Shown here: in pieces, positions 1 through 64,000 of the stretch
How positions within the stretch are numbered: position 1 is the stretch's first letter
Layout of the letters: every line of letters starts with the position of its first letter
Assembly (NCBI GenBank): GCA_028281325.1
Contig: JANQKC010000011.1
Coordinates: forward strand, 62,001 to 126,000
Source: Alphaproteobacteria bacterium
GTDB lineage: Bacteria > Pseudomonadota > Alphaproteobacteria > UBA8366
DNA length: 64,000 nucleotides
Direction: 5' to 3'
Notes under the pieces: model-generated
What the model saw: the letters and a program-made list of their open reading frames with translations, nothing else
What the model was told of the DNA's origin: nothing
The model's database searches: none
Position numbers and translations under genes: made by a program

Positions 1-1
1 T

Positions 2-565
2 CCGCCGTATATAAGACGTTTCCGCGATGACCATGACATCGCCATCGACGTCACGGTGACGCCCAACCCGTCGATCGCCGAAGGTTTGTCGGACGGACTG
101 TTCGATCTGGCGTTGATGGAATGGTGGGACGACCGGCCCGGCTTTCGCGCGGTCCCGTGGCGCCGCGAACCCCTGGTCGCGATCACGCGCCCGGACCACC
201 CGTGGTCCGACAACGACGCCATCACCGTCGACGCCTTGCTCGCCGAACCGATGATCGGCGGTGAAGCGGGCACCGGCACCGGCCGCATTCTCGCCGCCCT
301 CGCGGAGAAACGCGGCGACATCCAGACACCGGCCCTACAGTTCGGCAGCACCGAAGCGGTCAAGCGCGCGGTCCGGGAAGGTTTGGGCGTTTCGGTGGTC
401 TTCGCCAGCGCCGTCGTCGACGAGGTCGCCGCCGGCACCCTGCGCGCGCGCCCCGTGACCGGCGCGATATTGGCGAAAGACCTGCTGATGATCCTGCCGG
501 ATAGCATCCGGCCGGACACCGCCGCCGCCCGCTTCGCCAAGCATCTGCAGCGCGCCGCGGCCTGA
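2..565 (+). CDS. LysR-type transcriptional regulator, C-terminal part (5' truncated by window edge)
   Basis: The frame is already open at the first bases of the window, so the gene begins upstream and lacks its N-terminal helix-turn-helix here. What remains, about 187 residues, looks like the effector-binding domain of LysR-type regulators: the segment IAEGLSDGLFDLALME fits the inner beta-strand region and GLGVSVVFASAVVDEVAAGTL is the usual late segment that precedes the last strand. Effector and targets cannot be told from this fragment; the regulated gene is normally divergent and would lie outside the window. The fold assignment is fairly secure, the function unknown. Confidence 0.75.
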   Translation, partial: PPYIRRFRDDHDIAIDVTVTPNPSIAEGLSDGLFDLALMEWWDDRPGFRAVPWRREPLVAITRPDHPWSDNDAITVDALLAEPMIGGEAGTGTGRILAALAEKRGDIQTPALQFGSTEAVKRAVREGLGVSVVFASAVVDEVAAGTLRARPVTGAILAKDLLMILPDSIRPDTAAARFAKHLQRAAA

Positions 566-653
566 CGATCACGCCGTCCGCAAATCCGCCGCACCTGCGC
601 GGAAAAATTCTTGCATCCTCGGCTTGAAATGCGTACCACAGCGGTCCAGTTTA

Positions 654-678
654 ATACCGAACCAAATTAGTCCGATAT
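654..678 (+). promoter_or_regulatory. IscR/Rrf2-like operator in the suf promoter region
   Basis: A 25-bp dyad centred on base 666 agrees, by my hand count, at 20 of 25 positions with the E. coli IscR type 1 consensus as I remember it (outer ATA and TAT, inner AGTC half, A/T-rich centre). The right half, TTAGTC then CGATAT, is the better one. The dyad extends outwards to TTTAATACCG at 650-659 and CGATATTAAA at 673-682, ten-base arms with one mismatch. It lies about 50 bases before the Rrf2-family gene, so autoregulation of the operon by that Fe-S sensor is the natural reading. The protein-DNA match is inference. Confidence 0.55.
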
Positions 679-729
679 TAAATCCGCCCGCCGATGGTGG
701 CTGGGCGCCAATCTGGGGAGACCCTTCCG

Positions 730-1191
730 TTGATCAGATTGAGCCGGATGACCGATTACGGGGTGGTCGTCATGTCCCAACTGCACCAGCAGACAGGCAT
801 GGTGACGGCGCCGGAACTGACGCAAGCGACTGGCCTGCCCGCGCCGACCGTCAGCAAACTCCTGAAGCAGCTCGCCAAGGCCGGGCTGCTCGACTCCCAT
901 CGCGGGGTCAACGGCGGCTATACGCTGACCCGCGCGCTGGAAGACGTGACCGCGATGGAGATCATCGAAGCGCTCGACGGACCGGTCGCCCTGACCGCCT
1001 GCGTCGAAGGCGCGGAAGACGCCTGCAACGTGGAATCGCTCTGCCCGATGAAGGGCGGATGGGACAAGGTGAACGCCGCCGTCCGCGACGCGCTGTGCGA
1101 GGTCACGCTGGCCGATCTCTGTCCGCCGCAGCAGTACCCGGCACTTGAAACACCGTCAGAGAAAAAGACCGCAACGCGTGGGAGAGTCTAA
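730..1191 (+). CDS. Rrf2-family Fe-S sensing regulator of the SUF operon
   Basis: A 153-residue winged-helix regulator of the Rrf2 family, of the type named SUF system Fe-S assembly regulator. The chosen start is TTG 730: it gives the family N-terminus MIRLSRMTDYG and has GGGGAG about nine bases upstream. Residues 25-65 hold the helix-turn-helix (TQATGLPAPTVSKLLKQL) and the wing. Cys 91, 99 and 105 are placed like the three cluster ligands of IscR. It directly precedes sufB (TAA followed at once by ATG), so it is the first gene of the operon. It probably senses Fe-S demand and controls the promoter through the dyad at 654-678. Confidence 0.88.
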   Translation: MIRLSRMTDYGVVVMSQLHQQTGMVTAPELTQATGLPAPTVSKLLKQLAKAGLLDSHRGVNGGYTLTRALEDVTAMEIIEALDGPVALTACVEGAEDACNVESLCPMKGGWDKVNAAVRDALCEVTLADLCPPQQYPALETPSEKKTATRGRV

Positions 1192-2646
<1,455 letters not shown>

Positions 2647-2727
2647 GGACGATGACCCGGTTCAACCCATTCCATAATTACCGCCGCCGGTGTCAGACCG
2701 GCCGCGACGACGCACAGGAAACGTAAG

Positions 2728-3480
2728 ATGCTCGAAATCCGCAACCTGCACGCCACGGTCGACGGCAAGGAAATCATCAAGGGGCTCGACCTCACGATCG
2801 GGGCCGGCGAGGTGCACGCCATCATGGGGCCGAACGGTACCGGCAAAAGCACCTTGTCCTACGTCCTGGCCGGACGCGACGGCTACGAGGTGACCGAGGG
2901 CGAAATTCTCTTTCAGGGTGAGAACCTGCTCGATCTGGAAACCGACGAGCGCGCCTGCCGCGGCATCTTCCTGGCGTTCCAGTATCCGGTCGAAATTCCC
3001 GGCGTCGCCGGCACGACCTTCCTGAAGACGGCGCTCAACGCGGTGCGCAAATCCCGCGGCGAAGACGACCTCGACGCCATGCAGTTCCTGAAACATGTGC
3101 GCGAGAAGGCCAAGACGTTGGGCGTCAGCGACGAGATGCTGCGCCGGCCGCTCAACGTCGGATTTTCCGGCGGCGAAAAGAAGCGCAACGAGGCGCTGCA
3201 GATGGCCGTCCTGGAACCGTCCTTCGCCATCCTCGACGAAACCGACTCGGGCCTCGACATCGACGCGCTGAAAGTCGTCGCAGACGGTGTCAACGCGATG
3301 CGCGATCCGGCGCGCAGCATGCTGATCATCACCCATTACCAGCGGCTGCTGAACTATATCGAACCGGACCACGTGCATGTGCTGGTCAACGGACGGATCG
3401 CCAAGTCCGGCGGCAAGGAACTGGCCGAGCGGCTGGAGGAGCACGGCTATGCCGAGTTCCTCGACGCCGAGGCGGCGTAA
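2728..3480 (+). CDS. sufC: Fe-S assembly ATPase SufC
   Basis: SufC is the ABC-type ATPase of the SufBCD complex; ATP hydrolysis drives conformational change of the SufB-SufD scaffold. The 250-residue protein shows Walker A GPNGTGKST at residues 34-42, the SufC-specific signature GFSGGEKKRNE, and Walker B leading into LDETDSGLD. There are no membrane segments, as expected. It lies 81 bases behind sufB. That gap contains a small perfect hairpin (GCCGGT/ACCGGC, 2686-2702) that may tune mRNA stability or coupling, and GGAAACG stands shortly before the ATG. Confidence 0.97.
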   Translation: MLEIRNLHATVDGKEIIKGLDLTIGAGEVHAIMGPNGTGKSTLSYVLAGRDGYEVTEGEILFQGENLLDLETDERACRGIFLAFQYPVEIPGVAGTTFLKTALNAVRKSRGEDDLDAMQFLKHVREKAKTLGVSDEMLRRPLNVGFSGGEKKRNEALQMAVLEPSFAILDETDSGLDIDALKVVADGVNAMRDPARSMLIITHYQRLLNYIEPDHVHVLVNGRIAKSGGKELAERLEEHGYAEFLDAEAA

Positions 3481-3499
3481 GAAGGGCGGAGCAGCACCG

Positions 3500-4849
3500 A
3501 TGGCAGCACGCAAAAAAATACCCCTCGCCTTCGCCGACGCCTTTTCCGCGTTGGAGACCACCCTGCCGGGCAGGTCCGTGCCCTGGTTGAGCCGCCTGCG
3601 GGCTGAGAGCTGGGACCGCTACGCGGCGCTCGGCCTGCCCACCGTCCGGGACGAGTCGTGGAAATTCACCAACCTGAATTCGCTACGGCGCGCCGGCATC
3701 GTGCCCACGCCCGAGGGCGTGCCGGCGCTCGACACGGTGCCGTTGGGCGCGGCGCTGTCGATCGACGCGCATCTCGCCGTACTCGTGAATGGCGTCTTCC
3801 GCGCGGACCTGTCGTCCCTACCCGACGCAGAGGCCGGACTTTCGGTGAAGGGTTTTGCCGCGGTCGCCGAGGACGATCCCGACGCGTTGGAAGGATCCCT
3901 CGGCAAGATTGCCGACCGCGACGCCCTGCCCATGGCCGCGCTCAACACCGCGCTGGCCGCGGACGGCTTGGTGATCCATCTGCGCAGAGGCGCGGAGATC
4001 GAAAAGCCGCTGCATATCCTGTCGATCGGTATCGCCGGCGAGACGCCCGTGATGTTCCAGCCGCGCGTCCTGGTGACCGCGGAAGAGAACAGCAGCGCCT
4101 GTATCCTGGAAAGCCATGTGGGCGTAGGGGACGGCGTCTATTTCAGCAACGCGGTGACCGAACTCGACGTCGCCCCGCGCGCGCGGGTTCGGCACTATAA
4201 ATTGCAGAACGAACATCCCGCCGCCTTCCACATTGCGGCGGCGGCGGTGTCGCTGGCCGATGGTGCGGCCTACGAAAGTTTCGTCTTGCAGGTCGGCGGC
4301 CGCATCGCCCGCAACGAGATCCAGATTCACATCGGCGGCGAGCACGCCGAATGCACGATGAACGGTGCTTATCTGCTGCGCGGCAAACAGCACGCGGACA
4401 GCACGACCTTCGTCGACCATGCCGTGCCGAACAGCACATCGCGGGAATTCTACAAGGGCGTCATCGACGACACAGCGCGCGGCGTGTTCCAGGGCAAAAT
4501 CCTGGTGCGCAAGGATGCGCAAAAGACCGACGGACAGCAACTCAACAAGGCGCTGCTGCTGTCGCGCGGCGCGGAGATCGACAGCAAGCCGGAACTGGAA
4601 ATCTACGCGGATGACGTGATATGCAGCCACGGTGCCACCGCCGGCGAGTTGGACAACGAGGCATTATTCTACCTGCGCAGCCGCGGCATCGACGAAGCGA
4701 CCGCGCGCGGCCTGCTGATCGAAGCCTTCGTCGGCGAGGCGGTCGAGCAAATCGGCCATGCCGCGTCGCAGGACGCCTTTCAGAAAGTCGTCGACGGCTG
4801 GTTGCGCGACGGCGCACAAACACGCGCAAAGGACGGAGACAGCGCATGA
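3500..4849 (+). CDS. sufD: Fe-S cluster assembly protein SufD
   Basis: SufD pairs with SufB in the SufBC2D scaffold and is needed for iron acquisition during cluster assembly. The ATG at 3500 follows GGCGGAGCA and gives 449 residues starting MAARKKIPLAF; earlier in-frame positions overlap sufC and were not used. The N-terminal half is variable. The C-terminal half has the SufB/SufD beta-helix features, including GKILVRKDAQKTDGQQLNKA, LLLSRGAEIDSKPELEIYAD, SHGATAGELD and a final RGLLIEAFVGEAVEQI stretch. Its stop overlaps the sufS start (ATGA), indicating coupled translation. Confidence 0.95.
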   Translation: MAARKKIPLAFADAFSALETTLPGRSVPWLSRLRAESWDRYAALGLPTVRDESWKFTNLNSLRRAGIVPTPEGVPALDTVPLGAALSIDAHLAVLVNGVFRADLSSLPDAEAGLSVKGFAAVAEDDPDALEGSLGKIADRDALPMAALNTALAADGLVIHLRRGAEIEKPLHILSIGIAGETPVMFQPRVLVTAEENSSACILESHVGVGDGVYFSNAVTELDVAPRARVRHYKLQNEHPAAFHIAAAAVSLADGAAYESFVLQVGGRIARNEIQIHIGGEHAECTMNGAYLLRGKQHADSTTFVDHAVPNSTSREFYKGVIDDTARGVFQGKILVRKDAQKTDGQQLNKALLLSRGAEIDSKPELEIYADDVICSHGATAGELDNEALFYLRSRGIDEATARGLLIEAFVGEAVEQIGHAASQDAFQKVVDGWLRDGAQTRAKDGDSA

Positions 4850-6111
4850 CCACGAGCGCAGCGGTAAAGAGTGACAGGACAACCCCGGCGATGGGATTGG
4901 ACATTGAGAAGGTGCGGGCGGATTTCCCGGCGATGTCGGTAGAAGTGCACGGCAGACCGCTGGTCTTTCTCGATAGCGGCGCGTCGGCGCAGAAACCGCA
5001 GGTGGTTATCGACACCATGCGCCGCGTCTACGAAAGCGAGTACGCCAACGTCCATCGCGGCGCCTACTACCTGAGCGAGCGGGCGACCGAGCTGTACGAA
5101 GGGGCGCGCGACACGGTGCGCGATTTTCTCAACGCGCGCGACCGCAAGGAAATCATCTTCACGCGCAACGCCACCGAGGCGATCAACCTGGTCGCCTTCG
5201 CCTGGGGCCGCAACACGCTGAAGCCCGGCGACGAGATCGTCATTTCCGAGATGGAGCATCACTCCAACATCGTGCCGTGGCAGATGCTGCGCGACGAAAT
5301 GGACCTGGTCCTCAAGGTCGCGCCGGTCAGCGACGACGGCGAATTCCTGATGGACGACTTCAAGGCGCTGCTGACCGACCGCACCAAGCTGGTCGCGATC
5401 ACGCATACCTCGAACGTGCTGGGCACGATCACGCCCGCCAAGGAGATCGCCCGGCTGGCCCATGACGCGGGCGCCAAGGTGCTGTTCGACGGCGCGCAGG
5501 CGGCGGTCCACATGCCGGTCGACATGCAGGATATCGACTGCGACTTCTACGCAATCACCGGCCACAAGCTGTACGGCCCGTCGGGCATCGGCGTGCTGTA
5601 CGGCAAGGAAGACCTGCTCGACGCGATGCCGCCGTTCATGGGCGGCGGCGACATGATCAGTTCGGTCTCCTTCGAGAAATCGACCTGGGCGCCGCTGCCG
5701 GCCAAGTTCGAAGCGGGCACGCCGGCGATCGTGCAGGCAATCGGGCTGGCGGCGGCGATCGACTATGTCACCGGGCTCGGGCTTGAGGCCATCGCCGCGC
5801 ACGAGCACGACCTGTTGAACTACACGACGCAGAAGCTGGCGTCGATCGACGATTTGCGACTGATCGGCACCGCCCCGAACAAGGCCGCGGTGGTGTCCTT
5901 CGAACTGAGCAAGGTCCACGCGCACGACATCAGCACGATCGTCGACCGCGCCGGGGTCGCGATCCGGGCCGGGCATCACTGCGCGGAGCCGCTGATGGAC
6001 CGGATGGGCGTCGCCGCCACGGCGCGCGCCTCCTTCGGCCTGTATAATACACGGAAAGACGCCGACACCCTGGTCGAGGCGCTCGAAACCGTGCAGGAGA
6101 TTTTCGGCTGA
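4846..6111 (+). CDS. sufS: Cysteine desulfurase SufS (class V aminotransferase fold)
   Basis: SufS removes sulfur from cysteine with pyridoxal phosphate and hands it as a persulfide to the assembly machinery. In this 421-residue protein the PLP lysine is K241 in ITGHKLYGPSG and the catalytic cysteine is C379 in RAGHHCAEPLM; the short loop around that Cys and the RAGHHCAEP motif mark group II (SufS-type) enzymes rather than IscS. The start ATG shares bases with the sufD stop, and the next gene starts within the sufS stop. A SufU-type partner immediately downstream fits as sulfur acceptor. Confidence 0.96.
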   Translation: MTTSAAVKSDRTTPAMGLDIEKVRADFPAMSVEVHGRPLVFLDSGASAQKPQVVIDTMRRVYESEYANVHRGAYYLSERATELYEGARDTVRDFLNARDRKEIIFTRNATEAINLVAFAWGRNTLKPGDEIVISEMEHHSNIVPWQMLRDEMDLVLKVAPVSDDGEFLMDDFKALLTDRTKLVAITHTSNVLGTITPAKEIARLAHDAGAKVLFDGAQAAVHMPVDMQDIDCDFYAITGHKLYGPSGIGVLYGKEDLLDAMPPFMGGGDMISSVSFEKSTWAPLPAKFEAGTPAIVQAIGLAAAIDYVTGLGLEAIAAHEHDLLNYTTQKLASIDDLRLIGTAPNKAAVVSFELSKVHAHDISTIVDRAGVAIRAGHHCAEPLMDRMGVAATARASFGLYNTRKDADTLVEALETVQEIFG

Positions 6112-6584
6112 TGCTCGACGAGCTACGCGAACTGTATCAAGAGGTCATCCTAGACCACGGCAAGCAGCCGCGGAACTTCCGGCGGCCCGACCACCCGACC
6201 AACGAGGCGGCGGGACGAAACCCGCTGTGCGGCGATCAGCTCGTGGTCTATTTGAGCCTGGGCGACGACGGCACCATCGAGGACGCCGCCTTCGTCGGCA
6301 AGGGCTGCGCGATCTCGATGGCGTCGGCATCGATGATGACCGAAATCGTCAAGGGCAAGACCGTCGCGGACGCCAAGAAACTGTTCGAGAATTTTCATCA
6401 TATGTGCACCGACGACGACGCCGAAGGCTTCGGCGACGACGCGGACGAGGACGTCGAGCGCCTGCAAGTTCTGTCCGGCGTGCGACAGTTCCCGGTGCGC
6501 GTGAAATGCGCGACCCTGCCCTGGCACACCCTCGCCGCCGCGATCGACGGGGTCGAGGAAATCAGCACGGAGACGGATTCGTGA
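6111..6584 (+). CDS. sufU: SufU-type Fe-S assembly / sulfur-transfer protein
   Basis: SufU proteins accept persulfide sulfur from SufS through a zinc site. This 157-residue IscU-fold protein has the expected ligands C40, D42 (NPLCGDQL), C66 (KGCAISMASASMM) and C133 (VKCATLPW), close to the spacing of Bacillus SufU, and carries the roughly 20-residue insertion between the second and third Cys regions that separates SufU from IscU. Asp/Glu-rich residues near 101-117 (DDDAEGFGDDADEDVE) fall inside that insertion. The ATG overlaps the sufS TGA by one base. Known pairing of SufS with SufU supports the role. Confidence 0.92.
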   Translation: MLDELRELYQEVILDHGKQPRNFRRPDHPTNEAAGRNPLCGDQLVVYLSLGDDGTIEDAAFVGKGCAISMASASMMTEIVKGKTVADAKKLFENFHHMCTDDDAEGFGDDADEDVERLQVLSGVRQFPVRVKCATLPWHTLAAAIDGVEEISTETDS

Positions 6585-6997
6585 GCGCCGACCGCCCCAA
6601 CGCCAACGACGGCCTGAGCCTACAGGACTTCATGCCGGCGGGCGCCGGGGATACGGTCGCCCATGCCGGGAAACCACTCGATCCGGGCGCCCCGTTGGCG
6701 AACAAGGAGGCCGTTATCGAGGCGATGAAGACGGTCCACGATCCGGAAATTCCAGTAAATATTTACGATCTCGGTCTTATCTATGCGCTGGATATCGCCG
6801 AGGACGGGTCGACCCAAGTGCAGATGACCCTGACCGCCCCGGCCTGTCCGGTGGCCGGCCAGATGCCGATCGACGTGGCCAATGCGGTCGCCGGCGTCGA
6901 CGGAATCGGCGAAGTGACGGTAGAACTGGTCTGGGAGCCCGCCTGGACCAAGGATAGGATGTCGGAAGAAGCGCGACTCGCGCTCGACATGTGGTAA
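6581..6997 (+). CDS. sufT: SufT-like MIP18/DUF59 Fe-S maturation protein
   Basis: A 138-residue protein of the MIP18 (DUF59) family, called SufT when located in suf operons; the family helps mature Fe-S proteins under high demand. The chosen GTG start overlaps the sufU stop as GTGA. An N-terminal extension of about 45 residues, rich in Asp, Gly and Pro, precedes the conserved domain: MKTVHDPEIPVNIYDLGLIY, then LTAPACPVAGQMP with the single conserved Cys, then ELVWEPAWTKDRMSEEARL. The conserved Cys and DPE motif indicate a functional domain. Gene symbol follows operon context. Confidence 0.9.
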   Translation: MSADRPNANDGLSLQDFMPAGAGDTVAHAGKPLDPGAPLANKEAVIEAMKTVHDPEIPVNIYDLGLIYALDIAEDGSTQVQMTLTAPACPVAGQMPIDVANAVAGVDGIGEVTVELVWEPAWTKDRMSEEARLALDMW

Positions 6998-7037
6998 AAT
7001 CGCCCTAAATCAATAGGTAAGCAGCAGAGATAGAGCC

Positions 7038-7373
7038 ATGCCAGCACCGATGATGACCCTGACAGACGCGGCCGCGGACCGCGTGAAACACCTGATGTCC
7101 CAGACCGACAAGCCTATCGTCGGGCTGCGCGTCGGCGTGAAGGCGCAAGGCTGTTCCGGTATGAGCTATTTCGTGGAATATGCCGAGGAAAAGAAAAAGT
7201 TCGAGGAGCTCGTCGAGGACAAGGGTGTGACCATCCTGATCGACCCGGCGGCGACCATGTTCCTGATCGGCTCGGAGATGGATTATCAGGAAGACAAGCT
7301 GCAGTCCGGCTTCGTCTTCAACAATCCGAACGAGAAGGGCCGCTGCGGCTGCGGCGAATCCTTCCACATCTAG
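7038..7373 (+). CDS. sufA: A-type Fe-S carrier protein SufA (HesB/IscA family)
   Basis: A-type carriers accept assembled clusters from SufBCD and deliver them to apoproteins. The 111-residue product has the three invariant cysteines C39 (AQGCSGMSY) and C103/C105 (GRCGCGESF), with the normal family length. It is the last of the recognised suf genes, 40 bases after sufT. The TAG stop is followed in the same reading frame by an open stretch encoding a PP-loop ATPase with no canonical start of its own, an arrangement treated under findings. Confidence 0.94.
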   Translation: MPAPMMTLTDAAADRVKHLMSQTDKPIVGLRVGVKAQGCSGMSYFVEYAEEKKKFEELVEDKGVTILIDPAATMFLIGSEMDYQEDKLQSGFVFNNPNEKGRCGCGESFHI

Positions 7374-7406
7374 GACCGTCCCGTCCCCTCCACCGCAAGA
7401 CCGAAA

Positions 7407-8060
7407 CTGTGGCTGTCCTGGAGCAGCGGCAAGGATAGCGCCTGGGCGCTGCATGCGCTGCGCCGGCAGGATGACTACGAGATCGCGGGGCTGCTGACCA
7501 CGATCAACGAGACCGCATCGCGGGTCGCCATGCATGCGGTGCGCGAAACCCTGCTGAACCGGCAGGTCGAGGCCGCGGGCCTGCCGCTGATCAAGGTGCC
7601 GATCCCGCATCCCTGCCCGAACGAGGCCTACGAGGACGCGATGCGCCGCGCGATGGACCGCGCCAAACGGGACGGTGTCACGGCGATGGCCTTCGGCGAC
7701 CTGTTCCTGGAGGACGTGCGGCAATACCGGATCGATAAGCTCGCGCCGACCGGCATCGACCCGGTGTTCCCGCTCTGGGGGTCGGAGACCGCCGCCCTGG
7801 CGCGGGAGATGGTGGCGAGCGGGCTGCGCGCGCAAGTCACCTGCGTCGACCCGAACCAACTCGACCCCGGCTTCGCGGGCCGCACCTTCGATGCCGATTT
7901 CATCGCCGACCTGCCCGACGGCGTCGACCCCTGCGGCGAGAACGGCGAATTTCACAGCTTCGCCACCCAAGGCCCGATGTTCGACACGCCGGTCGCCGTG
8001 ACCCCCGGCCCGGTGGTCGAGCGCGACGGCTTCGTCTTCGCGGATTTGCTGCCGGGCTGA
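7407..8060 (+). CDS. PP-loop ATP-pyrophosphatase (Dph6/diphthine-ammonia ligase-like), start codon unclear
   Basis: The reading frame encodes a PP-loop protein: KLWLSWSSGKDSAWALHAL at its beginning is the ATP-pyrophosphatase loop (SSGKDS), followed by the family segments AMAFGDLFLEDVRQYR and GENGEFHSF. Bacterial members resemble the diphthine-ammonia ligase domain and are usually annotated as adenine nucleotide alpha hydrolases; their substrate is unknown. No ATG, GTG or TTG lies in frame between the sufA stop and the PP-loop. The first ATG (7530) would remove the nucleotide-binding loop. I therefore place the start at CTG 7407 only provisionally. Frame conservation looks intact, so a non-canonical start, readthrough of sufA or recent start loss are all possible. 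Confidence 0.65.
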   Translation: MWLSWSSGKDSAWALHALRRQDDYEIAGLLTTINETASRVAMHAVRETLLNRQVEAAGLPLIKVPIPHPCPNEAYEDAMRRAMDRAKRDGVTAMAFGDLFLEDVRQYRIDKLAPTGIDPVFPLWGSETAALAREMVASGLRAQVTCVDPNQLDPGFAGRTFDADFIADLPDGVDPCGENGEFHSFATQGPMFDTPVAVTPGPVVERDGFVFADLLPG

Positions 8061-8070
8061 GCGCACTACT

Positions 8071-8265
8071 GTCATTCCGGAAGCTAGGTGAGCCCGAAAA
8101 CCGAAGATTTTCGGCACGCGAGCCTTGCGATCCGGAATCCAGAGGCGGCTGCAAACAGGCCTGGTTTCCGGATCGCTGCCTTTGCCGACCAAATCATAGA
8201 TTTGGGGCAAAGCCGCGTCCCGAATGACGCAAGAGTTTGAGGACTCACCTATCATCCCGAATGAC
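8071..8265. repeat. MITE-like palindromic repeat element
   Basis: About 195 bases bounded by imperfect inverted repeats: GTCATTCCGG plus the next 12 bases at 8071-8092 pair with 8244-8265 (18 of 22 by hand count). A second partial end, CCCGAATGAC, lies at 8219-8228. Inside are two hairpins: CCGAAAA/TTTTCGG at 8094-8114 and a longer one at 8181-8211 built around CCAAATC/GATTTGG. There is no coding capacity. Such GTCATTCC...GGAATGAC-type elements are widespread in alphaproteobacterial intergenic DNA. It separates the suf region from the gamma-glutamyltransferase gene. Only one copy was seen here. Confidence 0.55.
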
Positions 8266-8395
8266 AGGAAAAAACACGCTCGCCGGTGGCACACCCGATC
8301 CCGCATCCCAGCATAGACGCCACGCCGCCGGCGGTTTTACGGTTCCTTAATCCGGAAATTATACGCAAGGTGGGCATCCAACAGGAACGGCCGCG

Positions 8396-10159
8396 ATGAA
8401 ACAGTTGAAAATACAGAATTTCTTACGCCTTTTCCGGGCAGCCGCCGTGACCGCCGTCATGGTCGCGCCGGGCGTGGCGCTCGCGCAGGCGCAGCCGGAA
8501 ATTCATACCGGCTTTCAGAAGAAGGAAGCGGTCCGCGCGCAATCATTCATGATCTCCGCGGCAAACCCGCATGCGAGCCGCGCCGGCTATGCGATTCTGG
8601 AACGCGGCGGGTCGGCGGTGGATGCGGCGATTGCGGCGGCCTTGATGCTGACCCTGGTCGAGCCGCAGGCGTCGGGCATCGGCGGCGGCGGATACATGCT
8701 GCATTGGTCGCAGACGAAGAAGGCGCTCGACGCCTATGACGCGGCCGTGGTCGCCCCGAAGGCGGTGAAGCCCGACCACTTCCTGGACAGCGACGGCGAT
8801 CCGATCAAACGCCGCACGGCTGGGTTCGGCGGCCGCACCGTCGGGGTGCCGGGACAGCTTCGCCTGTTCGCGGCGATTCATGCGAAACACGGCAAGCTGC
8901 CCTGGAAGGAGTTGTTCCAACCGACGATCGATCTGGCCGAAAAGGGCTTCGCGGTGTCGCCGCGCCTGCACAAGCAGATTCGCGGCAAGCGCAAGAAGTT
9001 CACCGACCCGACCGCAACGTCGTATTTCCTGGATTCAAACGGCGAGGCGTGGCCCGTCGGCCATATCCTGGTCAACACGCCGCTGGCCGACACGCTGCGC
9101 CAGGTCGCCAAGCGCGGCGTCGACGCCTTCTATACCGGCCCCGTCGCCCGGGACATCGCCGACGCAGTGAGCAACGCCAGCGAACACCCGTCCCCAATGA
9201 CCGCCGAGGAGGTCGCGGCCTACCAAATCAAGCCGCATGCCCCGGTCTGCACGACCTACCGCGAGCACCGCGTCTGCGGCGTCGGCCCGTCGACCACCGG
9301 CGGCCTCACCGTGGCGATGACGCTGCGCCTGCTGGAGCCGTTCGACATGGCCGGACTCGGCCCGAACTCCCCGGACGCGGTTCACCTCTTCCTGGAAGCG
9401 TCCAAGCTCGCCTATGCCGACCGGTCGCAATATATCGGTGACCCTGCTTTCGTCCCCGTGCCGATCACAGGCCTGCTCGACAGGGCCTACCTGGCCGAGC
9501 GCGCGAAGAAGATCGACCCGGCCGAGTCGATGGGACGTCCGCAACCGGGACTGCCGCCGATGCGCAAGTCCTGGAACCTGTCTCCCGACGACACGCCGGA
9601 ATCGCCCTCGACCACGCATCTCAGCGCCATCGACAAGGACGGCAACGCGGTCTCCTTCACCACCACGATCGGGCGCGGCTTCGGCGCGGGCATCATGACG
9701 CGCGGCTTCCTGCTGAACAATCAACTGCTCGCCTTCTCCTTCCGGCCGACCAAGGACGGCGACCCGGTCGCCAACGCCCCGGCGGGCGGCAAGCGGCCGC
9801 GATCCTCGATGTCGCCGACGATCGTCTTCCGGCCGGACGGGCCGGTGCGGCTGGTCGTCGGCTCGCCCGGCGGCACGCGCATCATCGGCTATGTCGCGAA
9901 GACCATCGTCGCCGTGCTCGACTGGCGGATGGACATCCAGTCGGCGATCTCGCTGCCGCATTTCGCCGCCCGCACCCGCCGCGCCGAATTGGAAAAGGAC
10001 AGCCTGGCGACCCGCTTCGCCGAAGCGCTGGAGGACATGGATCATGCGGTGACGGTCCGCCATCTGACCAGCGGCTTGCACGGCATCGAGATCCTGCCCG
10101 ACGGCACATTGGTCGGCGGCGCCGACCCCCGCCGCGAGGGCATCGCGCTGGGCGGTTAA
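8396..10159 (+). CDS. ggt: Gamma-glutamyltransferase, periplasmic
   Basis: This enzyme cleaves gamma-glutamyl bonds (for example in glutathione) and transfers the group to water or amino acids. The 587-residue precursor starts with a Sec signal peptide (positively charged start, hydrophobic core, cleavage near VALAQA around residue 30). It is an Ntn-hydrolase that self-cleaves before the nucleophilic Thr: TTHLSAIDKDGNAVSFT around residue 406 matches that site, and ILNNQ-like LLNNQLLAFSF follows. The family motifs GIGGGGYMLHW and GSPGGTRIIGYV are present. It appears to be a single gene with its promoter between the upstream repeat and the ATG. Confidence 0.93.
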   Translation: MKQLKIQNFLRLFRAAAVTAVMVAPGVALAQAQPEIHTGFQKKEAVRAQSFMISAANPHASRAGYAILERGGSAVDAAIAAALMLTLVEPQASGIGGGGYMLHWSQTKKALDAYDAAVVAPKAVKPDHFLDSDGDPIKRRTAGFGGRTVGVPGQLRLFAAIHAKHGKLPWKELFQPTIDLAEKGFAVSPRLHKQIRGKRKKFTDPTATSYFLDSNGEAWPVGHILVNTPLADTLRQVAKRGVDAFYTGPVARDIADAVSNASEHPSPMTAEEVAAYQIKPHAPVCTTYREHRVCGVGPSTTGGLTVAMTLRLLEPFDMAGLGPNSPDAVHLFLEASKLAYADRSQYIGDPAFVPVPITGLLDRAYLAERAKKIDPAESMGRPQPGLPPMRKSWNLSPDDTPESPSTTHLSAIDKDGNAVSFTTTIGRGFGAGIMTRGFLLNNQLLAFSFRPTKDGDPVANAPAGGKRPRSSMSPTIVFRPDGPVRLVVGSPGGTRIIGYVAKTIVAVLDWRMDIQSAISLPHFAARTRRAELEKDSLATRFAEALEDMDHAVTVRHLTSGLHGIEILPDGTLVGGADPRREGIALGG

Positions 10160-10261
10160 TCAATACTTAACGGCTCATTGTCTTAATAGAACTAACGTAG
10201 CGTCCGCCCAACCAACGATGCGTGTGCACTCCACAGCAACCGCAAATGAATAGTCGGACAA

Positions 10262-11974
10262 ATGGCCGCGCTTACTCTGCTGTTTTCAAGACATAAAGTT
10301 GACTTTATTGGAGTAGTCTCGCGGACTGCAGTTGCCATCCTGCCGACGTTGTCCGCCATCGCCTATTTCGCGATTGCCATCTGGGTTCTTCTTGCCGGCC
10401 ATCTTCACGAAGACGCCTACATCCTGTTCACCTATGTAGAGAATTTGGCTCTCGGAAACGGAATCGTCTATTATGCCGGCGGCCCACCGACCGAGGGCGC
10501 AACAGACTTCTTATGGACCATCGTTCTTGCTGCCATCACACGCCTCGGTGGCGATGCGGGAATTGCAGCTGCCATCCTGAATGCTATCGGAATCGGCGTT
10601 ATTTGCCACATAGCAATCCATCATTTACCCGACGGTTTGAATAAGTGCTGGCGCTTGATCTTTTCGTTTGGCGTGTGCGCAATCATCGTTCTTTCCCCAA
10701 TCGCGAGCGCAGGCTTCGGCGGCTTCAGCAACCCCGCGTTTGTAGCTATTGCGGTCACCCTCTTCGCCCTATTTCTTGCAAGGCGATACACATATCTTCC
10801 TTGGATTGGCCTTTTGCTCGGATTGGTTCGGCCCGACGGCGTCATTATTGGATGCACGTTCGCCTTGCTGGGCTTGACCGCCCAATGGAACCATCCTTCC
10901 ATGCGCCGTTACACCGTACACCTCTTTTTGGCGGGAATCGTAGGCTGCGTATACTTCATTTGGCGAGCATCCTATTTCGACCAACTCTTGCCGTTGCCTC
11001 TATACGTCAAGAGCACCGGGGAGGAGTTGCTGCCCGGAATATCAGAAAATCTGGATTGGATCAGCGGAAACCTGTTCCTTATCTGCCTGGGGTTGACTGC
11101 GTTCTTTCATCAATCGATCGATAAACGCAGGCTCGCCCTCGCCGCCCTGCCATTTCTAATACTGCTGGCCGCACTTGGATTCGCCAACCAAACACAAAAT
11201 GTGAGTTTTCGTTTTCAGGCGCCGTTAAGCGCTATCCTTATCATTCTTTTGGCGATGAGCGCTGGCCACTGGGTCAAAATCCGGCCTCGGGCGACAAGCG
11301 GTCTTGGAGTAATTCTAGGTTTCGCTCTATTGCTTCCAAACTTTGGTGCATCAGCAGTATCCAACATGCGCGACCTTCTGGGCACGCAATACATCAATTA
11401 TTTGCCATTTCATCTCACCCAATCGATGGGCCCAAACACAAAAGTCGCGCTAACCGAAGCCGGTCGTATCGCATATTGGACGAACGGCAAGAAATTTGAT
11501 TTGATTGGGTTGAATTCTGTCTATCCTGCCATTAATGGACTTGACCTCGATTATCTGCACCGCCTGCTGCCGGATCTCGTGTTCATTCACACAGCGCAGA
11601 CGTTGATGCCTTGGTCCGACCGCGCAGGGCCATACTTTTCAGTATCCGTTGACGAAATACGGCAAAAAACCGCCAACCCGCGCGATTGGTTAGGCGAATC
11701 TGACCCGGTGAATCGCGCCCCGCTCGTCGTCTATGAATTCCTGGCACAGCACGAATCAGATTATGACATCGTTATGGTGCGCTACTATGATCGGTACGTT
11801 CACCTCCATGCTGTCAGAAAGAACGGCGACATAACATTCGACGACTTCATTGCAGCGCTGGACGAGAGTTTCTCCGGCACCGGCCAGCTTTCCTACTGGG
11901 CAATGAAACGAAATCGGCGGTTAGGGGCGTTTCAGCCCTTGGGGCGAATGACCGACAACACGTTCTCACCATGA
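10262..11974 (+). CDS. Polytopic membrane protein, GT-C glycosyltransferase-like
   Basis: A 570-residue protein with many hydrophobic segments spread over residues about 20-380 and a soluble C-terminal part of about 170 residues. The first loop holds HEDAYILFTYVENLALGNG, then GGPPTEGATDFLW. This acidic-loop plus GNG..YY.GG..TEGAT pattern is what lipid-linked-sugar dependent GT-C enzymes of the AftB/ArnT broad type show, so a periplasm-facing glycosyltransferase is the best guess; donor and acceptor are unknown. The gene is clearly richer in A and T than its neighbours and stands alone, which suggests acquisition by transfer. The ATG is preceded by no strong Shine-Dalgarno sequence. Confidence 0.6.
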   Translation: MAALTLLFSRHKVDFIGVVSRTAVAILPTLSAIAYFAIAIWVLLAGHLHEDAYILFTYVENLALGNGIVYYAGGPPTEGATDFLWTIVLAAITRLGGDAGIAAAILNAIGIGVICHIAIHHLPDGLNKCWRLIFSFGVCAIIVLSPIASAGFGGFSNPAFVAIAVTLFALFLARRYTYLPWIGLLLGLVRPDGVIIGCTFALLGLTAQWNHPSMRRYTVHLFLAGIVGCVYFIWRASYFDQLLPLPLYVKSTGEELLPGISENLDWISGNLFLICLGLTAFFHQSIDKRRLALAALPFLILLAALGFANQTQNVSFRFQAPLSAILIILLAMSAGHWVKIRPRATSGLGVILGFALLLPNFGASAVSNMRDLLGTQYINYLPFHLTQSMGPNTKVALTEAGRIAYWTNGKKFDLIGLNSVYPAINGLDLDYLHRLLPDLVFIHTAQTLMPWSDRAGPYFSVSVDEIRQKTANPRDWLGESDPVNRAPLVVYEFLAQHESDYDIVMVRYYDRYVHLHAVRKNGDITFDDFIAALDESFSGTGQLSYWAMKRNRRLGAFQPLGRMTDNTFSP

Positions 11975-12097
11975 CCACCACAGCTCTATTTGGGACATCA
12001 CTTCCACAAATCGAGGTCAGCCAAACTACAGCGAATTGGGTGTGTTGAGCGGCTAACCGCACGCAGAACCACTACCGGGCGACTGGAAAAGTGCTAG

Positions 12098-13312
12098 TCA
12101 GATCACCTCGGCCTCGCGTAACGCCGCGATCCCGGCATCGTCGTAGCCGAGCGCCTTCAAGACCTCTTCGTTGTATTCGCCGTAGTCGGGCGACGGCATC
12201 CGGGCGCCTTTTTCGTGGCCCTGGATGTTGATCGCATTGCCGTTGATCTCGACCTCGCCTTTCTCCGGGTGCGTGGTCGTCCAGGTGACGCCGAGATGCT
12301 TGACCTGTTCGTCTTCGAGCATCTTGTCGATGGCATATTGCGGTCCGCAGGGCACGCCGATCTCGTTCAACTTTTCCACCAGCTCGGCGGTCGTGAAGCG
12401 CCGCGTCACCGCGGATACGGAGTCGTTCACCTTGTCGCGGTTGGTATAACGAAGGTTGTTGTCGGCGAACTCGGGCACCTGCAACAACTCCTCGCAGTCG
12501 AGCGCCTTGCAGAGGCGCGCAAAGGTGTGATCGCCCCCCGCCGCCAGATTGACGTGGCCGTCCTTGGTCGGGAACAGGCTGGTGGGCACGTTGATCGGAT
12601 GGTCGTTGCCGACCGGCCCCGGCAAGTCCTCCTCCATGGTCCAGCGGGCAACCTGATAGTCGAGCATGCCGATCATCGCTTCCAGCAACGACGTGTGGAC
12701 CCAACGGCCCTTTCCCGTGCGATGGCGTTCATGCAGCGCGCTCAGCACCCCGATGGCGAGATACATGCCCGCCGTCAGGTCGCAGATCGGGATGCCGACG
12801 CGCAGCGGCCCGCGCCCCGGCTCGCCGGTGATCGACATCAGGCCACCCATGCCCTGGGCGATCTGATCGACGCCGGGCCGCGGCGCATAGGGGCCGGTTT
12901 GGCCGAAGCCGGAGATGCTGCCGTAGATGATCCGGGGATTCACCTTGCTGCAGTCGTCGTAATTGATGCCGAGGCGGTTCTTCACGTCGGCGCGGAAATT
13001 CTCGACGATGATGTCCGCCTTCGCCACCATCTTCATGAAGATGTCGTGGCCTTCCTCTTTCTTGAGGTTCAGGGTCACGCTGCGCTTGTTGCGGTGAAGA
13101 TTGAAGAAGTCCGGCTGCAGCCGTTGATAGTTCTGCCCCTTGATGCGGGGGTCGGCCTTGGACGTGGCCTCGACCTTGATGACATGCGCGCCCCAATCCG
13201 CCAGCATGCGCACGCAGGTCGGCCCGGCCCGGGCGCGCGTTAGGTCCAGGACCACGAGGTCCGACATCGGCAGATCGTTTCCCGCCGCCGCTGCTTCCAA
13301 GGGATTTGCCAT
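12098..13312 (-). CDS. CaiB/BaiF family CoA-transferase
   Basis: Class III CoA-transferases move CoA between carboxylic acids through an aspartyl-CoA intermediate. The 404-residue product starts MANPLEAAAAGNDLPMSDLVVLDLTRARAGP, with GGAGGAAA before the ATG. Family features include the N-terminal ADWGAHVIKVEATSKAD, NKRSVTLNLKKEEG, ADIIVENFRADV and SGFGQTGPYAPRPGVDQIAQGMGG segments. The domain continues to the C-terminal mixed part with PDYGEYNEEVLKALGY. It lies just downstream of a tRNA gene and is otherwise isolated, so the acyl substrate cannot be guessed. Confidence 0.9.
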   Translation of the reverse strand: MANPLEAAAAGNDLPMSDLVVLDLTRARAGPTCVRMLADWGAHVIKVEATSKADPRIKGQNYQRLQPDFFNLHRNKRSVTLNLKKEEGHDIFMKMVAKADIIVENFRADVKNRLGINYDDCSKVNPRIIYGSISGFGQTGPYAPRPGVDQIAQGMGGLMSITGEPGRGPLRVGIPICDLTAGMYLAIGVLSALHERHRTGKGRWVHTSLLEAMIGMLDYQVARWTMEEDLPGPVGNDHPINVPTSLFPTKDGHVNLAAGGDHTFARLCKALDCEELLQVPEFADNNLRYTNRDKVNDSVSAVTRRFTTAELVEKLNEIGVPCGPQYAIDKMLEDEQVKHLGVTWTTTHPEKGEVEINGNAINIQGHEKGARMPSPDYGEYNEEVLKALGYDDAGIAALREAEVI

Positions 13313-13432
13313 GGGTTTCCTCCCGATTCTGTCGATTTGACTTTTCAATGCGTGGCCGGCGGTGGCGCGAAACCATCCGCCGCCTGTCCGGCGGTGAGCC
13401 GGGCGCCGCCCTAAACTGTATTTTAAGCTGAA

Positions 13433-13506
13433 TGGAGCGGGCGAAGGGAATCGAACCCTCGTCGTAAGCTTGGGAAGCTTCTGCTCTACCATTGAGCTAC
13501 GCCCGC
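13433..13506 (-). tRNA. tRNA-Gly, anticodon CCC
   Basis: Read on the minus strand this folds as a full cloverleaf: acceptor stem GCGGGCG pairing with CGCCCGC, D arm GCTC...GAGC, T arm AGGG-TTCGATT-CCCT, and an encoded CCA end. The anticodon loop is TTCCCAA, flanked by GAAGC and GCTTA, so the anticodon is CCC and the amino acid glycine; the closing anticodon-stem pair is a G-A mismatch. It closely resembles E. coli glyU. Total length is 74 with CCA. Confidence 0.95.
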
Positions 13507-13632
13507 CCGCTGTGCCGACCCTACGAATTCGCTTAGTCGAGTTCAAGCGCCATGGCTGGGTGGGGGCGCGATTTTGGCCCTTCCCATGCCGGCGCGAGAA
13601 TGCCCTTTCATCCGGCGCGGAGGCATCGCCCC

Positions 13633-13824
13633 ATGGCACCCAATAACGTCCTTTTCATCATGTCCGACCAGCATCAGGGCAAGGCGTCGGGCTGTTACGG
13701 GCACGACTTCGCGGTGACGCCGAATATCGACCGGCTGGCGGAGGACGATTCGGACCGGGTGGCGTTCGGCGAGTATTACGAGGGCACGCCCGCCCCCGGC
13801 GAGCCGGCCGTCTTCACACGGTAA
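13633..13824 (+). pseudogene. Sulfatase-family gene remnant with internal deletion
   Basis: The first 36 or so residues (MAPNNVLFIMSDQHQGKASG, then CYGHDF and TPNIDRLAE) are the N-terminus of an alkaline-phosphatase-superfamily sulfatase, including the metal-binding Asp of the MSDQH motif. The Cys/Ser-x-Pro-x-Arg catalytic motif, expected some 20-30 residues later, is missing. The frame instead jumps to a short piece (DRVAFGEYYEGTPAPGEPAVFTR) that looks like a far more C-terminal sulfatase segment. The 63-residue product cannot be active. A deletion of most of a gene about 1.4 kb long is the simplest explanation. Confidence 0.6.
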
Positions 13825-13833
13825 CGCCGCGCG

Positions 13834-14445
13834 CTACCGGGCCGAGCCCCAATACTCGTAAGACAAGGTCTTCGGTCCGGGAATATAGCCCTGGTCCAAA
13901 CGATCCAGCGTCCAGCCGGCGCGGTCGAAGTAACTCAGAATCGGCCGGCCCGCGTGGCACCCGCCGGCAATGCGCTTCCACACCGGATCGATGCGCCGTT
14001 GCCATTTTCGCACATTGGCGTCGGGCGATTCGCCATGTTCCGCGAACAGCAGCCGCCCGCCCGGCTTGAGGATGCGCCGCATCTCGGTCAGCGCCTTGAC
14101 CGGATCGGGAATTGTGCACAGGGAATAGGTCACCACCACGGTATCCGCCGACTTGCCGTCGAGCGGGATTTCCTCGCCCGACACGCCGATACGGTCGACG
14201 CGGAACGGCACCGCCGCGCGCCGGTCCGCCGCCCGCTTCCAGAGAGGACCGTCCGGATCGACGCCGATCACCTTGGTCACGCGCGCGGGGCTGTAGATCG
14301 GCAGGTTCAGGCCGGACCCGATCCCAACCTCCACCACGACGCCCTCGGCCGCCGGAATAATCTTACGCCGCTGCTTCTCCGTATCGGCGATACCGCAGAC
14401 GGTATCGATGAAGCGCGGCAACACGAAACGACTGTAGAATCCCAT
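13834..14445 (-). CDS. Class I SAM-dependent methyltransferase
   Basis: A 203-residue Rossmann-fold methyltransferase of the Methyltransf_11/UbiE-like kind. Motif I is VVVEVGIGSGLNLPIYS, the acidic strand-end residue is in VIGVDPDGPLW, and DTVVVTYSLCTIPDPVKALTEMRRILKPGGRLLFAEHG carries motifs II-III. The C-terminal part with GCHAGRPILSYFDRAGW resembles METTL7-type and phospholipid N-methyltransferase-like proteins. Substrate is unknown. It is convergent with the sulfatase remnant and upstream of the TauD gene on the same strand, separated by 134 bases. Confidence 0.85.
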   Translation of the reverse strand: MGFYSRFVLPRFIDTVCGIADTEKQRRKIIPAAEGVVVEVGIGSGLNLPIYSPARVTKVIGVDPDGPLWKRAADRRAAVPFRVDRIGVSGEEIPLDGKSADTVVVTYSLCTIPDPVKALTEMRRILKPGGRLLFAEHGESPDANVRKWQRRIDPVWKRIAGGCHAGRPILSYFDRAGWTLDRLDQGYIPGPKTLSYEYWGSAR

Positions 14446-14579
14446 TCTTCGAACCCCATCGGTGACGCAGACCGCTCAGCCTGCGGCATGGGTTTTAGGC
14501 GTCGCGTGTTTCCGGTCGGCCTCGCGGCGAGCAAAGAATTGTTTCTATTGTTTCCACATTAAGGCGGAAAGGCGGCTTG

Positions 14580-15407
14580 CTACGCCGGGACGGCCAACTC
14601 TTCCGGCAGATGGAAACCGGTGCGTTTGTGGAAGCGCGGCTCCGCATGGTTGAAATCGTTGCGCCGGTGCATGACCGACGTGTTGTCCCACATCACCAGA
14701 TCGCCCGGCGACCAACTGTGGCAATAGACGTTCTCCTCCCGCGTGGCGTGGGCGGTCAGCTCGGCCAGCAAGGCGTCGGACTCGGCTTTCGGCAAATCGC
14801 CGATCGCGACGATATGGTTGGGGCTGAGATAAAGCGCCTTGCGGTCAAGATACGGATGCGTCCGCACCATCGGATGGGTGACGTCGGGAATCTCCTCCAA
14901 CTGGGCCGCCGACAGGCTGTGCCGCCGGATATGCCCCTTCTTCACCGGCGAATAGACCGCGGTCAATTGGTCGACCCGGTCGCGTAGGTTCCCCGGCAAG
15001 GTCTCATAGGCGGCGACCAGATCGGCGAAACAGGTTTCGCCGCCCTTCGCCGGGATGGTGACGCCGTACAGGATCGTCCCGAAGACCGGCTTCGGCGTGT
15101 AGCTCTGGTCCGAATGCCAGTCCAGAACGCCCTTCACCGGTGCCTTGGTGCCACGGTTCTTCGTGTACATCACCTCGGGATGATCGGGCGACACCAGCTG
15201 CGACTGCACATGCACGAAAAGCGGCCCGAACCGGCGCGTAAAGGCGAGCAGCGCATCGTCGTCCAAGTCTTGGCCCGGGAACACCGCGACCTTGTGCTGC
15301 ATCCACAGGTCGCGCAGCGCCGTGAAAGCGTCATCGCTCAAAGGCTGCGACAGATCGACCCCGTCGACCCGCACCACAAAATCCGACCGCAATACCGTCT
15401 TCCGCAT
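14580..15407 (-). CDS. TauD/TfdA family Fe(II)/2-oxoglutarate dioxygenase
   Basis: These non-heme iron enzymes hydroxylate substrates such as taurine or aryloxyacids, using 2-oxoglutarate and O2. The ATG at 15407 follows AGGAGGGG and gives 275 residues beginning MRKTVLRSDFVVRVDGVDLSQP. The facial triad is visible: H and D in LDWHSDQSYTP, and the distal His in WDNTSVMHRRN; a C-terminal Arg in RTGFHLPEELAVPA could bind 2-oxoglutarate. No sulfonate transporter is adjacent, so taurine is not implied. Substrate unknown. Confidence 0.9.
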   Translation of the reverse strand: MRKTVLRSDFVVRVDGVDLSQPLSDDAFTALRDLWMQHKVAVFPGQDLDDDALLAFTRRFGPLFVHVQSQLVSPDHPEVMYTKNRGTKAPVKGVLDWHSDQSYTPKPVFGTILYGVTIPAKGGETCFADLVAAYETLPGNLRDRVDQLTAVYSPVKKGHIRRHSLSAAQLEEIPDVTHPMVRTHPYLDRKALYLSPNHIVAIGDLPKAESDALLAELTAHATREENVYCHSWSPGDLVMWDNTSVMHRRNDFNHAEPRFHKRTGFHLPEELAVPA

Positions 15408-15538
15408 GGCACCCCTCCTCCGCGTCAAAATCGCGCAGGCGCGCGATCCGCCCCGAAATCCCGATCCGCCTTCGACCCCTTCATGCTACGCTCCGACCGC
15501 AAATTCGCCAAACCGGATCCTGCCGAAAGGAGCGACGC

Positions 15539-15976
15539 ATGCCGACGAAATCGACACGCACGGGACGTTGCCTTTGCGGCGCGGTGACGTTCGAGGTGAC
15601 CGTCCCTGACCCGACATTCGGAATCTGTCATTGCGGCATGTGCCGGAAGTGGTGCAGCGGTCCCTTCATGGCCGTGCACAGCGAAAGCGCAGCAACCTTC
15701 AACGAGGACAAGCAGTTGGCCTGGTACAAAAGCTCCGACTGGGCCGAACGGGGCTTTTGCAAGCAGTGCGGCACCAATCTCTTCTATCGCTGCACCGATC
15801 CAGCCTACGAAGGCTGGGGCGTGTCGCTGGAAGCGCTCGACGATACGACGGGCCTCGCGCTCGACCGGCATATCTTCATCGACGCGAAGCCGGACCGGTA
15901 CGATTTCAAGGACGAGCGCCCTCGGGTCACCGAAGCCGAATTGATGAAGGAACTGGGCATCGCGCCGCCCGACTAG
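15539..15976 (+). CDS. GFA family zinc-binding protein, copy 1
   Basis: A 145-residue protein of the GFA family (glutathione-dependent formaldehyde-activating enzyme-like, CENP-V fold). Zinc ligands are seen in GRCLCGAV, CHCGMCRKWC and CKQCGT, the usual CxC, CxCxxC and CxxC sets. The family name overstates function: members bind zinc and most have no proven enzyme activity. It is followed 76 bases later by a second copy of the same length. Both are preceded by the same AAGGAGCGACGC leader, showing that the duplication included the ribosome binding site. Confidence 0.88.
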   Translation: MPTKSTRTGRCLCGAVTFEVTVPDPTFGICHCGMCRKWCSGPFMAVHSESAATFNEDKQLAWYKSSDWAERGFCKQCGTNLFYRCTDPAYEGWGVSLEALDDTTGLALDRHIFIDAKPDRYDFKDERPRVTEAELMKELGIAPPD

Positions 15977-16052
15977 GTATCAGGCGACCTGTTGTGCCCC
16001 TGATCAACACGGCACGTCCCCGGCGCATTCATGAAACGAAAAGGAGCGACGC

Positions 16053-16490
16053 ATGCCGTCAAAATCGACCCGCACGGGCAGTTGCCATTGCGGCGCGGTC
16101 ACGTTCGAGGTGACCGTCCCCGAACCGACATTCACCATCTGCCATTGCGCGATGTGCCGAAAATTGAGCGCCGGCCCGCTGATGTCGGTCCATGGCGAAG
16201 GGGATATACGGTTTACGAAAGAAACCGGAATGACGTGGTACCGCAGCTCCGACTGGGCGGAACGCGGGTTTTGCGGGCAATGCGGCACCAGCCTGTTTTG
16301 GCGCCTCACCGATCCGACGACACCCATGCTCGAAATCTCCTTGGAGGCGCTGGACGAGATCGACGACATGACGTTGGAGCGTCATATCTATATCGATGCG
16401 AAACCGGACCGGTACGAGTTCAAGGACGATAAACCCCGCATCACCGAAGCGGAACTGTTGAAAGAACTGGGCATGACGCCGCCGGACTAG
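16053..16490 (+). CDS. GFA family zinc-binding protein, copy 2
   Basis: This is the tandem paralogue of the preceding gene, also 145 residues; I count 95 identical positions by hand with no gaps. The zinc ligands are kept in GSCHCGAV, CHCAMCRK and CGQCGTS. The middle region (about residues 38-60 and 88-105) differs most, including loss of a free Cys present in copy 1 (WCSGPF against LSAGPL), while the C-terminal ERHIYIDAKPDRYEFKD is nearly identical. Retained metal sites with a diverged middle part fit neofunctionalisation rather than decay. Confidence 0.88.
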   Translation: MPSKSTRTGSCHCGAVTFEVTVPEPTFTICHCAMCRKLSAGPLMSVHGEGDIRFTKETGMTWYRSSDWAERGFCGQCGTSLFWRLTDPTTPMLEISLEALDEIDDMTLERHIYIDAKPDRYEFKDDKPRITEAELLKELGMTPPD

Positions 16491-16673
16491 CTGTCCCGTT
16501 TATTTGCTAGCCGATCGGCGCGACGATCGACGCCAAGCCCGCCCGCGTCGTATGGCGCATGTGTCGCTCAAATTCGCCGCGCGGACAGGCATCGCGTTTG
16601 CCGACCTCCACCGGCGCGCTAAACTATCGACACCCGCCCGCGACATATGTGCCATTGCCGGAAGGAATCCTCC

Positions 16674-18692
16674 ATGACGAACCAGATCGAGCTTCGCATC
16701 CACGACCGCAGCGCCTTTGCGGGCGGCCATGAATTCGGCGAGACCGGCGCGTATGAGCGTCTGCGCGGCACCGCGCATTACGCCGTCGATCCCGCAGACG
16801 CCGCGCAAGCGGCGGTCTTCGATATCGACAAGGCGCCGCTGAACGACAAGGGACTGGTCGAGTTCACCGCGGATTTCTTCATCCTGCAGCCGGTCGATCC
16901 GGCGCGCGGCAACAAGCGGCTGTTCTACGACTTCGGCAACCGCGGCAACATGCGGTCGCTGCAGTTCTTCAACGACGCGCCGGGCAGCAACGATCCGCGC
17001 ACGCTGGCGCATGCCGGCAACGGCTTTCTCTTCCGTCACGGATACACCGTGTTGTGGAGCGCGTGGCAGGGCGACCTGGTGCCGGGCAACGACCGCGTCC
17101 TGATGCGGCTGCCGGTCGCCCGCGACGGCGGCAAACCGCTGACCGGTCTGATCCAACAGGAATACTCGGTCTCCGCGCCCGGCACCTCGTATCTACCGTT
17201 GTCCGGCCGCGTGTCCACGCGAAACCATACGGCCATCTCGCTCGACACCCGCGAAGCACGCCTGACCAAGCGGCGCTATCCCTACAGCGAGCGTATCGAG
17301 GTCGCGCCCGAGGACTGGGCCTTCGCCCGCGTCGAGGGCGGCGAAGGGCAGGACGACCAGGGCGCGGAAATCGGCATCCATCCCTCCGACCAGCATTTCC
17401 ATGTGAAGGGCGGCTTCGAACCGGGCTGGATCTACGAACTGACCTATACCGGCCGCGACCCCTTGGTGCTGGGCCTGGGGCATGTGGCGGTGCGCGATCT
17501 GGTCAGCTACCTGCGTCACGGCGAGAAAGACGCCGCCGGTACGGCCAACCCGACCGGCCCGATCGAAAAGGCCTATTGCTGGGGCCGTTCGCAGACCGGG
17601 CGTTGCATCCGCGACTTCATCTACCGCGGCTTCAACGCCGACGCGGACGGGCGTAAGGTCTTCGACGGCGCGTTGCCGCATGTGGCGGGGGCCGGGATGA
17701 TGCGCATGCACCAGCGCTTCGCCAACCTGATCACCGGCTCCGGCGGCGTGTATGTCGATAACTTCATCTACGGCGACCAGTTCCCGTTCGCCTATGCGGA
17801 GACGACCGACCATTTCACCGGCAAGACCGACGCCATCCTCAAACGGCCGGATACGGACCCGCTGGTCATGCACACGCAAACGTCGACCGAATATTGGCAG
17901 CGCCGCGGCTCGCTCGTTCACACCGACACGCAGGGCAACGACCTGCCGCAGCCCGACACCGTTCGGGTGTATCTGTGGGCCAGTTCGCAGCATTTCGCGA
18001 GCCCGCTGGTCGACGGGCCGAAGAAACCCGCGACCGGCACGAACCTCATCAACACGGTGCATACCTCACCCTTCTTCCGAGCGATGCTGGACGCCATGGA
18101 CCGGTGGGCGACCGACGGCACGCCGCCGCCCGACTCCCACGTGCCGTCCCGCGCGGACGGCACGCTGGTGCCGTTCGACCATTATGCCGAGACCTTCCCG
18201 CATATTCCCGGACAGGCGCTGCCGCATGGGCCGTTGACCCTGCCCTTGTTGGATTACGGGCCCGACGCGGATGCCGGTCTGATCACGACCATGCCGGCGG
18301 AGATCAAGGACGAAGCGGGCTATCCCATTCTCGTGCCGGCAACCGACGACGACGGCAACGAGATCGCGGGCGTGCGCGCGCCGATGGTACAGGCCCCGCT
18401 CGGCACCTATACCGCCTGGAACCTGCGCACGCACGGTCAAGGCCGCGGCTATCCGCTCAAGCTGGACGGGTCCTACATCCCCTTCCCCGATACGCCCGAG
18501 GAACGGCAGGCAACATCCGATCCTCGGCGGTCCGTGCTGGATCGTTATGGCTCACCGGCGGATTATGTCGACGCAATCCGGAACGCGGCGGAAGCGCTCG
18601 CCGCCGACCGCTTGATCCTCGCGGAGGACGTGGACCGCTACGTCGCCATGGCTGAGAACTGGGGCCGTTCGCGTCACGTGGTTGGACTTTAG
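16674..18692 (+). CDS. Large alpha/beta-hydrolase-domain protein (Abhydrolase_10-like)
   Basis: A 672-residue cytoplasmic protein without signal peptide or membrane segment; AAGGAATCC stands before the ATG. The N-terminal part (AGGHEFGETGAYERLRGTAHYAVDP) is typical of a poorly studied family annotated as alpha/beta hydrolase domain proteins. A likely nucleophile elbow is WGRSQTGRCIRDF near residue 308, followed by the conserved DGALPHVAGAG segment and MHTQTSTEYWQRRGSL. Activity is not established for the family; esterase-like action on a small ester or lactone is a guess. No operon partner lies within 90 bases. Confidence 0.75.
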   Translation: MTNQIELRIHDRSAFAGGHEFGETGAYERLRGTAHYAVDPADAAQAAVFDIDKAPLNDKGLVEFTADFFILQPVDPARGNKRLFYDFGNRGNMRSLQFFNDAPGSNDPRTLAHAGNGFLFRHGYTVLWSAWQGDLVPGNDRVLMRLPVARDGGKPLTGLIQQEYSVSAPGTSYLPLSGRVSTRNHTAISLDTREARLTKRRYPYSERIEVAPEDWAFARVEGGEGQDDQGAEIGIHPSDQHFHVKGGFEPGWIYELTYTGRDPLVLGLGHVAVRDLVSYLRHGEKDAAGTANPTGPIEKAYCWGRSQTGRCIRDFIYRGFNADADGRKVFDGALPHVAGAGMMRMHQRFANLITGSGGVYVDNFIYGDQFPFAYAETTDHFTGKTDAILKRPDTDPLVMHTQTSTEYWQRRGSLVHTDTQGNDLPQPDTVRVYLWASSQHFASPLVDGPKKPATGTNLINTVHTSPFFRAMLDAMDRWATDGTPPPDSHVPSRADGTLVPFDHYAETFPHIPGQALPHGPLTLPLLDYGPDADAGLITTMPAEIKDEAGYPILVPATDDDGNEIAGVRAPMVQAPLGTYTAWNLRTHGQGRGYPLKLDGSYIPFPDTPEERQATSDPRRSVLDRYGSPADYVDAIRNAAEALAADRLILAEDVDRYVAMAENWGRSRHVVGL

Positions 18693-18791
18693 CGAACACC
18701 GCACAACATCCCTGATAGTTCCAGTTGCGACGCGGCAGACTGGTACGGTCGCGTTCGATCCATTTCGTCAATAATCGAAGGGGTGGTCAGG

Positions 18792-19625
18792 GTGCGATTG
18801 ATCTTTGCAGCGTTACTCGGAATTCTATGCTGGTCCGTTGCGGTCCCGACACCGGCCATGGCCAGCCGGTGCATCGCCTTCGTCGACCGGGGACCGGACG
18901 CCCCCACCACCGTTCCCCCGATCGTACCCGCCGGACTCTCGCTCGCGCAAACCGCACCGGCGCACGGCGGGGGCGAGGTGAGGATCACCTTCGTCGGCCA
19001 TGCCACCTTCCGGCTGCGTACGCCGGCCGCCGTCGTGATCGCCACGGATTATGCCGGGTATGCCGGGGACGGGCCGGTGCCGACCGTGGTCACCATGAAC
19101 CATGCGCACGAGACGCATTACACCGATTTCCCGGACCCCGCGATCGAACACGTGTTGCGCGGCTGGAACCCCAACGGCGGCCCGGCCGAGCATCGGCTGA
19201 CCGTTCGCGACACGCTGATCCGCAACGTGTCGACCGACATCCGCAGTTGGAGCGATGACACGGTGGAAAAGGACGGCAACTCGATCTTCATCTTCGAGGT
19301 CGCCGATCTATGCATCGGCCATCTCGGCCATCTGCATCACAAGCCGTCGCCGGAACAACTGGCGCGGATCGGCCGGCTCGATGTCGTCTTCGCGCCGGTC
19401 GACGGCACCTACACGCTGGACCTGCCCGCAATGATCGAGGTGCTGAAGGCGTTGCGCGCGAGCCTGGTGATCCCGATGCATTACTTCGCCGGGGATTCGC
19501 TGGAAAGGTTCCTCGCCGGCATGCGCAAGGACTTCGCGATCCGCACGCAAGAGGAAACGACCACCGTCGTCTCGCTCAAGACCCTGCCGGATCGGCCCAC
19601 CGTCCTGGTGCTGCCGGATCTTTGA
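18792..19625 (+). CDS. Metallo-beta-lactamase-fold hydrolase, secreted
   Basis: GTG 18792, with GAAGGGG eight or so bases upstream, gives 277 residues beginning with a signal peptide (hydrophobic residues 2-20, cleavage near PAMAS). The mature protein has the UlaG-like MBL pattern: ITFVGHATFRLRTPAAVVIATDY near the start, then MNHAHETHYTDFPDP in place of the usual HxHxDH, LGHLHHKPS as the later His, and FAPVDGTYTLD with IPMHYF near the end. The retained His residues suggest metal binding, but the altered core motif leaves activity open. Periplasmic location is inferred from the signal. Confidence 0.8.
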   Translation: MRLIFAALLGILCWSVAVPTPAMASRCIAFVDRGPDAPTTVPPIVPAGLSLAQTAPAHGGGEVRITFVGHATFRLRTPAAVVIATDYAGYAGDGPVPTVVTMNHAHETHYTDFPDPAIEHVLRGWNPNGGPAEHRLTVRDTLIRNVSTDIRSWSDDTVEKDGNSIFIFEVADLCIGHLGHLHHKPSPEQLARIGRLDVVFAPVDGTYTLDLPAMIEVLKALRASLVIPMHYFAGDSLERFLAGMRKDFAIRTQEETTTVVSLKTLPDRPTVLVLPDL

Positions 19626-20022
19626 CGATCGGTTTGCCCCTATCCATCGGCCGGTTACACCGCAGGGCCGCATCGCAAGGCTGACCCTCCCACAGAAAGC
19701 GACTCAGGCGGCGCGTGTCGCACGTTGAAGGTTACGATCGACGGCCGTGATGTCGTTCCTGAGAGTCGCGAGTCAAACCGCCGAGGCCGATGGCCGACGC
19801 GGCCATACACCCACCTCCAAAATCGATCTCGGACTCGAAATCAGGCTTTGAACACAACCAGTTTTACTTATCACGGGTAAAACCACCGCCCTTCCCGATC
19901 CTCGCCAAACCGATATCTACTCTAAGGTGAATTAGAGCGTAACATTATTGACTCTTCGGCGACTCAACTAGTCTACTTGCAACAGGGCAAAACGAATTGG
20001 TTGAAAAATTCGGGAGGAAACT
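19626..20022 (+). promoter_or_regulatory. 397-base intergenic region upstream of the TRAP operon
   Basis: No convincing gene is present. Two dyads stand out: GTTTTAC/GTAAAAC at 19861-19883 with a nine-base spacer, a plausible operator, and a long-range pair GCGACTCAGG with CCTGAGAGTCGC (19699-19769, two-base bulge), which could form an RNA or cruciform stem. The last 150 bases are A/T-rich, as expected of a promoter; TTGACT at 19948-19953 is a possible -35 box but no good -10 follows at 17 bases. GGGAGGAAA directly precedes the dctP ATG and is a strong ribosome binding site. Confidence 0.4.
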
Positions 20023-21084
20023 ATGTATCGCTTCATCGTCGGCGCTATCATCGCCGTCGCCATTTCCATTTTGGGAATGGCAATCGTCATCTCCTATGTC
20101 GGAAAGGCGAACGCACAAACCGTTATCAAGATCCAAACGGCGAATGCCGCCGGCAGTTTCTCGCTCAACTACCTGAATGAAAATTGGGTGCCGAAGCTTG
20201 AGGCCATGACCTATGGCAAGATCAAGATCGACATCCGCCCCAGCAAATCCGTCGTGCCGCATCGGGAGACGCCGCAAGCGGTTGCCGCCGGCATCCTGCA
20301 GGGCGATCTGAACGCGGTTGCGTATTTCGCGGGCCGTGACCCGGTCTTCGGCATCATGGGGGACCTGATTGCCGGCTACGACACGCCGTACCAGAAGCAG
20401 ATGTTCTTTCGTTTCGGCGGCGGCACCGCAATCCTGCAAAAAGCCTGGGACAAGCACTTCCCCGGCAAGATCCACGTCGTCGGCGCGGGCCCCTTCGCGA
20501 AGGAAGCCTTCGTTTCGACCGTGCCGATCCGCAAAGTCGCGGACTTGAAGGGTCTCAAGTTGAGGTCGCCGGAAGGCATGGCCGCCGAGGTGTTCCGCCG
20601 CACGGGCTCCGCCCCGACGTCGATCCCGTTCCCGGAACTGTACACGGCGCTTGAAAAGAAGGTCGTGGATGCCGCCGACGCCAGTTCCTACACCAACAAC
20701 GCGTCGCTCGGTTTCAACAAGATCGCCAAATACCCGCTCTATCCCGGCATTCATTCGATGGCGGTGCTTCAGTTCGTCATCAACAAGGACGTCTGGGACA
20801 AGATCGGCCCGCAAGGTCAGGCCGCGCTTGAAACCTGGTACTTCGCCGCCTGGACGGACGTGACCCGGGCCACCGACCTGCAGGACCGCAAGCTGGTCGC
20901 CGCCGACAAGGCCGGCACGGGCACCCCCGGCGTGGAGATCATCGATTGGCCGCAGGCGGAGCGCGACAAGCTGCGCGAAATTGCGGCCGGCGCCTGGAAG
21001 GACGTCTCCAAGCAGAGCGAACTCGCCAAGGAAGCCTATGAGGCTCACATCAAGTTCATGAAAACGTTGGGCTTGCTGAAGTAG
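20023..21084 (+). CDS. dctP: TRAP transporter substrate-binding protein, DctP family
   Basis: The periplasmic receptor of a TRAP transporter, which captures a carboxylate-type ligand for sodium-driven uptake. The 353-residue precursor opens with a hydrophobic signal segment (residues 3-30, cleavage near KANAQ). The mature part, VIKIQTANAAGSFSLNYLNE and on, resembles TakP-like receptors for 2-oxo acids. LKGLKLRSPEGMAAEVFRRTG contains the conserved Arg that pairs with the ligand carboxylate, and TALEKKVVDAADA the family helix. Ligand cannot be fixed from sequence. A strong hairpin follows the gene, before the permease genes. Confidence 0.92.
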   Translation: MYRFIVGAIIAVAISILGMAIVISYVGKANAQTVIKIQTANAAGSFSLNYLNENWVPKLEAMTYGKIKIDIRPSKSVVPHRETPQAVAAGILQGDLNAVAYFAGRDPVFGIMGDLIAGYDTPYQKQMFFRFGGGTAILQKAWDKHFPGKIHVVGAGPFAKEAFVSTVPIRKVADLKGLKLRSPEGMAAEVFRRTGSAPTSIPFPELYTALEKKVVDAADASSYTNNASLGFNKIAKYPLYPGIHSMAVLQFVINKDVWDKIGPQGQAALETWYFAAWTDVTRATDLQDRKLVAADKAGTGTPGVEIIDWPQAERDKLREIAAGAWKDVSKQSELAKEAYEAHIKFMKTLGLLK

Positions 21085-21115
21085 GCGACCATCCGTACCC
21101 CCCAATAGCGAACGC

Positions 21116-21142
21116 GCCGTGACGGGTCGTCCCCGTCACGGC
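21116..21142 (+). terminator. Intercistronic hairpin between dctP and dctQ
   Basis: A perfect 11-base-pair GC-rich stem, GCCGTGACGGG pairing with CCCGTCACGGC, closes a five-base loop in the 80-base gap between the binding-protein and small-permease genes. No T-tract follows, so it is more likely a partial terminator or 3' stabiliser than a full stop. Keeping binding protein more abundant than permease is a known need of such operons. Confidence 0.6.
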
Positions 21143-21164
21143 CGGTTTCGCGTGGAGCCAGTCC

Positions 21165-21683
21165 ATGAATGCTCTGATTCGCGCGGTCGATCGCCTGAAC
21201 CAGTATGTCGGCTTATCCGTTTCCCACCTCTACATGATCTGCGCCGCCGTGACGGTCTACGAGGTCGCGATGCGGTATTTCTTCAACGCACCGACGCAAT
21301 GGGCCTTCGAAGTGGTGATGGTGGTTTGCGCCTCGGCCTGGGCGCTGTCCGGGTCTTACGTCACGATGCGCCGGGCGCATATCGCCATCACCGTTCTGTA
21401 TGAACATGTGCACGGCCGCGCGAAGTGGTGGCTCGACCTGTTCATCCTGCTGATCAGCCACGCCGCGATGTTCACCTTCGCCTTCGCGCTGTGGGACCCG
21501 ATGGTGCATGCCATCCGGGGTCTGGAGCGGAGCGGCACGTCGTTCAACTCGCCGGAACCGCTGATCCTGAAGACGCTGCTGTTCGTCGGTGCGGTGCTCT
21601 ACTGCCTGCAACTCGTGGTCAACCTGATCAAGCATTTGACGGGACATGGCGTGCCGAAATCCACCGAATTGACGGGGGATTGA
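21165..21683 (+). CDS. dctQ: TRAP transporter small permease, DctQ family
   Basis: A 172-residue inner-membrane protein with four hydrophobic segments (around residues 18-38, 50-70, 88-110 and 130-152), as usual for DctQ. The family pattern is seen in YEVAMRYFFNAPTQWAFEV and the following SAWALSGSYVTMRRAHIAI. It binds the large permease to form the membrane part of the TRAP transporter. It lies between the receptor gene and the large permease, four bases from the latter, so those two are translated together. Confidence 0.93.
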   Translation: MNALIRAVDRLNQYVGLSVSHLYMICAAVTVYEVAMRYFFNAPTQWAFEVVMVVCASAWALSGSYVTMRRAHIAITVLYEHVHGRAKWWLDLFILLISHAAMFTFAFALWDPMVHAIRGLERSGTSFNSPEPLILKTLLFVGAVLYCLQLVVNLIKHLTGHGVPKSTELTGD

Positions 21684-21687
21684 GGCG

Positions 21688-23097
21688 ATGAGAGACAACA
21701 AACCGCTGCAAGTCGCGGTCAGCGTGATCGTCGTCGCGATCACGGTCGCCCTCGCCTACGGCTTCTTCAATATGAAGTCGATGGATATTCAATCCTCCAC
21801 GTTGATCATCGTCGGCTCGATGATCTTCCTGATGGCGCTCGGCATTCCGCTCGGCGTCGTCACGATGACCGTCTCCATCGGCACGGCCCTGGCCTATTTC
21901 GGCGTCCCCGGCCTGTTCCTGGTCGCCAGCAACGCGCAAGGACTGCTCGAAGCCTACCCGCTGGTCGCGGTGCCGTTGTTCGTGCTGATGGCCAACATCC
22001 TGGAACGTTCCGGCGTGGCCGAGGACCTGTTCGACGCCATGTCGATCATCGCCGGCCGATTGCGCGGCGGCGTCGCGGTGCAGACGACGCTCGTCGCTGT
22101 CCTGATGGCGGCGATGACCGGCATCATGGGCGGCGAGATCGTCATGCTCGGCCTGATCGCGCTGCCGCAGATGCTGCGGCTCGGCTACGACAAGAAACTG
22201 GCGATGGGCACGATCTGCGCCGGCGGCTCGCTGGCCACGTTGATCCCGCCGTCGGTGATCATGATCATCTACGGCCTGACCGCCAACGTCTCGATCAGCG
22301 ACCTGTTCCTCGGCGGCTTCCTGCCGGGGTTGCTGCTCGCCAGCCTCTACATCACCTACATCATGATCCGCTGCCAGATTCAGCCGCATTTGGCCCCCCT
22401 GCCGGCGGAAGGATTGGTGCAGCTGACCGGCGCGGAGAAGACCGCGAAGATGAAGGGCCTGATCCTACCGATGCTGCTGATCCTCTGGGTGCTCGGCAGC
22501 ATCTACGGCGGGATCGCCACGGTGACCGAGGCCGCGGCGGTCGGCGTGTTCGGCGCGGTGGCGGCGGCCGCGACCCGCAGGAAGCTCACCTGGTACATGC
22601 TGCAGGAAGCGCTGCGCAAGACCATGATCACGGTCGCCACGATCATCTGGCTGATCCTGGGCGCGGTCAGCTTCGTCGGCATCTACAACATCATCGGCGG
22701 CAACACCTTCGTGCAGGGCCTGCTGACCGGGCTGGACCTGCCGCCGCTGGGCGTGATCTTCGTCATCATGGGCATCCTGATCGTGCTCGGCACCTTCATG
22801 GAATGGATCGCCATCGCCTACATCACCGTGCCGATCTTCGCGCCGGTGGTGGTCAGCCTGGGCTTCGACCCGATCTGGTTCGGCGTGCTGTTCGTGATGA
22901 ACATCCAGATCTACTTCCTGTCGCCACCCTTCGGCCCCGCCTGTTTCTGGCTCAAGAGCGTGGCCCCACCGGAGATAACACTGCAAGAGATATTCCTGGC
23001 CGTGCTGCCCTTCATCGGGCTGCAAATCATCGGCCTGACACTGGTGATGATCTTCCCGGAGATCGTGCTGGTGCTGCCGCGGGTGATCGGCGGGTAG
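21688..23097 (+). CDS. dctM: TRAP transporter large permease, DctM family
   Basis: The 469-residue transport subunit, with a dozen or so hydrophobic segments, carries out sodium-coupled substrate movement. Family landmarks are YPLVAVPLFVLMANILERSG, MTGIMGGEIVMLGLIALPQM, ICAGGSLATLIPPSVIMIIYG and, near the end, NIQIYFLSPPFGPACFWLKSVAPPE. The N-terminus carries one extra hydrophobic helix (residues 8-26), which some DctM subfamilies show. It completes a DctPQM set with the two preceding genes; the downstream flavin enzyme is on the opposite strand. Confidence 0.94.
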   Translation: MRDNKPLQVAVSVIVVAITVALAYGFFNMKSMDIQSSTLIIVGSMIFLMALGIPLGVVTMTVSIGTALAYFGVPGLFLVASNAQGLLEAYPLVAVPLFVLMANILERSGVAEDLFDAMSIIAGRLRGGVAVQTTLVAVLMAAMTGIMGGEIVMLGLIALPQMLRLGYDKKLAMGTICAGGSLATLIPPSVIMIIYGLTANVSISDLFLGGFLPGLLLASLYITYIMIRCQIQPHLAPLPAEGLVQLTGAEKTAKMKGLILPMLLILWVLGSIYGGIATVTEAAAVGVFGAVAAAATRRKLTWYMLQEALRKTMITVATIIWLILGAVSFVGIYNIIGGNTFVQGLLTGLDLPPLGVIFVIMGILIVLGTFMEWIAIAYITVPIFAPVVVSLGFDPIWFGVLFVMNIQIYFLSPPFGPACFWLKSVAPPEITLQEIFLAVLPFIGLQIIGLTLVMIFPEIVLVLPRVIGG

Positions 23098-23144
23098 GGA
23101 AACAAAGTCAGGAACGGGCGTCGGATCGGCGGCTCGCGGTTCGG

Positions 23145-23960
23145 CTATCCCGGCCACAGATCCCGGACCGCCTGCAGGTTCGCTTCCGACGGATCGGTCA
23201 CGACGGCGACCGCGTCGTCGAACCCCATGTCGGCGAGCCGGGCCAGCCGGTCCTTCGCATCCGCCGGGCTGCAGTGCAGCGAATAGGGCCCGTCGTCGGA
23301 GAGCGGCTGGGTCGGCTTCGTCAGGTCGGTGGGGATGTTGGTGACCACCGCGCGTTTGCCGCCCAAATCCCGGAAACGGTCGATCCCGGCCTTCAGGGTC
23401 GGCGCGCCGGTATAGGTCGCCGACGAAATCCACCCGTCATAGTCCTGCGCCGCGCGGGGAATCCAGACGCTGCCGGCCCAACTGCCGATCAGGACCGGCG
23501 GCCCGCCCTTCGCGGCCGGCGGCGGGGTCAGGTTCGTGCCGTCGACCGTCTCGCCGCGCCACAGCCGCCGCATCAGCGTCAGCCCATCCCGCAGTCGCTT
23601 GAACCGGCCCTCGAAGGCCAACCCCACCGCGTCGAAATCCCCTTTGGTCGACCCGGCCCCGACGCCGAGCGTCAGCCGCCCGCCGGTCATGAGCTGCGCG
23701 GTCAGGACACGGTGCGCCAACTCGACCGGATTGCGTAGCGGCACCTGCAGGATACAGGTGCCCACCTCGATCTTCTCGGTCACCGCCGCCGCGACGGAGG
23801 CCTGGATCAACGGATCGGGCGTGTGATACCCGCGGCCGATCGTGTCGAAGAACCACAAGCCCGCGAACCCGATCCGTTCGGCCGCGCGCATGCCCGCCAT
23901 CACCTTCTCGCCGGTGATCGTGCCGTCGGTCGTCGTGGAAATGCTGATGCCGAGGCGCAT
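23145..23960 (-). CDS. LLM-class (luciferase-like) flavin-dependent oxidoreductase
   Basis: A 271-residue protein of the luciferase-like monooxygenase superfamily, which uses FMN or F420. Landmarks are the N-terminal MRLGISISTT, AERIGFAGLWFFDTIGRGYHTPDPL, the conserved strand VGTCILQVPLRNPVELAHRVLTA, the GGRLTLGVGAGSTKGDFDAVG loop and VLIGSWAGSVWIPRAAQDYDGW. Members oxidise varied organic substrates and context gives no clear target. It is convergent with the TRAP operon (47-base gap), so shared control is unlikely. The next gene on its strand is a tiny membrane protein. Confidence 0.85.
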   Translation of the reverse strand: MRLGISISTTTDGTITGEKVMAGMRAAERIGFAGLWFFDTIGRGYHTPDPLIQASVAAAVTEKIEVGTCILQVPLRNPVELAHRVLTAQLMTGGRLTLGVGAGSTKGDFDAVGLAFEGRFKRLRDGLTLMRRLWRGETVDGTNLTPPPAAKGGPPVLIGSWAGSVWIPRAAQDYDGWISSATYTGAPTLKAGIDRFRDLGGKRAVVTNIPTDLTKPTQPLSDDGPYSLHCSPADAKDRLARLADMGFDDAVAVVTDPSEANLQAVRDLWPG

Positions 23961-24044
23961 GGATGTCGTCCCTTCGTCGCACCGGTTTTTCGGAGAGGCG
24001 GCATGCCTGAACCCACGGCGCGGCCTGGGGCCGCGCGCCGGTCG

Positions 24045-24179
24045 CTAGTTCAGGCTGGTCGCCGGCAGCGCCCAGTAGAACATGATGAAAACGATCACCG
24101 CGCCGAGACCGTAACCGGCGATCGTCGTCCAGATGTTCATCTTGTCCGGCATGGGATCGTTCGGGTCTTCGACATTCAT
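24045..24179 (-). CDS. Small single-pass membrane protein, 44 residues
   Basis: This short frame has AGGAACG eight bases before its ATG. The product starts MNVEDPNDPMPDKMNIWT, an acidic soluble N-terminus of about 15 residues, followed by one hydrophobic helix (TIAGYGLGAVIVFIMFYWAL, residues 18-37) and a short ATSLN tail. An N-out or N-in single-span protein is expected. I recognise no family. The good ribosome site, the coherent membrane topology and isolation between two minus-strand genes favour a real gene over chance. Confidence 0.55.
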   Translation of the reverse strand: MNVEDPNDPMPDKMNIWTTIAGYGLGAVIVFIMFYWALPATSLN

Positions 24180-24254
24180 CGGTCGCGTTCCTTATCAGAC
24201 CCTTCGATTATCCGTCGCCGATCGGGGCCGGTCAACCGCAGCGGTCGCGAAACG

Positions 24255-25346
24255 TCAGCACAGAAGCGGGGCCGACGCCTGCGCCGCCGATGCGAGGCGC
24301 GGGTCGGCCAGCGACACCACTGCGTCCGCTTCCACGGGCCGGACCGCGCGGTCGCCCCGGACCCCGGCCCAAAGCCATCCACCGTCACCGGGCGCGCCCC
24401 GCACCGGCCGAAGGCGTTGCGGCGGGATATCGGCGACCTTCTCCCCTTGCAATTCGGCGACGACAAAGCGGAAGACATATTGCGGCGTCAGACCCATGCG
24501 CAGGTCGCTCAGAATCACCCCTTTGCCATTCATCTCGAACCGCACGAACCCTTCGCTGAAATCGCTCACGGTTTCGACGACGCCGTTGCCGGTCCAGCAG
24601 GCGATGGATTGCGGCTTGCGCGGATGCATATAGGCCACCACCGACTCTTCGCCGCCAAGCAGCGGGATATAGAGATTGAAGTAACGCGACCCGTCGATCG
24701 CGACCGCCCGCCAGAACAAGGTGTTGAACGGCGTCGGCGTGACGAACATGCGCTCCGGCGTGATACCGGCCTCGGCCAGTTGGGCCTGCGCCTTGGATTT
24801 CGCGATCTGCTGCCCCACGACGGTCCAGCCCATGTACCCGGTCGACAGCATCAGCGCGACCGATAGGGCCTTCCCAAATCGCGGCGTCCAGGATTTCAAG
24901 AACAAGGCCCACACGAAGACGACCAGCAGCGGTACCGTATAGGTGGGATCGATGATGAAGACCGACCCCACCCCAATCGGCTCATCCCAGATCGGCCAGA
25001 ACAGCCGGGTGCCGTAGATCGTCATGGCGTCGACCAGCGCATGCGTCGCGAAGCACACGAATACCGCCAGATAGGTCTGTATCCGCGCATCCCGCAGCGA
25101 CGACACCAAGCGCACCAACCCTTCGCCCAGGATCGGCGCCACGGCGGCATGCACCACGATCGAGTGCGTCACGCCGCGATGCAGGACGAAACTGTCGATC
25201 GGATCGTCGAACGGCCAGAACACGTCGGTATCCGGTAACGTGCCGAGCAATCCGCCGGTCAACGCGGCCTTTCGAACGCCCATGCGCCGGCCCAGGACGG
25301 CGGTCCCGACCGCCGCGCCGAGAACGAACTGCGTTGCTGAATCCAT
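24255..25346 (-). CDS. YdjM/DUF457-like membrane-bound metal-dependent hydrolase family protein
   Basis: A 363-residue membrane protein; the ATG at 25346 (MDSATQFVLGAAVG) matches how this family begins and follows GGAG. The family segments are GGLLGTLPDTDVFWP, LHRGVTHSIVVHA and FVCFATHALVDAMTIYGTRLFWP: the D-x-D, HRGxTHS and HxxLD residues would bind metal. About four hydrophobic helices follow through residue 185, then a long soluble region of about 160 residues that is unlike E. coli YdjM. Biological role is unknown; related proteins are linked to the SOS regulon in enterobacteria only. Confidence 0.75.
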   Translation of the reverse strand: MDSATQFVLGAAVGTAVLGRRMGVRKAALTGGLLGTLPDTDVFWPFDDPIDSFVLHRGVTHSIVVHAAVAPILGEGLVRLVSSLRDARIQTYLAVFVCFATHALVDAMTIYGTRLFWPIWDEPIGVGSVFIIDPTYTVPLLVVFVWALFLKSWTPRFGKALSVALMLSTGYMGWTVVGQQIAKSKAQAQLAEAGITPERMFVTPTPFNTLFWRAVAIDGSRYFNLYIPLLGGEESVVAYMHPRKPQSIACWTGNGVVETVSDFSEGFVRFEMNGKGVILSDLRMGLTPQYVFRFVVAELQGEKVADIPPQRLRPVRGAPGDGGWLWAGVRGDRAVRPVEADAVVSLADPRLASAAQASAPLLC

Positions 25347-25519
25347 CGACGGACTCCGGTTCACCCGTTAAATTTGCCATGGCAGCGGGTCGCGGCCGCG
25401 GCCTTGCCACCGATGTAGCACATCATTCTCCGATTGACAGGGGCGGCACGGTCGAGACACTAAAAGTTCATCTAATCCAACCTGCGCCGGCCGCCGCAGG
25501 ACCCATCCGGGAGGACCGA

Positions 25520-26920
25520 ATGTTCAACGACAAGCGTGGGCTCGCGATGACCGCTTCGAGCCAGGACGCCGTGGACGCCTTCGACAGCTGCGTCGATGAG
25601 TTCCTGGCCTCGGGCCGCGACGCGGCATTGCTGTTGAAGAAGGTCTCCGACGTCGACCCGGACATGATCATGGGCCAATGCCTGCGCGGCTATTTTCAAC
25701 GCCTCCCAGCGCAGGCCCATCTCGCGGCGCAAAGCGGCGACAGCCTCGCCAAGGCGCAGAGCCTCGCGGCGACGGCGACCGAGCGCGAGCGGAAGCATGT
25801 CGATGCGCTGGCGGCCTGGTGCGCCGGCGACATCCGCAAGACCACCGCGCTGTGGGACGACATCCTGTTGGACCACCCGCGGGATATCCTCGCGCTGCGC
25901 CTCGCGCACACGATGCACTTCTTCCTCGGCGACTTGGCGCAGATGCGCGATTCCATGGCCCGGGTCATGCCGCACTGGGCCGAGGACGTGCCGGGCTACG
26001 GTTTCGTGCTGGGCTGCCGCGCCTTCACCTATGAGGAAACCCATGAATTCGGGCCCGCCGAGGAGCTTGGGCGGCGCGCGGTCGAGATCAACGAGAACGA
26101 CATCTGGGCCGGCCACTGCGTCGCCCATGTCCTGGAATCGCAAGGACGGCGGCAGGACGGCATCGCCTGGATCGACGAACACGAAGCGGCATGGCGGAAG
26201 CGCGGCATCTTCGCGCATCACATGTGGTGGCACCGGGCGCTGCATTATCTGGAACTGGAGCGGTTCGACGACGTGCTCGCCGCCTACGACCGGCAGTTCT
26301 GGACCGAACCGTCGGAAGACAATATCGACATCTGCAACGCCGCCAGCATGCTGATGCGGCTCGACATGCTGGGGATCGACGTGGGCGGCCGCTGGGATTC
26401 GGTGGCGGATGTCAGCGCCGGCCGGATCGCCCCGCCGCAACATCGCCTGCGCCCGTTCAACGACCTGCATTTCGTGATGGCCTTGGCCATGGCGGGACGG
26501 CGGGACGAAGCCGAAACGCTGTTGGCGTCCATGCGCGATTTCCGCGACAGCGCCGCCAACGAGGACGCGACGATTTCCGCGGTCTATCGCGACGCCGGCA
26601 TTCCCGTCGCCGAGGCGACCCTCGCCTATGCCGCGGAAGACTACGCCCGCGTCGTCGAGATCATGCGCGAGGCGCGCTATCACATGGTGCCGCTCGGCGG
26701 AAGTTGGGCGCAGCGCGACGTCTGGGTTCGGATGTTCCTGCAGGCCGCCCTCAAGGACGGGCAGCACGCTCTCGCCCGCGCCCTGCTGGCCGAACGCACC
26801 GCCGACAACCCGACCAGCGCGCCATCCTGGAAACTGTACGCCGAGGCGTTGGACCAATGCGGCGAACCGGACGCGGCGGGGACGGCCCGCGCCCGCGCCG
26901 CCGAACTACTGGCGGCGTAA
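25520..26920 (+). CDS. TTC38-like tetratricopeptide repeat protein
   Basis: GGGAGGA before ATG 25520 gives 466 residues, soluble. The protein resembles the TTC38 family (conserved from bacteria to animals, function unknown). Helical pairs repeat through the chain, for example RKHVDALAAWCAGDIRKTTALW, RAVEINENDIWAGHCVAHVLE and the His/Trp-rich GIFAHHMWWHRALHYLELERFD, a highly conserved segment of the family that could bind metal or a cofactor. RLRPFNDLHFVMALAMAGR lies in the C-terminal half. A 31-base gap separates it from the following MFS gene, so a shared transcript is likely. Confidence 0.75.
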   Translation: MFNDKRGLAMTASSQDAVDAFDSCVDEFLASGRDAALLLKKVSDVDPDMIMGQCLRGYFQRLPAQAHLAAQSGDSLAKAQSLAATATERERKHVDALAAWCAGDIRKTTALWDDILLDHPRDILALRLAHTMHFFLGDLAQMRDSMARVMPHWAEDVPGYGFVLGCRAFTYEETHEFGPAEELGRRAVEINENDIWAGHCVAHVLESQGRRQDGIAWIDEHEAAWRKRGIFAHHMWWHRALHYLELERFDDVLAAYDRQFWTEPSEDNIDICNAASMLMRLDMLGIDVGGRWDSVADVSAGRIAPPQHRLRPFNDLHFVMALAMAGRRDEAETLLASMRDFRDSAANEDATISAVYRDAGIPVAEATLAYAAEDYARVVEIMREARYHMVPLGGSWAQRDVWVRMFLQAALKDGQHALARALLAERTADNPTSAPSWKLYAEALDQCGEPDAAGTARARAAELLAA

Positions 26921-26951
26921 ACCCGATGCAGCACCGCAGCGGCATCGCCGC

Positions 26952-28175
26952 ATGACCGCCACCGCACCGGAACACCGATCCGACACCTTGGTGATCGGAC
27001 TGGTCGGACTCGCGCATCTGCTGTCGCATTTCTATCAGATCGCGCTCGCGCCACTCTTCCCGTTGCTGCGCGCCGAGTTCGGGGTCAGCTACACCGCGCT
27101 GGGGCTGATCATCTCGCTGTTCTACGGCGTGTCGGGCGTGTGCCAGGCCTTCGTCGGGATACTGGTCGACCGCTACGGCGGCGACCGGCTGATGCTGTTC
27201 GGCATTCTCACCATGTCGACCGCGGTCATGCTGATGGGGTTCGCGCCCGCCTATTGGGTGTTGCTGCCATTGGCGGTGCTGTCGGCGCTCGGCAACTCGG
27301 TCTTCCACCCGGCGGACCTCTCGATCCTCTCGGCCAAGGTCAGTCCGGAACGGCTCGGACGGGCCTTCGGCATCCACGGCTTCGGCGGAACCTGCGGGTA
27401 TTTCCTGTCGCCGATCATCATTTATTACGGCGTCGCCAGCTTCGCCGGCTGGCGCGCCGGGTTGATCGCCGCCGGACTGATCGGCTGGGCCGCGGCGTTG
27501 CTCATCTTCCGGCACCGTGACGTTCTCCGCATGCCCACCGGGCAATCCGCCGGCCCCGACGCGATGCCGAGCCTCGCCTTCTACGGCCGTCTGGTGCGGA
27601 ACCTGCCGCTGATGGCCGCCTTCCTTTATTTCGCGCTGATCGCGGGCGCGCTCGCCGGGGTGCAGAACTTCTCCGTGACCGCGCTGGTCGAGATGTACGG
27701 CGCGCCCTTGGCGCTGGCGACCGCCGGGCTGACCGGCTATCTCGGCGGCAACGCGGCGGGCATCCTGCTCGGCGGCGAACTCGCCGACCGTTTTCCGCGC
27801 CATGCGCTGATCGCAAGCACCGGGCTCGCCGCCGGCGCGGTGGCGATGGGAACGATCGCCATGGTGCCGCTGCCGATGCTGGCGGTCATTCCGTTGCTGG
27901 CGGCGGGCGGTTTCTGCCTCGGCCTGACCGGCCCGTCGCGCGACATCCTCGTGCGCGCCGCGACGCCGACGGGCGCGACCGGCAAGGTATTCGGGTTCGT
28001 CTATTCGGGGCTGGACCTCGGCGGCGCGCTGGGACCGCTGCTGTTCGGCTGGCTGATGGACGGCGGCAACTTCCGGGGCGTCTTCATCGCCATCGCCGTG
28101 ATGTATGTCGGCGGCATCCTGAGCGTGCTGCAACTCAAACGCGGCGGGCGACAAGTCAAGGAAGCGGTGCCCTAA
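26952..28175 (+). CDS. MFS transporter, fosmidomycin-resistance (Fsr)-like
   Basis: A 407-residue, 12-helix major facilitator. The first half has SHFYQIALAPLFPLLRAEFGVSYTALGL and the MFS A-like loop GILVDRYGGDRL; GNSVFHPADLSILSAKVSPERLGRAFGIHGFGG is characteristic of Fsr-like exporters, where a HP motif in helix 4 is kept. It probably exports a small molecule, unidentified. The ATG lacks a strong Shine-Dalgarno sequence, and translation may follow from the preceding TTC38-like gene. A stem-loop lies just after the stop. Confidence 0.85.
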   Translation: MTATAPEHRSDTLVIGLVGLAHLLSHFYQIALAPLFPLLRAEFGVSYTALGLIISLFYGVSGVCQAFVGILVDRYGGDRLMLFGILTMSTAVMLMGFAPAYWVLLPLAVLSALGNSVFHPADLSILSAKVSPERLGRAFGIHGFGGTCGYFLSPIIIYYGVASFAGWRAGLIAAGLIGWAAALLIFRHRDVLRMPTGQSAGPDAMPSLAFYGRLVRNLPLMAAFLYFALIAGALAGVQNFSVTALVEMYGAPLALATAGLTGYLGGNAAGILLGGELADRFPRHALIASTGLAAGAVAMGTIAMVPLPMLAVIPLLAAGGFCLGLTGPSRDILVRAATPTGATGKVFGFVYSGLDLGGALGPLLFGWLMDGGNFRGVFIAIAVMYVGGILSVLQLKRGGRQVKEAVP

Positions 28176-28181
28176 ACCAAA

Positions 28182-28208
28182 CCGGCCGATCCGGGGAGGA
28201 TCGGCCGG
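28182..28208 (+). terminator. Stem-loop after the MFS gene
   Basis: A perfect 11-base-pair stem, CCGGCCGATCC with GGATCGGCCGG, closes a five-base loop seven bases after the MFS stop codon. There is no run of T afterwards, so termination may be partial or Rho-assisted, but the position and stability fit the end of the TTC38-MFS transcript. Confidence 0.6.
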
Positions 28209-28253
28209 CGGCTTGGCGCCAACATTCGGGAGAGGGGGAGAGGAGGAAAACCC

Positions 28254-28367
28254 ATGCCGCAACCAAGCCAGGGTCGAGGCGGCGTCTTGGGTGGAGACCC
28301 GCCTCTGGGGGAAAGAAGTTCCTATTTCAAAATCACATGGACGTCGCCGTCTGGTTTCTTGCCTTGA
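28254..28367 (+). CDS. Possible 37-residue peptide gene
   Basis: An ATG seven bases after AGGAGGAAAA, an unusually strong ribosome site, opens a 37-codon frame (MPQPSQGRGGVLGGDPP, ending SGFLP) in the gap between the terminator-like stem and the TetR gene. The composition is low in hydrophobic residues and no family is recognised. It may be a leader peptide or a chance frame behind a purine-rich tract (GGGAGAGGGGGAGAGG). Confidence is low. Confidence 0.25.
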   Translation: MPQPSQGRGGVLGGDPPLGERSSYFKITWTSPSGFLP

Positions 28368-28427
28368 GCCTCGCGTTTCTGCGCCGCTCGCAACCTTAAT
28401 CTAGGTTTTTGATCGGCCAGTTTAAAA

Positions 28428-28439
28428 CAACGTTCGTTG
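28428..28439 (+). promoter_or_regulatory. Short dyad, candidate TetR-family operator
   Basis: CAACG-TT-CGTTG is a perfect 5+5 palindrome about 95 bases before the TetR-family start, in an A/T-rich stretch that would hold the promoter. TetR regulators usually bind such dyads next to their own gene. The match is positional only; the arms are short. Confidence 0.35.
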
Positions 28440-28532
28440 ACATTTGCGTGAGAAACTCGCGACCACGACGTCAATCCGATAACTTTAGATCGATTGATTA
28501 ATGATTATGCCTTTCAAGCAGATTATTCCTGG

Positions 28533-29099
28533 ATGGCGAGACCAAGAGAATTCGACCCGGAGGACGTCCTGACGGCGGCGACCGCGTTGTTTTGGCGCAA
28601 CGGGTTCACCGGCACATCGCTGGCGCAGATCGACCGGGCGGTCGGGATCAACCGCGCCAGCCTGTACAACGCCTTTGGCGACAAGCGCGGACTGTTCCTC
28701 GCCTGCCTCGATCATTACGGCGAGCGGGAAATCGGCGCCGCGGTCGCATTGCTCTCCGGTCCAAGCGCGGGAGTCGCGGCCGTGCGACGGCTCTTCAACG
28801 GGCCGGTCAAGGCGGTGCAGGCCGGCAAGGACCGGCGCGGCTGTCTCCTCTGCAACAGCGCCGTGGAAGTTTCGCCGCACGATGCACAGGTGGAAGCAAT
28901 CGTCATGCGGTATCTGGATCGATTGCGGGATGCCCTGGCCGCAACGCTAACCGCTGACGGGTCCTGCAAGGACGCGGTCCGGCGCGCCGATCAACTGACC
29001 GCCCACTACATGGGGCTCCATGTGATGGCCAAGGGCGGTGCGACGGTCGCCCAGCTCAAGCGTATCGCCGCGGGCGCAGACGCCCTGCTCGCGTCGTGA
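28533..29099 (+). CDS. TetR family transcriptional regulator
   Basis: The start at ATG 28533 yields MARPREFDPEDVLTAATALFW, the normal beginning of the family, and 188 residues. Helix-turn-helix residues are in GTSLAQIDRAVGINRASLYNAFGDKRGLF (about 24-52). The C-terminal domain contains GRSxLL-like RRGCLLCNSAVEVSPHD, seen in the subgroup that regulates small reactive-compound or efflux genes, with two close Cys residues (CLLC) that could be redox or ligand sensitive. Likely targets are nearby, but the gene is flanked by a minus-strand cupin and a stem-loop, so no regulon is obvious. Confidence 0.9.
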   Translation: MARPREFDPEDVLTAATALFWRNGFTGTSLAQIDRAVGINRASLYNAFGDKRGLFLACLDHYGEREIGAAVALLSGPSAGVAAVRRLFNGPVKAVQAGKDRRGCLLCNSAVEVSPHDAQVEAIVMRYLDRLRDALAATLTADGSCKDAVRRADQLTAHYMGLHVMAKGGATVAQLKRIAAGADALLAS

Positions 29100-29111
29100 C
29101 ACGTTTAACGG

Positions 29112-29588
29112 CTAATACGGTTCGCCGTCCCGACGCGTGAACGTCGCGTCCGGCTGCCCGCGTCCGACCATCTGCATGTCGATGTCGCTGTAGCGGCAGG
29201 AATCGCCCGGCCGGCGGCTGCCGACCTCCAGCACCGTCACCGGCTTGTCGGTCTTGTTGATCAGGTGGTGGCCGTCTTCCGTGCCCGCCGCGAACCCGGC
29301 GACACTGCCCGGCTGCAATTCGGTCTCGCCCGCGTCGGTGACCAGCGTCGGCGTCCCATCGAGAACGTAGATGAACTCATCCTCGGTCGTATGCCAGTGG
29401 CGCTGCGACGACCAAACATTCGGCGGCAGCACCACGAGGTTCACCCCGAAGTCCGTCAGGCCGAAGTGGTCGCCAAGACGCCGCCGCACCCGGTCCATGC
29501 ACGGTTCGTTGAACGGCGAGGGATAGCCGGAGCCGCTTTCCGTGGGAATATCGAGGGCGTTTTCGGCGGGCTTGGGGGTCTTCGGCAT
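29112..29588 (-). CDS. Cupin-domain protein
   Basis: A 158-residue single-domain cupin with GGAGCAAGCC before the ATG. Conserved cupin motif 1 appears as SSQRHWHTTEDEFIYVLDGTPTLVTD (metal ligands H, H, E) and motif 2 as PGSVAGFAAGTEDGHHLINKTDKP. This subgroup (with the C-terminal DSCRYSDIDMQM) is common in Alphaproteobacteria and usually annotated only by fold. A metal-dependent dioxygenase or isomerase-like role is possible. It is followed on the same strand by no close gene; the VOC gene upstream lies 90 bases away. Confidence 0.85.
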   Translation of the reverse strand: MPKTPKPAENALDIPTESGSGYPSPFNEPCMDRVRRRLGDHFGLTDFGVNLVVLPPNVWSSQRHWHTTEDEFIYVLDGTPTLVTDAGETELQPGSVAGFAAGTEDGHHLINKTDKPVTVLEVGSRRPGDSCRYSDIDMQMVGRGQPDATFTRRDGEPY

Positions 29589-29677
29589 GGCTTGCTCCTG
29601 GCTAGGGTATCGCGTCCGGCTGCGCCGGTATCCGCAATCCTAGGCCAATCGCCAATGCCGCGCACCGAAAAGCCGCG

Positions 29678-30073
29678 TCAGTCCTCGTATTGCTTGAGTT
29701 CGAGCCGGTTACCGTCCGGATCGGGGAAATAGATCGACTGACCTTCGCCGCGCGCGCCCCACACCTGGCGCGGCCCATCGATCTCCACCCCTTCCGCGTC
29801 GAGACGGTCCCGCACCCGTTGCCAATCGCCCTTGGTCACGACCATGCAGAAATGATTGAGGTTGGGCGCCGGCGCCGGATCCTTCTTATGCATCTTCGGC
29901 GGGAAGAGATCGATGATGGTGTTTTCGTTCAACCGCACCGACGGAAAGGGAACGTCGCCCGCGCGGTAGGCGTCGAGCCGGTCCGGCTCCATCTCCAGCA
30001 CCCGGGTGTAGAAATCGATCATCGACGCCTCGTCCTGCACGTTCAAAACGATATGGTCCATGGTGATCCGCAT
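29678..30073 (-). CDS. VOC (glyoxalase/bleomycin resistance) family protein
   Basis: A 131-residue protein with the paired beta-alpha-beta-beta-beta modules of the vicinal oxygen chelate fold. The first module begins MDHIVLNVQDEASMIDFYTRVLEMEP and the second LNHFCMVVTKGDWQRVRDRLD, ending in the conserved YFPDPDGNRLELKQ. Likely metal ligands are His in the two starting strands and Glu near the end. AAGGGGACACC precedes the ATG at 30073. Members range from dioxygenases to resistance proteins, and no substrate is suggested by the context. Confidence 0.87.
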   Translation of the reverse strand: MRITMDHIVLNVQDEASMIDFYTRVLEMEPDRLDAYRAGDVPFPSVRLNENTIIDLFPPKMHKKDPAPAPNLNHFCMVVTKGDWQRVRDRLDAEGVEIDGPRQVWGARGEGQSIYFPDPDGNRLELKQYED

Positions 30074-30290
30074 TGACGGTGTCCCCTTCTTGAAAAGCAC
30101 GATGTGCGCTCGCCCGCGGGTCTGAACATAGCCCTTCGCCGGCGGCTTGCAACATCCTGCGGCGATCCCGGTCACGACCGGTATCGAGACGATTGACCCG
30201 GCAGACGCAAGCCTTCACCATTCGGCCTGCGCGCGCCGTCGCGCCAACTTATCCGAGCACCCGCCCCAACCAAGAGCACCGAGAGACTCC

Positions 30291-31253
30291 ATGGACCTGA
30301 AAGACATCACGATTCATTTCATTCACCCCGCCTACCAGTTAGGGCCGCTGTTCGAAAAACGCGATACCGGGATCAAGCATTTCCAGTCCTGGACCCTGGA
30401 CGACGCCTATGCCCGGATGGGCGACGGCGACGTTATCGTCGTGTCGGGCTATTGGAAGAACGACATGCTGGAGACCGCCGACCGGCTGAAGTTCATCCAG
30501 GTCTGCGGCGCGGGCTACGACCAGTTCGACCAGGACGGCATCCGGGCGAAGGGGGCGCTGCTCGCCAACGCCAGCGGCGTCAACGTCAACGCGGTGAGCG
30601 ATCATGCCCTGGCGCTGACGCTTGGCCTGACGCGGCTGATCCACACCGGGCGCGACAACCAGCGAAAGGCGGAGTGGCGCGGCATGATCTCCGATCTCTC
30701 GCAGCGCGAAGAGGAACTGCCGGACAAGACGATGCTAATCTACGGTCTCGGCAAGATCGGCGGCCGCACCGCCAAGCTCGCCAAGGCCTTCGACATGAAG
30801 GTCATCGGGCTGAAACGCGACACGTCGACGCCGGTCGAGCATGTCGACGAGTTGCACCCATCGAGCGACCTGGTGTCGTTGCTGCCGCGCGCCGACGTGG
30901 TGGTGCTGACCTGCCCGCTGACGCCGGAAACACAAAATGTGATCGACGCAACGGCCCTCGCCGCGATGAAACCGTCCGCCTACCTCGTCAACGTGGCGCG
31001 CGGCGGGTGCGTCGACCAGAACGCGCTTATCGCGGCGCTGAACGACAACCAGATCGCCGGCGCCGGGATCGACGTGACCGTGCCGGAACCGCTTGAGGCC
31101 GACTCACCGCTGTGGGGGTTCGAGAATGTCATCCTGACGCCGCATACCGGCGGCGAGACGCGGCAGTACGAGGACAATGTGATCGACATCCTGCTCGAAA
31201 ACCTCAACCGCTTGGCGCGCGGCGGCGAACCGCTGCACAACCAAGTCGTCTGA
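30291..31253 (+). CDS. D-isomer-specific 2-hydroxyacid dehydrogenase
   Basis: NAD(P)-dependent enzyme of 320 residues that interconverts 2-hydroxy and 2-oxo acids. The dinucleotide-binding loop is YGLGKIGGRTAKLAKAF, and the catalytic set is visible as Arg in NVARGG, Glu in VPEPLEA and His in TPHTGG. The N-terminal half (VVSGYWKNDMLETADRLKFIQVCGAGYDQFD) is typical of the family. It is followed after 13 bases by an FAD-dependent oxidoreductase gene, so the two probably act on the same organic acid. Confidence 0.9.
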   Translation: MDLKDITIHFIHPAYQLGPLFEKRDTGIKHFQSWTLDDAYARMGDGDVIVVSGYWKNDMLETADRLKFIQVCGAGYDQFDQDGIRAKGALLANASGVNVNAVSDHALALTLGLTRLIHTGRDNQRKAEWRGMISDLSQREEELPDKTMLIYGLGKIGGRTAKLAKAFDMKVIGLKRDTSTPVEHVDELHPSSDLVSLLPRADVVVLTCPLTPETQNVIDATALAAMKPSAYLVNVARGGCVDQNALIAALNDNQIAGAGIDVTVPEPLEADSPLWGFENVILTPHTGGETRQYEDNVIDILLENLNRLARGGEPLHNQVV

Positions 31254-31266
31254 GCGCGCACGGCCG

Positions 31267-32886
31267 ATGTCAGAGACCCGCCACCAGGTCGACGTCATCG
31301 TCGTCGGCACCGGCGCCGCCGGGTTGAGCGCGGCGCTCGCGGCCCGCGTGTCGGACGCCAGCGTGCTGGTGGTGGAAAAAGCGGCCGTCGCCGGCGGCAC
31401 GACCGCGATGTCCGGCGGCTGCATCTGGATTCCCGGCCATCACTACATGGCCGAGCTGGGCGTCAGCGACACGCGGGAGGCGGCCATGGAATACATCCGC
31501 GCGGTCTCGCCCGACGGCTGGCACAACCTGGAGGAACCGCTCTGGGCCGCCTTCGTCGACCGGGCGCCGGAAATGCTGAAATTCGTCGAGGCGCACAGCC
31601 CGACGCGGTTCAAGCCCAACCGCGATCCCGATCCCTATGCGGAAGCGCCCGGCGGGATGGAATTCGGCCGCAACGTTTCGCCGCGGCCGATCCGCCTCGG
31701 CATCCTGGGCCCGTGGCGCGACCGGATCCGGCACCGCACCGTCGCGATCGAGTTGAGCTACGACGAAATCGTCGACAGCCACTTCTACGCCAACCCGAAG
31801 AAAGGAATGATACGGTTCTTCCCGCGCCTGCTGTGGCGACACCTGCGCGGGACACGCACGCGCGGTAACGCGCTGACCATCGGTTTGCTGAAGGGCTGCC
31901 TGGACAAGGGTGTCGACGTCTGGCTGAGCAGCCCGGCGAAACGCCTGATCACCGACGACGGCCGGGTGACCGGCCTGGAACTGGAGCGCAACGGCGCCAC
32001 TGTGACGGTAGAGGCCGCGAAGGGCGTGATCCTGGCCAGCGGCGGCTTCGAATGGAACGCCGAGATGATGGCCGAACATTTCCCCGGCCCCGTCGAATGG
32101 ACCGCCAGCCCCTCGACCAATACCGGCGACGGCCAGCGCATGGCCGCCGATGTCGGCGCGCATCTCGACCGCATGGACCAGGCGCTAATCATGGGCACCA
32201 CGCCGGTGACCTACGAAGGCAGGCTGCAAGGCCAGCCCGCCGCCGATTACTTCCTGCCGCATTCGATGATCGTAAACCGGCACGGCAAGCGCTTCGTCAA
32301 CGAAAAGCAGATGAATGTCGGCCTCGCCTTCGCGGAACGGGACGCGGAAACCGGCGAACCGCTGCATTTGCCCGCATGGCGCATATACGACGGCCAGTTC
32401 GCCGAGAAATACCCGCATGCGCTGCCGAAGGCGTCGGTGCCGGGCAATCGTTTTCAGGCCGACACGCTCGAAGAGCTTGCACGGCAGATCGACGTGGATC
32501 CGGACGGGCTGGCCGATACGGCGGCGCGGTTCAGCGGTTTCGCCCGCGCCGGACAGGACGACGACTTCGGCCGCGGCAGTAGCACTTGGGACCGCAACCG
32601 CGGCGGCGACCCGACGCACGAACCGAGCCCCACATTGGGGACGATCGAACGCCCCCCCTTCTACGCCATGCCCTTCAAGGCGAGTTTTCTCGGCACCAAG
32701 GGCGGGGCGCGCACCAACGAACGGGCGGAAGTGTTGCGCCCGGACGGCACGCCGATCCCCGGCCTCTACGCCGCGGGTAACGTGATGGCGAATGCCTTCG
32801 GGTCGAAAGGGGTCGGGGCGGGCACGACGCTCGGCCCGTGCCTGACCTGGGGCTATATCGCGGGCATGAGCGCCGCCGAGACCTAA
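31267..32886 (+). CDS. FAD-dependent oxidoreductase, fumarate reductase/ketosteroid dehydrogenase-like
   Basis: A 539-residue flavoprotein. The dinucleotide-binding fold opens with VDVIVVGTGAAGLSAALAA, then a second FAD contact is in GGTTAMSGGCIWIPGHHY. The C-terminal GLYAAGNVMANAFGSKGVGAGTTLGPCLTWGYIAG is the FAD-binding end seen in the succinate dehydrogenase/3-ketosteroid dehydrogenase superfamily. Without signal peptide or heme sites it should be a soluble dehydrogenase using an unknown acceptor. The close link to the hydroxyacid dehydrogenase gene suggests sequential oxidation of one substrate. Confidence 0.88.
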   Translation: MSETRHQVDVIVVGTGAAGLSAALAARVSDASVLVVEKAAVAGGTTAMSGGCIWIPGHHYMAELGVSDTREAAMEYIRAVSPDGWHNLEEPLWAAFVDRAPEMLKFVEAHSPTRFKPNRDPDPYAEAPGGMEFGRNVSPRPIRLGILGPWRDRIRHRTVAIELSYDEIVDSHFYANPKKGMIRFFPRLLWRHLRGTRTRGNALTIGLLKGCLDKGVDVWLSSPAKRLITDDGRVTGLELERNGATVTVEAAKGVILASGGFEWNAEMMAEHFPGPVEWTASPSTNTGDGQRMAADVGAHLDRMDQALIMGTTPVTYEGRLQGQPAADYFLPHSMIVNRHGKRFVNEKQMNVGLAFAERDAETGEPLHLPAWRIYDGQFAEKYPHALPKASVPGNRFQADTLEELARQIDVDPDGLADTAARFSGFARAGQDDDFGRGSSTWDRNRGGDPTHEPSPTLGTIERPPFYAMPFKASFLGTKGGARTNERAEVLRPDGTPIPGLYAAGNVMANAFGSKGVGAGTTLGPCLTWGYIAGMSAAET

Positions 32887-32889
32887 CGC

Positions 32890-33105
32890 CTAGACGTCGT
32901 CCTTGGTCCACCCGTCGCCGCCGCACCGGACACAGCGCACCTTCTTGAACAACTCGTCCCAATCGCCGTCGGTCGCGACATAGTCGAGGACGCAACGCAA
33001 CGCCTTCGATTTATCTTCCAGACTGTATTTCTCAGCGGCATAAGCCAGCATGTCTTCCGCGTCCTTCTGGATTTCGAACGTCACCGAGATCTTGTCGCCT
33101 GCCAT
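32890..33105 (-). CDS. Small protein of 71 residues with C-terminal CxxC
   Basis: AAGG stands eight bases before the ATG at 33105. The protein begins MAGDKISVTFEIQKDAEDML, a strand followed by two helices (AYAAEKYSLEDKSKALRCVLDYVA) in the style of ribbon-helix-helix DNA-binding proteins, and ends with KVRCVRCGGDGWTKDDV, a CxxC motif that could bind zinc. I recognise no named family. It overlaps no other gene and ends three bases after the FAD enzyme gene, which runs towards it. A small regulator is the best guess. Confidence 0.55.
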   Translation of the reverse strand: MAGDKISVTFEIQKDAEDMLAYAAEKYSLEDKSKALRCVLDYVATDGDWDELFKKVRCVRCGGDGWTKDDV

Positions 33106-33225
33106 GAATTGCACCTTGCTTGTATTGTGTAACGGTTGGAACGGATTGGCCGGCAGCCTAGCACACCATGCCAGGTTTGCGGCAGATAGCGATATAATCC
33201 CCAGGCTCCGTTTTTCGACCGCCGC

Positions 33226-33579
33226 CTAACGCGATTCCAAGGCCGCCAACAGCAGCACCGCGTGGCTCTGTTCGAACTCTTTCGTCGCGAACAGCAGCGT
33301 CACGACCGCATGGTCCCGCCCGGCGGCGCGCAGCGCCTCGAACGCCGCCGCCCGGTCCGGATCCTTCAGTTCCTCGCGGTAGCGGTCGGCGAAACCCTCC
33401 CAGCGCGCGGTATCGTGACCGAACCATTTCCGCAGCTCGGTCGAGGGGGCGATCTCCTTCAGCCACAGATCGACCGCCGCCGCGTCCTTCGACACGCCGC
33501 GCGGCCAGAGCCGGTCGATCAGCACCCGGTACCCGTCCTCGGGCGCCGCCGGCTCGTAGACCCGTTTGGCTTGAAACAT
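33226..33579 (-). CDS. DUF488/YeaO-like protein
   Basis: A 117-residue protein beginning MFQAKRVYEPAAPEDGYRVLIDRLWPRGVSK, the conserved DUF488 signature with its DRLWPRG motif. The middle has LWLKEIAPSTELRKWFGHD and the end LLFATKEFEQSHAVLL. The family is widespread and small; function is not established, though some members are linked to DNA or nucleotide handling. It is divergent from the AraC gene, with a 74-base shared promoter region, so co-regulation is possible. Confidence 0.85.
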   Translation of the reverse strand: MFQAKRVYEPAAPEDGYRVLIDRLWPRGVSKDAAAVDLWLKEIAPSTELRKWFGHDTARWEGFADRYREELKDPDRAAAFEALRAAGRDHAVVTLLFATKEFEQSHAVLLLAALESR

Positions 33580-33653
33580 CGCACACCCGTGACATTCGAC
33601 ATATGGGACCTAGATATTTAACCCATCGTCCCGAAATAAGCGATGACCTGCAA

Positions 33654-34583
33654 ATGGACGTCCTGAGCGACATTCTCGATACGCTGCAACTGCGCGGCAC
33701 GCTGTATTTCCGCACCGCCTTCACGTCTCCGTGGTCGGTCGCGGTGCCCGCCTACGGCCGGTCCGCCCGGTTCCATCTGGCGGTCCAGGGACGCTGCCAT
33801 ATCCGTATTGGCGACGACCACGATGTCGTGCTGGAACCGGGCGACATGATCGTTATTCCCAACGGCGCGGCGCATGTTCTGTGTGACACGCCGGACGTAA
33901 AACCGGCGGAGTTGGAAGACGTGCTGCAGCAGGCCGGCTACACGGGCGACGGTGTGTTGGTCTACGGCGGCGACGCCGCCCCGAACGCCGATACCAAGTT
34001 GATCTGCGGCCATCTGAACTTCGCCGAGACGGTCGATCATCCGCTGCTACGCGCCCTGCCGTTCTACCTGTTGGTCACGGCCGAATTGCGCGCGCGGGCG
34101 CCCTTGCTCGACGAATTGATGCGCCTGATCACCCGGCAGATGTTTACCGAGGCCCCCGGGACGAAGGCGTCGGTCATCCGGCTGACCGAAGCGCTGTTCA
34201 TCGAGGTGGTCCGGACCTGCGCCGATCAGGACGCGACGCTGCGCGGGATCATCGAGGCGATGAGCGATCCCCGGATCGGCCGCGCGCTGAGCCTGATGCA
34301 CCGGCAGCTCACCGAGGATTGGACGCTCGCCTCGATCGCCCGCGAGCTCGGCATGTCGCGCAGCCGGTTCGCCGACGCCTTCCAGTCGATGCTGGGTTGC
34401 ACGCCGATGGGTTACCTGTCGGACGTACGGCTGCAAAAAGCGATGACGCTGCTCGCCGACACGACGGAACCGATCCAGTCAGTCGCGGCCCAGGTGGGCT
34501 ACCAGTCGCCGGCCGCCTTCTCGCGCGCCTTCTCCAACCGCTACGGCCGCAGTCCCCGCGCGGTGCGCCGCGCCATCGCCTGA
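33654..34583 (+). CDS. AraC family transcriptional regulator with cupin sensor
   Basis: The start at ATG 33654 gives 309 residues. The N-terminal cupin-type domain (residues 1-110) contains RFHLAVQGRCHIRIGDDHDVVLEPGDMIVIPNGAAHVL, as in the AraC cupin-6 subgroup. The C-terminal double helix-turn-helix is intact: WTLASIARELGMSRSRFADAF and EPIQSVAAQVGYQSPAAFSRAF. These proteins usually activate or repress a neighbouring enzyme or exporter; the divergent DUF488 gene is the nearest candidate. No ligand is known. Confidence 0.9.
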   Translation: MDVLSDILDTLQLRGTLYFRTAFTSPWSVAVPAYGRSARFHLAVQGRCHIRIGDDHDVVLEPGDMIVIPNGAAHVLCDTPDVKPAELEDVLQQAGYTGDGVLVYGGDAAPNADTKLICGHLNFAETVDHPLLRALPFYLLVTAELRARAPLLDELMRLITRQMFTEAPGTKASVIRLTEALFIEVVRTCADQDATLRGIIEAMSDPRIGRALSLMHRQLTEDWTLASIARELGMSRSRFADAFQSMLGCTPMGYLSDVRLQKAMTLLADTTEPIQSVAAQVGYQSPAAFSRAFSNRYGRSPRAVRRAIA

Positions 34584-34725
34584 TAATTTGCAGGTCGTCC
34601 CATTGAATTTGCATTTCGTGCTTATTACAGGGTGATTTATTGTTAACTCCGCCTGTCCACCCAAATCCCCTCGTGTCGGCGCCACCCGGTGCCGCATCGA
34701 TTGAAACCCGATTTGGAGAAGACAG

Positions 34726-35214
34726 ATGAGCCTTATCAAGACCACCCTCGCCGCGGTCGCCGTGGCATCCCTGCTGGGCGTTGCCGCTCCGGCCCACGCC
34801 GTCGACGAGATCAATGCCGTTCCCGGCCTGTCGATCGTCGGCAAGCCCCTGGCCCTCCACGGCTACGATCCGGTGGCGTATTTCACCGTCGGCAAGCCGA
34901 CCCGCGGTTCGGACAAGATCGTCGCCGTGCATGACGGCGTCGCCTACCGCTTCGCCAGCGCCGCGCACAAGAGCGCCTTCGAGAAGGACCCGGCGAAATA
35001 CCTGCCGGCCTATGGCGGGTTCTGCGCCTTCGGCGTATCCGTCGGCAAGAAGTTCGACGGCGATCCGAATCTCTGGAAGATCGAGGACGGCAAGCTGTAC
35101 CTGAACCTCAACGAAGAGATCTATGCGACCTTCCTGAAGGATCTGGACGGCAACATCGAGAAAGCCGACAACAACTGGACGAAGATCGAGCACACGGCCG
35201 CGACGGTCCTGTAG
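34726..35214 (+). CDS. Periplasmic YHS-domain protein
   Basis: GGAGAAGAC precedes the ATG. The 162-residue precursor has a clear Sec signal peptide (MSLIKTTLAAVAVASLL, cleavage near PAHAVDE). The mature domain is of the YHS type: ALHGYDPVAYFTVGKPTRGS, VAYRFASAAHKSAFEKDPAKYLPAYGGFCAFG with Cys at the end of the domain. YHS domains often occur in proteins dealing with copper or other metals, and the single Cys plus Tyr/His residues fit that, but binding is not shown. It has no close partner; the following gene runs the other way. Confidence 0.88.
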   Translation: MSLIKTTLAAVAVASLLGVAAPAHAVDEINAVPGLSIVGKPLALHGYDPVAYFTVGKPTRGSDKIVAVHDGVAYRFASAAHKSAFEKDPAKYLPAYGGFCAFGVSVGKKFDGDPNLWKIEDGKLYLNLNEEIYATFLKDLDGNIEKADNNWTKIEHTAATVL

Positions 35215-35226
35215 GACGATCCCTCA

Positions 35227-35907
35227 CTAGGTCTTGCCGCCGTAATGCCGTTCCAGATCGGCCGTTACGGTGGCAAGGCTTTCCACATCCGCGTATTTCA
35301 TATCCATGTCGAACAGGTTGGCGCGATGCGCCATAGCGCTGCGGTCGCCGCAGGCCTCCTCCACCACGATCACCCGGAAGTTATGCGAGAACGCATCGGC
35401 CACCGCATGGCGCACGCAGCCGCTGGTCGACACGCCGCACACCACCACCGTATCCACCTCGTCATAGCGCATGAAGGATTCCAGCGGCGTCTCGAAGAAG
35501 GGCGACGGCTTGTTCTTGTCGATGACGATATCCCGCTCCACCGGCGCATAGGACTCCGGCCATTCGTCCGCGGCCGGGTCGTCGGTGTACTGAAACTCGC
35601 CCGAGGTCCCGAGCTTCAGGTTCCAGATTCCCCGCCGCGTCGGATGCGCCCGGTTGTCCCGCCGGCTGTAGTAGATCGGCAGTGACAGTTTCCGGAAAAC
35701 CGCCGTCAGCTCGGTCAGCGCGGCAATCAGCGCCGGGTCTTCCGCGCCGCAGAGCGGATAGTTCGGATCGACGAACATATGCGTCGTATCCACATTCAAC
35801 AACCCGGCCCGCCGCCCGTATCCGATGGCGTTGCCGAAGGCGGCCTTACGGTAGGTCTCCAATTCCTCGGGGGGAAGGTAATCCGCCCATTTGTCGATCT
35901 TGCTCAC
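35227..35907 (-). CDS. Isochorismatase-like cysteine hydrolase (N-carbamoylsarcosine amidase-like)
   Basis: GTG 35907, behind GGGAGACCC, starts a 226-residue protein. The catalytic triad of the isochorismatase superfamily is present: Asp40 in GLLNVDTTHMF, Lys in VIDKNKPSPFFETPLE (residues 131 or 133) and Cys164 in GVSTSGCVRHAVADA. The SPFFETPLESFMR region fits amidases such as N-carbamoylsarcosine amidohydrolase better than true isochorismatases. It lies 11 bases after the N-carbamoyl-type M20 hydrolase gene on the same strand, which supports a joint role in breaking down a carbamoylated or amide-containing compound. Confidence 0.85.
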   Translation of the reverse strand: MSKIDKWADYLPPEELETYRKAAFGNAIGYGRRAGLLNVDTTHMFVDPNYPLCGAEDPALIAALTELTAVFRKLSLPIYYSRRDNRAHPTRRGIWNLKLGTSGEFQYTDDPAADEWPESYAPVERDIVIDKNKPSPFFETPLESFMRYDEVDTVVVCGVSTSGCVRHAVADAFSHNFRVIVVEEACGDRSAMAHRANLFDMDMKYADVESLATVTADLERHYGGKT

Positions 35908-35918
35908 CGGGTCTCCCT

Positions 35919-37166
35919 TCAGTCGCCGTTGGCCAGGTCGAACATCGTGTCCGAAATCACCTGGGTGCCGGCCGCGATATCCTCGGGCCGTGCGTTTTCC
36001 GCCTCGTTGTGGCTGATCCCGCCTTCGCACGGCACGAAGACCATGCCGCTGGGACAATGGCTATCCATGTGGCGGGCGTCATGTCCCGCGCCGGAAAAGA
36101 TATGCCGCCAGGCGTAACCACGCGCCTCCGCGCTGCGGATGATCGCCGCGGGCACCGTCTCCCCGAAGACTACCGTCTCGGAGCGATTCGCCTCGCTCAC
36201 CTGAATGTCGCAGCGCTTGGCCGCCGCCCGCGCCGCCGGCTCCAATTTGTCGCCCAGCTCGGCGAGCAGGTCGTTGTCGGGATGGCGGAAATCGACCAGG
36301 AACTTCACGAGGCCCGGCACCACCGAGCGCGCGCCCGGGAACGCCTCGAACCGCCCGATGGTGAAGCGGACCTCGTCGGCCTCGTCATGGAAAATCTCGT
36401 GTAGGCTTTGGACGACCGCGACCGCGTCGACCAGCGCGTCGCGCCGCCCGGACCGCGGCATGGTGCCGGCATGCGCCTCCTCGCCGATCACGTCCACCGA
36501 GAATTTGCGCGACCCCTGGATGCCGGTGACGACGCCGATTGGGATACCTTCCGCTTCCAGGATCGGACCCTGCTCGATATGGGCCTCGACGAAGGAATGA
36601 TACGGTTGGCCGAAGTCACGATGCGCCACATCCGGCATCGCCTTCCGCAGCGCGGCGATCGACTCCGCCATTGTCTCGCCGTCGCGGTCGACCCCGGCCA
36701 GCAAGGGGGCTAGGTCGGCATTGCCGACATAGACCGCCGAGCCCATCGCACTCGGCGTGAAGCGCGCGCCTTCCTCATTGTTCCAGATCACCGCCTCGAC
36801 GCCGCGACGCGGCTGCACGCCCGCATCCGCCATCGATTCCAGCGCTTCGAAAGCGGCGAGCACCCCGAAGATGCCGTCGAACCGCCCGCCGGTCGGCTGG
36901 GTATCGCTGTGGGACCCGCTCGCCACCGGCGGCAGATCCGGTTCGGATCCGACAAGCCGGTAGAAGGTGTTGCCATAGTCGTCGAGCGACACCTCGAACC
37001 CGCGTTCCAGCGCGACCTCGGTCAGCCGGCGGTGCACCTCGATGTCGTCCGGCGTCAGCGTCGTGCGGTTCACGCCGCCGCGCGGCGTCGCGCCAAGCTC
37101 GGCGAATTCCATATGCCGCCGCCACACCCGGTCGGCATCGATCTTCGGTGCGCTTGTGTCGTTCAT
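35919..37166 (-). CDS. M20-family Zn-dependent hydrolase (N-carbamoyl amino acid/allantoate amidohydrolase type)
   Basis: GGAGGCC precedes the ATG that gives 415 residues. Metal ligands and family motifs are ASGSHSDTQPTGGRFDG (His, Asp), IWNNEEGARF (Glu-Glu) and SFVEAHIEQGPILE (His), with FSGAGHDARHM near the C-terminus, as in HyuC/allantoate amidohydrolase/beta-ureidopropionase. It hydrolyses an N-carbamoyl group to release CO2 and ammonia. Lack of an adjacent hydantoinase or transporter leaves the substrate open. The gene forms an operon with the isochorismatase-like gene and is divergent from the carbamoyltransferase. Confidence 0.92.
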   Translation of the reverse strand: MNDTSAPKIDADRVWRRHMEFAELGATPRGGVNRTTLTPDDIEVHRRLTEVALERGFEVSLDDYGNTFYRLVGSEPDLPPVASGSHSDTQPTGGRFDGIFGVLAAFEALESMADAGVQPRRGVEAVIWNNEEGARFTPSAMGSAVYVGNADLAPLLAGVDRDGETMAESIAALRKAMPDVAHRDFGQPYHSFVEAHIEQGPILEAEGIPIGVVTGIQGSRKFSVDVIGEEAHAGTMPRSGRRDALVDAVAVVQSLHEIFHDEADEVRFTIGRFEAFPGARSVVPGLVKFLVDFRHPDNDLLAELGDKLEPAARAAAKRCDIQVSEANRSETVVFGETVPAAIIRSAEARGYAWRHIFSGAGHDARHMDSHCPSGMVFVPCEGGISHNEAENARPEDIAAGTQVISDTMFDLANGD

Positions 37167-37385
37167 TGAATGGCCTCCGGGAATCCAAGTTGGAGTTTGT
37201 CGGTCTTTTTCCCATGAACACGAAGGACGTCGCAAACGCAACACCGGGTCCATCGGATGGAAGTCGGTCGGCGAGCCCCGAGCGGGACAAGACGTTTCCG
37301 CTGCGGATTTGAGTAGCATTCAAATTTCAATGCGACTACTTATCAAGCTGTCTTCGCCTGAACTTCTCCATCGGTAGCGACCGGC

Positions 37386-39314
37386 ATGCACATCCTCGGG
37401 CTTCATTTCGGACATGATGCGGCGGCGTCGATCCTGTCGGACGGCAGGATCACCGGCTACGTCCTGCGGGAACGCATCAATCGGGTCAAACACGCCTTGG
37501 GCCTCACCCGGTCCGAAATCGACGGCGTTTTGACTGACGCGGGATTATCCGTCCAGGATCTCGACGCCGTCGCGATCACCTCGACCCAGAATGTCGAACT
37601 CCTGACCGGGTTGATCGACGGACTCGACATCGACATATTGCCGCACGATGCGCATGGTATTCCGGCGACCTTCGCGGAAGCGGCAAAGGCAACGAACAAC
37701 CGGGTCGAGGACCTGCTCGTCAAAGCGGTCGAGCCGACATTCCGGGGCGACGATACCGGATTCGAATCCATCGTTTACCGGCATGTCTTTCCCGACGGCG
37801 AAACGATCGACTGGGACCGGCTCGACTCGGTCGGTTGGCTCGACGGCTATGTCACCGACGACGCCTGGCGCGATCCCGTGGACCTACCGAGCCTCGCGGG
37901 ACGGTCCGCCGAACTGAAGGAAGAATTGCGGTTCGGATTTCATCTGCCAGTAACCGTCCACTTGGATGGCCGGGAGATTCCCGGTTACTTCGTGAACCAT
38001 CACATGGCGCATGCGGCTTCCTGCTATTTCCGGTCGGGTTTCCGCCGGGCCGCGATCCTGACACATGACGGATTCCGGTCGGGGGTTGGCTATCACGGCG
38101 GCTTCTTCGCCTTCGGAGACGGCGCGAGACTATGGCCGGTATCACCACATTATCTGGCGATCGGCGTCCTGTATGAAATGGTCGCCGCATCGATCGGTCT
38201 GGGCGAGGTCGGCGGCCCCGGAAAATTGATGGGATTGGCGTCATACGGGGACCCTGTCTTGTTCAACGACCGATTCGTGTGCAACGAACCGGGCGCCAAA
38301 GCCAAGTTCGGGACCTCGTTGACCGAAGCCTGGTTGGCGTATTGCAGGCAGGCCATCCGACAGGGCGGCTACGACCTGGCGGCGTATGGCGACAAGAACG
38401 CCATGACAGCCCCGGTCAACGCCGACATCGCCGCAAGCACGCAACGGTTGTTCGAGGAAATCTATTTGGCCGCCGTGTCGGCGCTGAACGGCATGCTCCA
38501 AAACGCCGCGATCCCTTGCGACAATCTCTGCCTAAGCGGCGGCACCGCCCTGAATTGCCCGAGCAACACACGGGTCGCGGCGGAAGGCCCATTCGACAAT
38601 GTCTATGTCGAACCTTGTTGCGACGACGGCGGGTTGAGCGTCGGCGCGAGCATGCATCTGTATCACAATCTGATGAACCAACCGGTCACGCCGCCGGCGC
38701 CTTATGCGTCGCCCTATCTCGGCCGGCCCTACGCCGACACGGACTTCGACACCGCCCGGCAAGCCATCGACGTCGACATGTCGTCGCCGGACAAGCCGGC
38801 CCTTGCCGCGGCCCAGGATCTGGCCGAGGACCGGGTGATCGGCTGGTTCGAAGGCGGCAGCGAAACAGGCCCGCGCGCGCTGGGCCACCGATCCATCCTG
38901 GCGAATGCCACGAAGGCAGAGAACTGGCCGCGCGTGAATCTGTTGAAGAAGCGCGAGGCGTGGCGACCCTTCGCGCCGGCCGTGTTGGAAGAGGATGCCG
39001 GCGATTGGTTCGAAGGGTGCCCCATCCCGTCGCCCTACATGCTGTTCAATGCGCGGGTGAAAGGATCGGCGTTGCCGGCGATCACCCATGTGGACGGCAC
39101 CGCCCGTATCCAGACGGTCGATGCATCCTGCGGACAGGTCTACCAGGTCTTAACGGAATACAAGACCCTGACCGGTATCCCCGTCGTGATGAACACATCG
39201 TTCAACGGTCCCGGCGAACCGATCGTCGAGACGCCTGAAGAGGCGCTGCGCTTCCTGACCGAGACCGACATCGACGCCGTCTACATCGACGGAAAGCGGT
39301 TCACGCGGCGGTAG
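37386..39314 (+). CDS. NodU/CmcH family carbamoyltransferase
   Basis: A 642-residue enzyme that would use carbamoyl phosphate and ATP to carbamoylate a hydroxyl group. The N-terminal kinase-like (YrdC/Kae1 type ASKHA) domain starts MHILGLHFGHDAAASILSDGRI and contains the metal-binding VNHHMAHAASCYFRSGF; the C-terminal domain has WFEGGSETGPRALGHRSILAN and VVMNTSFNGPGEPIVETPEEAL. Relatives act in Nod factor, antibiotic or polysaccharide modification. No biosynthetic cluster is near, so the acceptor is unknown. It is divergent from the N-carbamoyl hydrolase genes across 219 bases in which I see no clear dyad. Confidence 0.92.
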   Translation: MHILGLHFGHDAAASILSDGRITGYVLRERINRVKHALGLTRSEIDGVLTDAGLSVQDLDAVAITSTQNVELLTGLIDGLDIDILPHDAHGIPATFAEAAKATNNRVEDLLVKAVEPTFRGDDTGFESIVYRHVFPDGETIDWDRLDSVGWLDGYVTDDAWRDPVDLPSLAGRSAELKEELRFGFHLPVTVHLDGREIPGYFVNHHMAHAASCYFRSGFRRAAILTHDGFRSGVGYHGGFFAFGDGARLWPVSPHYLAIGVLYEMVAASIGLGEVGGPGKLMGLASYGDPVLFNDRFVCNEPGAKAKFGTSLTEAWLAYCRQAIRQGGYDLAAYGDKNAMTAPVNADIAASTQRLFEEIYLAAVSALNGMLQNAAIPCDNLCLSGGTALNCPSNTRVAAEGPFDNVYVEPCCDDGGLSVGASMHLYHNLMNQPVTPPAPYASPYLGRPYADTDFDTARQAIDVDMSSPDKPALAAAQDLAEDRVIGWFEGGSETGPRALGHRSILANATKAENWPRVNLLKKREAWRPFAPAVLEEDAGDWFEGCPIPSPYMLFNARVKGSALPAITHVDGTARIQTVDASCGQVYQVLTEYKTLTGIPVVMNTSFNGPGEPIVETPEEALRFLTETDIDAVYIDGKRFTRR

Positions 39315-39352
39315 GGAAACCCACCCCGTTAGCGTTTGGCGCCGGGTTTCCC
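39314..39352. terminator. Inverted repeat between the carbamoyltransferase gene and greB (possible bidirectional terminator)
   Basis: GGGAAACCC (39314-39322) pairs perfectly with GGGTTTCCC (39344-39352) around a 21-base loop. It starts on the last base of the carbamoyltransferase gene and overlaps the final codons of greB, where two convergent genes meet. The loop is long and there is no T-run, so termination is only a fair possibility. Confidence 0.35.
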
Positions 39353-39898
39353 ATAACTAACCTCGACCACTTCTATCTCCTCGATGCCGCCCGGTGTCCG
39401 CACCTTCACGACGTCGCCTTCCTCGGCCTTGTGCAGGGCGCGCGCGATCGGCGAGACCCAACTGATGTCGCCCTCGTCCTGGCGCGCTTCGTCGACGCCG
39501 ACGATCCGCACCGTCCGTTCCTCGCCCTTGGAATCCTCATAGGTGACGGTCGCGCCGAAATAGACCTTGTCCAATCCGCTCTGCCGCGCGGGATCGACCA
39601 CTTCGGCCCGCTCCAACCGCTTCATCAGGAACCGCATGCGCCGGTCGATCTCGCGCAGCTTCTTCTTGCCGTAGATATAGTCGCCGTTCTCGGATCGGTC
39701 GCCGTTGCCGGCGGCCCAGGACACCACATCGACGATCTTCGGCCGCTCCACGCTGCTGAGCTGGTGCAGTTCATGCTCCAACCGGGCATGTCCTTCGGGC
39801 GTGATGTAGTTCTTCGCCCCCTTGGGCAGACTGTCCGCCGCGTCCGGCAACTCGTCTTCGTCGTCGCCGTCGCTTTCCTTGGTAAAGGCCTTGCTCAT
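39329..39898 (-). CDS. greB: Transcription elongation factor GreB
   Basis: GreA/GreB factors rescue backtracked RNA polymerase by stimulating transcript cleavage. The 189-residue protein has the N-terminal coiled coil with basic residues (GKKKLREIDRRMRFLMKRLERAEVVDP) and acidic tip DRSENGDYIYGKK, where the catalytic Asp/Glu lie, and the C-terminal FKBP-like domain (VYFGATVTYEDSKGEERTVRIVGVDEA, then SPIARALHKAEEGDVVKVRTPGG). SENGDYIYGKK is the GreB-type tip. An extra acidic N-terminus of about 25 residues (ESDGDDEDELPDAADS) is present. It appears to be a single gene. Confidence 0.92.
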   Translation of the reverse strand: MSKAFTKESDGDDEDELPDAADSLPKGAKNYITPEGHARLEHELHQLSSVERPKIVDVVSWAAGNGDRSENGDYIYGKKKLREIDRRMRFLMKRLERAEVVDPARQSGLDKVYFGATVTYEDSKGEERTVRIVGVDEARQDEGDISWVSPIARALHKAEEGDVVKVRTPGGIEEIEVVEVSYGKPGAKR

Positions 39899-40030
39899 GG
39901 TTCGCCGCCGTTTTCCCCCGCGTGATCAATGCACCCGTACAATCCAATTGTTGACCGGGCCAACCGTTGACCGGACGATGCCGTCTCATATGAATGATCC
40001 GCGCGGCAACAGTCAACGGAGAGGCATGGC

Positions 40031-40708
40031 ATGCACATCGGATTGATCGGCGGGATCGGCCCGGCCGCGACTGAATTCTACTATCGCGGCTTGGTGCAAG
40101 CACATAATGCGGCGGAGAAACCGATGGAACTGAGCATCGTGCGCGCGCAGGCCCGCGACCTCGTCCGGAACGTTGCCGCCGGCGCGGCCCGGGAACAAGC
40201 CGCCATCTTCCGCGATCTGGTGGAGAGATTGGCGGCGGCCGGCGCCGAGGGCGCGGCGGTGACCTCGATGGGCGGGCATTTCTGCATTAAGGAGTTGGAA
40301 GCGATCTCACCCTTGCCGATGATTAACGCCATCCCGATCCTGGACGCGGCGTTCCGGCAACGCGGGGTCAAGCGGATCGGTTTGCTCGGCAACGAAACGG
40401 TCATGCGGTCGCGCCTCTACGGCGGTATTTCTTCGGCCGACATCGTCACCCCGGAAGGCGACGACCTCGCCGACGCGGGCGACGCCTATACAGCCATGGC
40501 GCTCGCGGGCCGGGCAACGGACGAACAGCGCGATTACTTCCGCCGGATGGGACAACGCCTTTGCGACGAGAAAGGCGCGGACGCGATCGTTCTCGGCGGC
40601 ACCGACCTGTTCTCGGCCTTCGACGGGCAAGACTGCGATTACCCGTTGATCGACTGTGCCGAAATTCACATTGAGGCCTTGTTCCATGCGTCGGTCGGGG
40701 AGACTTAA
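40031..40708 (+). CDS. Asp/Glu racemase-fold protein without catalytic cysteines
   Basis: A 225-residue protein of the aspartate/glutamate racemase superfamily: MHIGLIGGIGPAATEFYYRGL is the standard N-terminus, and KRIGLLGNETVMRSRLYGG begins the second half. Racemases of this fold use two Cys, in CNT- and GCTE-like motifs. Here the first site reads AAVTSMGGHFC and the second VLGGTDLFSAFDG, so both expected Cys are replaced by Ser or Gly/Thr. It could act on another substrate, perform only one half-reaction, or not be a racemase. It precedes a HisC-like aminotransferase gene by 95 bases. Confidence 0.75.
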   Translation: MHIGLIGGIGPAATEFYYRGLVQAHNAAEKPMELSIVRAQARDLVRNVAAGAAREQAAIFRDLVERLAAAGAEGAAVTSMGGHFCIKELEAISPLPMINAIPILDAAFRQRGVKRIGLLGNETVMRSRLYGGISSADIVTPEGDDLADAGDAYTAMALAGRATDEQRDYFRRMGQRLCDEKGADAIVLGGTDLFSAFDGQDCDYPLIDCAEIHIEALFHASVGET

Positions 40709-40803
40709 TCCAGTCGAGCGCGGCATAAACTATTCTTGAAAGATCGTCCGCGCCTCGCGACACTGCCGACATGTGCGAAAAATAAGAAGGCTGAAACGGC
40801 TTC

Positions 40804-41925
40804 ATGACTGAGGATTCCACCGCACCGCTCCCGTATGCGTCGATCGTCCGCGATCTGCCCTCGACCGTGCCCTTCGTGGGACCCGAAGCGCAGGAACGCG
40901 CGCGGGGCCGCGTCTTCCGAGCCCGCATCGGGGCGAACGAGAGCGTCTTCGGCCCCTCGCCCAAGGCCGTCGCCGCGATGCAGCAGGCGGCGGACAAGGT
41001 CTGGCAGTATGCCGATCCGGAAAACCACGACCTGAAGCAGGCCCTGGCGGCGCATCACGGCATCGCGCCGGCGAATATCGTCGTGGGCGAAGGGATCGAC
41101 GGGTTGTTCGGCGTCACCGCCCGGCTGTTCGTCGACCCCGGAAGCACCGTCGCCACCTCCGCCGGGGCCTATCCCACCTTCAACTATCAGGTTGCCGGCG
41201 CGGGCGGCGGAGTTGCGACCGTACCGTACAAGGCCGATTCCGAGGATCCTGATGCGTTGCTCGACCTGGCGGAGAAGGAAAACGCGCCGCTGATCTTCTT
41301 CGCCAACCCGGACAACCCGATGGGCTCCTGGTGGGACGCCAGCACCGTCCAGGCAATGATCGACCAGGTCCCGGCGAACCGGGTGCTGTGCCTCGATGAG
41401 GCCTATATCGACTTCGCGCCGGACGGCACGGCCCCGCCGCTCGATGTCTCCAACCCGAACGTCCTGCGCTTCCGCACCTTTTCCAAGGCCTACGGCTTGG
41501 CCGGCTGCCGCATCGGCTACGCCATCGGCGAGGCCAGCGTGATCAAGAGTTTCGACAAGATTCGCAATCACTTCGGCGTCAACCGGATCGCCCAGGCCGG
41601 CGCGCTCGCCGCGCTGGCGGACCAGGCCTATGTCGCCGAGGTCGTACGGAAGGTCGCCGCCGCGCGGGACCGGATCGGCGCGATCGCCGAAGCGAACGGC
41701 CTGACCCCGTTGCCGTCGGCGGCGAATTTCGTCGCCGTCGACTGCGGGCGCGACGGCGCTTATGCGAAACGCGTGCTCGACGAACTGGTCGCCCGCGACG
41801 TCTTCGTCCGCATGCCCTTCGTCGAACCGCAAAACCGCTGCATCCGGATTTCGGCGGGGACGGAAAAAGACTTAGGTCTTCTGGAAACGGTCCTGCCGGA
41901 CGCGCTGGCGGCGGCAGACGGCTGA
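40804..41925 (+). CDS. HisC-like class I/II PLP-dependent aminotransferase
   Basis: A 373-residue fold-type I aminotransferase close to histidinol-phosphate aminotransferase: VGEGIDGLFGVTARLFVDPG, FFANPDNPMGSWWD, LCLDEAYIDFAP and the PLP lysine in RTFSKAYGLAGCRIGYAIG. The N-terminus (IVRDLPSTVPFVGPEAQER) is longer than that of biosynthetic HisC, and no other his gene is near, so a role with a different amino acid is more likely. It may share a transcript with the racemase-fold gene. It converges on recQ with a seven-base gap. Confidence 0.85.
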   Translation: MTEDSTAPLPYASIVRDLPSTVPFVGPEAQERARGRVFRARIGANESVFGPSPKAVAAMQQAADKVWQYADPENHDLKQALAAHHGIAPANIVVGEGIDGLFGVTARLFVDPGSTVATSAGAYPTFNYQVAGAGGGVATVPYKADSEDPDALLDLAEKENAPLIFFANPDNPMGSWWDASTVQAMIDQVPANRVLCLDEAYIDFAPDGTAPPLDVSNPNVLRFRTFSKAYGLAGCRIGYAIGEASVIKSFDKIRNHFGVNRIAQAGALAALADQAYVAEVVRKVAAARDRIGAIAEANGLTPLPSAANFVAVDCGRDGAYAKRVLDELVARDVFVRMPFVEPQNRCIRISAGTEKDLGLLETVLPDALAAADG

Positions 41926-41932
41926 CCGAACC

Positions 41933-43783
41933 TCACTCCGCCGCGGCGAATTCCTCAATCGCGACCAGGAAGATACCGGCGAAATCGCGCAGCTTCGCCG
42001 CGCCGACACCGAAAACGTCGGCGAACTCGTCCTTGGTCTTCGGACGCTTGTCCGCCATGTCGACCAGCGTCCGGTCGGAGAAGATGACATAGGCCGGCAC
42101 GCCGCGTTCCTTCGCAAGATCGAGGCGCAATGCCTTCAGTTCCTGGAGGAGCTTTACACCAGCATCGTCCAAATCGTAGGCGGCTTCGGCGGCGCTGACC
42201 TTCGGCCGCTTCGCCGGCTTGTCCTTGCCGAGCTTGTCCGGCCGATAGCGGAAACCCGCATCGCCGTGCAAAAACGCCGCGGCCGCGTCGCCATAGCGCA
42301 GACCGCCATAGCCGGCGATATCGATCTCCAGTAACCCCGACGCCACCATCTGGCGGATGATGCCCTGCCACTCCCGCTGCGACCGCGCGGCCCCGACGCC
42401 GTAAGCCGGCAGCGAATCGTGCCGGAAGCTGACGATCTTCTCGTTCTTCATGCCGCGCAGCACCCCGACGATATGCGCCGCGCCGAAACGCTGCCCGGTA
42501 TCGTCCACCGCCGACAGCACGGCCCGCGCGGCGTCGGCACCGTCCAGCGTTTCGACCGGATCGCGGCAGATGTCGCAGTTGCCGCATGGGTCGATCGGGT
42601 CGCCGAAATAACGCAACAGCATCTGGCGGCGGCATTCGGGCGCCTCGCAATAGGCGATCAGCGCGTCGAGCCGCTTATGCTCGCGGCGCTTGCGCTCGTC
42701 GTCGCTCTCTTCCTGCTCGATGAAGACGCGCCGCATGCGGATATCGTCCAGGCCGTACAGCATCAACGTTTCCGCGGGCGCGCCGTCCCGCCCCGCGCGG
42801 CCGATCTCCTGGTAATAGGCCTCGGGGCTGGCGGGCAGGTCGGTGTGTAACACATAGCGGATGTCGGGCTTGTCGATCCCCATGCCGAAGGCGATGGTCG
42901 CGACGATCACCACGCCGGGCTCGGTCATGAAACGATTCTGCACCGCTTCCTTCTCGGTGCTTTCCATCCCGGCATGGAAGGCCAGCGCGGTATGGCCGGC
43001 GTCGCGCAGCATCGCGGCGACCTCTTCGGTCTTGCGGCGGGACAGGCAATAGACGATGCCGCTCGCCCCGGCGCGCGCGGCGACGAAATCGGCGACCTGG
43101 CGCTTCCAGTTGTCCTTGAGCGTAACCGCGAGCGTCAGGTTCGGCCGGTCGAAGCCCGTCACCACCGAGACGACATCGCCGCCGAACACCTTCGCCTCGA
43201 TATCCGCGCGCGTGGTAGGATCGGCGGTCGCGGTCAGCCCGATGATCGGCACCGCCGGGAACCGCTCGCGCAGACTGGCCAGCGCCTCGTATTCCGGTCG
43301 GAAGGCCGGTCCCCATTGCGAGATGCAATGCGCCTCGTCGATCGCGAACAAACGAATGTCCAACGCGCCGAGCGCGCGCAGCATGCGTTCGGTCATCAAG
43401 CGCTCGGGCGACAGATAGAGCAGGCTCACTTCGCCCCGCCGCACCGCGTGCCAGGTCTCCACATTGTCGGCGCGGCTGATGTCGGAGTTGATCGTCGCCG
43501 CCGGGATGCCGTTCAACTGCAACGCGCGGACCTGATCGCGCATCAACGCCACCAGCGGCGACACGACGATGGTCAACCCGCCGAGGACGAGCGCCGGCAA
43601 CTGGTAGCACAGCGACTTGCCCGCGCCGGTCGGCATCACCGCCAGCACGCTGCGTCCGTCGAGCACGGCGTCGATGGCCGCTGACTGTCCCGGCCGCAGA
43701 TCGGAAAAGCCGAACATCTCGTGCAGCACCGATTGAACGGCAGCATTCGGAGCGTCGGGCTGAAGGGCGGGAGATGCAGTCAT
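41933..43783 (-). CDS. recQ: ATP-dependent DNA helicase RecQ
   Basis: RecQ unwinds DNA 3' to 5' in recombination and fork repair. The 616-residue protein starts at the ATG giving MTASPALQPDAPNAAVQSVL. It has Walker A MPTGAGKSLCYQLP (K56), the DEAH motif in AIDEAHCISQWGPAFRPEYE, helicase motif VI GRAGRDGAPAE, zinc-binding Cys in CEAPECRRQMLLRYFGD with PCGNCDICRD, a winged-helix RQC part, and a C-terminal HRDC domain (RLDLAKERGVPAYVIFSD). It is complete. No Shine-Dalgarno sequence is obvious before the start. Confidence 0.95.
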   Translation of the reverse strand: MTASPALQPDAPNAAVQSVLHEMFGFSDLRPGQSAAIDAVLDGRSVLAVMPTGAGKSLCYQLPALVLGGLTIVVSPLVALMRDQVRALQLNGIPAATINSDISRADNVETWHAVRRGEVSLLYLSPERLMTERMLRALGALDIRLFAIDEAHCISQWGPAFRPEYEALASLRERFPAVPIIGLTATADPTTRADIEAKVFGGDVVSVVTGFDRPNLTLAVTLKDNWKRQVADFVAARAGASGIVYCLSRRKTEEVAAMLRDAGHTALAFHAGMESTEKEAVQNRFMTEPGVVIVATIAFGMGIDKPDIRYVLHTDLPASPEAYYQEIGRAGRDGAPAETLMLYGLDDIRMRRVFIEQEESDDERKRREHKRLDALIAYCEAPECRRQMLLRYFGDPIDPCGNCDICRDPVETLDGADAARAVLSAVDDTGQRFGAAHIVGVLRGMKNEKIVSFRHDSLPAYGVGAARSQREWQGIIRQMVASGLLEIDIAGYGGLRYGDAAAAFLHGDAGFRYRPDKLGKDKPAKRPKVSAAEAAYDLDDAGVKLLQELKALRLDLAKERGVPAYVIFSDRTLVDMADKRPKTKDEFADVFGVGAAKLRDFAGIFLVAIEEFAAAE

Positions 43784-44009
43784 GGCGTGGGGAGAGAGGA
43801 TACGTGATTCGCCCGCATCGCAACATGGAAACCGTACCGCCGAATGAATTTTCTTTCCCGACTCCCGCTCGCCATCGCGGCCATCGTGGCGCATACTATC
43901 GTCCTGCGCCGAATAACAACGCCAAAACGATGCCCGGTCGAAGGGTATCCGCGCGCCCCGCCAGTGTTTGCGATGTTCAATAGTCGCAATGCCAAGAGGA
44001 GACACCCCA

Positions 44010-45419
44010 ATGACCGAGTCCAAAGGCGAGAGCTACGATCCCAAGACCTTTCAAGGTCTGACATTCCATGACGTAACGGAGAAATTCCGCGACGGCAGCG
44101 ACACGCCGCGCGACTATCTGGAACGCTGCATCGAGACGATTGCGGCGCGCGAACCGGCGGTGAAGGCGTTCGCCGCGCTGAACGAGGACGGCGCGCGCGA
44201 GGCCGCCGACGCCAGCACGGCGCGCTGGAAGAACGGCCGCACGCTGTCCGCCATCGACGGCATGCCGGTCGCGATCAAGGATTTGCTGGAAACCAAGGAC
44301 ATGCCGACGCAGATGGGCTGCGACGCGTATGAGGGCAATTTCCCGAAGCGCGACAATGCGGCCGTGTGGGCATTGCGCCAAGCCGGCGCGGTGGTCTTCG
44401 GCAAGACGGTGACCGCCGAACTCGGCGGATCGCATCCGGGACCGACGACCAATCCCTATGACCCGGACCGCACGCCGGGCGGCTCGTCCTCCGGGTCCGG
44501 CGCGGCGGTCGCAGCCGGCATGGTGCCCACGGCCATCGGCACCCAGGTCGGCGGATCGATCATCCGACCCGCCGCCTTTTGCGGCAATGTCGCACTGAAA
44601 CCGTCGCAAGGCGCGATCAACCGCGGCGAGCGGCAGGCGACCAGCATGAGCACCCACGGCGTGCACGCCAATTCCATAGAGGACATGTGGCAGGTGGCGA
44701 TCGAGATCGCGGCCCGCGCCGGCGGCGACCGTGGCGCCATGGCCCTTGCCGGCCCGTCGACGCCGCCCCCGGCGGTGAAACCCGCGCGCCTGATCGTGTT
44801 GGAAAGCGACGGCTGGGCGGTCCTGGACGACGCCAGCAAGTCGGCCTTCGAAATCCTGATGGAGAGCGTGCAAAGCCAAGGCATCGAGCTGCTGCGTCGA
44901 CGCAACGCCGCCTCGGTCGAAGCGTTGGAGAAAGCCGTCGAAGGGGCCGGCGATATCTGCAACGGGATCACTGCTTGGGAGAACCATTGGGCGCTGCGCA
45001 ACCTGATCGACGAGAAACCCGAGGGCGTCAGCCAGCGGATCAAGAACACGGTCGCCAAGGCCGAGGCGATGACACCCGAGGATTATCAGCTTCGCCTGCT
45101 GCAGCGCGCGAAGGCACAGGCGGCGCATGCGCAGGTCGGCGGCATTGCCGACGCCGTGGTCGCGCTGGCCTGCCCGGGTCCGGCGCCGCTGTGGCCGGGC
45201 GACAAGCCGGGCGAACCGCTGGCGCCACGGCCGACCGGCGACGCGATCTACAACTATCCCAGTTCGATGCTGTTCGCGCCGGTCGTGACCGTGCCGTTGA
45301 TGAGCGTCGGCGGCCTGCCGGTCGGCCTGCAGGTCATGGGCCGGCCGGGCGAGGACGCCCGGGTGACGGCGCTCGCCCGCTGGCTGAAGGACGCAATCGC
45401 GCCGGTTTCGGTGGATTAG
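44010..45419 (+). CDS. Amidase signature family enzyme
   Basis: AGGAG before ATG 44010 gives 469 residues. The Ser-cisSer-Lys catalytic triad is visible: Lys90 in DGMPVAIKDLLE, the cis-Ser near 161 in TPGGSSSGSGAAVAAG, and Ser183 in TQVGGSIIRPAAFCG. The usual D before TGGSIR is changed to Q-V (TQVGGSI), a minor variation. Such enzymes hydrolyse amides or related bonds. It is followed after 16 bases by an alpha/beta hydrolase gene and then an isomerase-like gene, so it probably opens a three-gene catabolic operon. Confidence 0.9.
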   Translation: MTESKGESYDPKTFQGLTFHDVTEKFRDGSDTPRDYLERCIETIAAREPAVKAFAALNEDGAREAADASTARWKNGRTLSAIDGMPVAIKDLLETKDMPTQMGCDAYEGNFPKRDNAAVWALRQAGAVVFGKTVTAELGGSHPGPTTNPYDPDRTPGGSSSGSGAAVAAGMVPTAIGTQVGGSIIRPAAFCGNVALKPSQGAINRGERQATSMSTHGVHANSIEDMWQVAIEIAARAGGDRGAMALAGPSTPPPAVKPARLIVLESDGWAVLDDASKSAFEILMESVQSQGIELLRRRNAASVEALEKAVEGAGDICNGITAWENHWALRNLIDEKPEGVSQRIKNTVAKAEAMTPEDYQLRLLQRAKAQAAHAQVGGIADAVVALACPGPAPLWPGDKPGEPLAPRPTGDAIYNYPSSMLFAPVVTVPLMSVGGLPVGLQVMGRPGEDARVTALARWLKDAIAPVSVD

Positions 45420-45435
45420 GACGACCGCGCCGCCG

Positions 45436-46281
45436 ATGCCGCATCTGCAACGTCCCGGGTCGATCGCGACCGCCTATACGGTCGACGACTACACCGACCC
45501 CTGGGCCGACCGCCCCTACCTACTGCTGCAACACGGCAACGGGCGGTCGGGCGCGTTCTGGTACCGATGGATTCCGTATCTGTCGCGGTTCTATCGGGTT
45601 CTGCGGCCGGATATGCGCGGATTGGGGCAATCGACCGGCGACCTCGATCTCAACCGGGACATCACGCTCGACACCCTGGTCGGCGACCTCGTCGCGTTGC
45701 TCGACCACCTGGGCATCGAGGACGTGCACTATTGCGGCGAATCCATGGGCGGAATCCTCGGCATGGCCTTGGCCGCGCGGCACCCGGCACGCGTCCGCAC
45801 GCTGACGTTGGTCGCCACGCCGGTCTTCATCGAGGAATCGATGAAGGCGCGCTATGCGATGGGCCACGGCTCGCGCACCGACGCGATGGAGGCGATGGGC
45901 ATTCGCGACTGGGTCGCCGCCACGACACGCGGCACCCGTATCCCCGCCGACACGGAACCGGACCTGTTCGAGTGGTATGTCGACGAGTTCGCCAAGGGCG
46001 ATCCGGAGGTGCAGGTCGCCATGTCTAAGCTGGTGAATGCGGCGAACGCGTCCGATTTCCTGCCGCAGATCGAGGCGCCGGTGCTGGGTCTGTACCCGAC
46101 GTCGGGGCAGATCACCAGCGACACCCAGGAAGACCTGCTGCGCAACGGCCTGAAACGGTTCGAGATGATCCACCTGCCGACCGGTTTCCACATGGTGCAG
46201 CTGCTGCATCCGGCGACCTGCGCCCATCATGTCTTGCGCTTTTGCGCGGCGCATGACGGGATAGACACAACCGACGCATGA
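45436..46281 (+). CDS. Alpha/beta hydrolase, enol-lactonase/esterase-like
   Basis: A 281-residue alpha/beta hydrolase. The oxyanion region is LLQHGNGRSGAFWYRWIPYL, the nucleophile elbow YCGESMGGILGMALAARHP (Ser), the acid probably the Asp of VLGLYPTSGQITSDTQ, and the His in LPTGFHMVQLLHP near the end. It resembles 3-oxoadipate enol-lactonase-type hydrolases. Position between an amidase and a DsbA-like isomerase gene suggests stepwise breakdown of an amide- or lactone-containing compound. Confidence 0.88.
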   Translation: MPHLQRPGSIATAYTVDDYTDPWADRPYLLLQHGNGRSGAFWYRWIPYLSRFYRVLRPDMRGLGQSTGDLDLNRDITLDTLVGDLVALLDHLGIEDVHYCGESMGGILGMALAARHPARVRTLTLVATPVFIEESMKARYAMGHGSRTDAMEAMGIRDWVAATTRGTRIPADTEPDLFEWYVDEFAKGDPEVQVAMSKLVNAANASDFLPQIEAPVLGLYPTSGQITSDTQEDLLRNGLKRFEMIHLPTGFHMVQLLHPATCAHHVLRFCAAHDGIDTTDA

Positions 46282-46313
46282 TGCGTCCCTTCCGAAAAGC
46301 ATGAGGACCGGCG

Positions 46314-46943
46314 ATGGCCGATATCGAATATTTCTACTCTTCCCACTCCGGCTACGCCTATGTCGGCTCCGCCCGGTTCATGGAGATCGCCGCCAAATCC
46401 GGCCGGCGCATCGATCACCGGCCGATGGACCTGCGCGCGGTCGTCGCCGTGACAGGGCCCGGCCCGACGAACGGGCTGACGGAAGGACGGCGGACGTTCT
46501 TTTCCGGCCACGTGATCCGGCGCTGGGCGGAAGCGCGCGGGGCGGAAATCCTGGAACACCGGCCGACCTACCACGATCACGAGATCGCCTTGTCCAACGG
46601 CATGCTGATCGCCGGGCTGCAACAAGGCCTGAACATCGACCGGCTGGCGCACGAGATGCTGCAGGCGCATTGGCGCGACGACGCGGATCTGGACGACCGA
46701 GACAGCCTGGCCCGGATCGGCGAGACCGCCGGCGTGGACCCGGCCCCGCTGCTCGACGCCGCGATGTCGGAGGCGGTGCAGGCGATCTACCGGAAGAACA
46801 CCGAGGAGGCGATCGAACGCTCGGTCTTCGGGTCGCCCACCTATTTCGTCGACGGCGACATGTTCTATGGGCAGGACAACCTGGAACTGGTCGAACGCGC
46901 GCTGGTCAAGCCGTTCAGCCGACCATGGCCGCCCGCCGCGTAA
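46314..46943 (+). CDS. 2-hydroxychromene-2-carboxylate isomerase/DsbA-fold protein
   Basis: A 209-residue thioredoxin-fold protein of the HCCA isomerase (kappa-GST-like) family: MADIEYFYSSHSGYAYVGSARFM carries the Ser that replaces the DsbA Cys pair, RRIDHRPMDLRAV the substrate or glutathione contact, and SPTYFVDGDMFYGQDNLELVE the conserved cis-Pro segment and end. No CxxC is present, so it is not a disulfide oxidoreductase. It is 32 bases behind the alpha/beta hydrolase and closes that operon; aromatic-ring or CoA-type isomer chemistry is possible. Confidence 0.85.
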   Translation: MADIEYFYSSHSGYAYVGSARFMEIAAKSGRRIDHRPMDLRAVVAVTGPGPTNGLTEGRRTFFSGHVIRRWAEARGAEILEHRPTYHDHEIALSNGMLIAGLQQGLNIDRLAHEMLQAHWRDDADLDDRDSLARIGETAGVDPAPLLDAAMSEAVQAIYRKNTEEAIERSVFGSPTYFVDGDMFYGQDNLELVERALVKPFSRPWPPAA

Positions 46944-46949
46944 CCGCGC

Positions 46950-47828
46950 CTAACGTCCTTCGCTCATTCGGAAATGGGCCTCGAACGCGTCGATGAAGAT
47001 CGATGCCGGCCGCGGCAGGACCCGACGCGAGTCCCAGATCGCCGCAAACTTCAAACGCAGCGGACCCGTCTTGGCGTGCAACGGCGCGGTCGGTACCGCC
47101 GGGCGGACGATGCCGGAGAGGATCGCCGCGCCGATCCCGGCCCGCGCCAGCGCGACGAGACTGTGCGGCGCATCGCTCTCCAGGACGATGTTCGGGGTCA
47201 GGTTCTCCAACCGGCAGGCGGCATCGAAGAGGGCCCGCACCTGGAACCGGCGGTCCGGCAACAGCAACGGCGTTTCGGCCAGGTCGGCCAGCAAGACCGG
47301 AACGCCCGCAACTTGATCGGCGCGAACGACCAACAGATCGAAAAATCCCAGCGGCCGTATCCCCAAGCCCGCGTCTTGCGCGGGTTCGGAGACCAGACCC
47401 ACCTGCACGTCACCGCGTGAGACGGCATCGACGGTCTCCTGGCCGCCTGCCTGCAGAATCCGCAATTCGACGCCCGGTTCCGACGCCATGAATGCCGGCA
47501 GGAAACCGGCAAGGTTGTTCTCGATCACCTGCGAGGTCGCACCGATGGTGAGAAGCCCGACCGACCCATGCGATACCTCCTGCGCCGCATGCGCCAGCGC
47601 GTTCATCGCCTCCAACGCCGCCGCCGCGGGACCGACCAGCATCCTTCCATCGCCGGACAGGCGGATTTGCTTGCCGATCCGGTCGAACAGGGTAACGCCG
47701 AGGATTTCCTCCAACGCCGCGATCCGGCGCGATACGGTCGGCTGCGTCATATTCAGCCGCAACGCCGCGGCCGATACGCCGCCTGCATCCGCCACGGCCA
47801 GAAAACTTTCCAAGAGACGCTGATCCAT
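46950..47828 (-). CDS. LysR-type transcriptional regulator
   Basis: The ATG chosen yields MDQRLLESFLAVADAGGVSAAALRLNMTQP, the standard start, and 292 residues. The helix-turn-helix is in SAAALRLNMTQPTVSRRIAALEEILG, followed by the linker helix and effector domain. It is divergent from the MFS transporter gene at 47995 over 166 bases, the classic arrangement for a regulator of its neighbour, so the MFS-TauD-hydrolase set is its likely target. It ends seven bases from the convergent isomerase gene. Confidence 0.92.
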   Translation of the reverse strand: MDQRLLESFLAVADAGGVSAAALRLNMTQPTVSRRIAALEEILGVTLFDRIGKQIRLSGDGRMLVGPAAAALEAMNALAHAAQEVSHGSVGLLTIGATSQVIENNLAGFLPAFMASEPGVELRILQAGGQETVDAVSRGDVQVGLVSEPAQDAGLGIRPLGFFDLLVVRADQVAGVPVLLADLAETPLLLPDRRFQVRALFDAACRLENLTPNIVLESDAPHSLVALARAGIGAAILSGIVRPAVPTAPLHAKTGPLRLKFAAIWDSRRVLPRPASIFIDAFEAHFRMSEGR

Positions 47829-47841
47829 TAATACAGGATAC

Positions 47842-47856
47842 GCATCGAAATTATGC
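47842..47856. promoter_or_regulatory. Weak dyad in the LysR/MFS divergent promoter
   Basis: GCAT-N7-ATGC sits 14 bases before the LysR start, within an A/T-rich stretch between the divergent genes. LysR proteins bind dyads around T-N11-A in such places; this match is short and only suggestive. Confidence 0.25.
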
Positions 47857-47994
47857 AATCAATTCATTTTCTAAAAGAACATGGATCGACTAGATTGTCG
47901 GCGTAGACGCTATTCAACGAAACGGCCGGCTGGGAACGGCGCAGACGGTTCGGCCCTAACCTACTAAATCGCCGCGTTAATTCGGACGGGTGCC

Positions 47995-49206
47995 TTGGCG
48001 CTAGCAAAATCCATCACGATCCTTTCGGACCCGATCCGGCGTAACGTGCTGTTGCTGGCGATCTGCCAGGCGATCAGCAATTCCGGCACCTCGATGCTGG
48101 CCGCGGTCGCGGCGCTGGTCGGCTACTCGCTGGTCGACGACAAATCCTTCGCGACATTGCCCTTGGCCTTCCAATGGACCGCCACGATGGCGACGACGAT
48201 CCCCGCGGCGCAGTTGATGCGGCGGTTCGGGCGGCGCGCGGGGCTTTCGCTGGGCGCCATCATCTTCATGACCGGCGGCGCGCTGGGCTTCTGGGCGATC
48301 TGGATCGCCAACTTATACGTCTTCATCGCGGCCTCCGTCTGCATCGGCTCCGCGATGTCCTTCGTGCATTACTACCGTTTCGCAGCGGCCGACTCCGCGC
48401 CCGAAGATTTCAAAAGCAAGGCGATCTCGCTGGTCCTAGCGGGCGGCGTGGTCGCGGCGGTGATGGGCGGCGAACTCGCGAAGTCGACCGTCGATTGGTT
48501 CGACCCGCTGCTCTACGCGGGCTGCTACGCCACCATCATATTGCTCGGGCTCGCGGTGCTGGTCATCCTGCAGGGCGTCCGCATCCCGACCCTGACACCA
48601 GAACAACGGCGCAGCAGCGGCCGGCCCTTGCTGACGATCGCGCGGCAACCGGTCTTCATGGTCGCCGTGGCGGCGAGCGCGCTGAGCTATGCCGCGATGA
48701 TCATGATCATGACCGCCACGCCGTTGGCGATGCAGGCCTGCGGCTTCGAATTCCACGACACGGCGACGGTCATCCAATGGCATGTGCTGGCGATGTATCT
48801 GCCGAGTTTCTTCACCGGATCGCTGATCGCCCGGTTCGGCGTGCTGCGGATCATCGCCATCGGCGGCGTTCTGGTCAGCGCCAGTCTGGCGACCAACCTC
48901 TCGGGGATCGAGTTCCTGAACTTCTGGGGCGGCCTCGTCCTGATGGGCTTGGGCTGGAACTTCATGTTCGTCGGTGGCAGCACGCTGTTGACCGAGGCCT
49001 ATACCGTAGAGGAACGCGCCAAGGTGCAGGGCATCAACGATTTCATCGTCTTCTCGACGACCGCGGCGGCCGCGTTCGGTTCCGGCGCGCTGCAGGGCGA
49101 GTTCGGGTGGAGCGCGGTCAACGCCGGCGCTATCCCCGCCATGTGCATCGCCTTGCTCGCCGTCGCCTGGATGGCCCTGCGCCGCCGCGCGGCCCCCGCC
49201 GCATAA
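47995..49206 (+). CDS. MFS transporter
   Basis: A 403-residue major facilitator with about 12 hydrophobic segments. The TTG start, with GGACGGG just upstream, gives MALAKSITILSDPIRRNVLLLA, the normal family beginning. The loop MRRFGRRAGLSLGAIIF is the MFS A motif. It may import or export the compound that the following dioxygenase and hydrolase use, since these genes follow at 42 bases and then by overlap. Substrate is unknown. Confidence 0.85.
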   Translation: MALAKSITILSDPIRRNVLLLAICQAISNSGTSMLAAVAALVGYSLVDDKSFATLPLAFQWTATMATTIPAAQLMRRFGRRAGLSLGAIIFMTGGALGFWAIWIANLYVFIAASVCIGSAMSFVHYYRFAAADSAPEDFKSKAISLVLAGGVVAAVMGGELAKSTVDWFDPLLYAGCYATIILLGLAVLVILQGVRIPTLTPEQRRSSGRPLLTIARQPVFMVAVAASALSYAAMIMIMTATPLAMQACGFEFHDTATVIQWHVLAMYLPSFFTGSLIARFGVLRIIAIGGVLVSASLATNLSGIEFLNFWGGLVLMGLGWNFMFVGGSTLLTEAYTVEERAKVQGINDFIVFSTTAAAAFGSGALQGEFGWSAVNAGAIPAMCIALLAVAWMALRRRAAPAA

Positions 49207-49248
49207 CGCAAACGACAAAAGCAAGCAGGACAGCGTGAAGGAGGAAAC

Positions 49249-50100
49249 ATGGGATATCAATCGATCGATGTGGCCCCGCTCGCCGGTTCGATGGGCGCCG
49301 AAATCCACGGCGTGGACCTGGCGTCGGAGCTGACCAACCAGCAGTTCGACGAAATTCATCAGGCGCATCTCGACTATCTGACGATCATCTTCCGCGACCA
49401 GAAGATCACGCCGCAACAACAAGCCGATTTCGCGCGGCGGTTCGGCACACTGGAGATTTATCCCTTCATCAAGGGTATCGAGGGAACGCCCGAAGTCGTC
49501 GAACTCATCAAGACCGAGGAAGACACGGAAAACTTCGGCGGCGCATGGCATTCGGACACGACCTATCAGGAAAAACCAGTCATGGGATCCATGCTGTACG
49601 CCCTGGAGGTGCCGGATGCCGGCGGCGACACACTGTACGCAAATATGTACCTAGCGTACGAGTCATTGTCCGACGGCATGAAGGACATGCTCGACGGGCT
49701 CAAGGCGCATAACAATTCCGCGCAGCTTTATCGCGGCGGGCGGGCGAAGAAGATGAAGAACTTGGCCGGCATGAAGGATCAATACAATGCCGAGTCGGAG
49801 GTCTTGGAGTCTCTGCACCCGGTCGTGCGTACGCATCCGGAGACCGGGCGCAAGGCGCTGTACGTCAACCGATCTCATACGGAGCGGTTCGAGAATATGA
49901 CGGTGGAGGAAAGCGCCCCGCTGCTGCAGTATCTCTGCGATCACGCGATACGGCCGGAATTCACCTGCCGGGTCAAATGGGAGCCGGGCACGCTGGCCTT
50001 CTGGGACAACCGCTGCACCCAGCATTTCGCGGTCAACGACTATCCCGGCAAGCGCCGCCGCATGCACCGGGTCATCATCGAGGGCGACATTCCGGTTTGA
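49249..50100 (+). CDS. TauD/TfdA family dioxygenase
   Basis: AAGGAGGAAAC before the ATG is a strong ribosome site. The 283-residue Fe(II)/2-oxoglutarate enzyme has the facial triad in GGAWHSDTTYQEKP (His, Asp) and WDNRCTQHFAVND (His), with the 2-oxoglutarate Arg near RRRMHRVIIEGD. YRGGRAKKMKNLAGMKDQYNAESEV is an insertion typical of one subfamily with aryloxy-type substrates. Its partner hydrolase overlaps its stop codon, suggesting that hydroxylation is followed by ester or hemiacetal cleavage. Confidence 0.92.
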   Translation: MGYQSIDVAPLAGSMGAEIHGVDLASELTNQQFDEIHQAHLDYLTIIFRDQKITPQQQADFARRFGTLEIYPFIKGIEGTPEVVELIKTEEDTENFGGAWHSDTTYQEKPVMGSMLYALEVPDAGGDTLYANMYLAYESLSDGMKDMLDGLKAHNNSAQLYRGGRAKKMKNLAGMKDQYNAESEVLESLHPVVRTHPETGRKALYVNRSHTERFENMTVEESAPLLQYLCDHAIRPEFTCRVKWEPGTLAFWDNRCTQHFAVNDYPGKRRRMHRVIIEGDIPV

Positions 50101-50870
50101 CCGGCGAAACCGCCACGAACTACCGGATCGACGGGGACGGACCGCCGGTTACGCTGATCCACGGCGTCGGGTCCTATCTCGAAAGCTGGGACGGCGCGAT
50201 CGCGGCGCTCGGCGGCGGTTACCGGTTCCTGCGCTACGACCTGCGCGGCCACGGCAATTCGCCGAAACTACCGGGTCCTTATCGTCTCGACGATTTCGTC
50301 GAGGATCTTCGCGACCTGCTCGACGGCCAAGGCATCGACCGGACCCATTTGGCCGGATTCTCGCTCGGCGGCCTGATCGCGCAGGCCTTCGCGCTGGCGC
50401 ATCCCGACCGCCTGCACTCGCTGACGTTGATCAGCACCGTCGCCGGGCGCACCGACGCCGAAAGAGACGCCGTGCGGCGGCGGGCGGCAACGCTCGCGGA
50501 GAAAGGGGCCGGCGCGCATCTGACCGAGGCGGTCGACCGCTGGTTCACCGCGGAGTTCATCGCCGCCCGGCCCGACGTGTTGGAGGAACGCCGGCGGCGC
50601 AGCCTGAACAACGACCCGGACTGCTATGCCGCCGCCTATCGCGTGCTGGCGGACCATGACCTCGCCGACCGGCTGCCGGAAATCACCACGCCGACCCTGG
50701 CGATGACCGGCGAGAACGACGTCGGTTCGACGCCGCGCATGGCCGAACTCATCGCCGACCGCGTGCCGGACAGCCGGCTGCATATCTTCCCGCATCTGAA
50801 ACACTCGGTACTGCTGGAAGCGCCGGACCAGGTGGCGGCGCAGATGAAACCGTTCCTGGAAACCGCCTGA
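50097..50870 (+). CDS. Alpha/beta hydrolase, translationally coupled to TauD gene
   Basis: The only good start is TTG 50097, which overlaps the preceding TGA as TTGA and gives 257 residues beginning MTGETATNYRID. The oxyanion segment is VTLIHGVGSYLESWDGAIAAL, the nucleophile elbow AGFSLGGLIAQAFALAHP, the acid TGENDVGSTPRM and the catalytic His in FPHLKHSVLLEAP. It resembles 3-oxoadipate enol-lactonase-like hydrolases. Overlap with the dioxygenase gene indicates coordinated production. Confidence 0.87.
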   Translation: MTGETATNYRIDGDGPPVTLIHGVGSYLESWDGAIAALGGGYRFLRYDLRGHGNSPKLPGPYRLDDFVEDLRDLLDGQGIDRTHLAGFSLGGLIAQAFALAHPDRLHSLTLISTVAGRTDAERDAVRRRAATLAEKGAGAHLTEAVDRWFTAEFIAARPDVLEERRRRSLNNDPDCYAAAYRVLADHDLADRLPEITTPTLAMTGENDVGSTPRMAELIADRVPDSRLHIFPHLKHSVLLEAPDQVAAQMKPFLETA

Positions 50871-50880
50871 CTACACTTGA

Positions 50881-51615
50881 CTACAGCAGCCGCTCGACCG
50901 GCACGCTGCGCACGTCCATCTCGAAATCGAGGCCGACGATCGGCGGCCGCGCGAAATGCCAGGTCAGCCCGCCCGGCACCGCGCCGCGCGCGACGATTTC
51001 GTCCGCGAGGAAGGAATGCATCTCGTGTACGGTATAGGCCTGGGTCGCGTTCACGTCGCCCCAGCCGAGCCCGAGCGCCCCAAGCCGCTCCTCCATCGAG
51101 GCCAGCACCGATTGCGCCTTGATCCGCGTCGCGGCGGGCGAGGTGTCCTCCGGCTTCCGTTCCGCCTCGCCGGCCCCCGAGATTACGAAGCTGATCGCGG
51201 CCGCCGCCGTATCGCCGGGCGTCTCGGGCACGGTGTAGCTGAAGGCATGGAAGCTCGGCTCCGCCGGCGGATCGATTTCCGGACAGACGTTGGACCGCGC
51301 CACCGGATTCTCCTCGTCCTCGAAGATGCCCCAGCGTTCCAGCGTGCCCACGTAGACCCGGTTGAAGGCGATGAACCCCTCGTCGGTGAAGGGGGCGGGC
51401 GAGCGCAGTTCGCAAGCGCAGAAGGCGGTGAAGGGCCGCCCCATCGCGGTCAGATGCGCCTCCACCGCCTGGAACCCCTCCGCCAAGGGCACCGGCCGGC
51501 GAAAGCGCGCACGCTCGACAACGAAGCCCGGCTCGGCCCGGACGCCGCCGGAATACTGAAAAGCGTGCCGGAGATACCGGTATCCGCCCGGTTCGAAGAC
51601 CACCGTTTCCGCCAT
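50881..51615 (-). CDS. CnbZ/RidA-like protein (putative 2-aminomuconate deaminase-type)
   Basis: The ATG at 51615 follows GAGGG and yields 244 residues beginning MAETVVFEPGGYRYLRHAFQ. The chain, with AFCACELRSPAPFTDEGFIAFN, NVCPEIDPPAEPSFHAFSY and the C-terminal TQAYTVHEMHSFLADEIV, resembles the family named after CnbZ, the 2-amino-5-chloromuconate deaminase of nitrobenzene degraders, which has a RidA-like fold. I rely on memory of that family, so the call is moderate. No aminomuconate pathway genes are nearby; a general imine or enamine deaminase role is possible. It converges with the upstream hydrolase gene. Confidence 0.6.
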   Translation of the reverse strand: MAETVVFEPGGYRYLRHAFQYSGGVRAEPGFVVERARFRRPVPLAEGFQAVEAHLTAMGRPFTAFCACELRSPAPFTDEGFIAFNRVYVGTLERWGIFEDEENPVARSNVCPEIDPPAEPSFHAFSYTVPETPGDTAAAAISFVISGAGEAERKPEDTSPAATRIKAQSVLASMEERLGALGLGWGDVNATQAYTVHEMHSFLADEIVARGAVPGGLTWHFARPPIVGLDFEMDVRSVPVERLL

Positions 51616-51731
51616 TTTCACACCCTCACGGTTGATTGTTGGACGGCTCCCAGGCTAAACGACGGGGGCGGCGGTTCAATACCGTATTGAACGACCACAT
51701 GGCAGCACCACGGCGAAATCGGGAAAGGCCG

Positions 51732-52049
51732 ATGAGCGACCAGCCCCTCTCCACTCTGCCGCGCCGCCTTTGGGCCGGCGAGGTCAGTCTGCACGATGCC
51801 TTCTGGCATTACGCCGTCTGGTACGGGCTGGCGATCAACATCGTGACGAGCGTCGCCTACCTGATCCTCTACGTGAAAGACGCCAGCCCTTGGTTTCAGG
51901 TTCCCGTCTATTTCCTGCCGTTGCCGTATAACCTGCTGGTCCTGGTCGCGGTCTGGCGCAGCGCCGCGCGGTACGACGGCGACCGGAAATGGGCGGATTG
52001 GGCCCGCGCCATCGTCTCCGTCTGGGTTGTGCTGATGATCGCGACCTGA
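51732..52049 (+). CDS. Small membrane protein of 105 residues
   Basis: AAAGG before the ATG leads to MSDQPLSTLPRRLWAGEVSLHDAFWHYAVWYGLAINIV. Three hydrophobic segments are visible (about residues 28-46, 57-73 and 88-104). LWAGEVSLHDAFWHYAV is characteristic of a small family of alphaproteobacterial membrane proteins of unknown function. The gene sits between the CnbZ-like and molybdopterin genes, both of which point away from or towards it on the other strand, so it is transcribed alone. Confidence 0.7.
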   Translation: MSDQPLSTLPRRLWAGEVSLHDAFWHYAVWYGLAINIVTSVAYLILYVKDASPWFQVPVYFLPLPYNLLVLVAVWRSAARYDGDRKWADWARAIVSVWVVLMIAT

Positions 52050-52059
52050 TCCCGTTCGG

Positions 52060-54102
52060 TCATCCCGCGTAGGCGGCCACCTCCACGAAGCAATCGTTGT
52101 AGCAGGCGCCTTCGGCGATATCCGCCTTGTCCGTCGGGGCGAGCGCAGAGACGGTCTGCTCATTGTCCGTCGTCTTGAACCAGGCGCCCTTGACCGAACA
52201 CAACACGCCGGGCCGGATCGCATTGGTGACGCGCAGCGGCAGATGCACCTCGCCCAGATCGTTCCAGACCTTGACCATGGCGCCGTCTTCGAGACCGCGC
52301 GCCGCGGCGTCGTCCGGATGCATGTCGAGCTTCGGCGTCTCGTCGCACGCCTTCACCCCGCCGAAGGTCGACGTGATGCGCTTGTCCGAGGACGGCGTGA
52401 TCAGCGTCAGCGGGTAATCCGTCCGCAGTTCCGCATAGCGGGGCAAGGCTGCGCCGTATTGCCGCTCCAGGTCTTCCGACAGCAGCTCGACCTTGCCGCT
52501 CGGCGTCGCCGGGAAGACATTCTTGAACAGCACCGGCTCCTCGCCGTCGTACTCCATCCGGATCGCCGTATCCGTCGGGATTTCCGTCGGCCGGTGGCCC
52601 TTGAGCCGGATATCGCCGCCGTCGATCGCCTCGCTCATCAGCTCCTTGTCGCTCGCCTTGAACGTCGGATCGTCATAGCCGAAACGGGCCGCGAGCCGGC
52701 GGAAGATTTCGGTATTCGGCAAGGACTGGCCGTAGGGCGGGATCACCGCCTCGGCACGTTGCAGGTATTGCTGCCCGTAGGCAGCATAAAGGTCGTCATG
52801 CTCGAAATGGGTCGACGCCGGCAGCACCACGTCGCAATACTTCATGCTGTCGGTCATCGCGACCTCGACGCCCACGGCGAACAGGTCCTCGGTCAGCAAC
52901 GCGCGCTTCATGCGGTTCTGGTCCGGATGCACGATCACCGGATTATGGTTGTAGATGACCACCGCCTTAACCGGCGGGTCGAGCGACTCGTCGAGGATAT
53001 GGTTGCTGACATCCAGGATGTTCAGCGTCCGCGTGCCCTCGGGGACCAGATCCGGCCGTTGCAGCCGCGCCATGGTCTTCGGGAAGGCGTTGCCCGACGC
53101 CGCGTGCAGCCCGCCGCCGGGCACGCCGAACTTGCCGGCCAGGGCCGGCAGCGCGCAGACCGCGCGGATCCCCGACCCACCGTTGCGGTTCCGCTCCAAC
53201 CCGTTGCCGTAGTTGATCGCCGCCGGGTTGGCCTCGCGATACCATTTGGCGACGGTGCGAATATCCTCCGCCGGCAGGCCGCAAACCTCGGCCGCCCGTT
53301 CCACCGGGTATTCCCGCGCCAACGCCATGAACTCGTCGAACCCATGCACGTGTTTCTCGATAAAGGCATGGTCGAAGCCGCCGGTCCGCTCCAACTCGTT
53401 GGCCAGCGCCCAAGCCAACACCACGTCGGTGCCCGGCCAGACCGGCAGGAACAAGTCCGCCTGCTCCGCCGTCTTGATCCGCTTCGGATCGACGATGACG
53501 ACCTTCGCGCCCTTCTTGCGCGCGGCGTTGAGACGGCGTTGGAGATGCAGGTTCGACACCGTCACGTTGTTGCCCCAAACGATGATCGTCTCGGCCAGTT
53601 CGATCTGCTCCGGCGGCATGCCGGGAACCGGGCCGTAGGTCGCGGCATAGGCCTCGCTCTTGATCCCGCCGCACATCGGCCGACGGCTCAGCAGGCTGGC
53701 GCCCATCTTGTGAAAGAAGCGCAGCGACATCGAATCGCAGGAAATCAATCCGTGCGGGCCGGCATAATTCAGCGGCAGCACCGCTTGAGGGCCGTGGGTA
53801 TCGATCACGCGCGACAGACCGGCATGCACCAGATCGATCGCCTCGTCCCAGGAAATTTCCACGAAGCGGCCTTCGCCCTTGGCGCCGACGCGTTTCAGCG
53901 GCGTGGTCAGACGGGTCTCGCCGTGAACGAATTCGGGATAGTAGCGGCTGACCTTGTTGCACAGCACGCCCTCGGTGATCGGGTTGACCCGCGAGCCGCG
54001 GACCTTGACCACCTTGTTCTCCTCGACCGTGACGGTCAGACTGCAGGTATCCGGGCAATCCATCGGACACACGCTGGGCTTCTGCAGACTCTGCTCTGAC
54101 AT
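52060..54102 (-). CDS. Molybdopterin-dependent oxidoreductase with [4Fe-4S] domain
   Basis: A 680-residue enzyme of the DMSO reductase family. The N-terminal cluster ligands are visible as CPMDCPDTCSL followed by GVLCNKVSRYYP (C-x3-C-x3-C and a fourth Cys). Molybdopterin-binding regions include NYAGPHGLISCDSMSLRFFHKMG, IVWGNNVTVSNLHL, VVIVDPKRIKTAEQADLFLPVWPGTD and the C-terminal MHPDDAAARGLEDGAMVKVWNDLGEV. GVPGGG and YNHNPVIVHPDQ are typical. No Tat signal or redox partner subunit is seen, so it may be a cytoplasmic single-subunit enzyme. Mo coordination residue is probably Cys or Ser in RRPMCGGIK. Confidence 0.9.
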   Translation of the reverse strand: MSEQSLQKPSVCPMDCPDTCSLTVTVEENKVVKVRGSRVNPITEGVLCNKVSRYYPEFVHGETRLTTPLKRVGAKGEGRFVEISWDEAIDLVHAGLSRVIDTHGPQAVLPLNYAGPHGLISCDSMSLRFFHKMGASLLSRRPMCGGIKSEAYAATYGPVPGMPPEQIELAETIIVWGNNVTVSNLHLQRRLNAARKKGAKVVIVDPKRIKTAEQADLFLPVWPGTDVVLAWALANELERTGGFDHAFIEKHVHGFDEFMALAREYPVERAAEVCGLPAEDIRTVAKWYREANPAAINYGNGLERNRNGGSGIRAVCALPALAGKFGVPGGGLHAASGNAFPKTMARLQRPDLVPEGTRTLNILDVSNHILDESLDPPVKAVVIYNHNPVIVHPDQNRMKRALLTEDLFAVGVEVAMTDSMKYCDVVLPASTHFEHDDLYAAYGQQYLQRAEAVIPPYGQSLPNTEIFRRLAARFGYDDPTFKASDKELMSEAIDGGDIRLKGHRPTEIPTDTAIRMEYDGEEPVLFKNVFPATPSGKVELLSEDLERQYGAALPRYAELRTDYPLTLITPSSDKRITSTFGGVKACDETPKLDMHPDDAAARGLEDGAMVKVWNDLGEVHLPLRVTNAIRPGVLCSVKGAWFKTTDNEQTVSALAPTDKADIAEGACYNDCFVEVAAYAG

Positions 54103-54224
54103 TCTTTCCTCCTTGACCACCCTGAACGCCGGACCTGCCGATCCGGGAGCTTGATCTAAGGGATTAATTGGCTCCTGAAACAGGGCCAATTGCGGCGACC
54201 CCACGAGTCCATTAGGTCAGGCCG

Positions 54225-55712
54225 CTAGCGGACCTCGTCCATGACACGGGCCAGGGTGGCGGCCCCGCGCTTCATTTCCGGCAACGGAACACCGGCATAG
54301 CCCAGCATCAGGCCGAGACGCGGCGTATCCTCCAGGTAGTGACGGGATAGGGACGGTGCTTCGACGCCGCGGTCGCGGGCCGCCTGCGTCAACGCCGCGT
54401 CGTCGATTCCGTCGTCGAGATACCCGATCAGATGCATGCCCGAATCCTGGGCTTCCACGGACAACCGGTCGCCGAGCCGATCCCGTATCACCGTGATCAA
54501 GTCCGCCTGCCGTTCGGCGTAGAGCGCGCGCATGCGGCGGATATGCGCGGCCAGATAGCCTTCGCCGATGAAATCCGCCAGGGCGCCCTGGGCGGCGGTC
54601 GACGGATGGGTATCGATGAGCTGCCGCACGCCGCGGAAAGCGTCAACCAGGTCGCGCGGCACCACCAGGTAGCCGAGCCGCAACCCGGGAAACATCACCT
54701 TGCTGAAGGTGCCGAGATAGATGACCCGGCCGTCGGCGTCGAGGCCTTGCAGCGCCGCGAGCGGCCGGCCCGCATAGCGGTACTCGCTGTCGAAATCATC
54801 CTCGATCACGAAGGCGTCGGCGGCATGCGCCCAATCGAGCAGTTCGAGCCGCCGCTTCAAGCTCATGGTCACGCCAAGCGGATAATGGTGCGACGGGGTG
54901 ACGCAGACCAACCGCGCCTTCGGCGCACGGCGACGGCCATGATCCACACTGATCCCTTCATCATCCAGCGGCACCGGCACCAAGGCCGCCCCGGCCCCCA
55001 ACAGCGCGCCGCGAATCCCGAGATAACCGGGATCCTCGACCCATACTTCGTCGCCCGGGTCGATCAAGACCCGCGCCGCGAGGTCCAACGCCTGCTGCGA
55101 GCCGGATACGACCATCACCTGATCGGCATCGCAGGACACCGCCCGCGCCGCGCCGAGATAGTCGGCAATCGCCACACGCAACGGCTCGTATCCCGCGACG
55201 TCGCCGCCGACGAGGAACTCGCGTTGCGGATAACGCCAGTGCCGCGCCAACAGCCGCGCCCAGTCGTCGAAAGGGAACCGCCCCAACTCCGGGAATCCGG
55301 GCGAAAAGGCGACGGGCCGCGTGCCGACCGATGTACGGATGCCGGCCAGGTAACGGCCCCGCCTCGACAGGCTTGGTTTCGACGTTTCGCGGTTGCCCTT
55401 CGCGTCTTCCCGCCCCGGCCGCGCGGACAGCAGCTCTTCGGGCAGGGTCGCCGACACATAGGTGCCCGCGCCGACACGGCCCTGCACGTATCCCTCGGCC
55501 AGCAATTGATCGAAGGCGATGACCACCGTGTTGCGCGAAACGGCCAAGTCCGACGCCAGGGTGCGCGTCGACGGCAGGCGCGTATCCGGACGCAACCGTC
55601 CGTCGAGGATCGCCTCGCGAATCGCGAAATAGACCTGACGATAGAGCGGCTCGTCGGCGGCGCGGTCGATGGACAGCGTGCCGATCGGGGCAGCCGCGTA
55701 ACGCCGTATCAT
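54225..55712 (-). CDS. MocR/PdxR-type GntR regulator with aminotransferase domain
   Basis: These proteins join a GntR winged helix to a fold-type I aminotransferase-like domain that binds PLP and senses it. The DNA-binding part has EPLYRQVYFAIREAILDGRLRPDTRLPSTRTLASDLAVSRNT; the second domain has EVWVEDPGYLG, SHHYPLGVTMS, VIEDDFDSEYRYAG and the PLP lysine in GTFSKVMFPGLRLGY. Starts at 55712 (GGAA six bases upstream, 495 residues) or 55727 (500) are possible; I prefer the first because the operator abuts the second. Targets usually include the own gene and a neighbour such as pyridoxal or amino-acid genes. Confidence 0.9.
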   Translation of the reverse strand: MIRRYAAAPIGTLSIDRAADEPLYRQVYFAIREAILDGRLRPDTRLPSTRTLASDLAVSRNTVVIAFDQLLAEGYVQGRVGAGTYVSATLPEELLSARPGREDAKGNRETSKPSLSRRGRYLAGIRTSVGTRPVAFSPGFPELGRFPFDDWARLLARHWRYPQREFLVGGDVAGYEPLRVAIADYLGAARAVSCDADQVMVVSGSQQALDLAARVLIDPGDEVWVEDPGYLGIRGALLGAGAALVPVPLDDEGISVDHGRRRAPKARLVCVTPSHHYPLGVTMSLKRRLELLDWAHAADAFVIEDDFDSEYRYAGRPLAALQGLDADGRVIYLGTFSKVMFPGLRLGYLVVPRDLVDAFRGVRQLIDTHPSTAAQGALADFIGEGYLAAHIRRMRALYAERQADLITVIRDRLGDRLSVEAQDSGMHLIGYLDDGIDDAALTQAARDRGVEAPSLSRHYLEDTPRLGLMLGYAGVPLPEMKRGAATLARVMDEVR

Positions 55713-55727
55713 GACGGTTCCAGACAT

Positions 55728-55773
55728 ATTGGTTCTATAAAAATCTGTCAGATAGAAATTTATACGAACCAAT
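55728..55773 (-). promoter_or_regulatory. Candidate MocR-family operator with nested palindromes
   Basis: Outer arms ATTGGTTCTATAAA (55728-55741) and TTTATACGAACCAAT (55759-55773) form an inverted repeat with one inserted base, and ATCTG-T-CAGAT (55743-55753) is a perfect inner dyad. The arm sequence TGGTTCTATA fits known MocR operators, which contain repeated TGGTTC- or TGGACC-type boxes next to CTA. It lies directly before the MocR start codons, so self-repression is likely. Confidence 0.6.
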
Positions 55774-55878
55774 CAGGCGCGGAAACACTTGTTTTCGGTT
55801 ATCGGTCGATAGGAATGGCGCGTTCCGGCGGGAGTTGAGGCGCGCGGCCCCCCACGCGGCGATAACGGCGGCCGTTCC

Positions 55879-57141
55879 TTAGTCGACCGTCCGATAGCTG
55901 GGGAAAAGGATCTTGGCGCATGTCCCACCATCCTCCGGCATTTCGAGAACCAGGTCCGCGCCATGGAGGTTGGCGAGCTTCTTTACGATGGGAAGGCCGA
56001 TGCCTGCCCCTTCGAATTCACGGTTGTAGCCGGTGTCGATTTGCCCGAAGACGTCCAAGGCGTCGCCCAAGGCGTCCTTGTCGATTCCGATGCCGGTATC
56101 GGTAACCGCAACGATTGCCGATCCGTCTTCCGCGACGCCAAGCTCGACGTCGATGCGACTGCCCTTTGGCGTGAATTTGATCGCGTTGCCAATCAACTCG
56201 AGCAGGATCTGCTCGATGTGAATGGCGTCTCCGAGCATAGACAGCGGATCTTCCGGCGTCCGCACGTCGATGACGACACCATGGACCATCGCCTCACCCG
56301 ACAGCGCAACGACGCATTGACGCGTCAGGGCGTGAAGGTCCAGCACCTCCTCCTTGATGCCCACGCTGCCGGCGTCCGTCAGCTCCAACAGCCGGTCGAC
56401 GAGGTCGAGTTGACGCCGCCCACCCTTGGAAATCTGCTCGGCAAACTCACGATACTGCGGCGGCCGCACAGGCCCCATCAGCTCTTGGGAAATGCAATCG
56501 GCGAAACCGATCACGGCATTCAGCGGCGTCCTGAGTTCATGGCTCATGGTCGCGAGGAACTGCGATTTTGCTCTTTCGCCGGCGTCGACCAATTGCTGCA
56601 GATCGCGCATTTTTTCCTGCAAATCGGTTTCCGTTTGCCGCAGATGATCCCGTAAATGAATCTCGTCGACGACAATCTGCGCAAAGGCCTCTAGACTTTC
56701 CAGTTCCCCTTGGCCGAAGGAGTCTCTCGGCTTGTGATCGATGATGCAGAGCGTGCCGATTGCGGCGTCGTTCACGATCAAGGGTTGGCCCGCGTAAAAC
56801 CGAATATGCGGCGCCCCGGTCACCAATGGATTACCGTCGAACCGTGGATCGCGTGTCGCGTCGAGAACGACCAGCGCATCCGTATCCATGATCGCATGGG
56901 CGCAAAACGCGAATTCCCGGGGCGTCTCGGTTGCGTCCAGGCCGCAGCAGGCCTTGAACCACTGCCGATCCCTGTCGACCAGCGACACCAGCGCCATCGC
57001 TGTCCCGAAATGGGCCTTGGCGAGCCACACCAAACGGTCGAACTCCGGTGAAGGATCGCTGTCCAGGAGCGCCAGATCATCCAAGACAAACTGACGATAC
57101 TCCTCTTTGAACGGCGTCGGAGGGGTGGATTTAGACATCAT
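55879..57141 (-). CDS. GAF-domain sensor histidine kinase, soluble
   Basis: A 420-residue kinase without membrane segments. Residues about 25-165 form a GAF domain (LVSLVDRDRQWFKACCGL, FCAHAIMDTDALVVLDATRDPRF, GTLCIIDHKPR), of the type that binds chromophores or small ligands. A coiled linker (about 165-195) leads to the HisKA domain with phosphoacceptor His201 in ATMSHELRTPLNAVIG. The ATPase domain has the N box LIGNAIKFTPKGS, G1 DTGIGID and G2 GAGIGLPIVKKL. No response regulator gene is in the window. ATG 57141 or 57138 may be the start. Confidence 0.9.
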   Translation of the reverse strand: MMSKSTPPTPFKEEYRQFVLDDLALLDSDPSPEFDRLVWLAKAHFGTAMALVSLVDRDRQWFKACCGLDATETPREFAFCAHAIMDTDALVVLDATRDPRFDGNPLVTGAPHIRFYAGQPLIVNDAAIGTLCIIDHKPRDSFGQGELESLEAFAQIVVDEIHLRDHLRQTETDLQEKMRDLQQLVDAGERAKSQFLATMSHELRTPLNAVIGFADCISQELMGPVRPPQYREFAEQISKGGRRQLDLVDRLLELTDAGSVGIKEEVLDLHALTRQCVVALSGEAMVHGVVIDVRTPEDPLSMLGDAIHIEQILLELIGNAIKFTPKGSRIDVELGVAEDGSAIVAVTDTGIGIDKDALGDALDVFGQIDTGYNREFEGAGIGLPIVKKLANLHGADLVLEMPEDGGTCAKILFPSYRTVD

Positions 57142-57482
57142 GCGGAGGGTGCCGGATGATGATTAATATTCTCTTTCTAAGGTTGTAGTTATTGTAATTA
57201 TACAATCAAATAGACAAGGATCTAAGCCACTAACCGAGAACTCAATTCCCCGGCCACGCCGCGCCGGGTCAGATGCCGGAGAGAGCCGAAAAGCCCCATC
57301 ATGACCCGTGTTTTTTTGAGAAGCCTTGTTGTCCAAAGTCACAAAATGGCGTCGCCGGATCACGAATATTCTACCCGCGCCTCCGGCCGATTCAGCGATT
57401 TTCGGTTGTCTTCGACGGATCGGACTCTACATTTGACGCCCTAGCCGCCCGGATCGGGCGGGTCGCCGCGAAAGGCCGCAAG
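57142..57482. promoter_or_regulatory. 341-base divergent region between kinase and radical SAM genes
   Basis: The first 75 bases are very A/T-rich and probably hold the kinase promoter; ATTGTA-ATTA-TACAAT (57191-57206) is a perfect 6+6 palindrome there and a candidate operator. The rest contains GTGTTTTTTTGAG, which might terminate something, but no coding frame with a ribosome site. The radical SAM start is preceded by GAAAGGCCGCAAG, a fair Shine-Dalgarno leader. Confidence 0.35.
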
Positions 57483-58448
57483 ATGACCGTTCAAAATCGA
57501 GGACCCGGCGCAGCGTTGAATCCCGTAAAGTTTCAGCACCCGGACTTCACGGCAACCGGCGACCGACGCGCCGCCGTCGATCTCACCGCGCTCAAAACGC
57601 TATGGTTCAACACCGGCACGTTATGCAATCTCGCCTGCGAGAATTGCTACATCGAGTCGAGCCCGACCAACGACCGGCTGGTCTACATCAGCCTCGCCGA
57701 AGTGACCGGTTACCTGGACGAAATCGCGGCAGACGACCTGGGCACGACGGAGATCGGTTTCACCGGCGGCGAACCCTTCATGAATCCCGACATGTGCGCC
57801 ATGCTGGAGGCAACGCTGTCGCGCGGCCTACAGGCGCTGGTTCTGACGAACGCGATGCGGCCGATGATGAAATGCGCCGACGCGCTGCTTGATCTGAGAG
57901 CGCGTTATGGCGACCGTCTGTTGCTGCGCGTATCGCTCGACCACCATACGGCAGCCTTGCATGAGATGGTGCGCGGCAAGCATTCCTGGCAAACCGCGAT
58001 CGACGGCCTGCGGTGGCTGTCGGACAACGGCTTCAATATCCATGTGGCGAGCCGAACCTGTTGGAACGAGCCAGACCCGGTCATGCGCGCGGGCTTCGCC
58101 CGGATGTTCGAGAAGGAAGGAATCGCAATCGATGCCAACGATCCGGTCGCGACCATGCTGTTGCCGGAAATGGACCAGTCGCTCGACGTACCGGAAATCA
58201 CCGAGCAATGCTGGGATATCCTGGGCGTATCGCCCGATGCGATGATGTGCGCCACATCACGCATGGTGGTGAAGCGCAAGGGGGCGGAGAAGCCCGTCGT
58301 CACGCCGTGCACCCTGCTGCCGTATGACGAGGCGTTCGATATGGGCCATACCTTGGACGAGGCGGCCACGGCGGTGAAACTCAATCATCCGCATTGCTCG
58401 CGGTTTTGCGTGCTCGGCGGCGGCGCCTGCAGTCGAAGCGCGGCCTAG
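57483..58448 (+). CDS. Radical SAM protein with Cys-rich C-terminus
   Basis: A 321-residue enzyme that would cleave S-adenosylmethionine with a [4Fe-4S] cluster to make a radical. Cluster ligands are C48, C52 and C55 in LCNLACENCYIES, and GFTGGEPF (residues 92-99) is the SAM-contact motif. The C-terminus has PCTLLPYDEAFDMGHTLDE and then HCSRFCVLGGGACSRS, four close Cys that could hold an auxiliary cluster as in SPASM-like proteins. Substrate is unknown: small peptide, cofactor or thiol modification are possibilities. It lies 27 bases before a metallophosphoesterase-fold gene. Confidence 0.85.
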   Translation: MTVQNRGPGAALNPVKFQHPDFTATGDRRAAVDLTALKTLWFNTGTLCNLACENCYIESSPTNDRLVYISLAEVTGYLDEIAADDLGTTEIGFTGGEPFMNPDMCAMLEATLSRGLQALVLTNAMRPMMKCADALLDLRARYGDRLLLRVSLDHHTAALHEMVRGKHSWQTAIDGLRWLSDNGFNIHVASRTCWNEPDPVMRAGFARMFEKEGIAIDANDPVATMLLPEMDQSLDVPEITEQCWDILGVSPDAMMCATSRMVVKRKGAEKPVVTPCTLLPYDEAFDMGHTLDEAATAVKLNHPHCSRFCVLGGGACSRSAA

Positions 58449-58475
58449 GGCCGGGCGTCCGCGTCCGGGAGCATC

Positions 58476-59357
58476 GTGACCATCATGCCGCACACACATC
58501 ATCTCGGGTCTTTCGATGAACCGATGCTGGTTTTCGGCGGCCCCTACGGCAACCGTCAAGCCCTCGACGCGCTGCTCGCCACGGCGGCGACGCTCGGCAT
58601 ACCGAACGGCCGCATGCTGTGTACCGGCGATCTGGCAGCCTATGCCGCCGAACCGCAAGCGGTGGCAGACCGTATCCGCGATGCCAGCATCGCCGTGGTC
58701 ATGGGCAATGTGGAAGAGTCGCTCGGCGCCGATGCCGAGGATTGCGGCTGCGGGTTTACCAGCGGCAGCGAATGCGACGTGATGGCCGCGCAATGGTATC
58801 GCTATGCCGCCGACGCGGTCGACCAGGAAACCAAGCGCTGGATGCGCGACTTGCCGCGCCGCATCGACCTCTCCCTCGACGGCGTATCGATTGCAGCGAT
58901 CCACGGCGGCGTCGACCAGATCAACCGTTTCGTGTTTCCGGCGACGCCCACCGCCGAGAAATCCATCGAATTGGACAAGGCCGACACGGACATCGTAATC
59001 GGCGGTCATTCCGGGCTTCCCTTCACCCAATTGCTGGGACGCCGGCTCTGGCACAACGCCGGCGCGATCGGTCTGCCGGCCAACGACGGCACGCCGCGCG
59101 TTTGGTTCAGCCTGCTCCATCCGCATGAGAACGGGATCAGCATCGACCTGCACGCGCTGCACTACGACCACGCCGGCGCGGCCGCCGCAATTCGAGCCGC
59201 CGGCCTGCCAACAGCCTATGCGGAAGCGCTGGAGACGGGCTTCTGGCCGAACGATGACATCATGCCCGACGCCGACCGGCATCGGCGCGGAGTGGCGCTC
59301 ACCGAGCAGACCTTGCTATGGTCGCCATCTTGCCAAGCGGCAGCGGCGGCTGAATGA
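58476..59357 (+). CDS. Metallophosphoesterase-family protein with altered first motif
   Basis: GTG 58476, with CGGGAGC before it, gives 293 residues (ATG 58485 is an alternative). The calcineurin-like fold is recognised from LVFGGPYGNRQALDALL, CTGDLAAYAAEPQAV, VVMGNVEESLG, IAAIHGGVDQIN and IVIGGHSGLPF. In classical enzymes the first motif is D-x-H; here it is G-G-P-Y-G-N, and GNHE is GNVE, so two metal ligands are absent. A DCGCGF plus later C (SECD) cluster replaces the usual loop. From memory, similar proteins keep the same substitutions, so this may be a separate subfamily rather than decay. Confidence 0.75.
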   Translation: MTIMPHTHHLGSFDEPMLVFGGPYGNRQALDALLATAATLGIPNGRMLCTGDLAAYAAEPQAVADRIRDASIAVVMGNVEESLGADAEDCGCGFTSGSECDVMAAQWYRYAADAVDQETKRWMRDLPRRIDLSLDGVSIAAIHGGVDQINRFVFPATPTAEKSIELDKADTDIVIGGHSGLPFTQLLGRRLWHNAGAIGLPANDGTPRVWFSLLHPHENGISIDLHALHYDHAGAAAAIRAAGLPTAYAEALETGFWPNDDIMPDADRHRRGVALTEQTLLWSPSCQAAAAAE

Positions 59358-59397
59358 TTCGCCGGCGCGCCGTGCGCCACTCAATCAGGATCAACCC

Positions 59398-60579
59398 GTG
59401 AGTTATAAATACCCGTATAAGGGCGTCCGCGTCCTCGATGTATCGCAAGGCTTCGCCGGCCCCTATGTCGGCGGCATGCTGTCGCTGTACGGCGCGTCGG
59501 TCATCAAGGTCGAGCCGCCGGAAGGCGACTGGGTCCGCAGCATCGGCAAGGCGTTCGGCGGCAATACGCCGCTCGGCGTCGTCGCCAATCGCGGCAAGCG
59601 CAGCATCGCGATCAACCTGAAGACGGATGCCGGACGGGCGCTGGTTCACCAGATGGCGGAAACCGCCGACGTCTTCCTGGAGAGTTTTCGCCCGGGCGTG
59701 GCGGCCCGGCTGGGCATCGGCTATCCGGACATCAAGAAGATCAATCCGCGGATTATCTACCTATCGGTCAGCGGCTTCGGCCAGGACGGGCCCGACTCGG
59801 GCCGGCCGGCGACCGACACCGTGATTCAGGCCAATTCCGGATTCATGTCGGCAAACGAAGGCATGGACGGCACCCCGCACAAGGCGAATGTGCTGATCGC
59901 CGATACCTCGACGGGAATCTACGGGTTCCAGGCCGTTGCCGCCGCGCTGTTCGCCCGGCAACACGAAACCGAGGGTCTGCATCTCGACGTCAGTCTCATG
60001 CAGTCGACCGCCGCCTTCGTCGCGCCCAAGGTCGTGGAGTACCACGTGGAGAATGGCGCGCCGCGGTTGCTCAACGCGCCCGCCGGCAGCTACCGGACGA
60101 AAGACGGATGGATCGCGGTCACGCTGGTCAAGGAACACCATTTCGAGAAACTGTGCCAGGCGATCGATCGACCCGCGTTGATCGACGACCCGCGTTTCGC
60201 GAATTTCGACACCCGCGCCGAGCATGTCGAGAGTCTAAAGCGGATCATCGGCGAGGCCTTGCTGACCAAGACAACCGGGGATTGGGTCAATACCCTCACC
60301 GAACACGAGGTTCTGTGCAGCCCGATCGGTGATTTCGGCGACTGGCTGGCGGATCCACAGGCCGTCGCGACCCATGCCGCACCGGTCGTCGATCAACCCG
60401 GGATGGGACCGATCCCGATTCCCGCCATCCCGGGGACGGACCCGGACCGCGACGTCGACGCACCGCCCGTCGCCCCATCGGTCGGCGAGCACGGCCGCGA
60501 TATCCTGTCCGAATTCGGGTTCGACGACGACCGGATCGCCGCCCTGGTCCGGGATGGCGCGGTCACCCTGCCGACCTAA
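59398..60579 (+). CDS. CaiB/BaiF family CoA-transferase (second copy)
   Basis: AGGA before the GTG gives 393 residues (MSYKYPYKGVRVLDVSQGFAGPYVGGML). Family features include SLYGASVIKVEPPEGDWVRS, GKRSIAINLKTDAGRALVH, LESFRPGVAARLGIGYPD, VSGFGQDGPDSGRPATDTV and the C-terminal VAPSVGEHGRDILSEFGFDDDRI. It differs strongly from the CoA-transferase at 12-13 kb. It stands 40 bases after the phosphoesterase gene and 16 before the MaoC gene, so CoA-thioester substrates are likely for the operon's end. Confidence 0.9.
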   Translation: MSYKYPYKGVRVLDVSQGFAGPYVGGMLSLYGASVIKVEPPEGDWVRSIGKAFGGNTPLGVVANRGKRSIAINLKTDAGRALVHQMAETADVFLESFRPGVAARLGIGYPDIKKINPRIIYLSVSGFGQDGPDSGRPATDTVIQANSGFMSANEGMDGTPHKANVLIADTSTGIYGFQAVAAALFARQHETEGLHLDVSLMQSTAAFVAPKVVEYHVENGAPRLLNAPAGSYRTKDGWIAVTLVKEHHFEKLCQAIDRPALIDDPRFANFDTRAEHVESLKRIIGEALLTKTTGDWVNTLTEHEVLCSPIGDFGDWLADPQAVATHAAPVVDQPGMGPIPIPAIPGTDPDRDVDAPPVAPSVGEHGRDILSEFGFDDDRIAALVRDGAVTLPT

Positions 60580-60595
60580 CGCGAAAGTCCTTATC

Positions 60596-61084
60596 ATGAG
60601 CGAAACATCGAAAAACCCGGCGGCCCGCGCCGACGAAGGCAGCCATTTCTTCGAAGACCTGCGGATAGGGCAGCAATTCCCCATCCCCTCGCGAACGATG
60701 ACCGACGCGCTCTTTGCGGCCTTCCAACTCGCCTCGGGCGATAACCATCCGAGCCACTACGACGTGGAATATTGCCGCGCACACGGGCATCCGGGCATGC
60801 TGGCGCATGGATTCCAGACCCTGATCCAGACCGCGCCCGGCGCCGGCACCTTTCCCTTCTATATCGGCAGCGCCCTTTTGGGCTTCCTTGAGCAATCGTC
60901 GCGCTTCCTGAAACCGGTCTATGTCGGCGATACGCTCTATTCGATGCTCGAGGTGTCCGACCTGACGCCGCAACGGACCACCGGCGTCGCGACGCTTCGG
61001 TCGACGGTCCATAACCAGAAAGACGAGCTTGTCCTGGAGGGCGAGCTGAAATTTCTGATCCGCCTGCGCGACCCGCGCGTATGA
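60596..61084 (+). CDS. MaoC family (R)-specific enoyl-CoA hydratase-like protein
   Basis: A 162-residue hot-dog fold protein. The catalytic segment is FQLASGDNHPSHYDVEYCRAHGHPGMLAHGF, with the Asp and His of MaoC hydratases. FFEDLRIGQQFPIPSRTMTDA is the typical N-terminal strand, and SRFLKPVYVGDTLYSMLEVSDL the later one. It would add water across an enoyl-CoA double bond, made from a CoA-activated acid by the preceding CoA-transferase. It is the last gene of the four-gene run; apaG follows 104 bases later. Confidence 0.9.
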   Translation: MSETSKNPAARADEGSHFFEDLRIGQQFPIPSRTMTDALFAAFQLASGDNHPSHYDVEYCRAHGHPGMLAHGFQTLIQTAPGAGTFPFYIGSALLGFLEQSSRFLKPVYVGDTLYSMLEVSDLTPQRTTGVATLRSTVHNQKDELVLEGELKFLIRLRDPRV

Positions 61085-61188
61085 AACCCTAGAGACGGCG
61101 ACCTGCTTCCAATTGGCCTTTGACAACGAGGCGCTTCCGGCCAATATGGGGCAAACGGGCTCGGTGAAGGGGCACGCCGGAGTAAAGA

Positions 61189-61581
61189 ATGTACGAACAA
61201 GAAACGCGTCAGATTAAAGTTACGGTTAAGCCATTTTACTTGGAAGACCAATCCTCACCCGACGAAAATCACTTTGTTTGGGCTTACCATGTGCGGATTG
61301 AAAACGACGGCGGCGAGACGGTGCAACTGCGCAACCGGTATTGGCGGATTACGGATGCGCTGGGCCGGGTGCAGGAAGTTCGCGGCCCCGGCGTGGTCGG
61401 GGAGCAACCGGTGCTGAATCCCGGCGATGATTTCGAGTATACGAGCGGGACGCCGCTGCAAACACCATCGGGAATCATGGTGGGGACCTATCAGATGGAA
61501 GCGGCGAGCGGCGAATTCTTCGATGTCGATATACCGGCTTTTTCCCTGGATAGCCCTCACCAGCCGGTACAATTGAACTAA
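61189..61581 (+). CDS. apaG: ApaG family protein
   Basis: A 130-residue protein consisting of the ApaG/F-box-associated immunoglobulin-like domain: [55 protein letters not shown] and [20 protein letters not shown]. The PGVVGEQP and [17 protein letters not shown] motifs match the family strongly. In enterobacteria apaG mutation affects Mg/Co tolerance; its biochemical role is unclear. It is followed by folE on the same strand, 79 bases away. Confidence 0.95.
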
Positions 61582-61584
61582 ATA

Positions 61585-61602
61585 GATCAGTCCTAGCTGA
61601 TC
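61585..61602 (+). terminator. Small hairpin after apaG
   Basis: GATCAG/CTGATC forms a six-base-pair stem over a six-base loop, four bases after the apaG stop. No T-run follows. It may be a weak 3' end signal. Confidence 0.3.
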
Positions 61603-61660
61603 CATGCATATCGAATACGGTCGTGCGTCCATGGAGACGTGACGCAGGAAGGAGTTAGTT

Positions 61661-62311
61661 GTGACGGAGCTTAAGAAAGCCCAGAAAACCGGGGTTATCG
61701 ACCTCGAAGCATCCGGCATATCGGACCGTCCGAGCCAGGCCGAGGCCGAAGAAGCCGTTCGCACGCTGATCCGCTGGGCCGGCGACGACCCGACCCGCGA
61801 CGGCCTGATCGGCACACCGGAACGGGTGGTGCGGTCCTATAATGAGTTCTTCGCCGGATACAGCGCGGACCCGGTTGAAATGCTGCAAAGAACCTTCAGC
61901 GAAACAGAAGGTTACGATGAGATGGTGGTCCTGAAGGATATCGACTTCCATTCCCATTGCGAGCATCACATCGTGCCGATTATCGGCAAAGCGCATGTCG
62001 GCTATCTGCCGCGCGAACGGGTCGTCGGCATCAGCAAACTGGCGCGCGTCATCGAGACCTTTGCCCGCCGCCTGCAGATTCAGGAAAAGCTCACGGCGCA
62101 GATCGCCAACACGCTTGAAGAAGTGCTGCAACCGAAGGGCGTGGCCGTCGTTATCGAAGCGGTTCACCAATGCATGACAACCCGCGGGGTCAAGAAGCAG
62201 GGCGTTTCCCTCGTGACCAGCCGCATGCTCGGCCAGTTCCGGGACGACGCAAAGACGCGCCGTGAGTTCGTATCGATCATCGGCAATCCCGGAAACTCGA
62301 TCGGACACTGA
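61661..62311 (+). CDS. folE: GTP cyclohydrolase I
   Basis: FolE makes 7,8-dihydroneopterin triphosphate from GTP, the first step of folate and queuosine-type pathways. The 216-residue protein has zinc and active-site residues in [23 protein letters not shown], and in [38 protein letters not shown] is the conserved substrate loop. GTG 61661 follows AAGGAG. It is a type IA zinc enzyme of normal length with a short N-terminal extension ([18 protein letters not shown]). Confidence 0.97.
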
Positions 62312-62323
62312 TCGTCGCCAGAC

Positions 62324-62357
62324 CGGCTAAAGCTGGACAAATCTGGTCCATTAGCCG
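62324..62357 (+). terminator. Possible hairpin between folE and trkH
   Basis: CGGCTAA pairs with TTAGCCG, seven base pairs, around a 20-base loop in the 100-base gap. The long loop and absent T-tract leave termination uncertain. Confidence 0.3.
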
Positions 62358-62411
62358 ATTCTTGGGTGATAGTAGTGAAGTTCGCGAAGCTGTTTCGGAC
62401 GCCGCGGCACC

Positions 62412-63860
62412 TTGATCGATTTCCGACCCATCCTGTTCATCATCGGCATCTTAATGTCGACCCTCGCGCTGGCCATGTGCCTGCCGGCGGTGGCGGACGC
62501 CGCCGTGAACAACCCGGACTGGGGGGTCTTCGCGCTGGCCGCCGCCTTCACCCTGTTGATCGGGGTCATGCTCATGCTGACGGCGCGGTCCCGGGCGCGC
62601 AACCTCAACCAGCGCCAGGCCTTCATCCTGACGGCCTTGAGCTGGACCATCATCCCCGCTTTCGGCGCCTTGCCCTTTACCTTCTCCGAATTGGAGTTGA
62701 GCTACACGGACTCCTTCTTCGAGGCGATGTCCGGCATCACGACGACCGGATCGACCGTGCTCACCGGGCTCGATTTCGCGCCGCCGGGGATTCTGATCTG
62801 GCGCGCCCTGCTGCAATGGCTCGGCGGGATCGGCATCATCGCCATGGCGATCGCGATCCTGCCCATGTTGCAGGTCGGCGGCATGCAGCTTTTCCGGATG
62901 GAATCCTCCGATAGCTCGGACAAGGTGCTGCCCCGCGCCGCCCAACTCATCACCTATATCGGCTTCATCTACCTCGGCATGACCATGTTGTGTGCGCTGT
63001 CCTATTGGTTTGCCGGCATGCGCGGCTTCGATGCGGTGGCGCATGCGATGACCACCATCGCGACCGGCGGCTTCTCGACCAGCGACCAATCGATTGGGCA
63101 TTTCGCCAGCGCGAAGATCGACACGATTGCCGTCGTCTTCATGCTGCTCGGCAGTCTGCCCTTCGTTCTCTACCTGCGCGCCCTGCGCGGCAACCCGGGA
63201 AGCCTGTGGCGCGACAGCCAGGTCCATTGGTTCCTGATGATCGTGCTGCTCGCCGTCACGGCCATGGCGCTTCATCTGTATCTGAACAACGGCTTCGGCC
63301 TGCGGGAGGCGTTCCGTCTGGCGTCGTTCAACGTGGTGTCGATCATCACCGGGACCGGCTATGCGACCACCGATTTCGGCCTGTGGGGCACGTTCGGCTT
63401 GACGTTGCTGTTCTTCCTGATGTTTGTCGGCGGGTGCGCGGGATCGACCACTTGCGGCATCAAAGTCTTCCGCTTTCAGGTCCTCTACGCGACCGCCGTC
63501 ACGCAGATTCGCCGGCTGCTAGAACCGCACGGCGTCTTCATCTCCTACTACAACGGCAAGCCGATCCCGTATTCCGTCGGCGACTCGGTGATGAGCTTCT
63601 TCTTTCTTTACGCCCTGTGCTTCGCGATCATCGCCATCGGCCTCGGCATGATCGGCTTGGACTTCCTGACCGCGGTGTCCGGCGCGGCGACGGCGATATC
63701 GAATGTCGGTCCCGGACTCGGCGATGTCATCGGCCCGGCCGGCACCTTCGCATCCCTGCCGGACAGCGCGAAATGGCTGCTCAGCCTCGGCATGCTGCTG
63801 GGCCGGCTGGAATTGTTCACGATCCTGGTGATGTTGGCGCCCGCTTTCTGGCGCCGCTGA
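62412..63860 (+). CDS. trkH: Trk-type potassium uptake channel, TrkH family
   Basis: A 482-residue inner-membrane potassium channel. Four pore-loop segments are seen: AMSGITTTGSTVLTG, AMTTIATGGFSTSDQ, SIITGTGYATTDFG and SGAATAISNVGPGLGDVIG, each with a Gly of the selectivity filter. The TTG start gives MIDFRPILFIIGILMS. It would work with a TrkA-type cytoplasmic NAD/ATP-sensing subunit, not present in the window. No Shine-Dalgarno sequence is clear, and the preceding gene folE has an unrelated function. Confidence 0.92.
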   Translation: MIDFRPILFIIGILMSTLALAMCLPAVADAAVNNPDWGVFALAAAFTLLIGVMLMLTARSRARNLNQRQAFILTALSWTIIPAFGALPFTFSELELSYTDSFFEAMSGITTTGSTVLTGLDFAPPGILIWRALLQWLGGIGIIAMAIAILPMLQVGGMQLFRMESSDSSDKVLPRAAQLITYIGFIYLGMTMLCALSYWFAGMRGFDAVAHAMTTIATGGFSTSDQSIGHFASAKIDTIAVVFMLLGSLPFVLYLRALRGNPGSLWRDSQVHWFLMIVLLAVTAMALHLYLNNGFGLREAFRLASFNVVSIITGTGYATTDFGLWGTFGLTLLFFLMFVGGCAGSTTCGIKVFRFQVLYATAVTQIRRLLEPHGVFISYYNGKPIPYSVGDSVMSFFFLYALCFAIIAIGLGMIGLDFLTAVSGAATAISNVGPGLGDVIGPAGTFASLPDSAKWLLSLGMLLGRLELFTILVMLAPAFWRR

Positions 63861-63883
63861 TACGGCCCGGACAGGCCGCAACG

Positions 63884-64000
63884 CTAGCGGAGAAAGGCCG
63901 TCATGTGCGTGCGGATTTGCTCTTCGAGCACCTTGTCCACGTTCCGGCTCAGGCTTTCGACCATCTGGAACCAGACCTTTTCCCGATCCGCAAGCGTCGC
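63884..64000 (-). CDS. Unidentified protein, C-terminal 38 residues (cut by window edge)
   Basis: The minus-strand frame is open from the window end to TAG at 63884-63886. It ends with WFQMVESLSRNVDKVLEEQI, then RTHMTAFLR, an amphipathic helical tail. The family is not recognisable from this much. It converges with trkH, with 23 bases between the stops. Confidence 0.4.
   Translation of the reverse strand, partial: ATLADREKVWFQMVESLSRNVDKVLEEQIRTHMTAFLR

Follow-up and report, generated by a model that had tools for sequence, protein, structure and literature searches.

A candidate autoregulatory operator with a decayed middle box upstream of an alphaproteobacterial MocR/PdxR-type regulator gene

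Introduction

Immediately upstream of a MocR/PdxR-type regulator gene, in the window analysed here (the whole stretch of 64,000 nucleotides), a palindromic element occupies positions 55728-55773 and reads ATTGGTTCTATAAAAATCTGTCAGATAGAAATTTATACGAACCAAT. The initial annotation described it as a MocR operator with TGGTTC-type boxes, nested palindromes and contact with the start codon. The locus raises the question of which factor this element serves, how many boxes it comprises and whether the palindrome nested within it has a role of its own. According to PMC5320631, most MocR motifs contain TGT or TGG and their commonest structure is that of two direct boxes and one inverted box, whilst the genes of the regulators frequently stand divergent to those they control and many of the proteins are auto-repressors.

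The regulator gene and its upstream dyad

The regulator gene (54225..55712, minus strand) encodes the domain combination that distinguishes the MocR subfamily, an N-terminal GntR winged helix-turn-helix (Pfam GntR, 58.4 bits against a cut-off of 27) and a C-terminal fold-type-I aminotransferase-like domain (Aminotran_1_2, 93.1 bits against a cut-off of 19.7). At the level of NCBIfam, the protein exceeds the threshold of the PdxR model (NF052282; 438.7 bits, cut-off 320). Its best-scoring model is that of the rhizopine regulator MocR (NF052281), yet the score of 549.4 bits lies below the cut-off of 650. The best matches in the PDB are 7pq9 and GabR.

The palindrome touches a start codon only if translation begins at the ATG at 55727. 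This codon is ATA in the same-genus orthologue L042, which retains the ATG at 55712. When 44 orthologous loci of at least 50% identity were anchored without gaps, some of them representing one contig taken twice, an ATG, GTG or TTG was aligned to 55712 in 29 and to 55727 in only 4. Judged by this alignment, the start codon of the regulator is 55712, which leaves 15 nt between the operator and the start, rather than the contact that the initial annotation had proposed.

The outer arms of the dyad, ATTGGTTC and GAACCAAT, are complementary at 8/8 positions (55728-55735 and 55766-55773) and are separated by 30 nt. The longer arms originally described match only after a shift of 1 nt, as the 6 bp extension pairs TATAAA with TTTATA plus an extra C. 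By themselves the short arms are unremarkable, since an 8-bp perfect dyad with a spacer of up to 31 nt arose in 21/300 dinucleotide shuffles of the 166-nt intergenic region. The score of 11 for the gapped, extended dyad was reached in 0/100 shuffles, and the outer dyad is real. No match to a sigma-70 promoter was found in 55600-55900, so that overlap of the operator with a promoter is here presumed.

Arrangement of the boxes among orthologues

Orthologous upstream regions were gathered from two sources: 59 genomes, 34 of which had a match at E <= 1e-60, and a species collection from which 80 loci were kept of 328. Together with the window, the 109 loci made up 110 sequences. Once 4 duplicates had been merged, 106 distinct upstream regions remained, and removal of L068, whose match begins at residue 40, reduced these to 105; anchoring was again ungapped. 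An outer pair of the form [ATG]TGG and CCA[ACT] at 39-40 bp is present in 83 of these 105 regions, a TGG with CCA at 40 bp occurs in 77 of the 105, and the CCA end of the pair most often lies 12-13 nt ahead of the anchored start. Conservation of the arms in orthologous promoters, by which the operator reading was to stand or fall, is therefore found in most, although not all, relatives.

What the initial annotation overlooked is a third box. In 63/105 regions the coding strand carries TGG, a CCA approximately 17 bp further on and another CCA approximately 23 bp beyond that, an arrangement found in a mean of 0.99 and a maximum of 3 regions over 100 rounds of shuffling. Of this set the window keeps the outer two. 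Box 1 (55766..55773; coding-strand ATTGGTTC) and box 3 (55728..55735; coding-strand GAACCAAT), both on the minus strand and each a perfect arm of the inverted repeat, score 11.1 and 11.3 with position weight matrices whose training means are 11.0 and 12.1, respectively. The place of box 2 (55751..55760, minus strand) reads AATTTCTATC on the coding strand, where the consensus is AAGggCCatT, and its score of -4.5 against a training mean of 12.4 led to its being judged decayed. The same-genus orthologue L042 scores -5.1 at this box; the core reads CTA in the window and CTT in L042, and the outer pair stands at 39 bp in both. The element at 55728-55773 consequently matches the three-box MocR operator at boxes 1 and 3 and fails at box 2, leaving two inverted TGG-core boxes; Table 2 of PMC5320631 draws a two-box pair as '<- ->', without spacing.

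The matrices were trained on 36 TTGG/ATGG-type sites of 77, all of which were required to have CC at the middle box, and they are therefore unable to measure how often this box is lost. That frequency is instead given by the 83 paired regions, in which the middle box has CC in 76 (CCA in 60) and lacks it in 7, three of the latter (L014, L052 and L056) being chance-like pairs by eye. In ungapped comparison of the window with L042, the operator is identical at 40/46 positions and the 46 bp directly upstream at 14/46.

Although common, the arrangement is absent from some relatives, including ones near the window's own branch. Among the closest orthologues, a search of 400 bp revealed no TGG...CCA pair spaced at 39-41 bp in L011, L013 or L015, and L014 and L036 carry pairs that look like chance. 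A three-box site is situated farther upstream in L016 and L017, with its TGG at -161 and -173, respectively. Visual inspection shows TTGG and CCAAT at a different spacing in L011, and direct TGG boxes farther upstream in L013-L017 and L036. At about -161 to -85 of L016, the three-box site is followed by direct boxes of opposite orientation (TTGGTCC...TGGCCC), and the two sets may be paired operators for divergent promoters. Boxes like this opposed set were also seen by eye beside the site on contig C14 of the window's genome, discussed below.

Taken as a whole, the box arrangement, including the outer pair in 83/105 orthologous upstream regions, makes it very probable that the adjacent minus-strand MocR/PdxR-type gene has its autoregulatory operator in this dyad and that the dyad contains TGGTTC-type boxes, as first suggested, with boxes 1 and 3 intact and box 2 decayed in the genus.

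Gene neighbourhood

The regulator gene of the window is separated from a radical SAM gene (57483..58448, plus strand; Pfam Radical_SAM) by a gene for a GAF-histidine kinase (55879-57141, minus strand). Homologues of the radical SAM gene, located by tblastn, are the divergent neighbours of the MocR gene in six relatives (L042, L011, L013, L014, L015 and L036), where they lie 222-386 bp above the anchored start, and are found about 1 kb upstream in L016, L017 and L018. A Pyridox_ox_2 (PF12900) gene intervenes between the MocR and radical SAM genes in L016 and L018. No relative of the window's histidine kinase was found in 11 related loci (1.2-3 kb upstream in each), which suggests that the kinase gene was gained in the window's lineage.

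Further sites and a predicted regulon

The three-box pattern, allowing up to 2 mismatches, was scanned across the window's genome (G000) and a sister genome (G001), where it yielded 3 and 4 matches, respectively, compared with 1 in each for a reversed-pattern control. All 3 matches in G000 have a G001 partner at the same gene; the fourth match in G001, on contig C61, has no partner in G000. A search for the same boxes elsewhere had been put forward as a way of finding the regulon; the sequence TTGGTTC...GAACCAA (7-nt arms, 26-36 nt apart) occurs in the window's genome only at the dyad itself.

One of the three sites lies within the window, where the initial annotation had missed it. This intact site (54168-54213, plus strand) is located between the genes for MocR and for a molybdopterin oxidoreductase, has 1 mismatch in both G000 and G001, aligns with L042 and matches all three boxes (PWM scores 9.8/10.3/8.2). 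Its predicted target is the molybdopterin oxidoreductase gene (52060..54102, minus strand), identified by Pfam Molybdopterin, Molydop_binding and Molybdop_Fe4S4, the start of which was set by eye at the MSEQ codon.

The remaining two sites are outside the window. On contig C14 of G000 (C31 of G001), a three-box site separates the two genes of a divergon encoding a GNAT acetyltransferase and a PNPOx-like protein, as assigned by Pfam on the G001 copies. Its scores in G000 are 9.8/14.0/4.9, box 3 being weak in comparison with the training mean of 12.1. The other site precedes a TauE/SafE permease gene (G000 contig C21; Pfam on the G000 copy) and scores 3.6/13.6/7.8. It is rated the weakest of the three because of its box 1, which scores 3.6 in G000 and 4.3 in G001 (training mean 11.0). 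The published PdxW regulons are described in PMC5320631 as consisting of few genes, among them pyridoxamine-phosphate oxidases (PNPOx-like) and RimI/RimL acetyltransferases, and as having no transporters. The GNAT and PNPOx-like divergon appears to fit this description; the predicted set further includes the oxidoreductase site and the weaker TauE/SafE site. The GNAT gene of the divergon in G000 (L128:1510-2235, minus strand, contig C14) has one in-frame stop, either a mutation or a sequencing error, and the G001 copy is open (L129:2200-2967).

Other searches were less selective. The two-box pattern, with up to 3 mismatches, recovers the dyad once per genome at 0 mismatches and gives 2 further matches in G000 at 3. 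A scan for TTGGTTCNTATAA with one mismatch was uninformative, as it found 3 places in G000 and the reversed control found 5. The loose pattern TTGG-N36/37-CCAAT has 63 strand matches in G000, compared with 18 for its reversed control; although too unspecific alone, it drew attention to the C14/C31 site. PF12900, used as a lead to a PNPOx partner, gave one sub-threshold match in the window's own genome.

Two further loci in G000 were noted in passing. An AT-rich TTGG...CCAAT dyad (L130:1929-1973, equivalent to G000:C17:168428-168472) is found at the start of what by eye is a LysR-type regulator gene, and the sister genome has a closely similar dyad (G001:C38:141599-141643). A second MocR-like gene (L131, contig C29) stands beside a gene that by eye resembles phosphomethylpyrimidine kinase, and a palindrome, TATTGTCACCATGACAATA, covers its likely start codon (L131:761-779).

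Alternative explanations for the dyad

The inner palindrome ATCTGTCAGAT (55743..55753), flagged in the initial annotation as a possible site for a second dimer or for another factor, is best explained as chance, going by shuffled and orthologous sequences. Its centre, 55748, is displaced from that of the operator (55750.5), and a dyad with 5-bp arms and a spacer of 0-1 nt appeared in the interior of 69/1000 shuffled operators. Dyads of this type occur in 7/83 orthologous spacers against 5.1 expected after shuffling, ATCTGTCAGAT itself is present in 0 of the other 82 spacers, and ATCTGACAGAT is confined, among the 83, to the window; as a conserved element, the inner dyad was rejected on the shuffle and spacer counts. 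The retention of CTGNCAG (7 nt) in L042 could be read as a sign of function, within a spacer that is 25/30 identical. However, conservation between the two sequences extends over the whole spacer, such that the 7-mer is not singled out, and the outer positions of the inner dyad differ there, ATCTGACAGAT becoming TTCTGTCAGTT. A nested second site of this kind is consequently considered very unlikely.

An extended dyad might equally act as RNA, forming a hairpin in the mRNA leader that works as an attenuator or blocks translation, instead of serving as a DNA site. The 46 nt do fold stably (-14.4 kcal/mol, z -4.7, 0/200 shuffles as stable), and the histidine kinase gene upstream is transcribed in the same direction, so that read-through could carry the hairpin. 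Such folding is nevertheless expected of any extended dyad, and a hairpin leaves the third box of the orthologues, which is in direct orientation, without explanation. Moreover, at the site at 54168-54213 these boxes face the other way with respect to the gene, terminator-like sites are absent from 55600-55900, and 55600-55950 has no Rfam match up to an E value of 1. As a candidate RNA element the dyad was thus set aside, its stable fold being accounted for by the DNA palindrome, and the hairpin is considered very unlikely. Very unlikely as well is the attribution of the site to a different GntR-class regulator that binds TGG/CCA boxes, even though TGG/TGT groups are common to the motifs of GntR subfamilies (PMC5320631) and the genome has the second MocR-like gene on C29. 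The boxes precede relatives of the present regulator in records whose titles name several phyla, the genome has no full-length match to the regulator protein other than the window's gene, and the C29 gene lacks a TGG...CCA pair at 39-41 bp on either strand of L131:301-800.

Proposed mode of action and relationship to known systems

Of the three coding-strand boxes of the relatives, one is inverted and two are direct. Under the favoured interpretation, that of an autoregulatory operator, a MocR dimer presumably reads them through its winged-helix domains, and decay of box 2 in the genus has left a widely spaced inverted repeat. The regulator bound at the dyad would block its own promoter, and PLP, or the PLP adduct of an amine, may alter this binding. 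The same protein probably runs a small regulon through three-box sites, comprising the molybdopterin oxidoreductase gene, the GNAT and PNPOx-like divergon and perhaps the TauE/SafE permease gene. Operators of this kind are already known; what is modestly unusual is that the regulator's own site lacks the middle box whilst the others retain it. It is conceivable, although rather unlikely, that this selective loss uncouples autorepression from the control of targets. If true, this uncoupling would provide a natural test of whether MocR proteins use different conformations for inverted and direct boxes. More generally, the presence of two-box and three-box sites in one genome, probably served by the same protein, provides a convenient means of testing how inverted and direct boxes are read by MocR regulators, and a small, testable regulon is offered for an uncharacterised alphaproteobacterial PdxR/PdxW-like regulator.

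Amongst described systems, the PdxW MocR regulons (Suvorova and Rodionov 2016, PMC5320631) share with this locus a MocR-type regulator, TGG-core boxes, two direct boxes and one inverted box at the intact sites, and genes for a PNPOx-like protein and a GNAT acetyltransferase in the predicted regulon. The correspondence between the operator and the '-> -> <-' motif of PMC5320631 assumes that TGG is the forward arrow. In contrast to those systems, the regulator's own site here lacks the middle box, and the PdxW paragraph of that paper names neither a molybdopterin oxidoreductase nor a TauE/SafE permease. Variation in box number within an orthologous group has a precedent in PMC5320631, where OapR of Rhodospirillales is given without one box. 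A search of the literature, covering a minority of the subscription papers, found no experimental study of a PdxW operator.

The moc-boxes of the rhizopine regulator MocR, AAAGYGGYTCT, have been proposed to form direct repeats with a 13-bp spacer (PMC10107442). They resemble the reverse complement of boxes 2 and 3, and their period (an 11-bp box plus the 13-bp spacer) is similar, whereas the window operator adds an inverted box and its regulator falls below the cut-off of the corresponding model. For PdxR, two direct repeats and one inverted repeat have been described, together with the idea that the regulator adopts two conformations (PMC4944035). The motifs of PdxR of Bacillus clausii and of YczE-linked MocR proteins likewise contain TGGAC/GTCCA-like boxes, but differ in their 12-bp spacing and in their targets (PMC4944035). 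Finally, EnuR/EutR operators are also of the MocR/GabR type and overlap the promoter, a feature presumed for the present dyad, and they are distinguished from it by the consensus ATTGTnnnnnnACAAT and by a 6-bp spacer in place of the 30-bp spacing observed here (PMC8739950).

Follow-up and report, generated by a model that had tools for sequence, protein, structure and literature searches.

Arsenosugars are major organic arsenic compounds of seaweeds, and the known bacterial route to them depends on ArsS. Two transferase families, TIGR04282 and TIGR04283, carry 'arsenosugar' names that are based on association. A second enzyme of relevance to the present locus is Car1, which is reportedly a binuclear metal enzyme. 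As summarized in PMC12124457, the Car1 of Rufibacter tibetensis (Shen et al. 2024) is a thioredoxin-coupled arsenate reductase with a metallophosphoesterase fold, and its essential cysteines are numbered there as Cys74 and Cys76. In this study, we analyzed a 64,000-nucleotide stretch of alphaproteobacterial DNA (the window) in which a radical SAM gene is followed by a gene for a metallophosphoesterase-fold (MPE) protein. We propose, with slightly better than even confidence, that the synthesis of arsenosugar-type organoarsenicals starts with this pair as its entry module: the MPE protein would convert pentavalent arsenic to the trivalent form, which the radical SAM protein would adenosylate.

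Results

The original prediction for this locus described a run of four genes separated by 27, 40 and 16 bases, and all three spacings were reproduced (Table 1). The MPE gene lies downstream of the radical SAM gene by the first of these distances, the CoA-transferase gene starts 40 bases past the MPE end, and the MaoC-like gene starts 16 bases past the CoA-transferase end. The MPE start codon is GTG at 58476, with an in-frame ATG at 58485 being equally likely. Only the first two genes, however, constitute a conserved pair. The run of CoA-transferase and MaoC genes 3′ of the pair is shared only with the nearest relative (L001), and because synteny with the pair is not kept beyond L001, we judge that these two genes are not members of the pathway. 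A CoA-transferase gene whose product is 49% identical is also found 3′ of the radical SAM gene in one other locus (L109). Outside L001, the genes 3′ of the pair are metZ, apaG, folE and trkH, and many alphaproteobacteria keep the last three in this order 3′ of the radical SAM gene.

Table 1. Genes of the pair and downstream neighbors, in window coordinates.
Gene	Position	Strand	Start codon	Protein (aa)	Pfam match (E-value)	Relation to module
Radical SAM	57483-58448	+		321	Radical_SAM PF04055 (2.6e-17)	
MPE	58476-59357	+	GTG	293	Metallophos_2 PF12850 (4.5e-8)	
CoA-transferase family III	59398-60579	+	GTG		CoA_transf_3 PF02515 (1.4e-104)	outside
MaoC-like hydratase	60596-61084	+			MaoC PF01575 (7.3e-12)	outside
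apaG	61189-61581	+				housekeeping neighbor, outside
folE	61661-62311	+				housekeeping neighbor, outside
trkH	62412-63860	+				housekeeping neighbor, outside

Our survey sample comprised 289 alphaproteobacterial genomes from 224 genera, and the p-values given for co-occurrence ignore kinship among them. The radical SAM family is present in 83 of these genomes. The two genes are adjacent on one strand in eight sampled genomes as well as in the near relative L001, with gaps of 13 to 67 bases, and in one genome they are fused as MPE-radical SAM in a single open reading frame of 717 aa. Both genes occur in 17 sampled genomes, and in 9 of these they are adjacent when the fusion is counted. Comparison of many genomes for such adjacency had been suggested as a check on the locus, and the result bears out the view that the two cysteine-bearing proteins function as a pair and have altered chemistry.

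The MPE protein has a calcineurin-like fold, as judged from a PF12850 score of 33.7 bits (cut-off 27) and from an AlphaFold2 model (pLDDT 91) whose nearest solved folds are SapH, 3rqz, 1nnw and 2gju at Z 25-26. SapH (Spr1479, 3qfm), which is both an asymmetric Ap4A hydrolase and a phosphodiesterase, aligns over 244 residues (VIA-align Z 25.7, rmsd 2.7) at about 21% identity, but it retains D-x-H and G-H-x-H and has no CxC at the corresponding place. Inspection of the open reading frame confirmed that the MPE protein carries GGPYGN in place of D-x-H-G-N, and also a DCGCGF motif. Of the complete binuclear site (D-x-H, GD, GNH, H, GHxH), it keeps GD, GN, H143 and H178. The M2 half-site (D52, N78, H143 and H178) is thus retained, being invariant among aligned homologues, whereas the family is without the M1 ligands, having lost D-x-H, the histidine of GNH and the second histidine of GHxH. 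Three cysteines (C90, C92 and C100) are invariant in 27 of 27 homologues.

Alignment indicates that DCGCGF more likely corresponds to the redox CxC of Car1-type arsenate reductases than to a new metal cluster. An MPE protein of Hymenobacter, encoded within an ars operon, has C74-x-C76, which is the numbering of Car1's essential cysteines in the summary cited above. This protein aligns with the window MPE over 256 aa (E 7e-39), placing C90-G-C92 in register with C74-G-C76, and the CxC is absent from four generic MPE controls that we aligned (L029, L030, L032 and L033). Open reading frames of L028, L031 and L034-L037 had been translated out of frame and were excluded as controls. By way of this relative, the window protein resembles Car1 in its fold and in having CxC at the equivalent place, C-terminal to GN-x-(D/E). 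The family also resembles Car1 in its occurrence in ars operons, a linkage that is seen in relatives and not at the window locus itself. For example, the operon arsR-arsI-arsC-aquaporin-MPE in L004 ends in the MPE gene and has no transferases on a contig of only 4 kb. The window protein and its homologues differ from the Hymenobacter relative in the loss of the M1 ligands (GGPYGN, GHSG), in having V or C as the third residue of GNH/GNY, and in an additional invariant C100 and a C-terminal extension. The absence of M1 ligands likewise distinguishes it from Car1 as a reportedly binuclear enzyme. The MPE protein has probably become an arsenic reductase.

Alternatively, the arsenic pathway might stand but the MPE protein might be a mononuclear phosphohydrolase whose substrate is a phosphorylated intermediate, either an arsenosugar or a nucleotide, with its three cysteines being structural or binding zinc or As(III). 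The invariance of the M2 ligands, the activities of SapH as closest solved relative and the location of MPE genes among transferases whose products may be phosphorylated sugars are all consistent with such a role. We nevertheless consider it unlikely, given that loss of D-x-H and of the GNH and second GHxH histidines has removed both M1 and the catalytic acid, that the CxC register agrees with Car1-type reductases, and that the L004 ars operon on its short contig includes the MPE gene without transferases.

Assignment of the pair to arsenosugar synthesis draws on its genomic partners. As is expected of ArsS, the radical SAM family accompanies TIGR04283 in 79 of its 83 genomes (Fisher 5.7e-42, kinship ignored) and TIGR04282 in 78 of 83, and shares gene clusters with them. 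Both transferases also accompany the MPE family in 18 of its 20 genomes. In the window's own genome, the TIGR04282/TIGR04283 pair is encoded away from the locus, on contig C10. True ArsS (TIGR04167) was found in just 2 of the 289 sampled alphaproteobacteria (G014 and G147); both are without this radical SAM gene, and in both the MPE gene resides inside the ArsS cluster with MTAP and the transferases. ArsS and this radical SAM family are mutually exclusive among the sampled genomes. In Oceanospirillaceae, the two exchange one operon slot: the Oceanospirillum maris cluster reads ArsS-TIGR04283-TIGR04282, and two Marinobacterium genomes, which have no ArsS, carry TIGR04282, this radical SAM gene and TIGR04283 in that order. 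The MPE gene is present in O. maris and in both Marinobacterium genomes.

Links to ArsM are also evident. ArsM adjoins the radical SAM gene in G167 (gap of 32 bases), forms one cluster with the transferases and the radical SAM gene in G116 and G244, and is accompanied by this radical SAM family in 14 of 18 ArsM-bearing genomes (p 1.2e-5, kinship ignored). Most genomes that carry the pair, the window's own among them, yielded no ArsM, nor was it detected in the ArsS-bearing G014, G147 and O. maris. Among other arrangements, a Roseomonas operon contains TIGR04282, DUF547, a 459-aa radical SAM gene, this radical SAM gene, PhnD/PhnE/ABC and MPE, and a radical SAM and DUF547 gene pair also lies 3′ of arsS in Burkholderia glumae. 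In G167 and G082, what looked like MTAP next to the transferases is in fact a fatty-acid-hydroxylase (OlsE-like) gene.

Both transferases are present in 21 genomes that have neither ArsS nor this radical SAM gene, and therefore TIGR04282 and TIGR04283 may serve other pathways. It is conceivable, if in our estimation improbable, that the radical SAM protein adenosylates some other acceptor and that the transferases complete a non-arsenical nucleoside-derived sugar. The missing ArsM, the association-based NCBIfam labels of the transferases and the placement of their genes among housekeeping genes in many alphaproteobacteria would accord with this possibility. However, ArsM is clustered with this radical SAM gene in the three genomes noted above, the slot in Oceanospirillaceae is exchanged with ArsS, and the MPE protein is Car1-like, with its gene residing in ars operons of relatives.

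The radical SAM protein itself carries C48-x3-C52-x2-C55 (PF04055, 63.9 bits versus a cut-off of 29.5), and its C-terminal end contains HCSRFCVLGGGACS; both the cluster motif and the additional C-terminal cysteine group that had been described are thus confirmed by the sequence. C48, C52 and C55, together with C256, C276, C305, C309 and C316, are invariant in 50 homologues, and because the motif cysteines of both proteins are invariant (50 radical SAM and 27 MPE homologues), they are not due to chance. The five C-terminal cysteines are probably an ordinary auxiliary-cluster arrangement. The protein falls under every NCBIfam cut-off. Its top score, 103 bits to the Rv1681 family (NF049973), is far under the cut-off of 380 and reflects core residues 38-216, with the match stopping before the C-terminal part. 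The score to ArsS is 55.4 bits against a cut-off of 300, covering residues 35-186 only, and the C-terminal PF12345 (DUF3641) domain, which true ArsS carries at 1.1e-54, is absent from the window protein and from the divergent member L180. Resemblance to ArsS is found in the radical SAM core (hhalign, 98.3%, 174 columns), in the order in which the C-terminal cysteines occur (MC ... C ... HC ... C ... C), and in the partner genes and operon slot held in common, whereas the C-terminal half aligns weakly (E about 2e-4, probability 48%).

SPASM-like C-terminal cysteines and weak family scores to sactipeptide maturases might suggest a peptide-modifying system whose small peptide substrate is encoded close to the pair, but this seems very improbable, since the gaps within the pair are too short for an intervening gene, the sole small open reading frame that recurred when radical SAM loci were compared is tRNA-Gly(CCC) read as protein, and nucleotide-sugar-type transferases, ArsM and ars genes would be ill-fitting partners.

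Discussion

The observations that support an arsenosugar entry module are the co-occurrence and shared clusters with the transferases, the ArsS slot exchange, the fusion, the membership of MPE relatives in ars operons and the CxC alignment. Those that count against it are, foremost, the lack of ArsM in most genomes with the module, and further the transferases in genomes without ArsS or this radical SAM gene, their association-based names, the low ArsS score, missing PF12345 domain and weak C-terminal match to ArsS, and the lost M1 ligands.

For the module we infer the following substrate, reactions and order of steps. The MPE protein would act as a Car1-type reductase that provides trivalent arsenic. 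An oxyanion would bind at the retained M2 half-site, C90 would attack the pentavalent arsenic, and C92 (or C100) would resolve the adduct as a disulfide, after which thioredoxin would reset the oxidized protein. Loss of the M1 half-site could suit dimethylarsinate or another substrate that has fewer oxygens. The radical SAM protein would then take the part of ArsS: a [4Fe-4S] cluster on C48/C52/C55 would cleave SAM, and the resulting 5′-deoxyadenosyl radical would be joined to trivalent arsenic, probably dimethylated, while the C-terminal cysteines may carry one or two auxiliary clusters. The adenosyl product would pass to the TIGR04282/TIGR04283 pair. We suggest more tentatively, at somewhat less than even confidence, that these families represent a widespread second type of ArsS and a new mononuclear, three-cysteine reductase of the MPE fold, which possibly reduces dimethylarsinate rather than arsenate.

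This proposal suggests a function for a widespread radical SAM family that is not named by any NCBIfam model, and offers a candidate role for MPE-like proteins that are annotated just as metallophosphoesterase. If it is true, then 29% of the alphaproteobacterial genomes in the sample encode an undescribed second type of ArsS, and the fused forms in some lineages would feed reduction of As(V) to As(III) straight into radical adenosylation. Moreover, with a stand-in for ArsS in 83 of 289 genomes, as compared with ArsS in 2 of 289, and a dedicated reductase in some of them, bacterial arsenosugar production would be much broader, and Alphaproteobacteria would be a major unrecognized source of these compounds.

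A conserved two-gene module

The original prediction, a radical SAM gene and an altered metallophosphoesterase-fold (MPE) gene heading a four-gene run, is borne out by the sequence in its genes, spacing and motifs (see table). Only part of the run is conserved. Of 289 alphaproteobacterial genomes searched, 20 have the MPE family (E < 1e-50) and 83 the radical SAM family. Both are present in 17 genomes, 8 of which carry them as same-strand neighbours with gaps of 13-67 bases, and in a ninth (G095) they form one 717-aa reading frame with the MPE at the front. Random adjacency at this rate is negligible, and the pair is a real, conserved two-gene module. The pair is also present in L001, a near relative and the only locus where the CoA-transferase/MaoC run follows it. 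Since metZ, apaG, folE or trkH lie downstream in other genomes, we reject these two genes as members of the module. No description of the pair was found in the open-access literature searched.

Separately, in several genomes (L102, L095, L106, L050, L087) the radical SAM gene is immediately preceded by an antisense tRNA-Gly(CCC) gene that can be mistaken for a conserved short peptide; the copy in the window is distant from the pair.

Coordinates of the genes discussed
Feature	Location	Position	Strand	Remarks
Radical SAM	window	57483-58448	+	C48/C52/C55; C-terminal end HCSRFCVLGGGACS
MPE-fold protein	window	58476-59357	+	starts 27 bases after radical SAM; GGPYGN, DCGCGF
CoA-transferase	window	from 59398	+	40-base gap before gene
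MaoC	window	from 60596	+	16-base gap before gene
tRNA-Gly(CCC)	window	13433-13506		
TIGR04282/TIGR04283 pair	window's genome, contig C10	126858-128074		
Second TIGR04283-family transferase	window's genome, contig C10	32301-32963		above cut-off; no TIGR04282 adjoining
OlsE-like gene	L143 (G167)	9123-10001		
OlsE-like gene	L149 (G082)	7300-8148		
FAD oxidoreductase	L041	12602-14029		

An MPE-fold protein resembling Car1

The AlphaFold2 model of the window MPE (pLDDT 91) is closest to SapH-type phosphoesterases (Z 25-26). Across an alignment of 27 homologues, the M2 half of the binuclear metal site is intact (D52, N78, H143, H178), the M1 ligands are absent (D-x-H replaced by GGPYGN, GHTH by GH-x-G), and C90, C92 and C100 are invariant. 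Generic MPEs encoded in the same genomes have no CxC and retain their metal ligands.

The arsenate reductase Car1 works with thioredoxin; its Cys74 acts as the nucleophile, and Cys76 is the resolving residue. The Rufibacter tibetensis enzyme has a metallophosphoesterase fold and requires both cysteines, according to PMC12124457. A Hymenobacter relative encoded in an ars operon has C74-G-C76 and complete metal ligands; in its 256-residue alignment with the window MPE, the CxC motifs fall in register (C90-G-C92 in the window protein). Given this register, and the lack of CxC in generic MPEs, the window family resembles a Car1-type protein after loss of half the metal site and gain of a third cysteine. 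The MPE gene is also the last of an arsR-arsI-arsC-aquaporin-MPE operon on one short contig (L004), and lies 3' of arsC and aquaporin genes in L003.

A sodium:solute symporter gene, which may encode an importer of an arsenical or its precursor, adjoins the MPE gene in Marinobacterium, Oceanospirillum and G053 (listed loci L005-L007, L039, L175). On Marinobacter adhaerens plasmid pHP-187 it adjoins a divergent radical SAM homologue, in two pieces and unannotated.

An ArsS-like protein and its partner genes

Arsenic adenosylation in arsenosugar biosynthesis is the activity of ArsS (Cheng et al. 2021, as cited in PMC12159101). The window radical SAM shares its core domain with ArsS (hhalign 98.3%) and has C-terminal cysteines in similar order, but it scores under every NCBIfam cut-off, it lacks PF12345 (the C-terminal domain of ArsS), and its C-terminal profile match is weak (E about 2e-4). 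By these comparisons it is ArsS-like, and not ArsS by membership.

In other genomes, both families are surrounded by the transferases TIGR04283 and TIGR04282, whose NCBIfam names denote arsenosugar biosynthesis. Among the 83 radical SAM genomes, 79 have TIGR04283 and 78 TIGR04282 (Fisher about 1e-41), and 18 of the 20 MPE genomes have both; a weak point for the arsenosugar reading is that a further 21 genomes carry both transferases with neither ArsS nor the radical SAM family. True ArsS (TIGR04167) is confined to G014 and G147 among the 289 genomes; these lack the radical SAM family, and their MPE lies within an ArsS-MTAP-transferase cluster. Among gammaproteobacteria, Oceanospirillum maris has an ArsS-TIGR04283-TIGR04282 operon, and two Marinobacterium genomes have the order TIGR04282-radical SAM (about 35% identical)-TIGR04283 without ArsS; MPE is present in all three. 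A plasmid of Roseomonas haemaphysalidis carries, in a single run, TIGR04282, DUF547, another radical SAM, the ArsS-like radical SAM, a PhnD/PhnE/ABC importer and MPE, and in Burkholderia glumae a radical SAM and DUF547 gene pair lies downstream of arsS. An OlsE-like fatty-acid-hydroxylase gene beside the transferase pair in two genomes may hint that the product is linked to a lipid.

In G167 a gap of 32 bases separates ArsM from the radical SAM gene, and in G116 and G244 the two share a cluster; ArsM occurs in just 14 of the 83 radical SAM genomes. It was not found in the window's genome, nor was it detectable in genomes with true ArsS, so its absence by itself is no argument against the pathway; a methylated substrate could be imported instead. 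ArsM-like methyltransferases with one in-frame TGA occur in L183 (G093), L184 (G194), G287, G281 and G208. In G093 and G194 the context, WTA-U-IAGGLPCAGW, looks like selenocysteine replacing a catalytic-region cysteine; NCBIfam already holds ArsM selenoprotein models (NF041537, NF041536).

Discussion

A MerA/dihydrolipoamide-dehydrogenase-like FAD oxidoreductase recurs near the radical SAM gene, the MPE-radical SAM fusion and ArsS clusters (L041, L089, L092, L100, L101, L125, L174), in some loci alongside a VTT-domain membrane protein, and possibly provides an additional redox step. The pair itself, an ArsS-like radical SAM protein and a Car1-like reductase, is best read as a putative alternative entry to arsenosugar-type biosynthesis.
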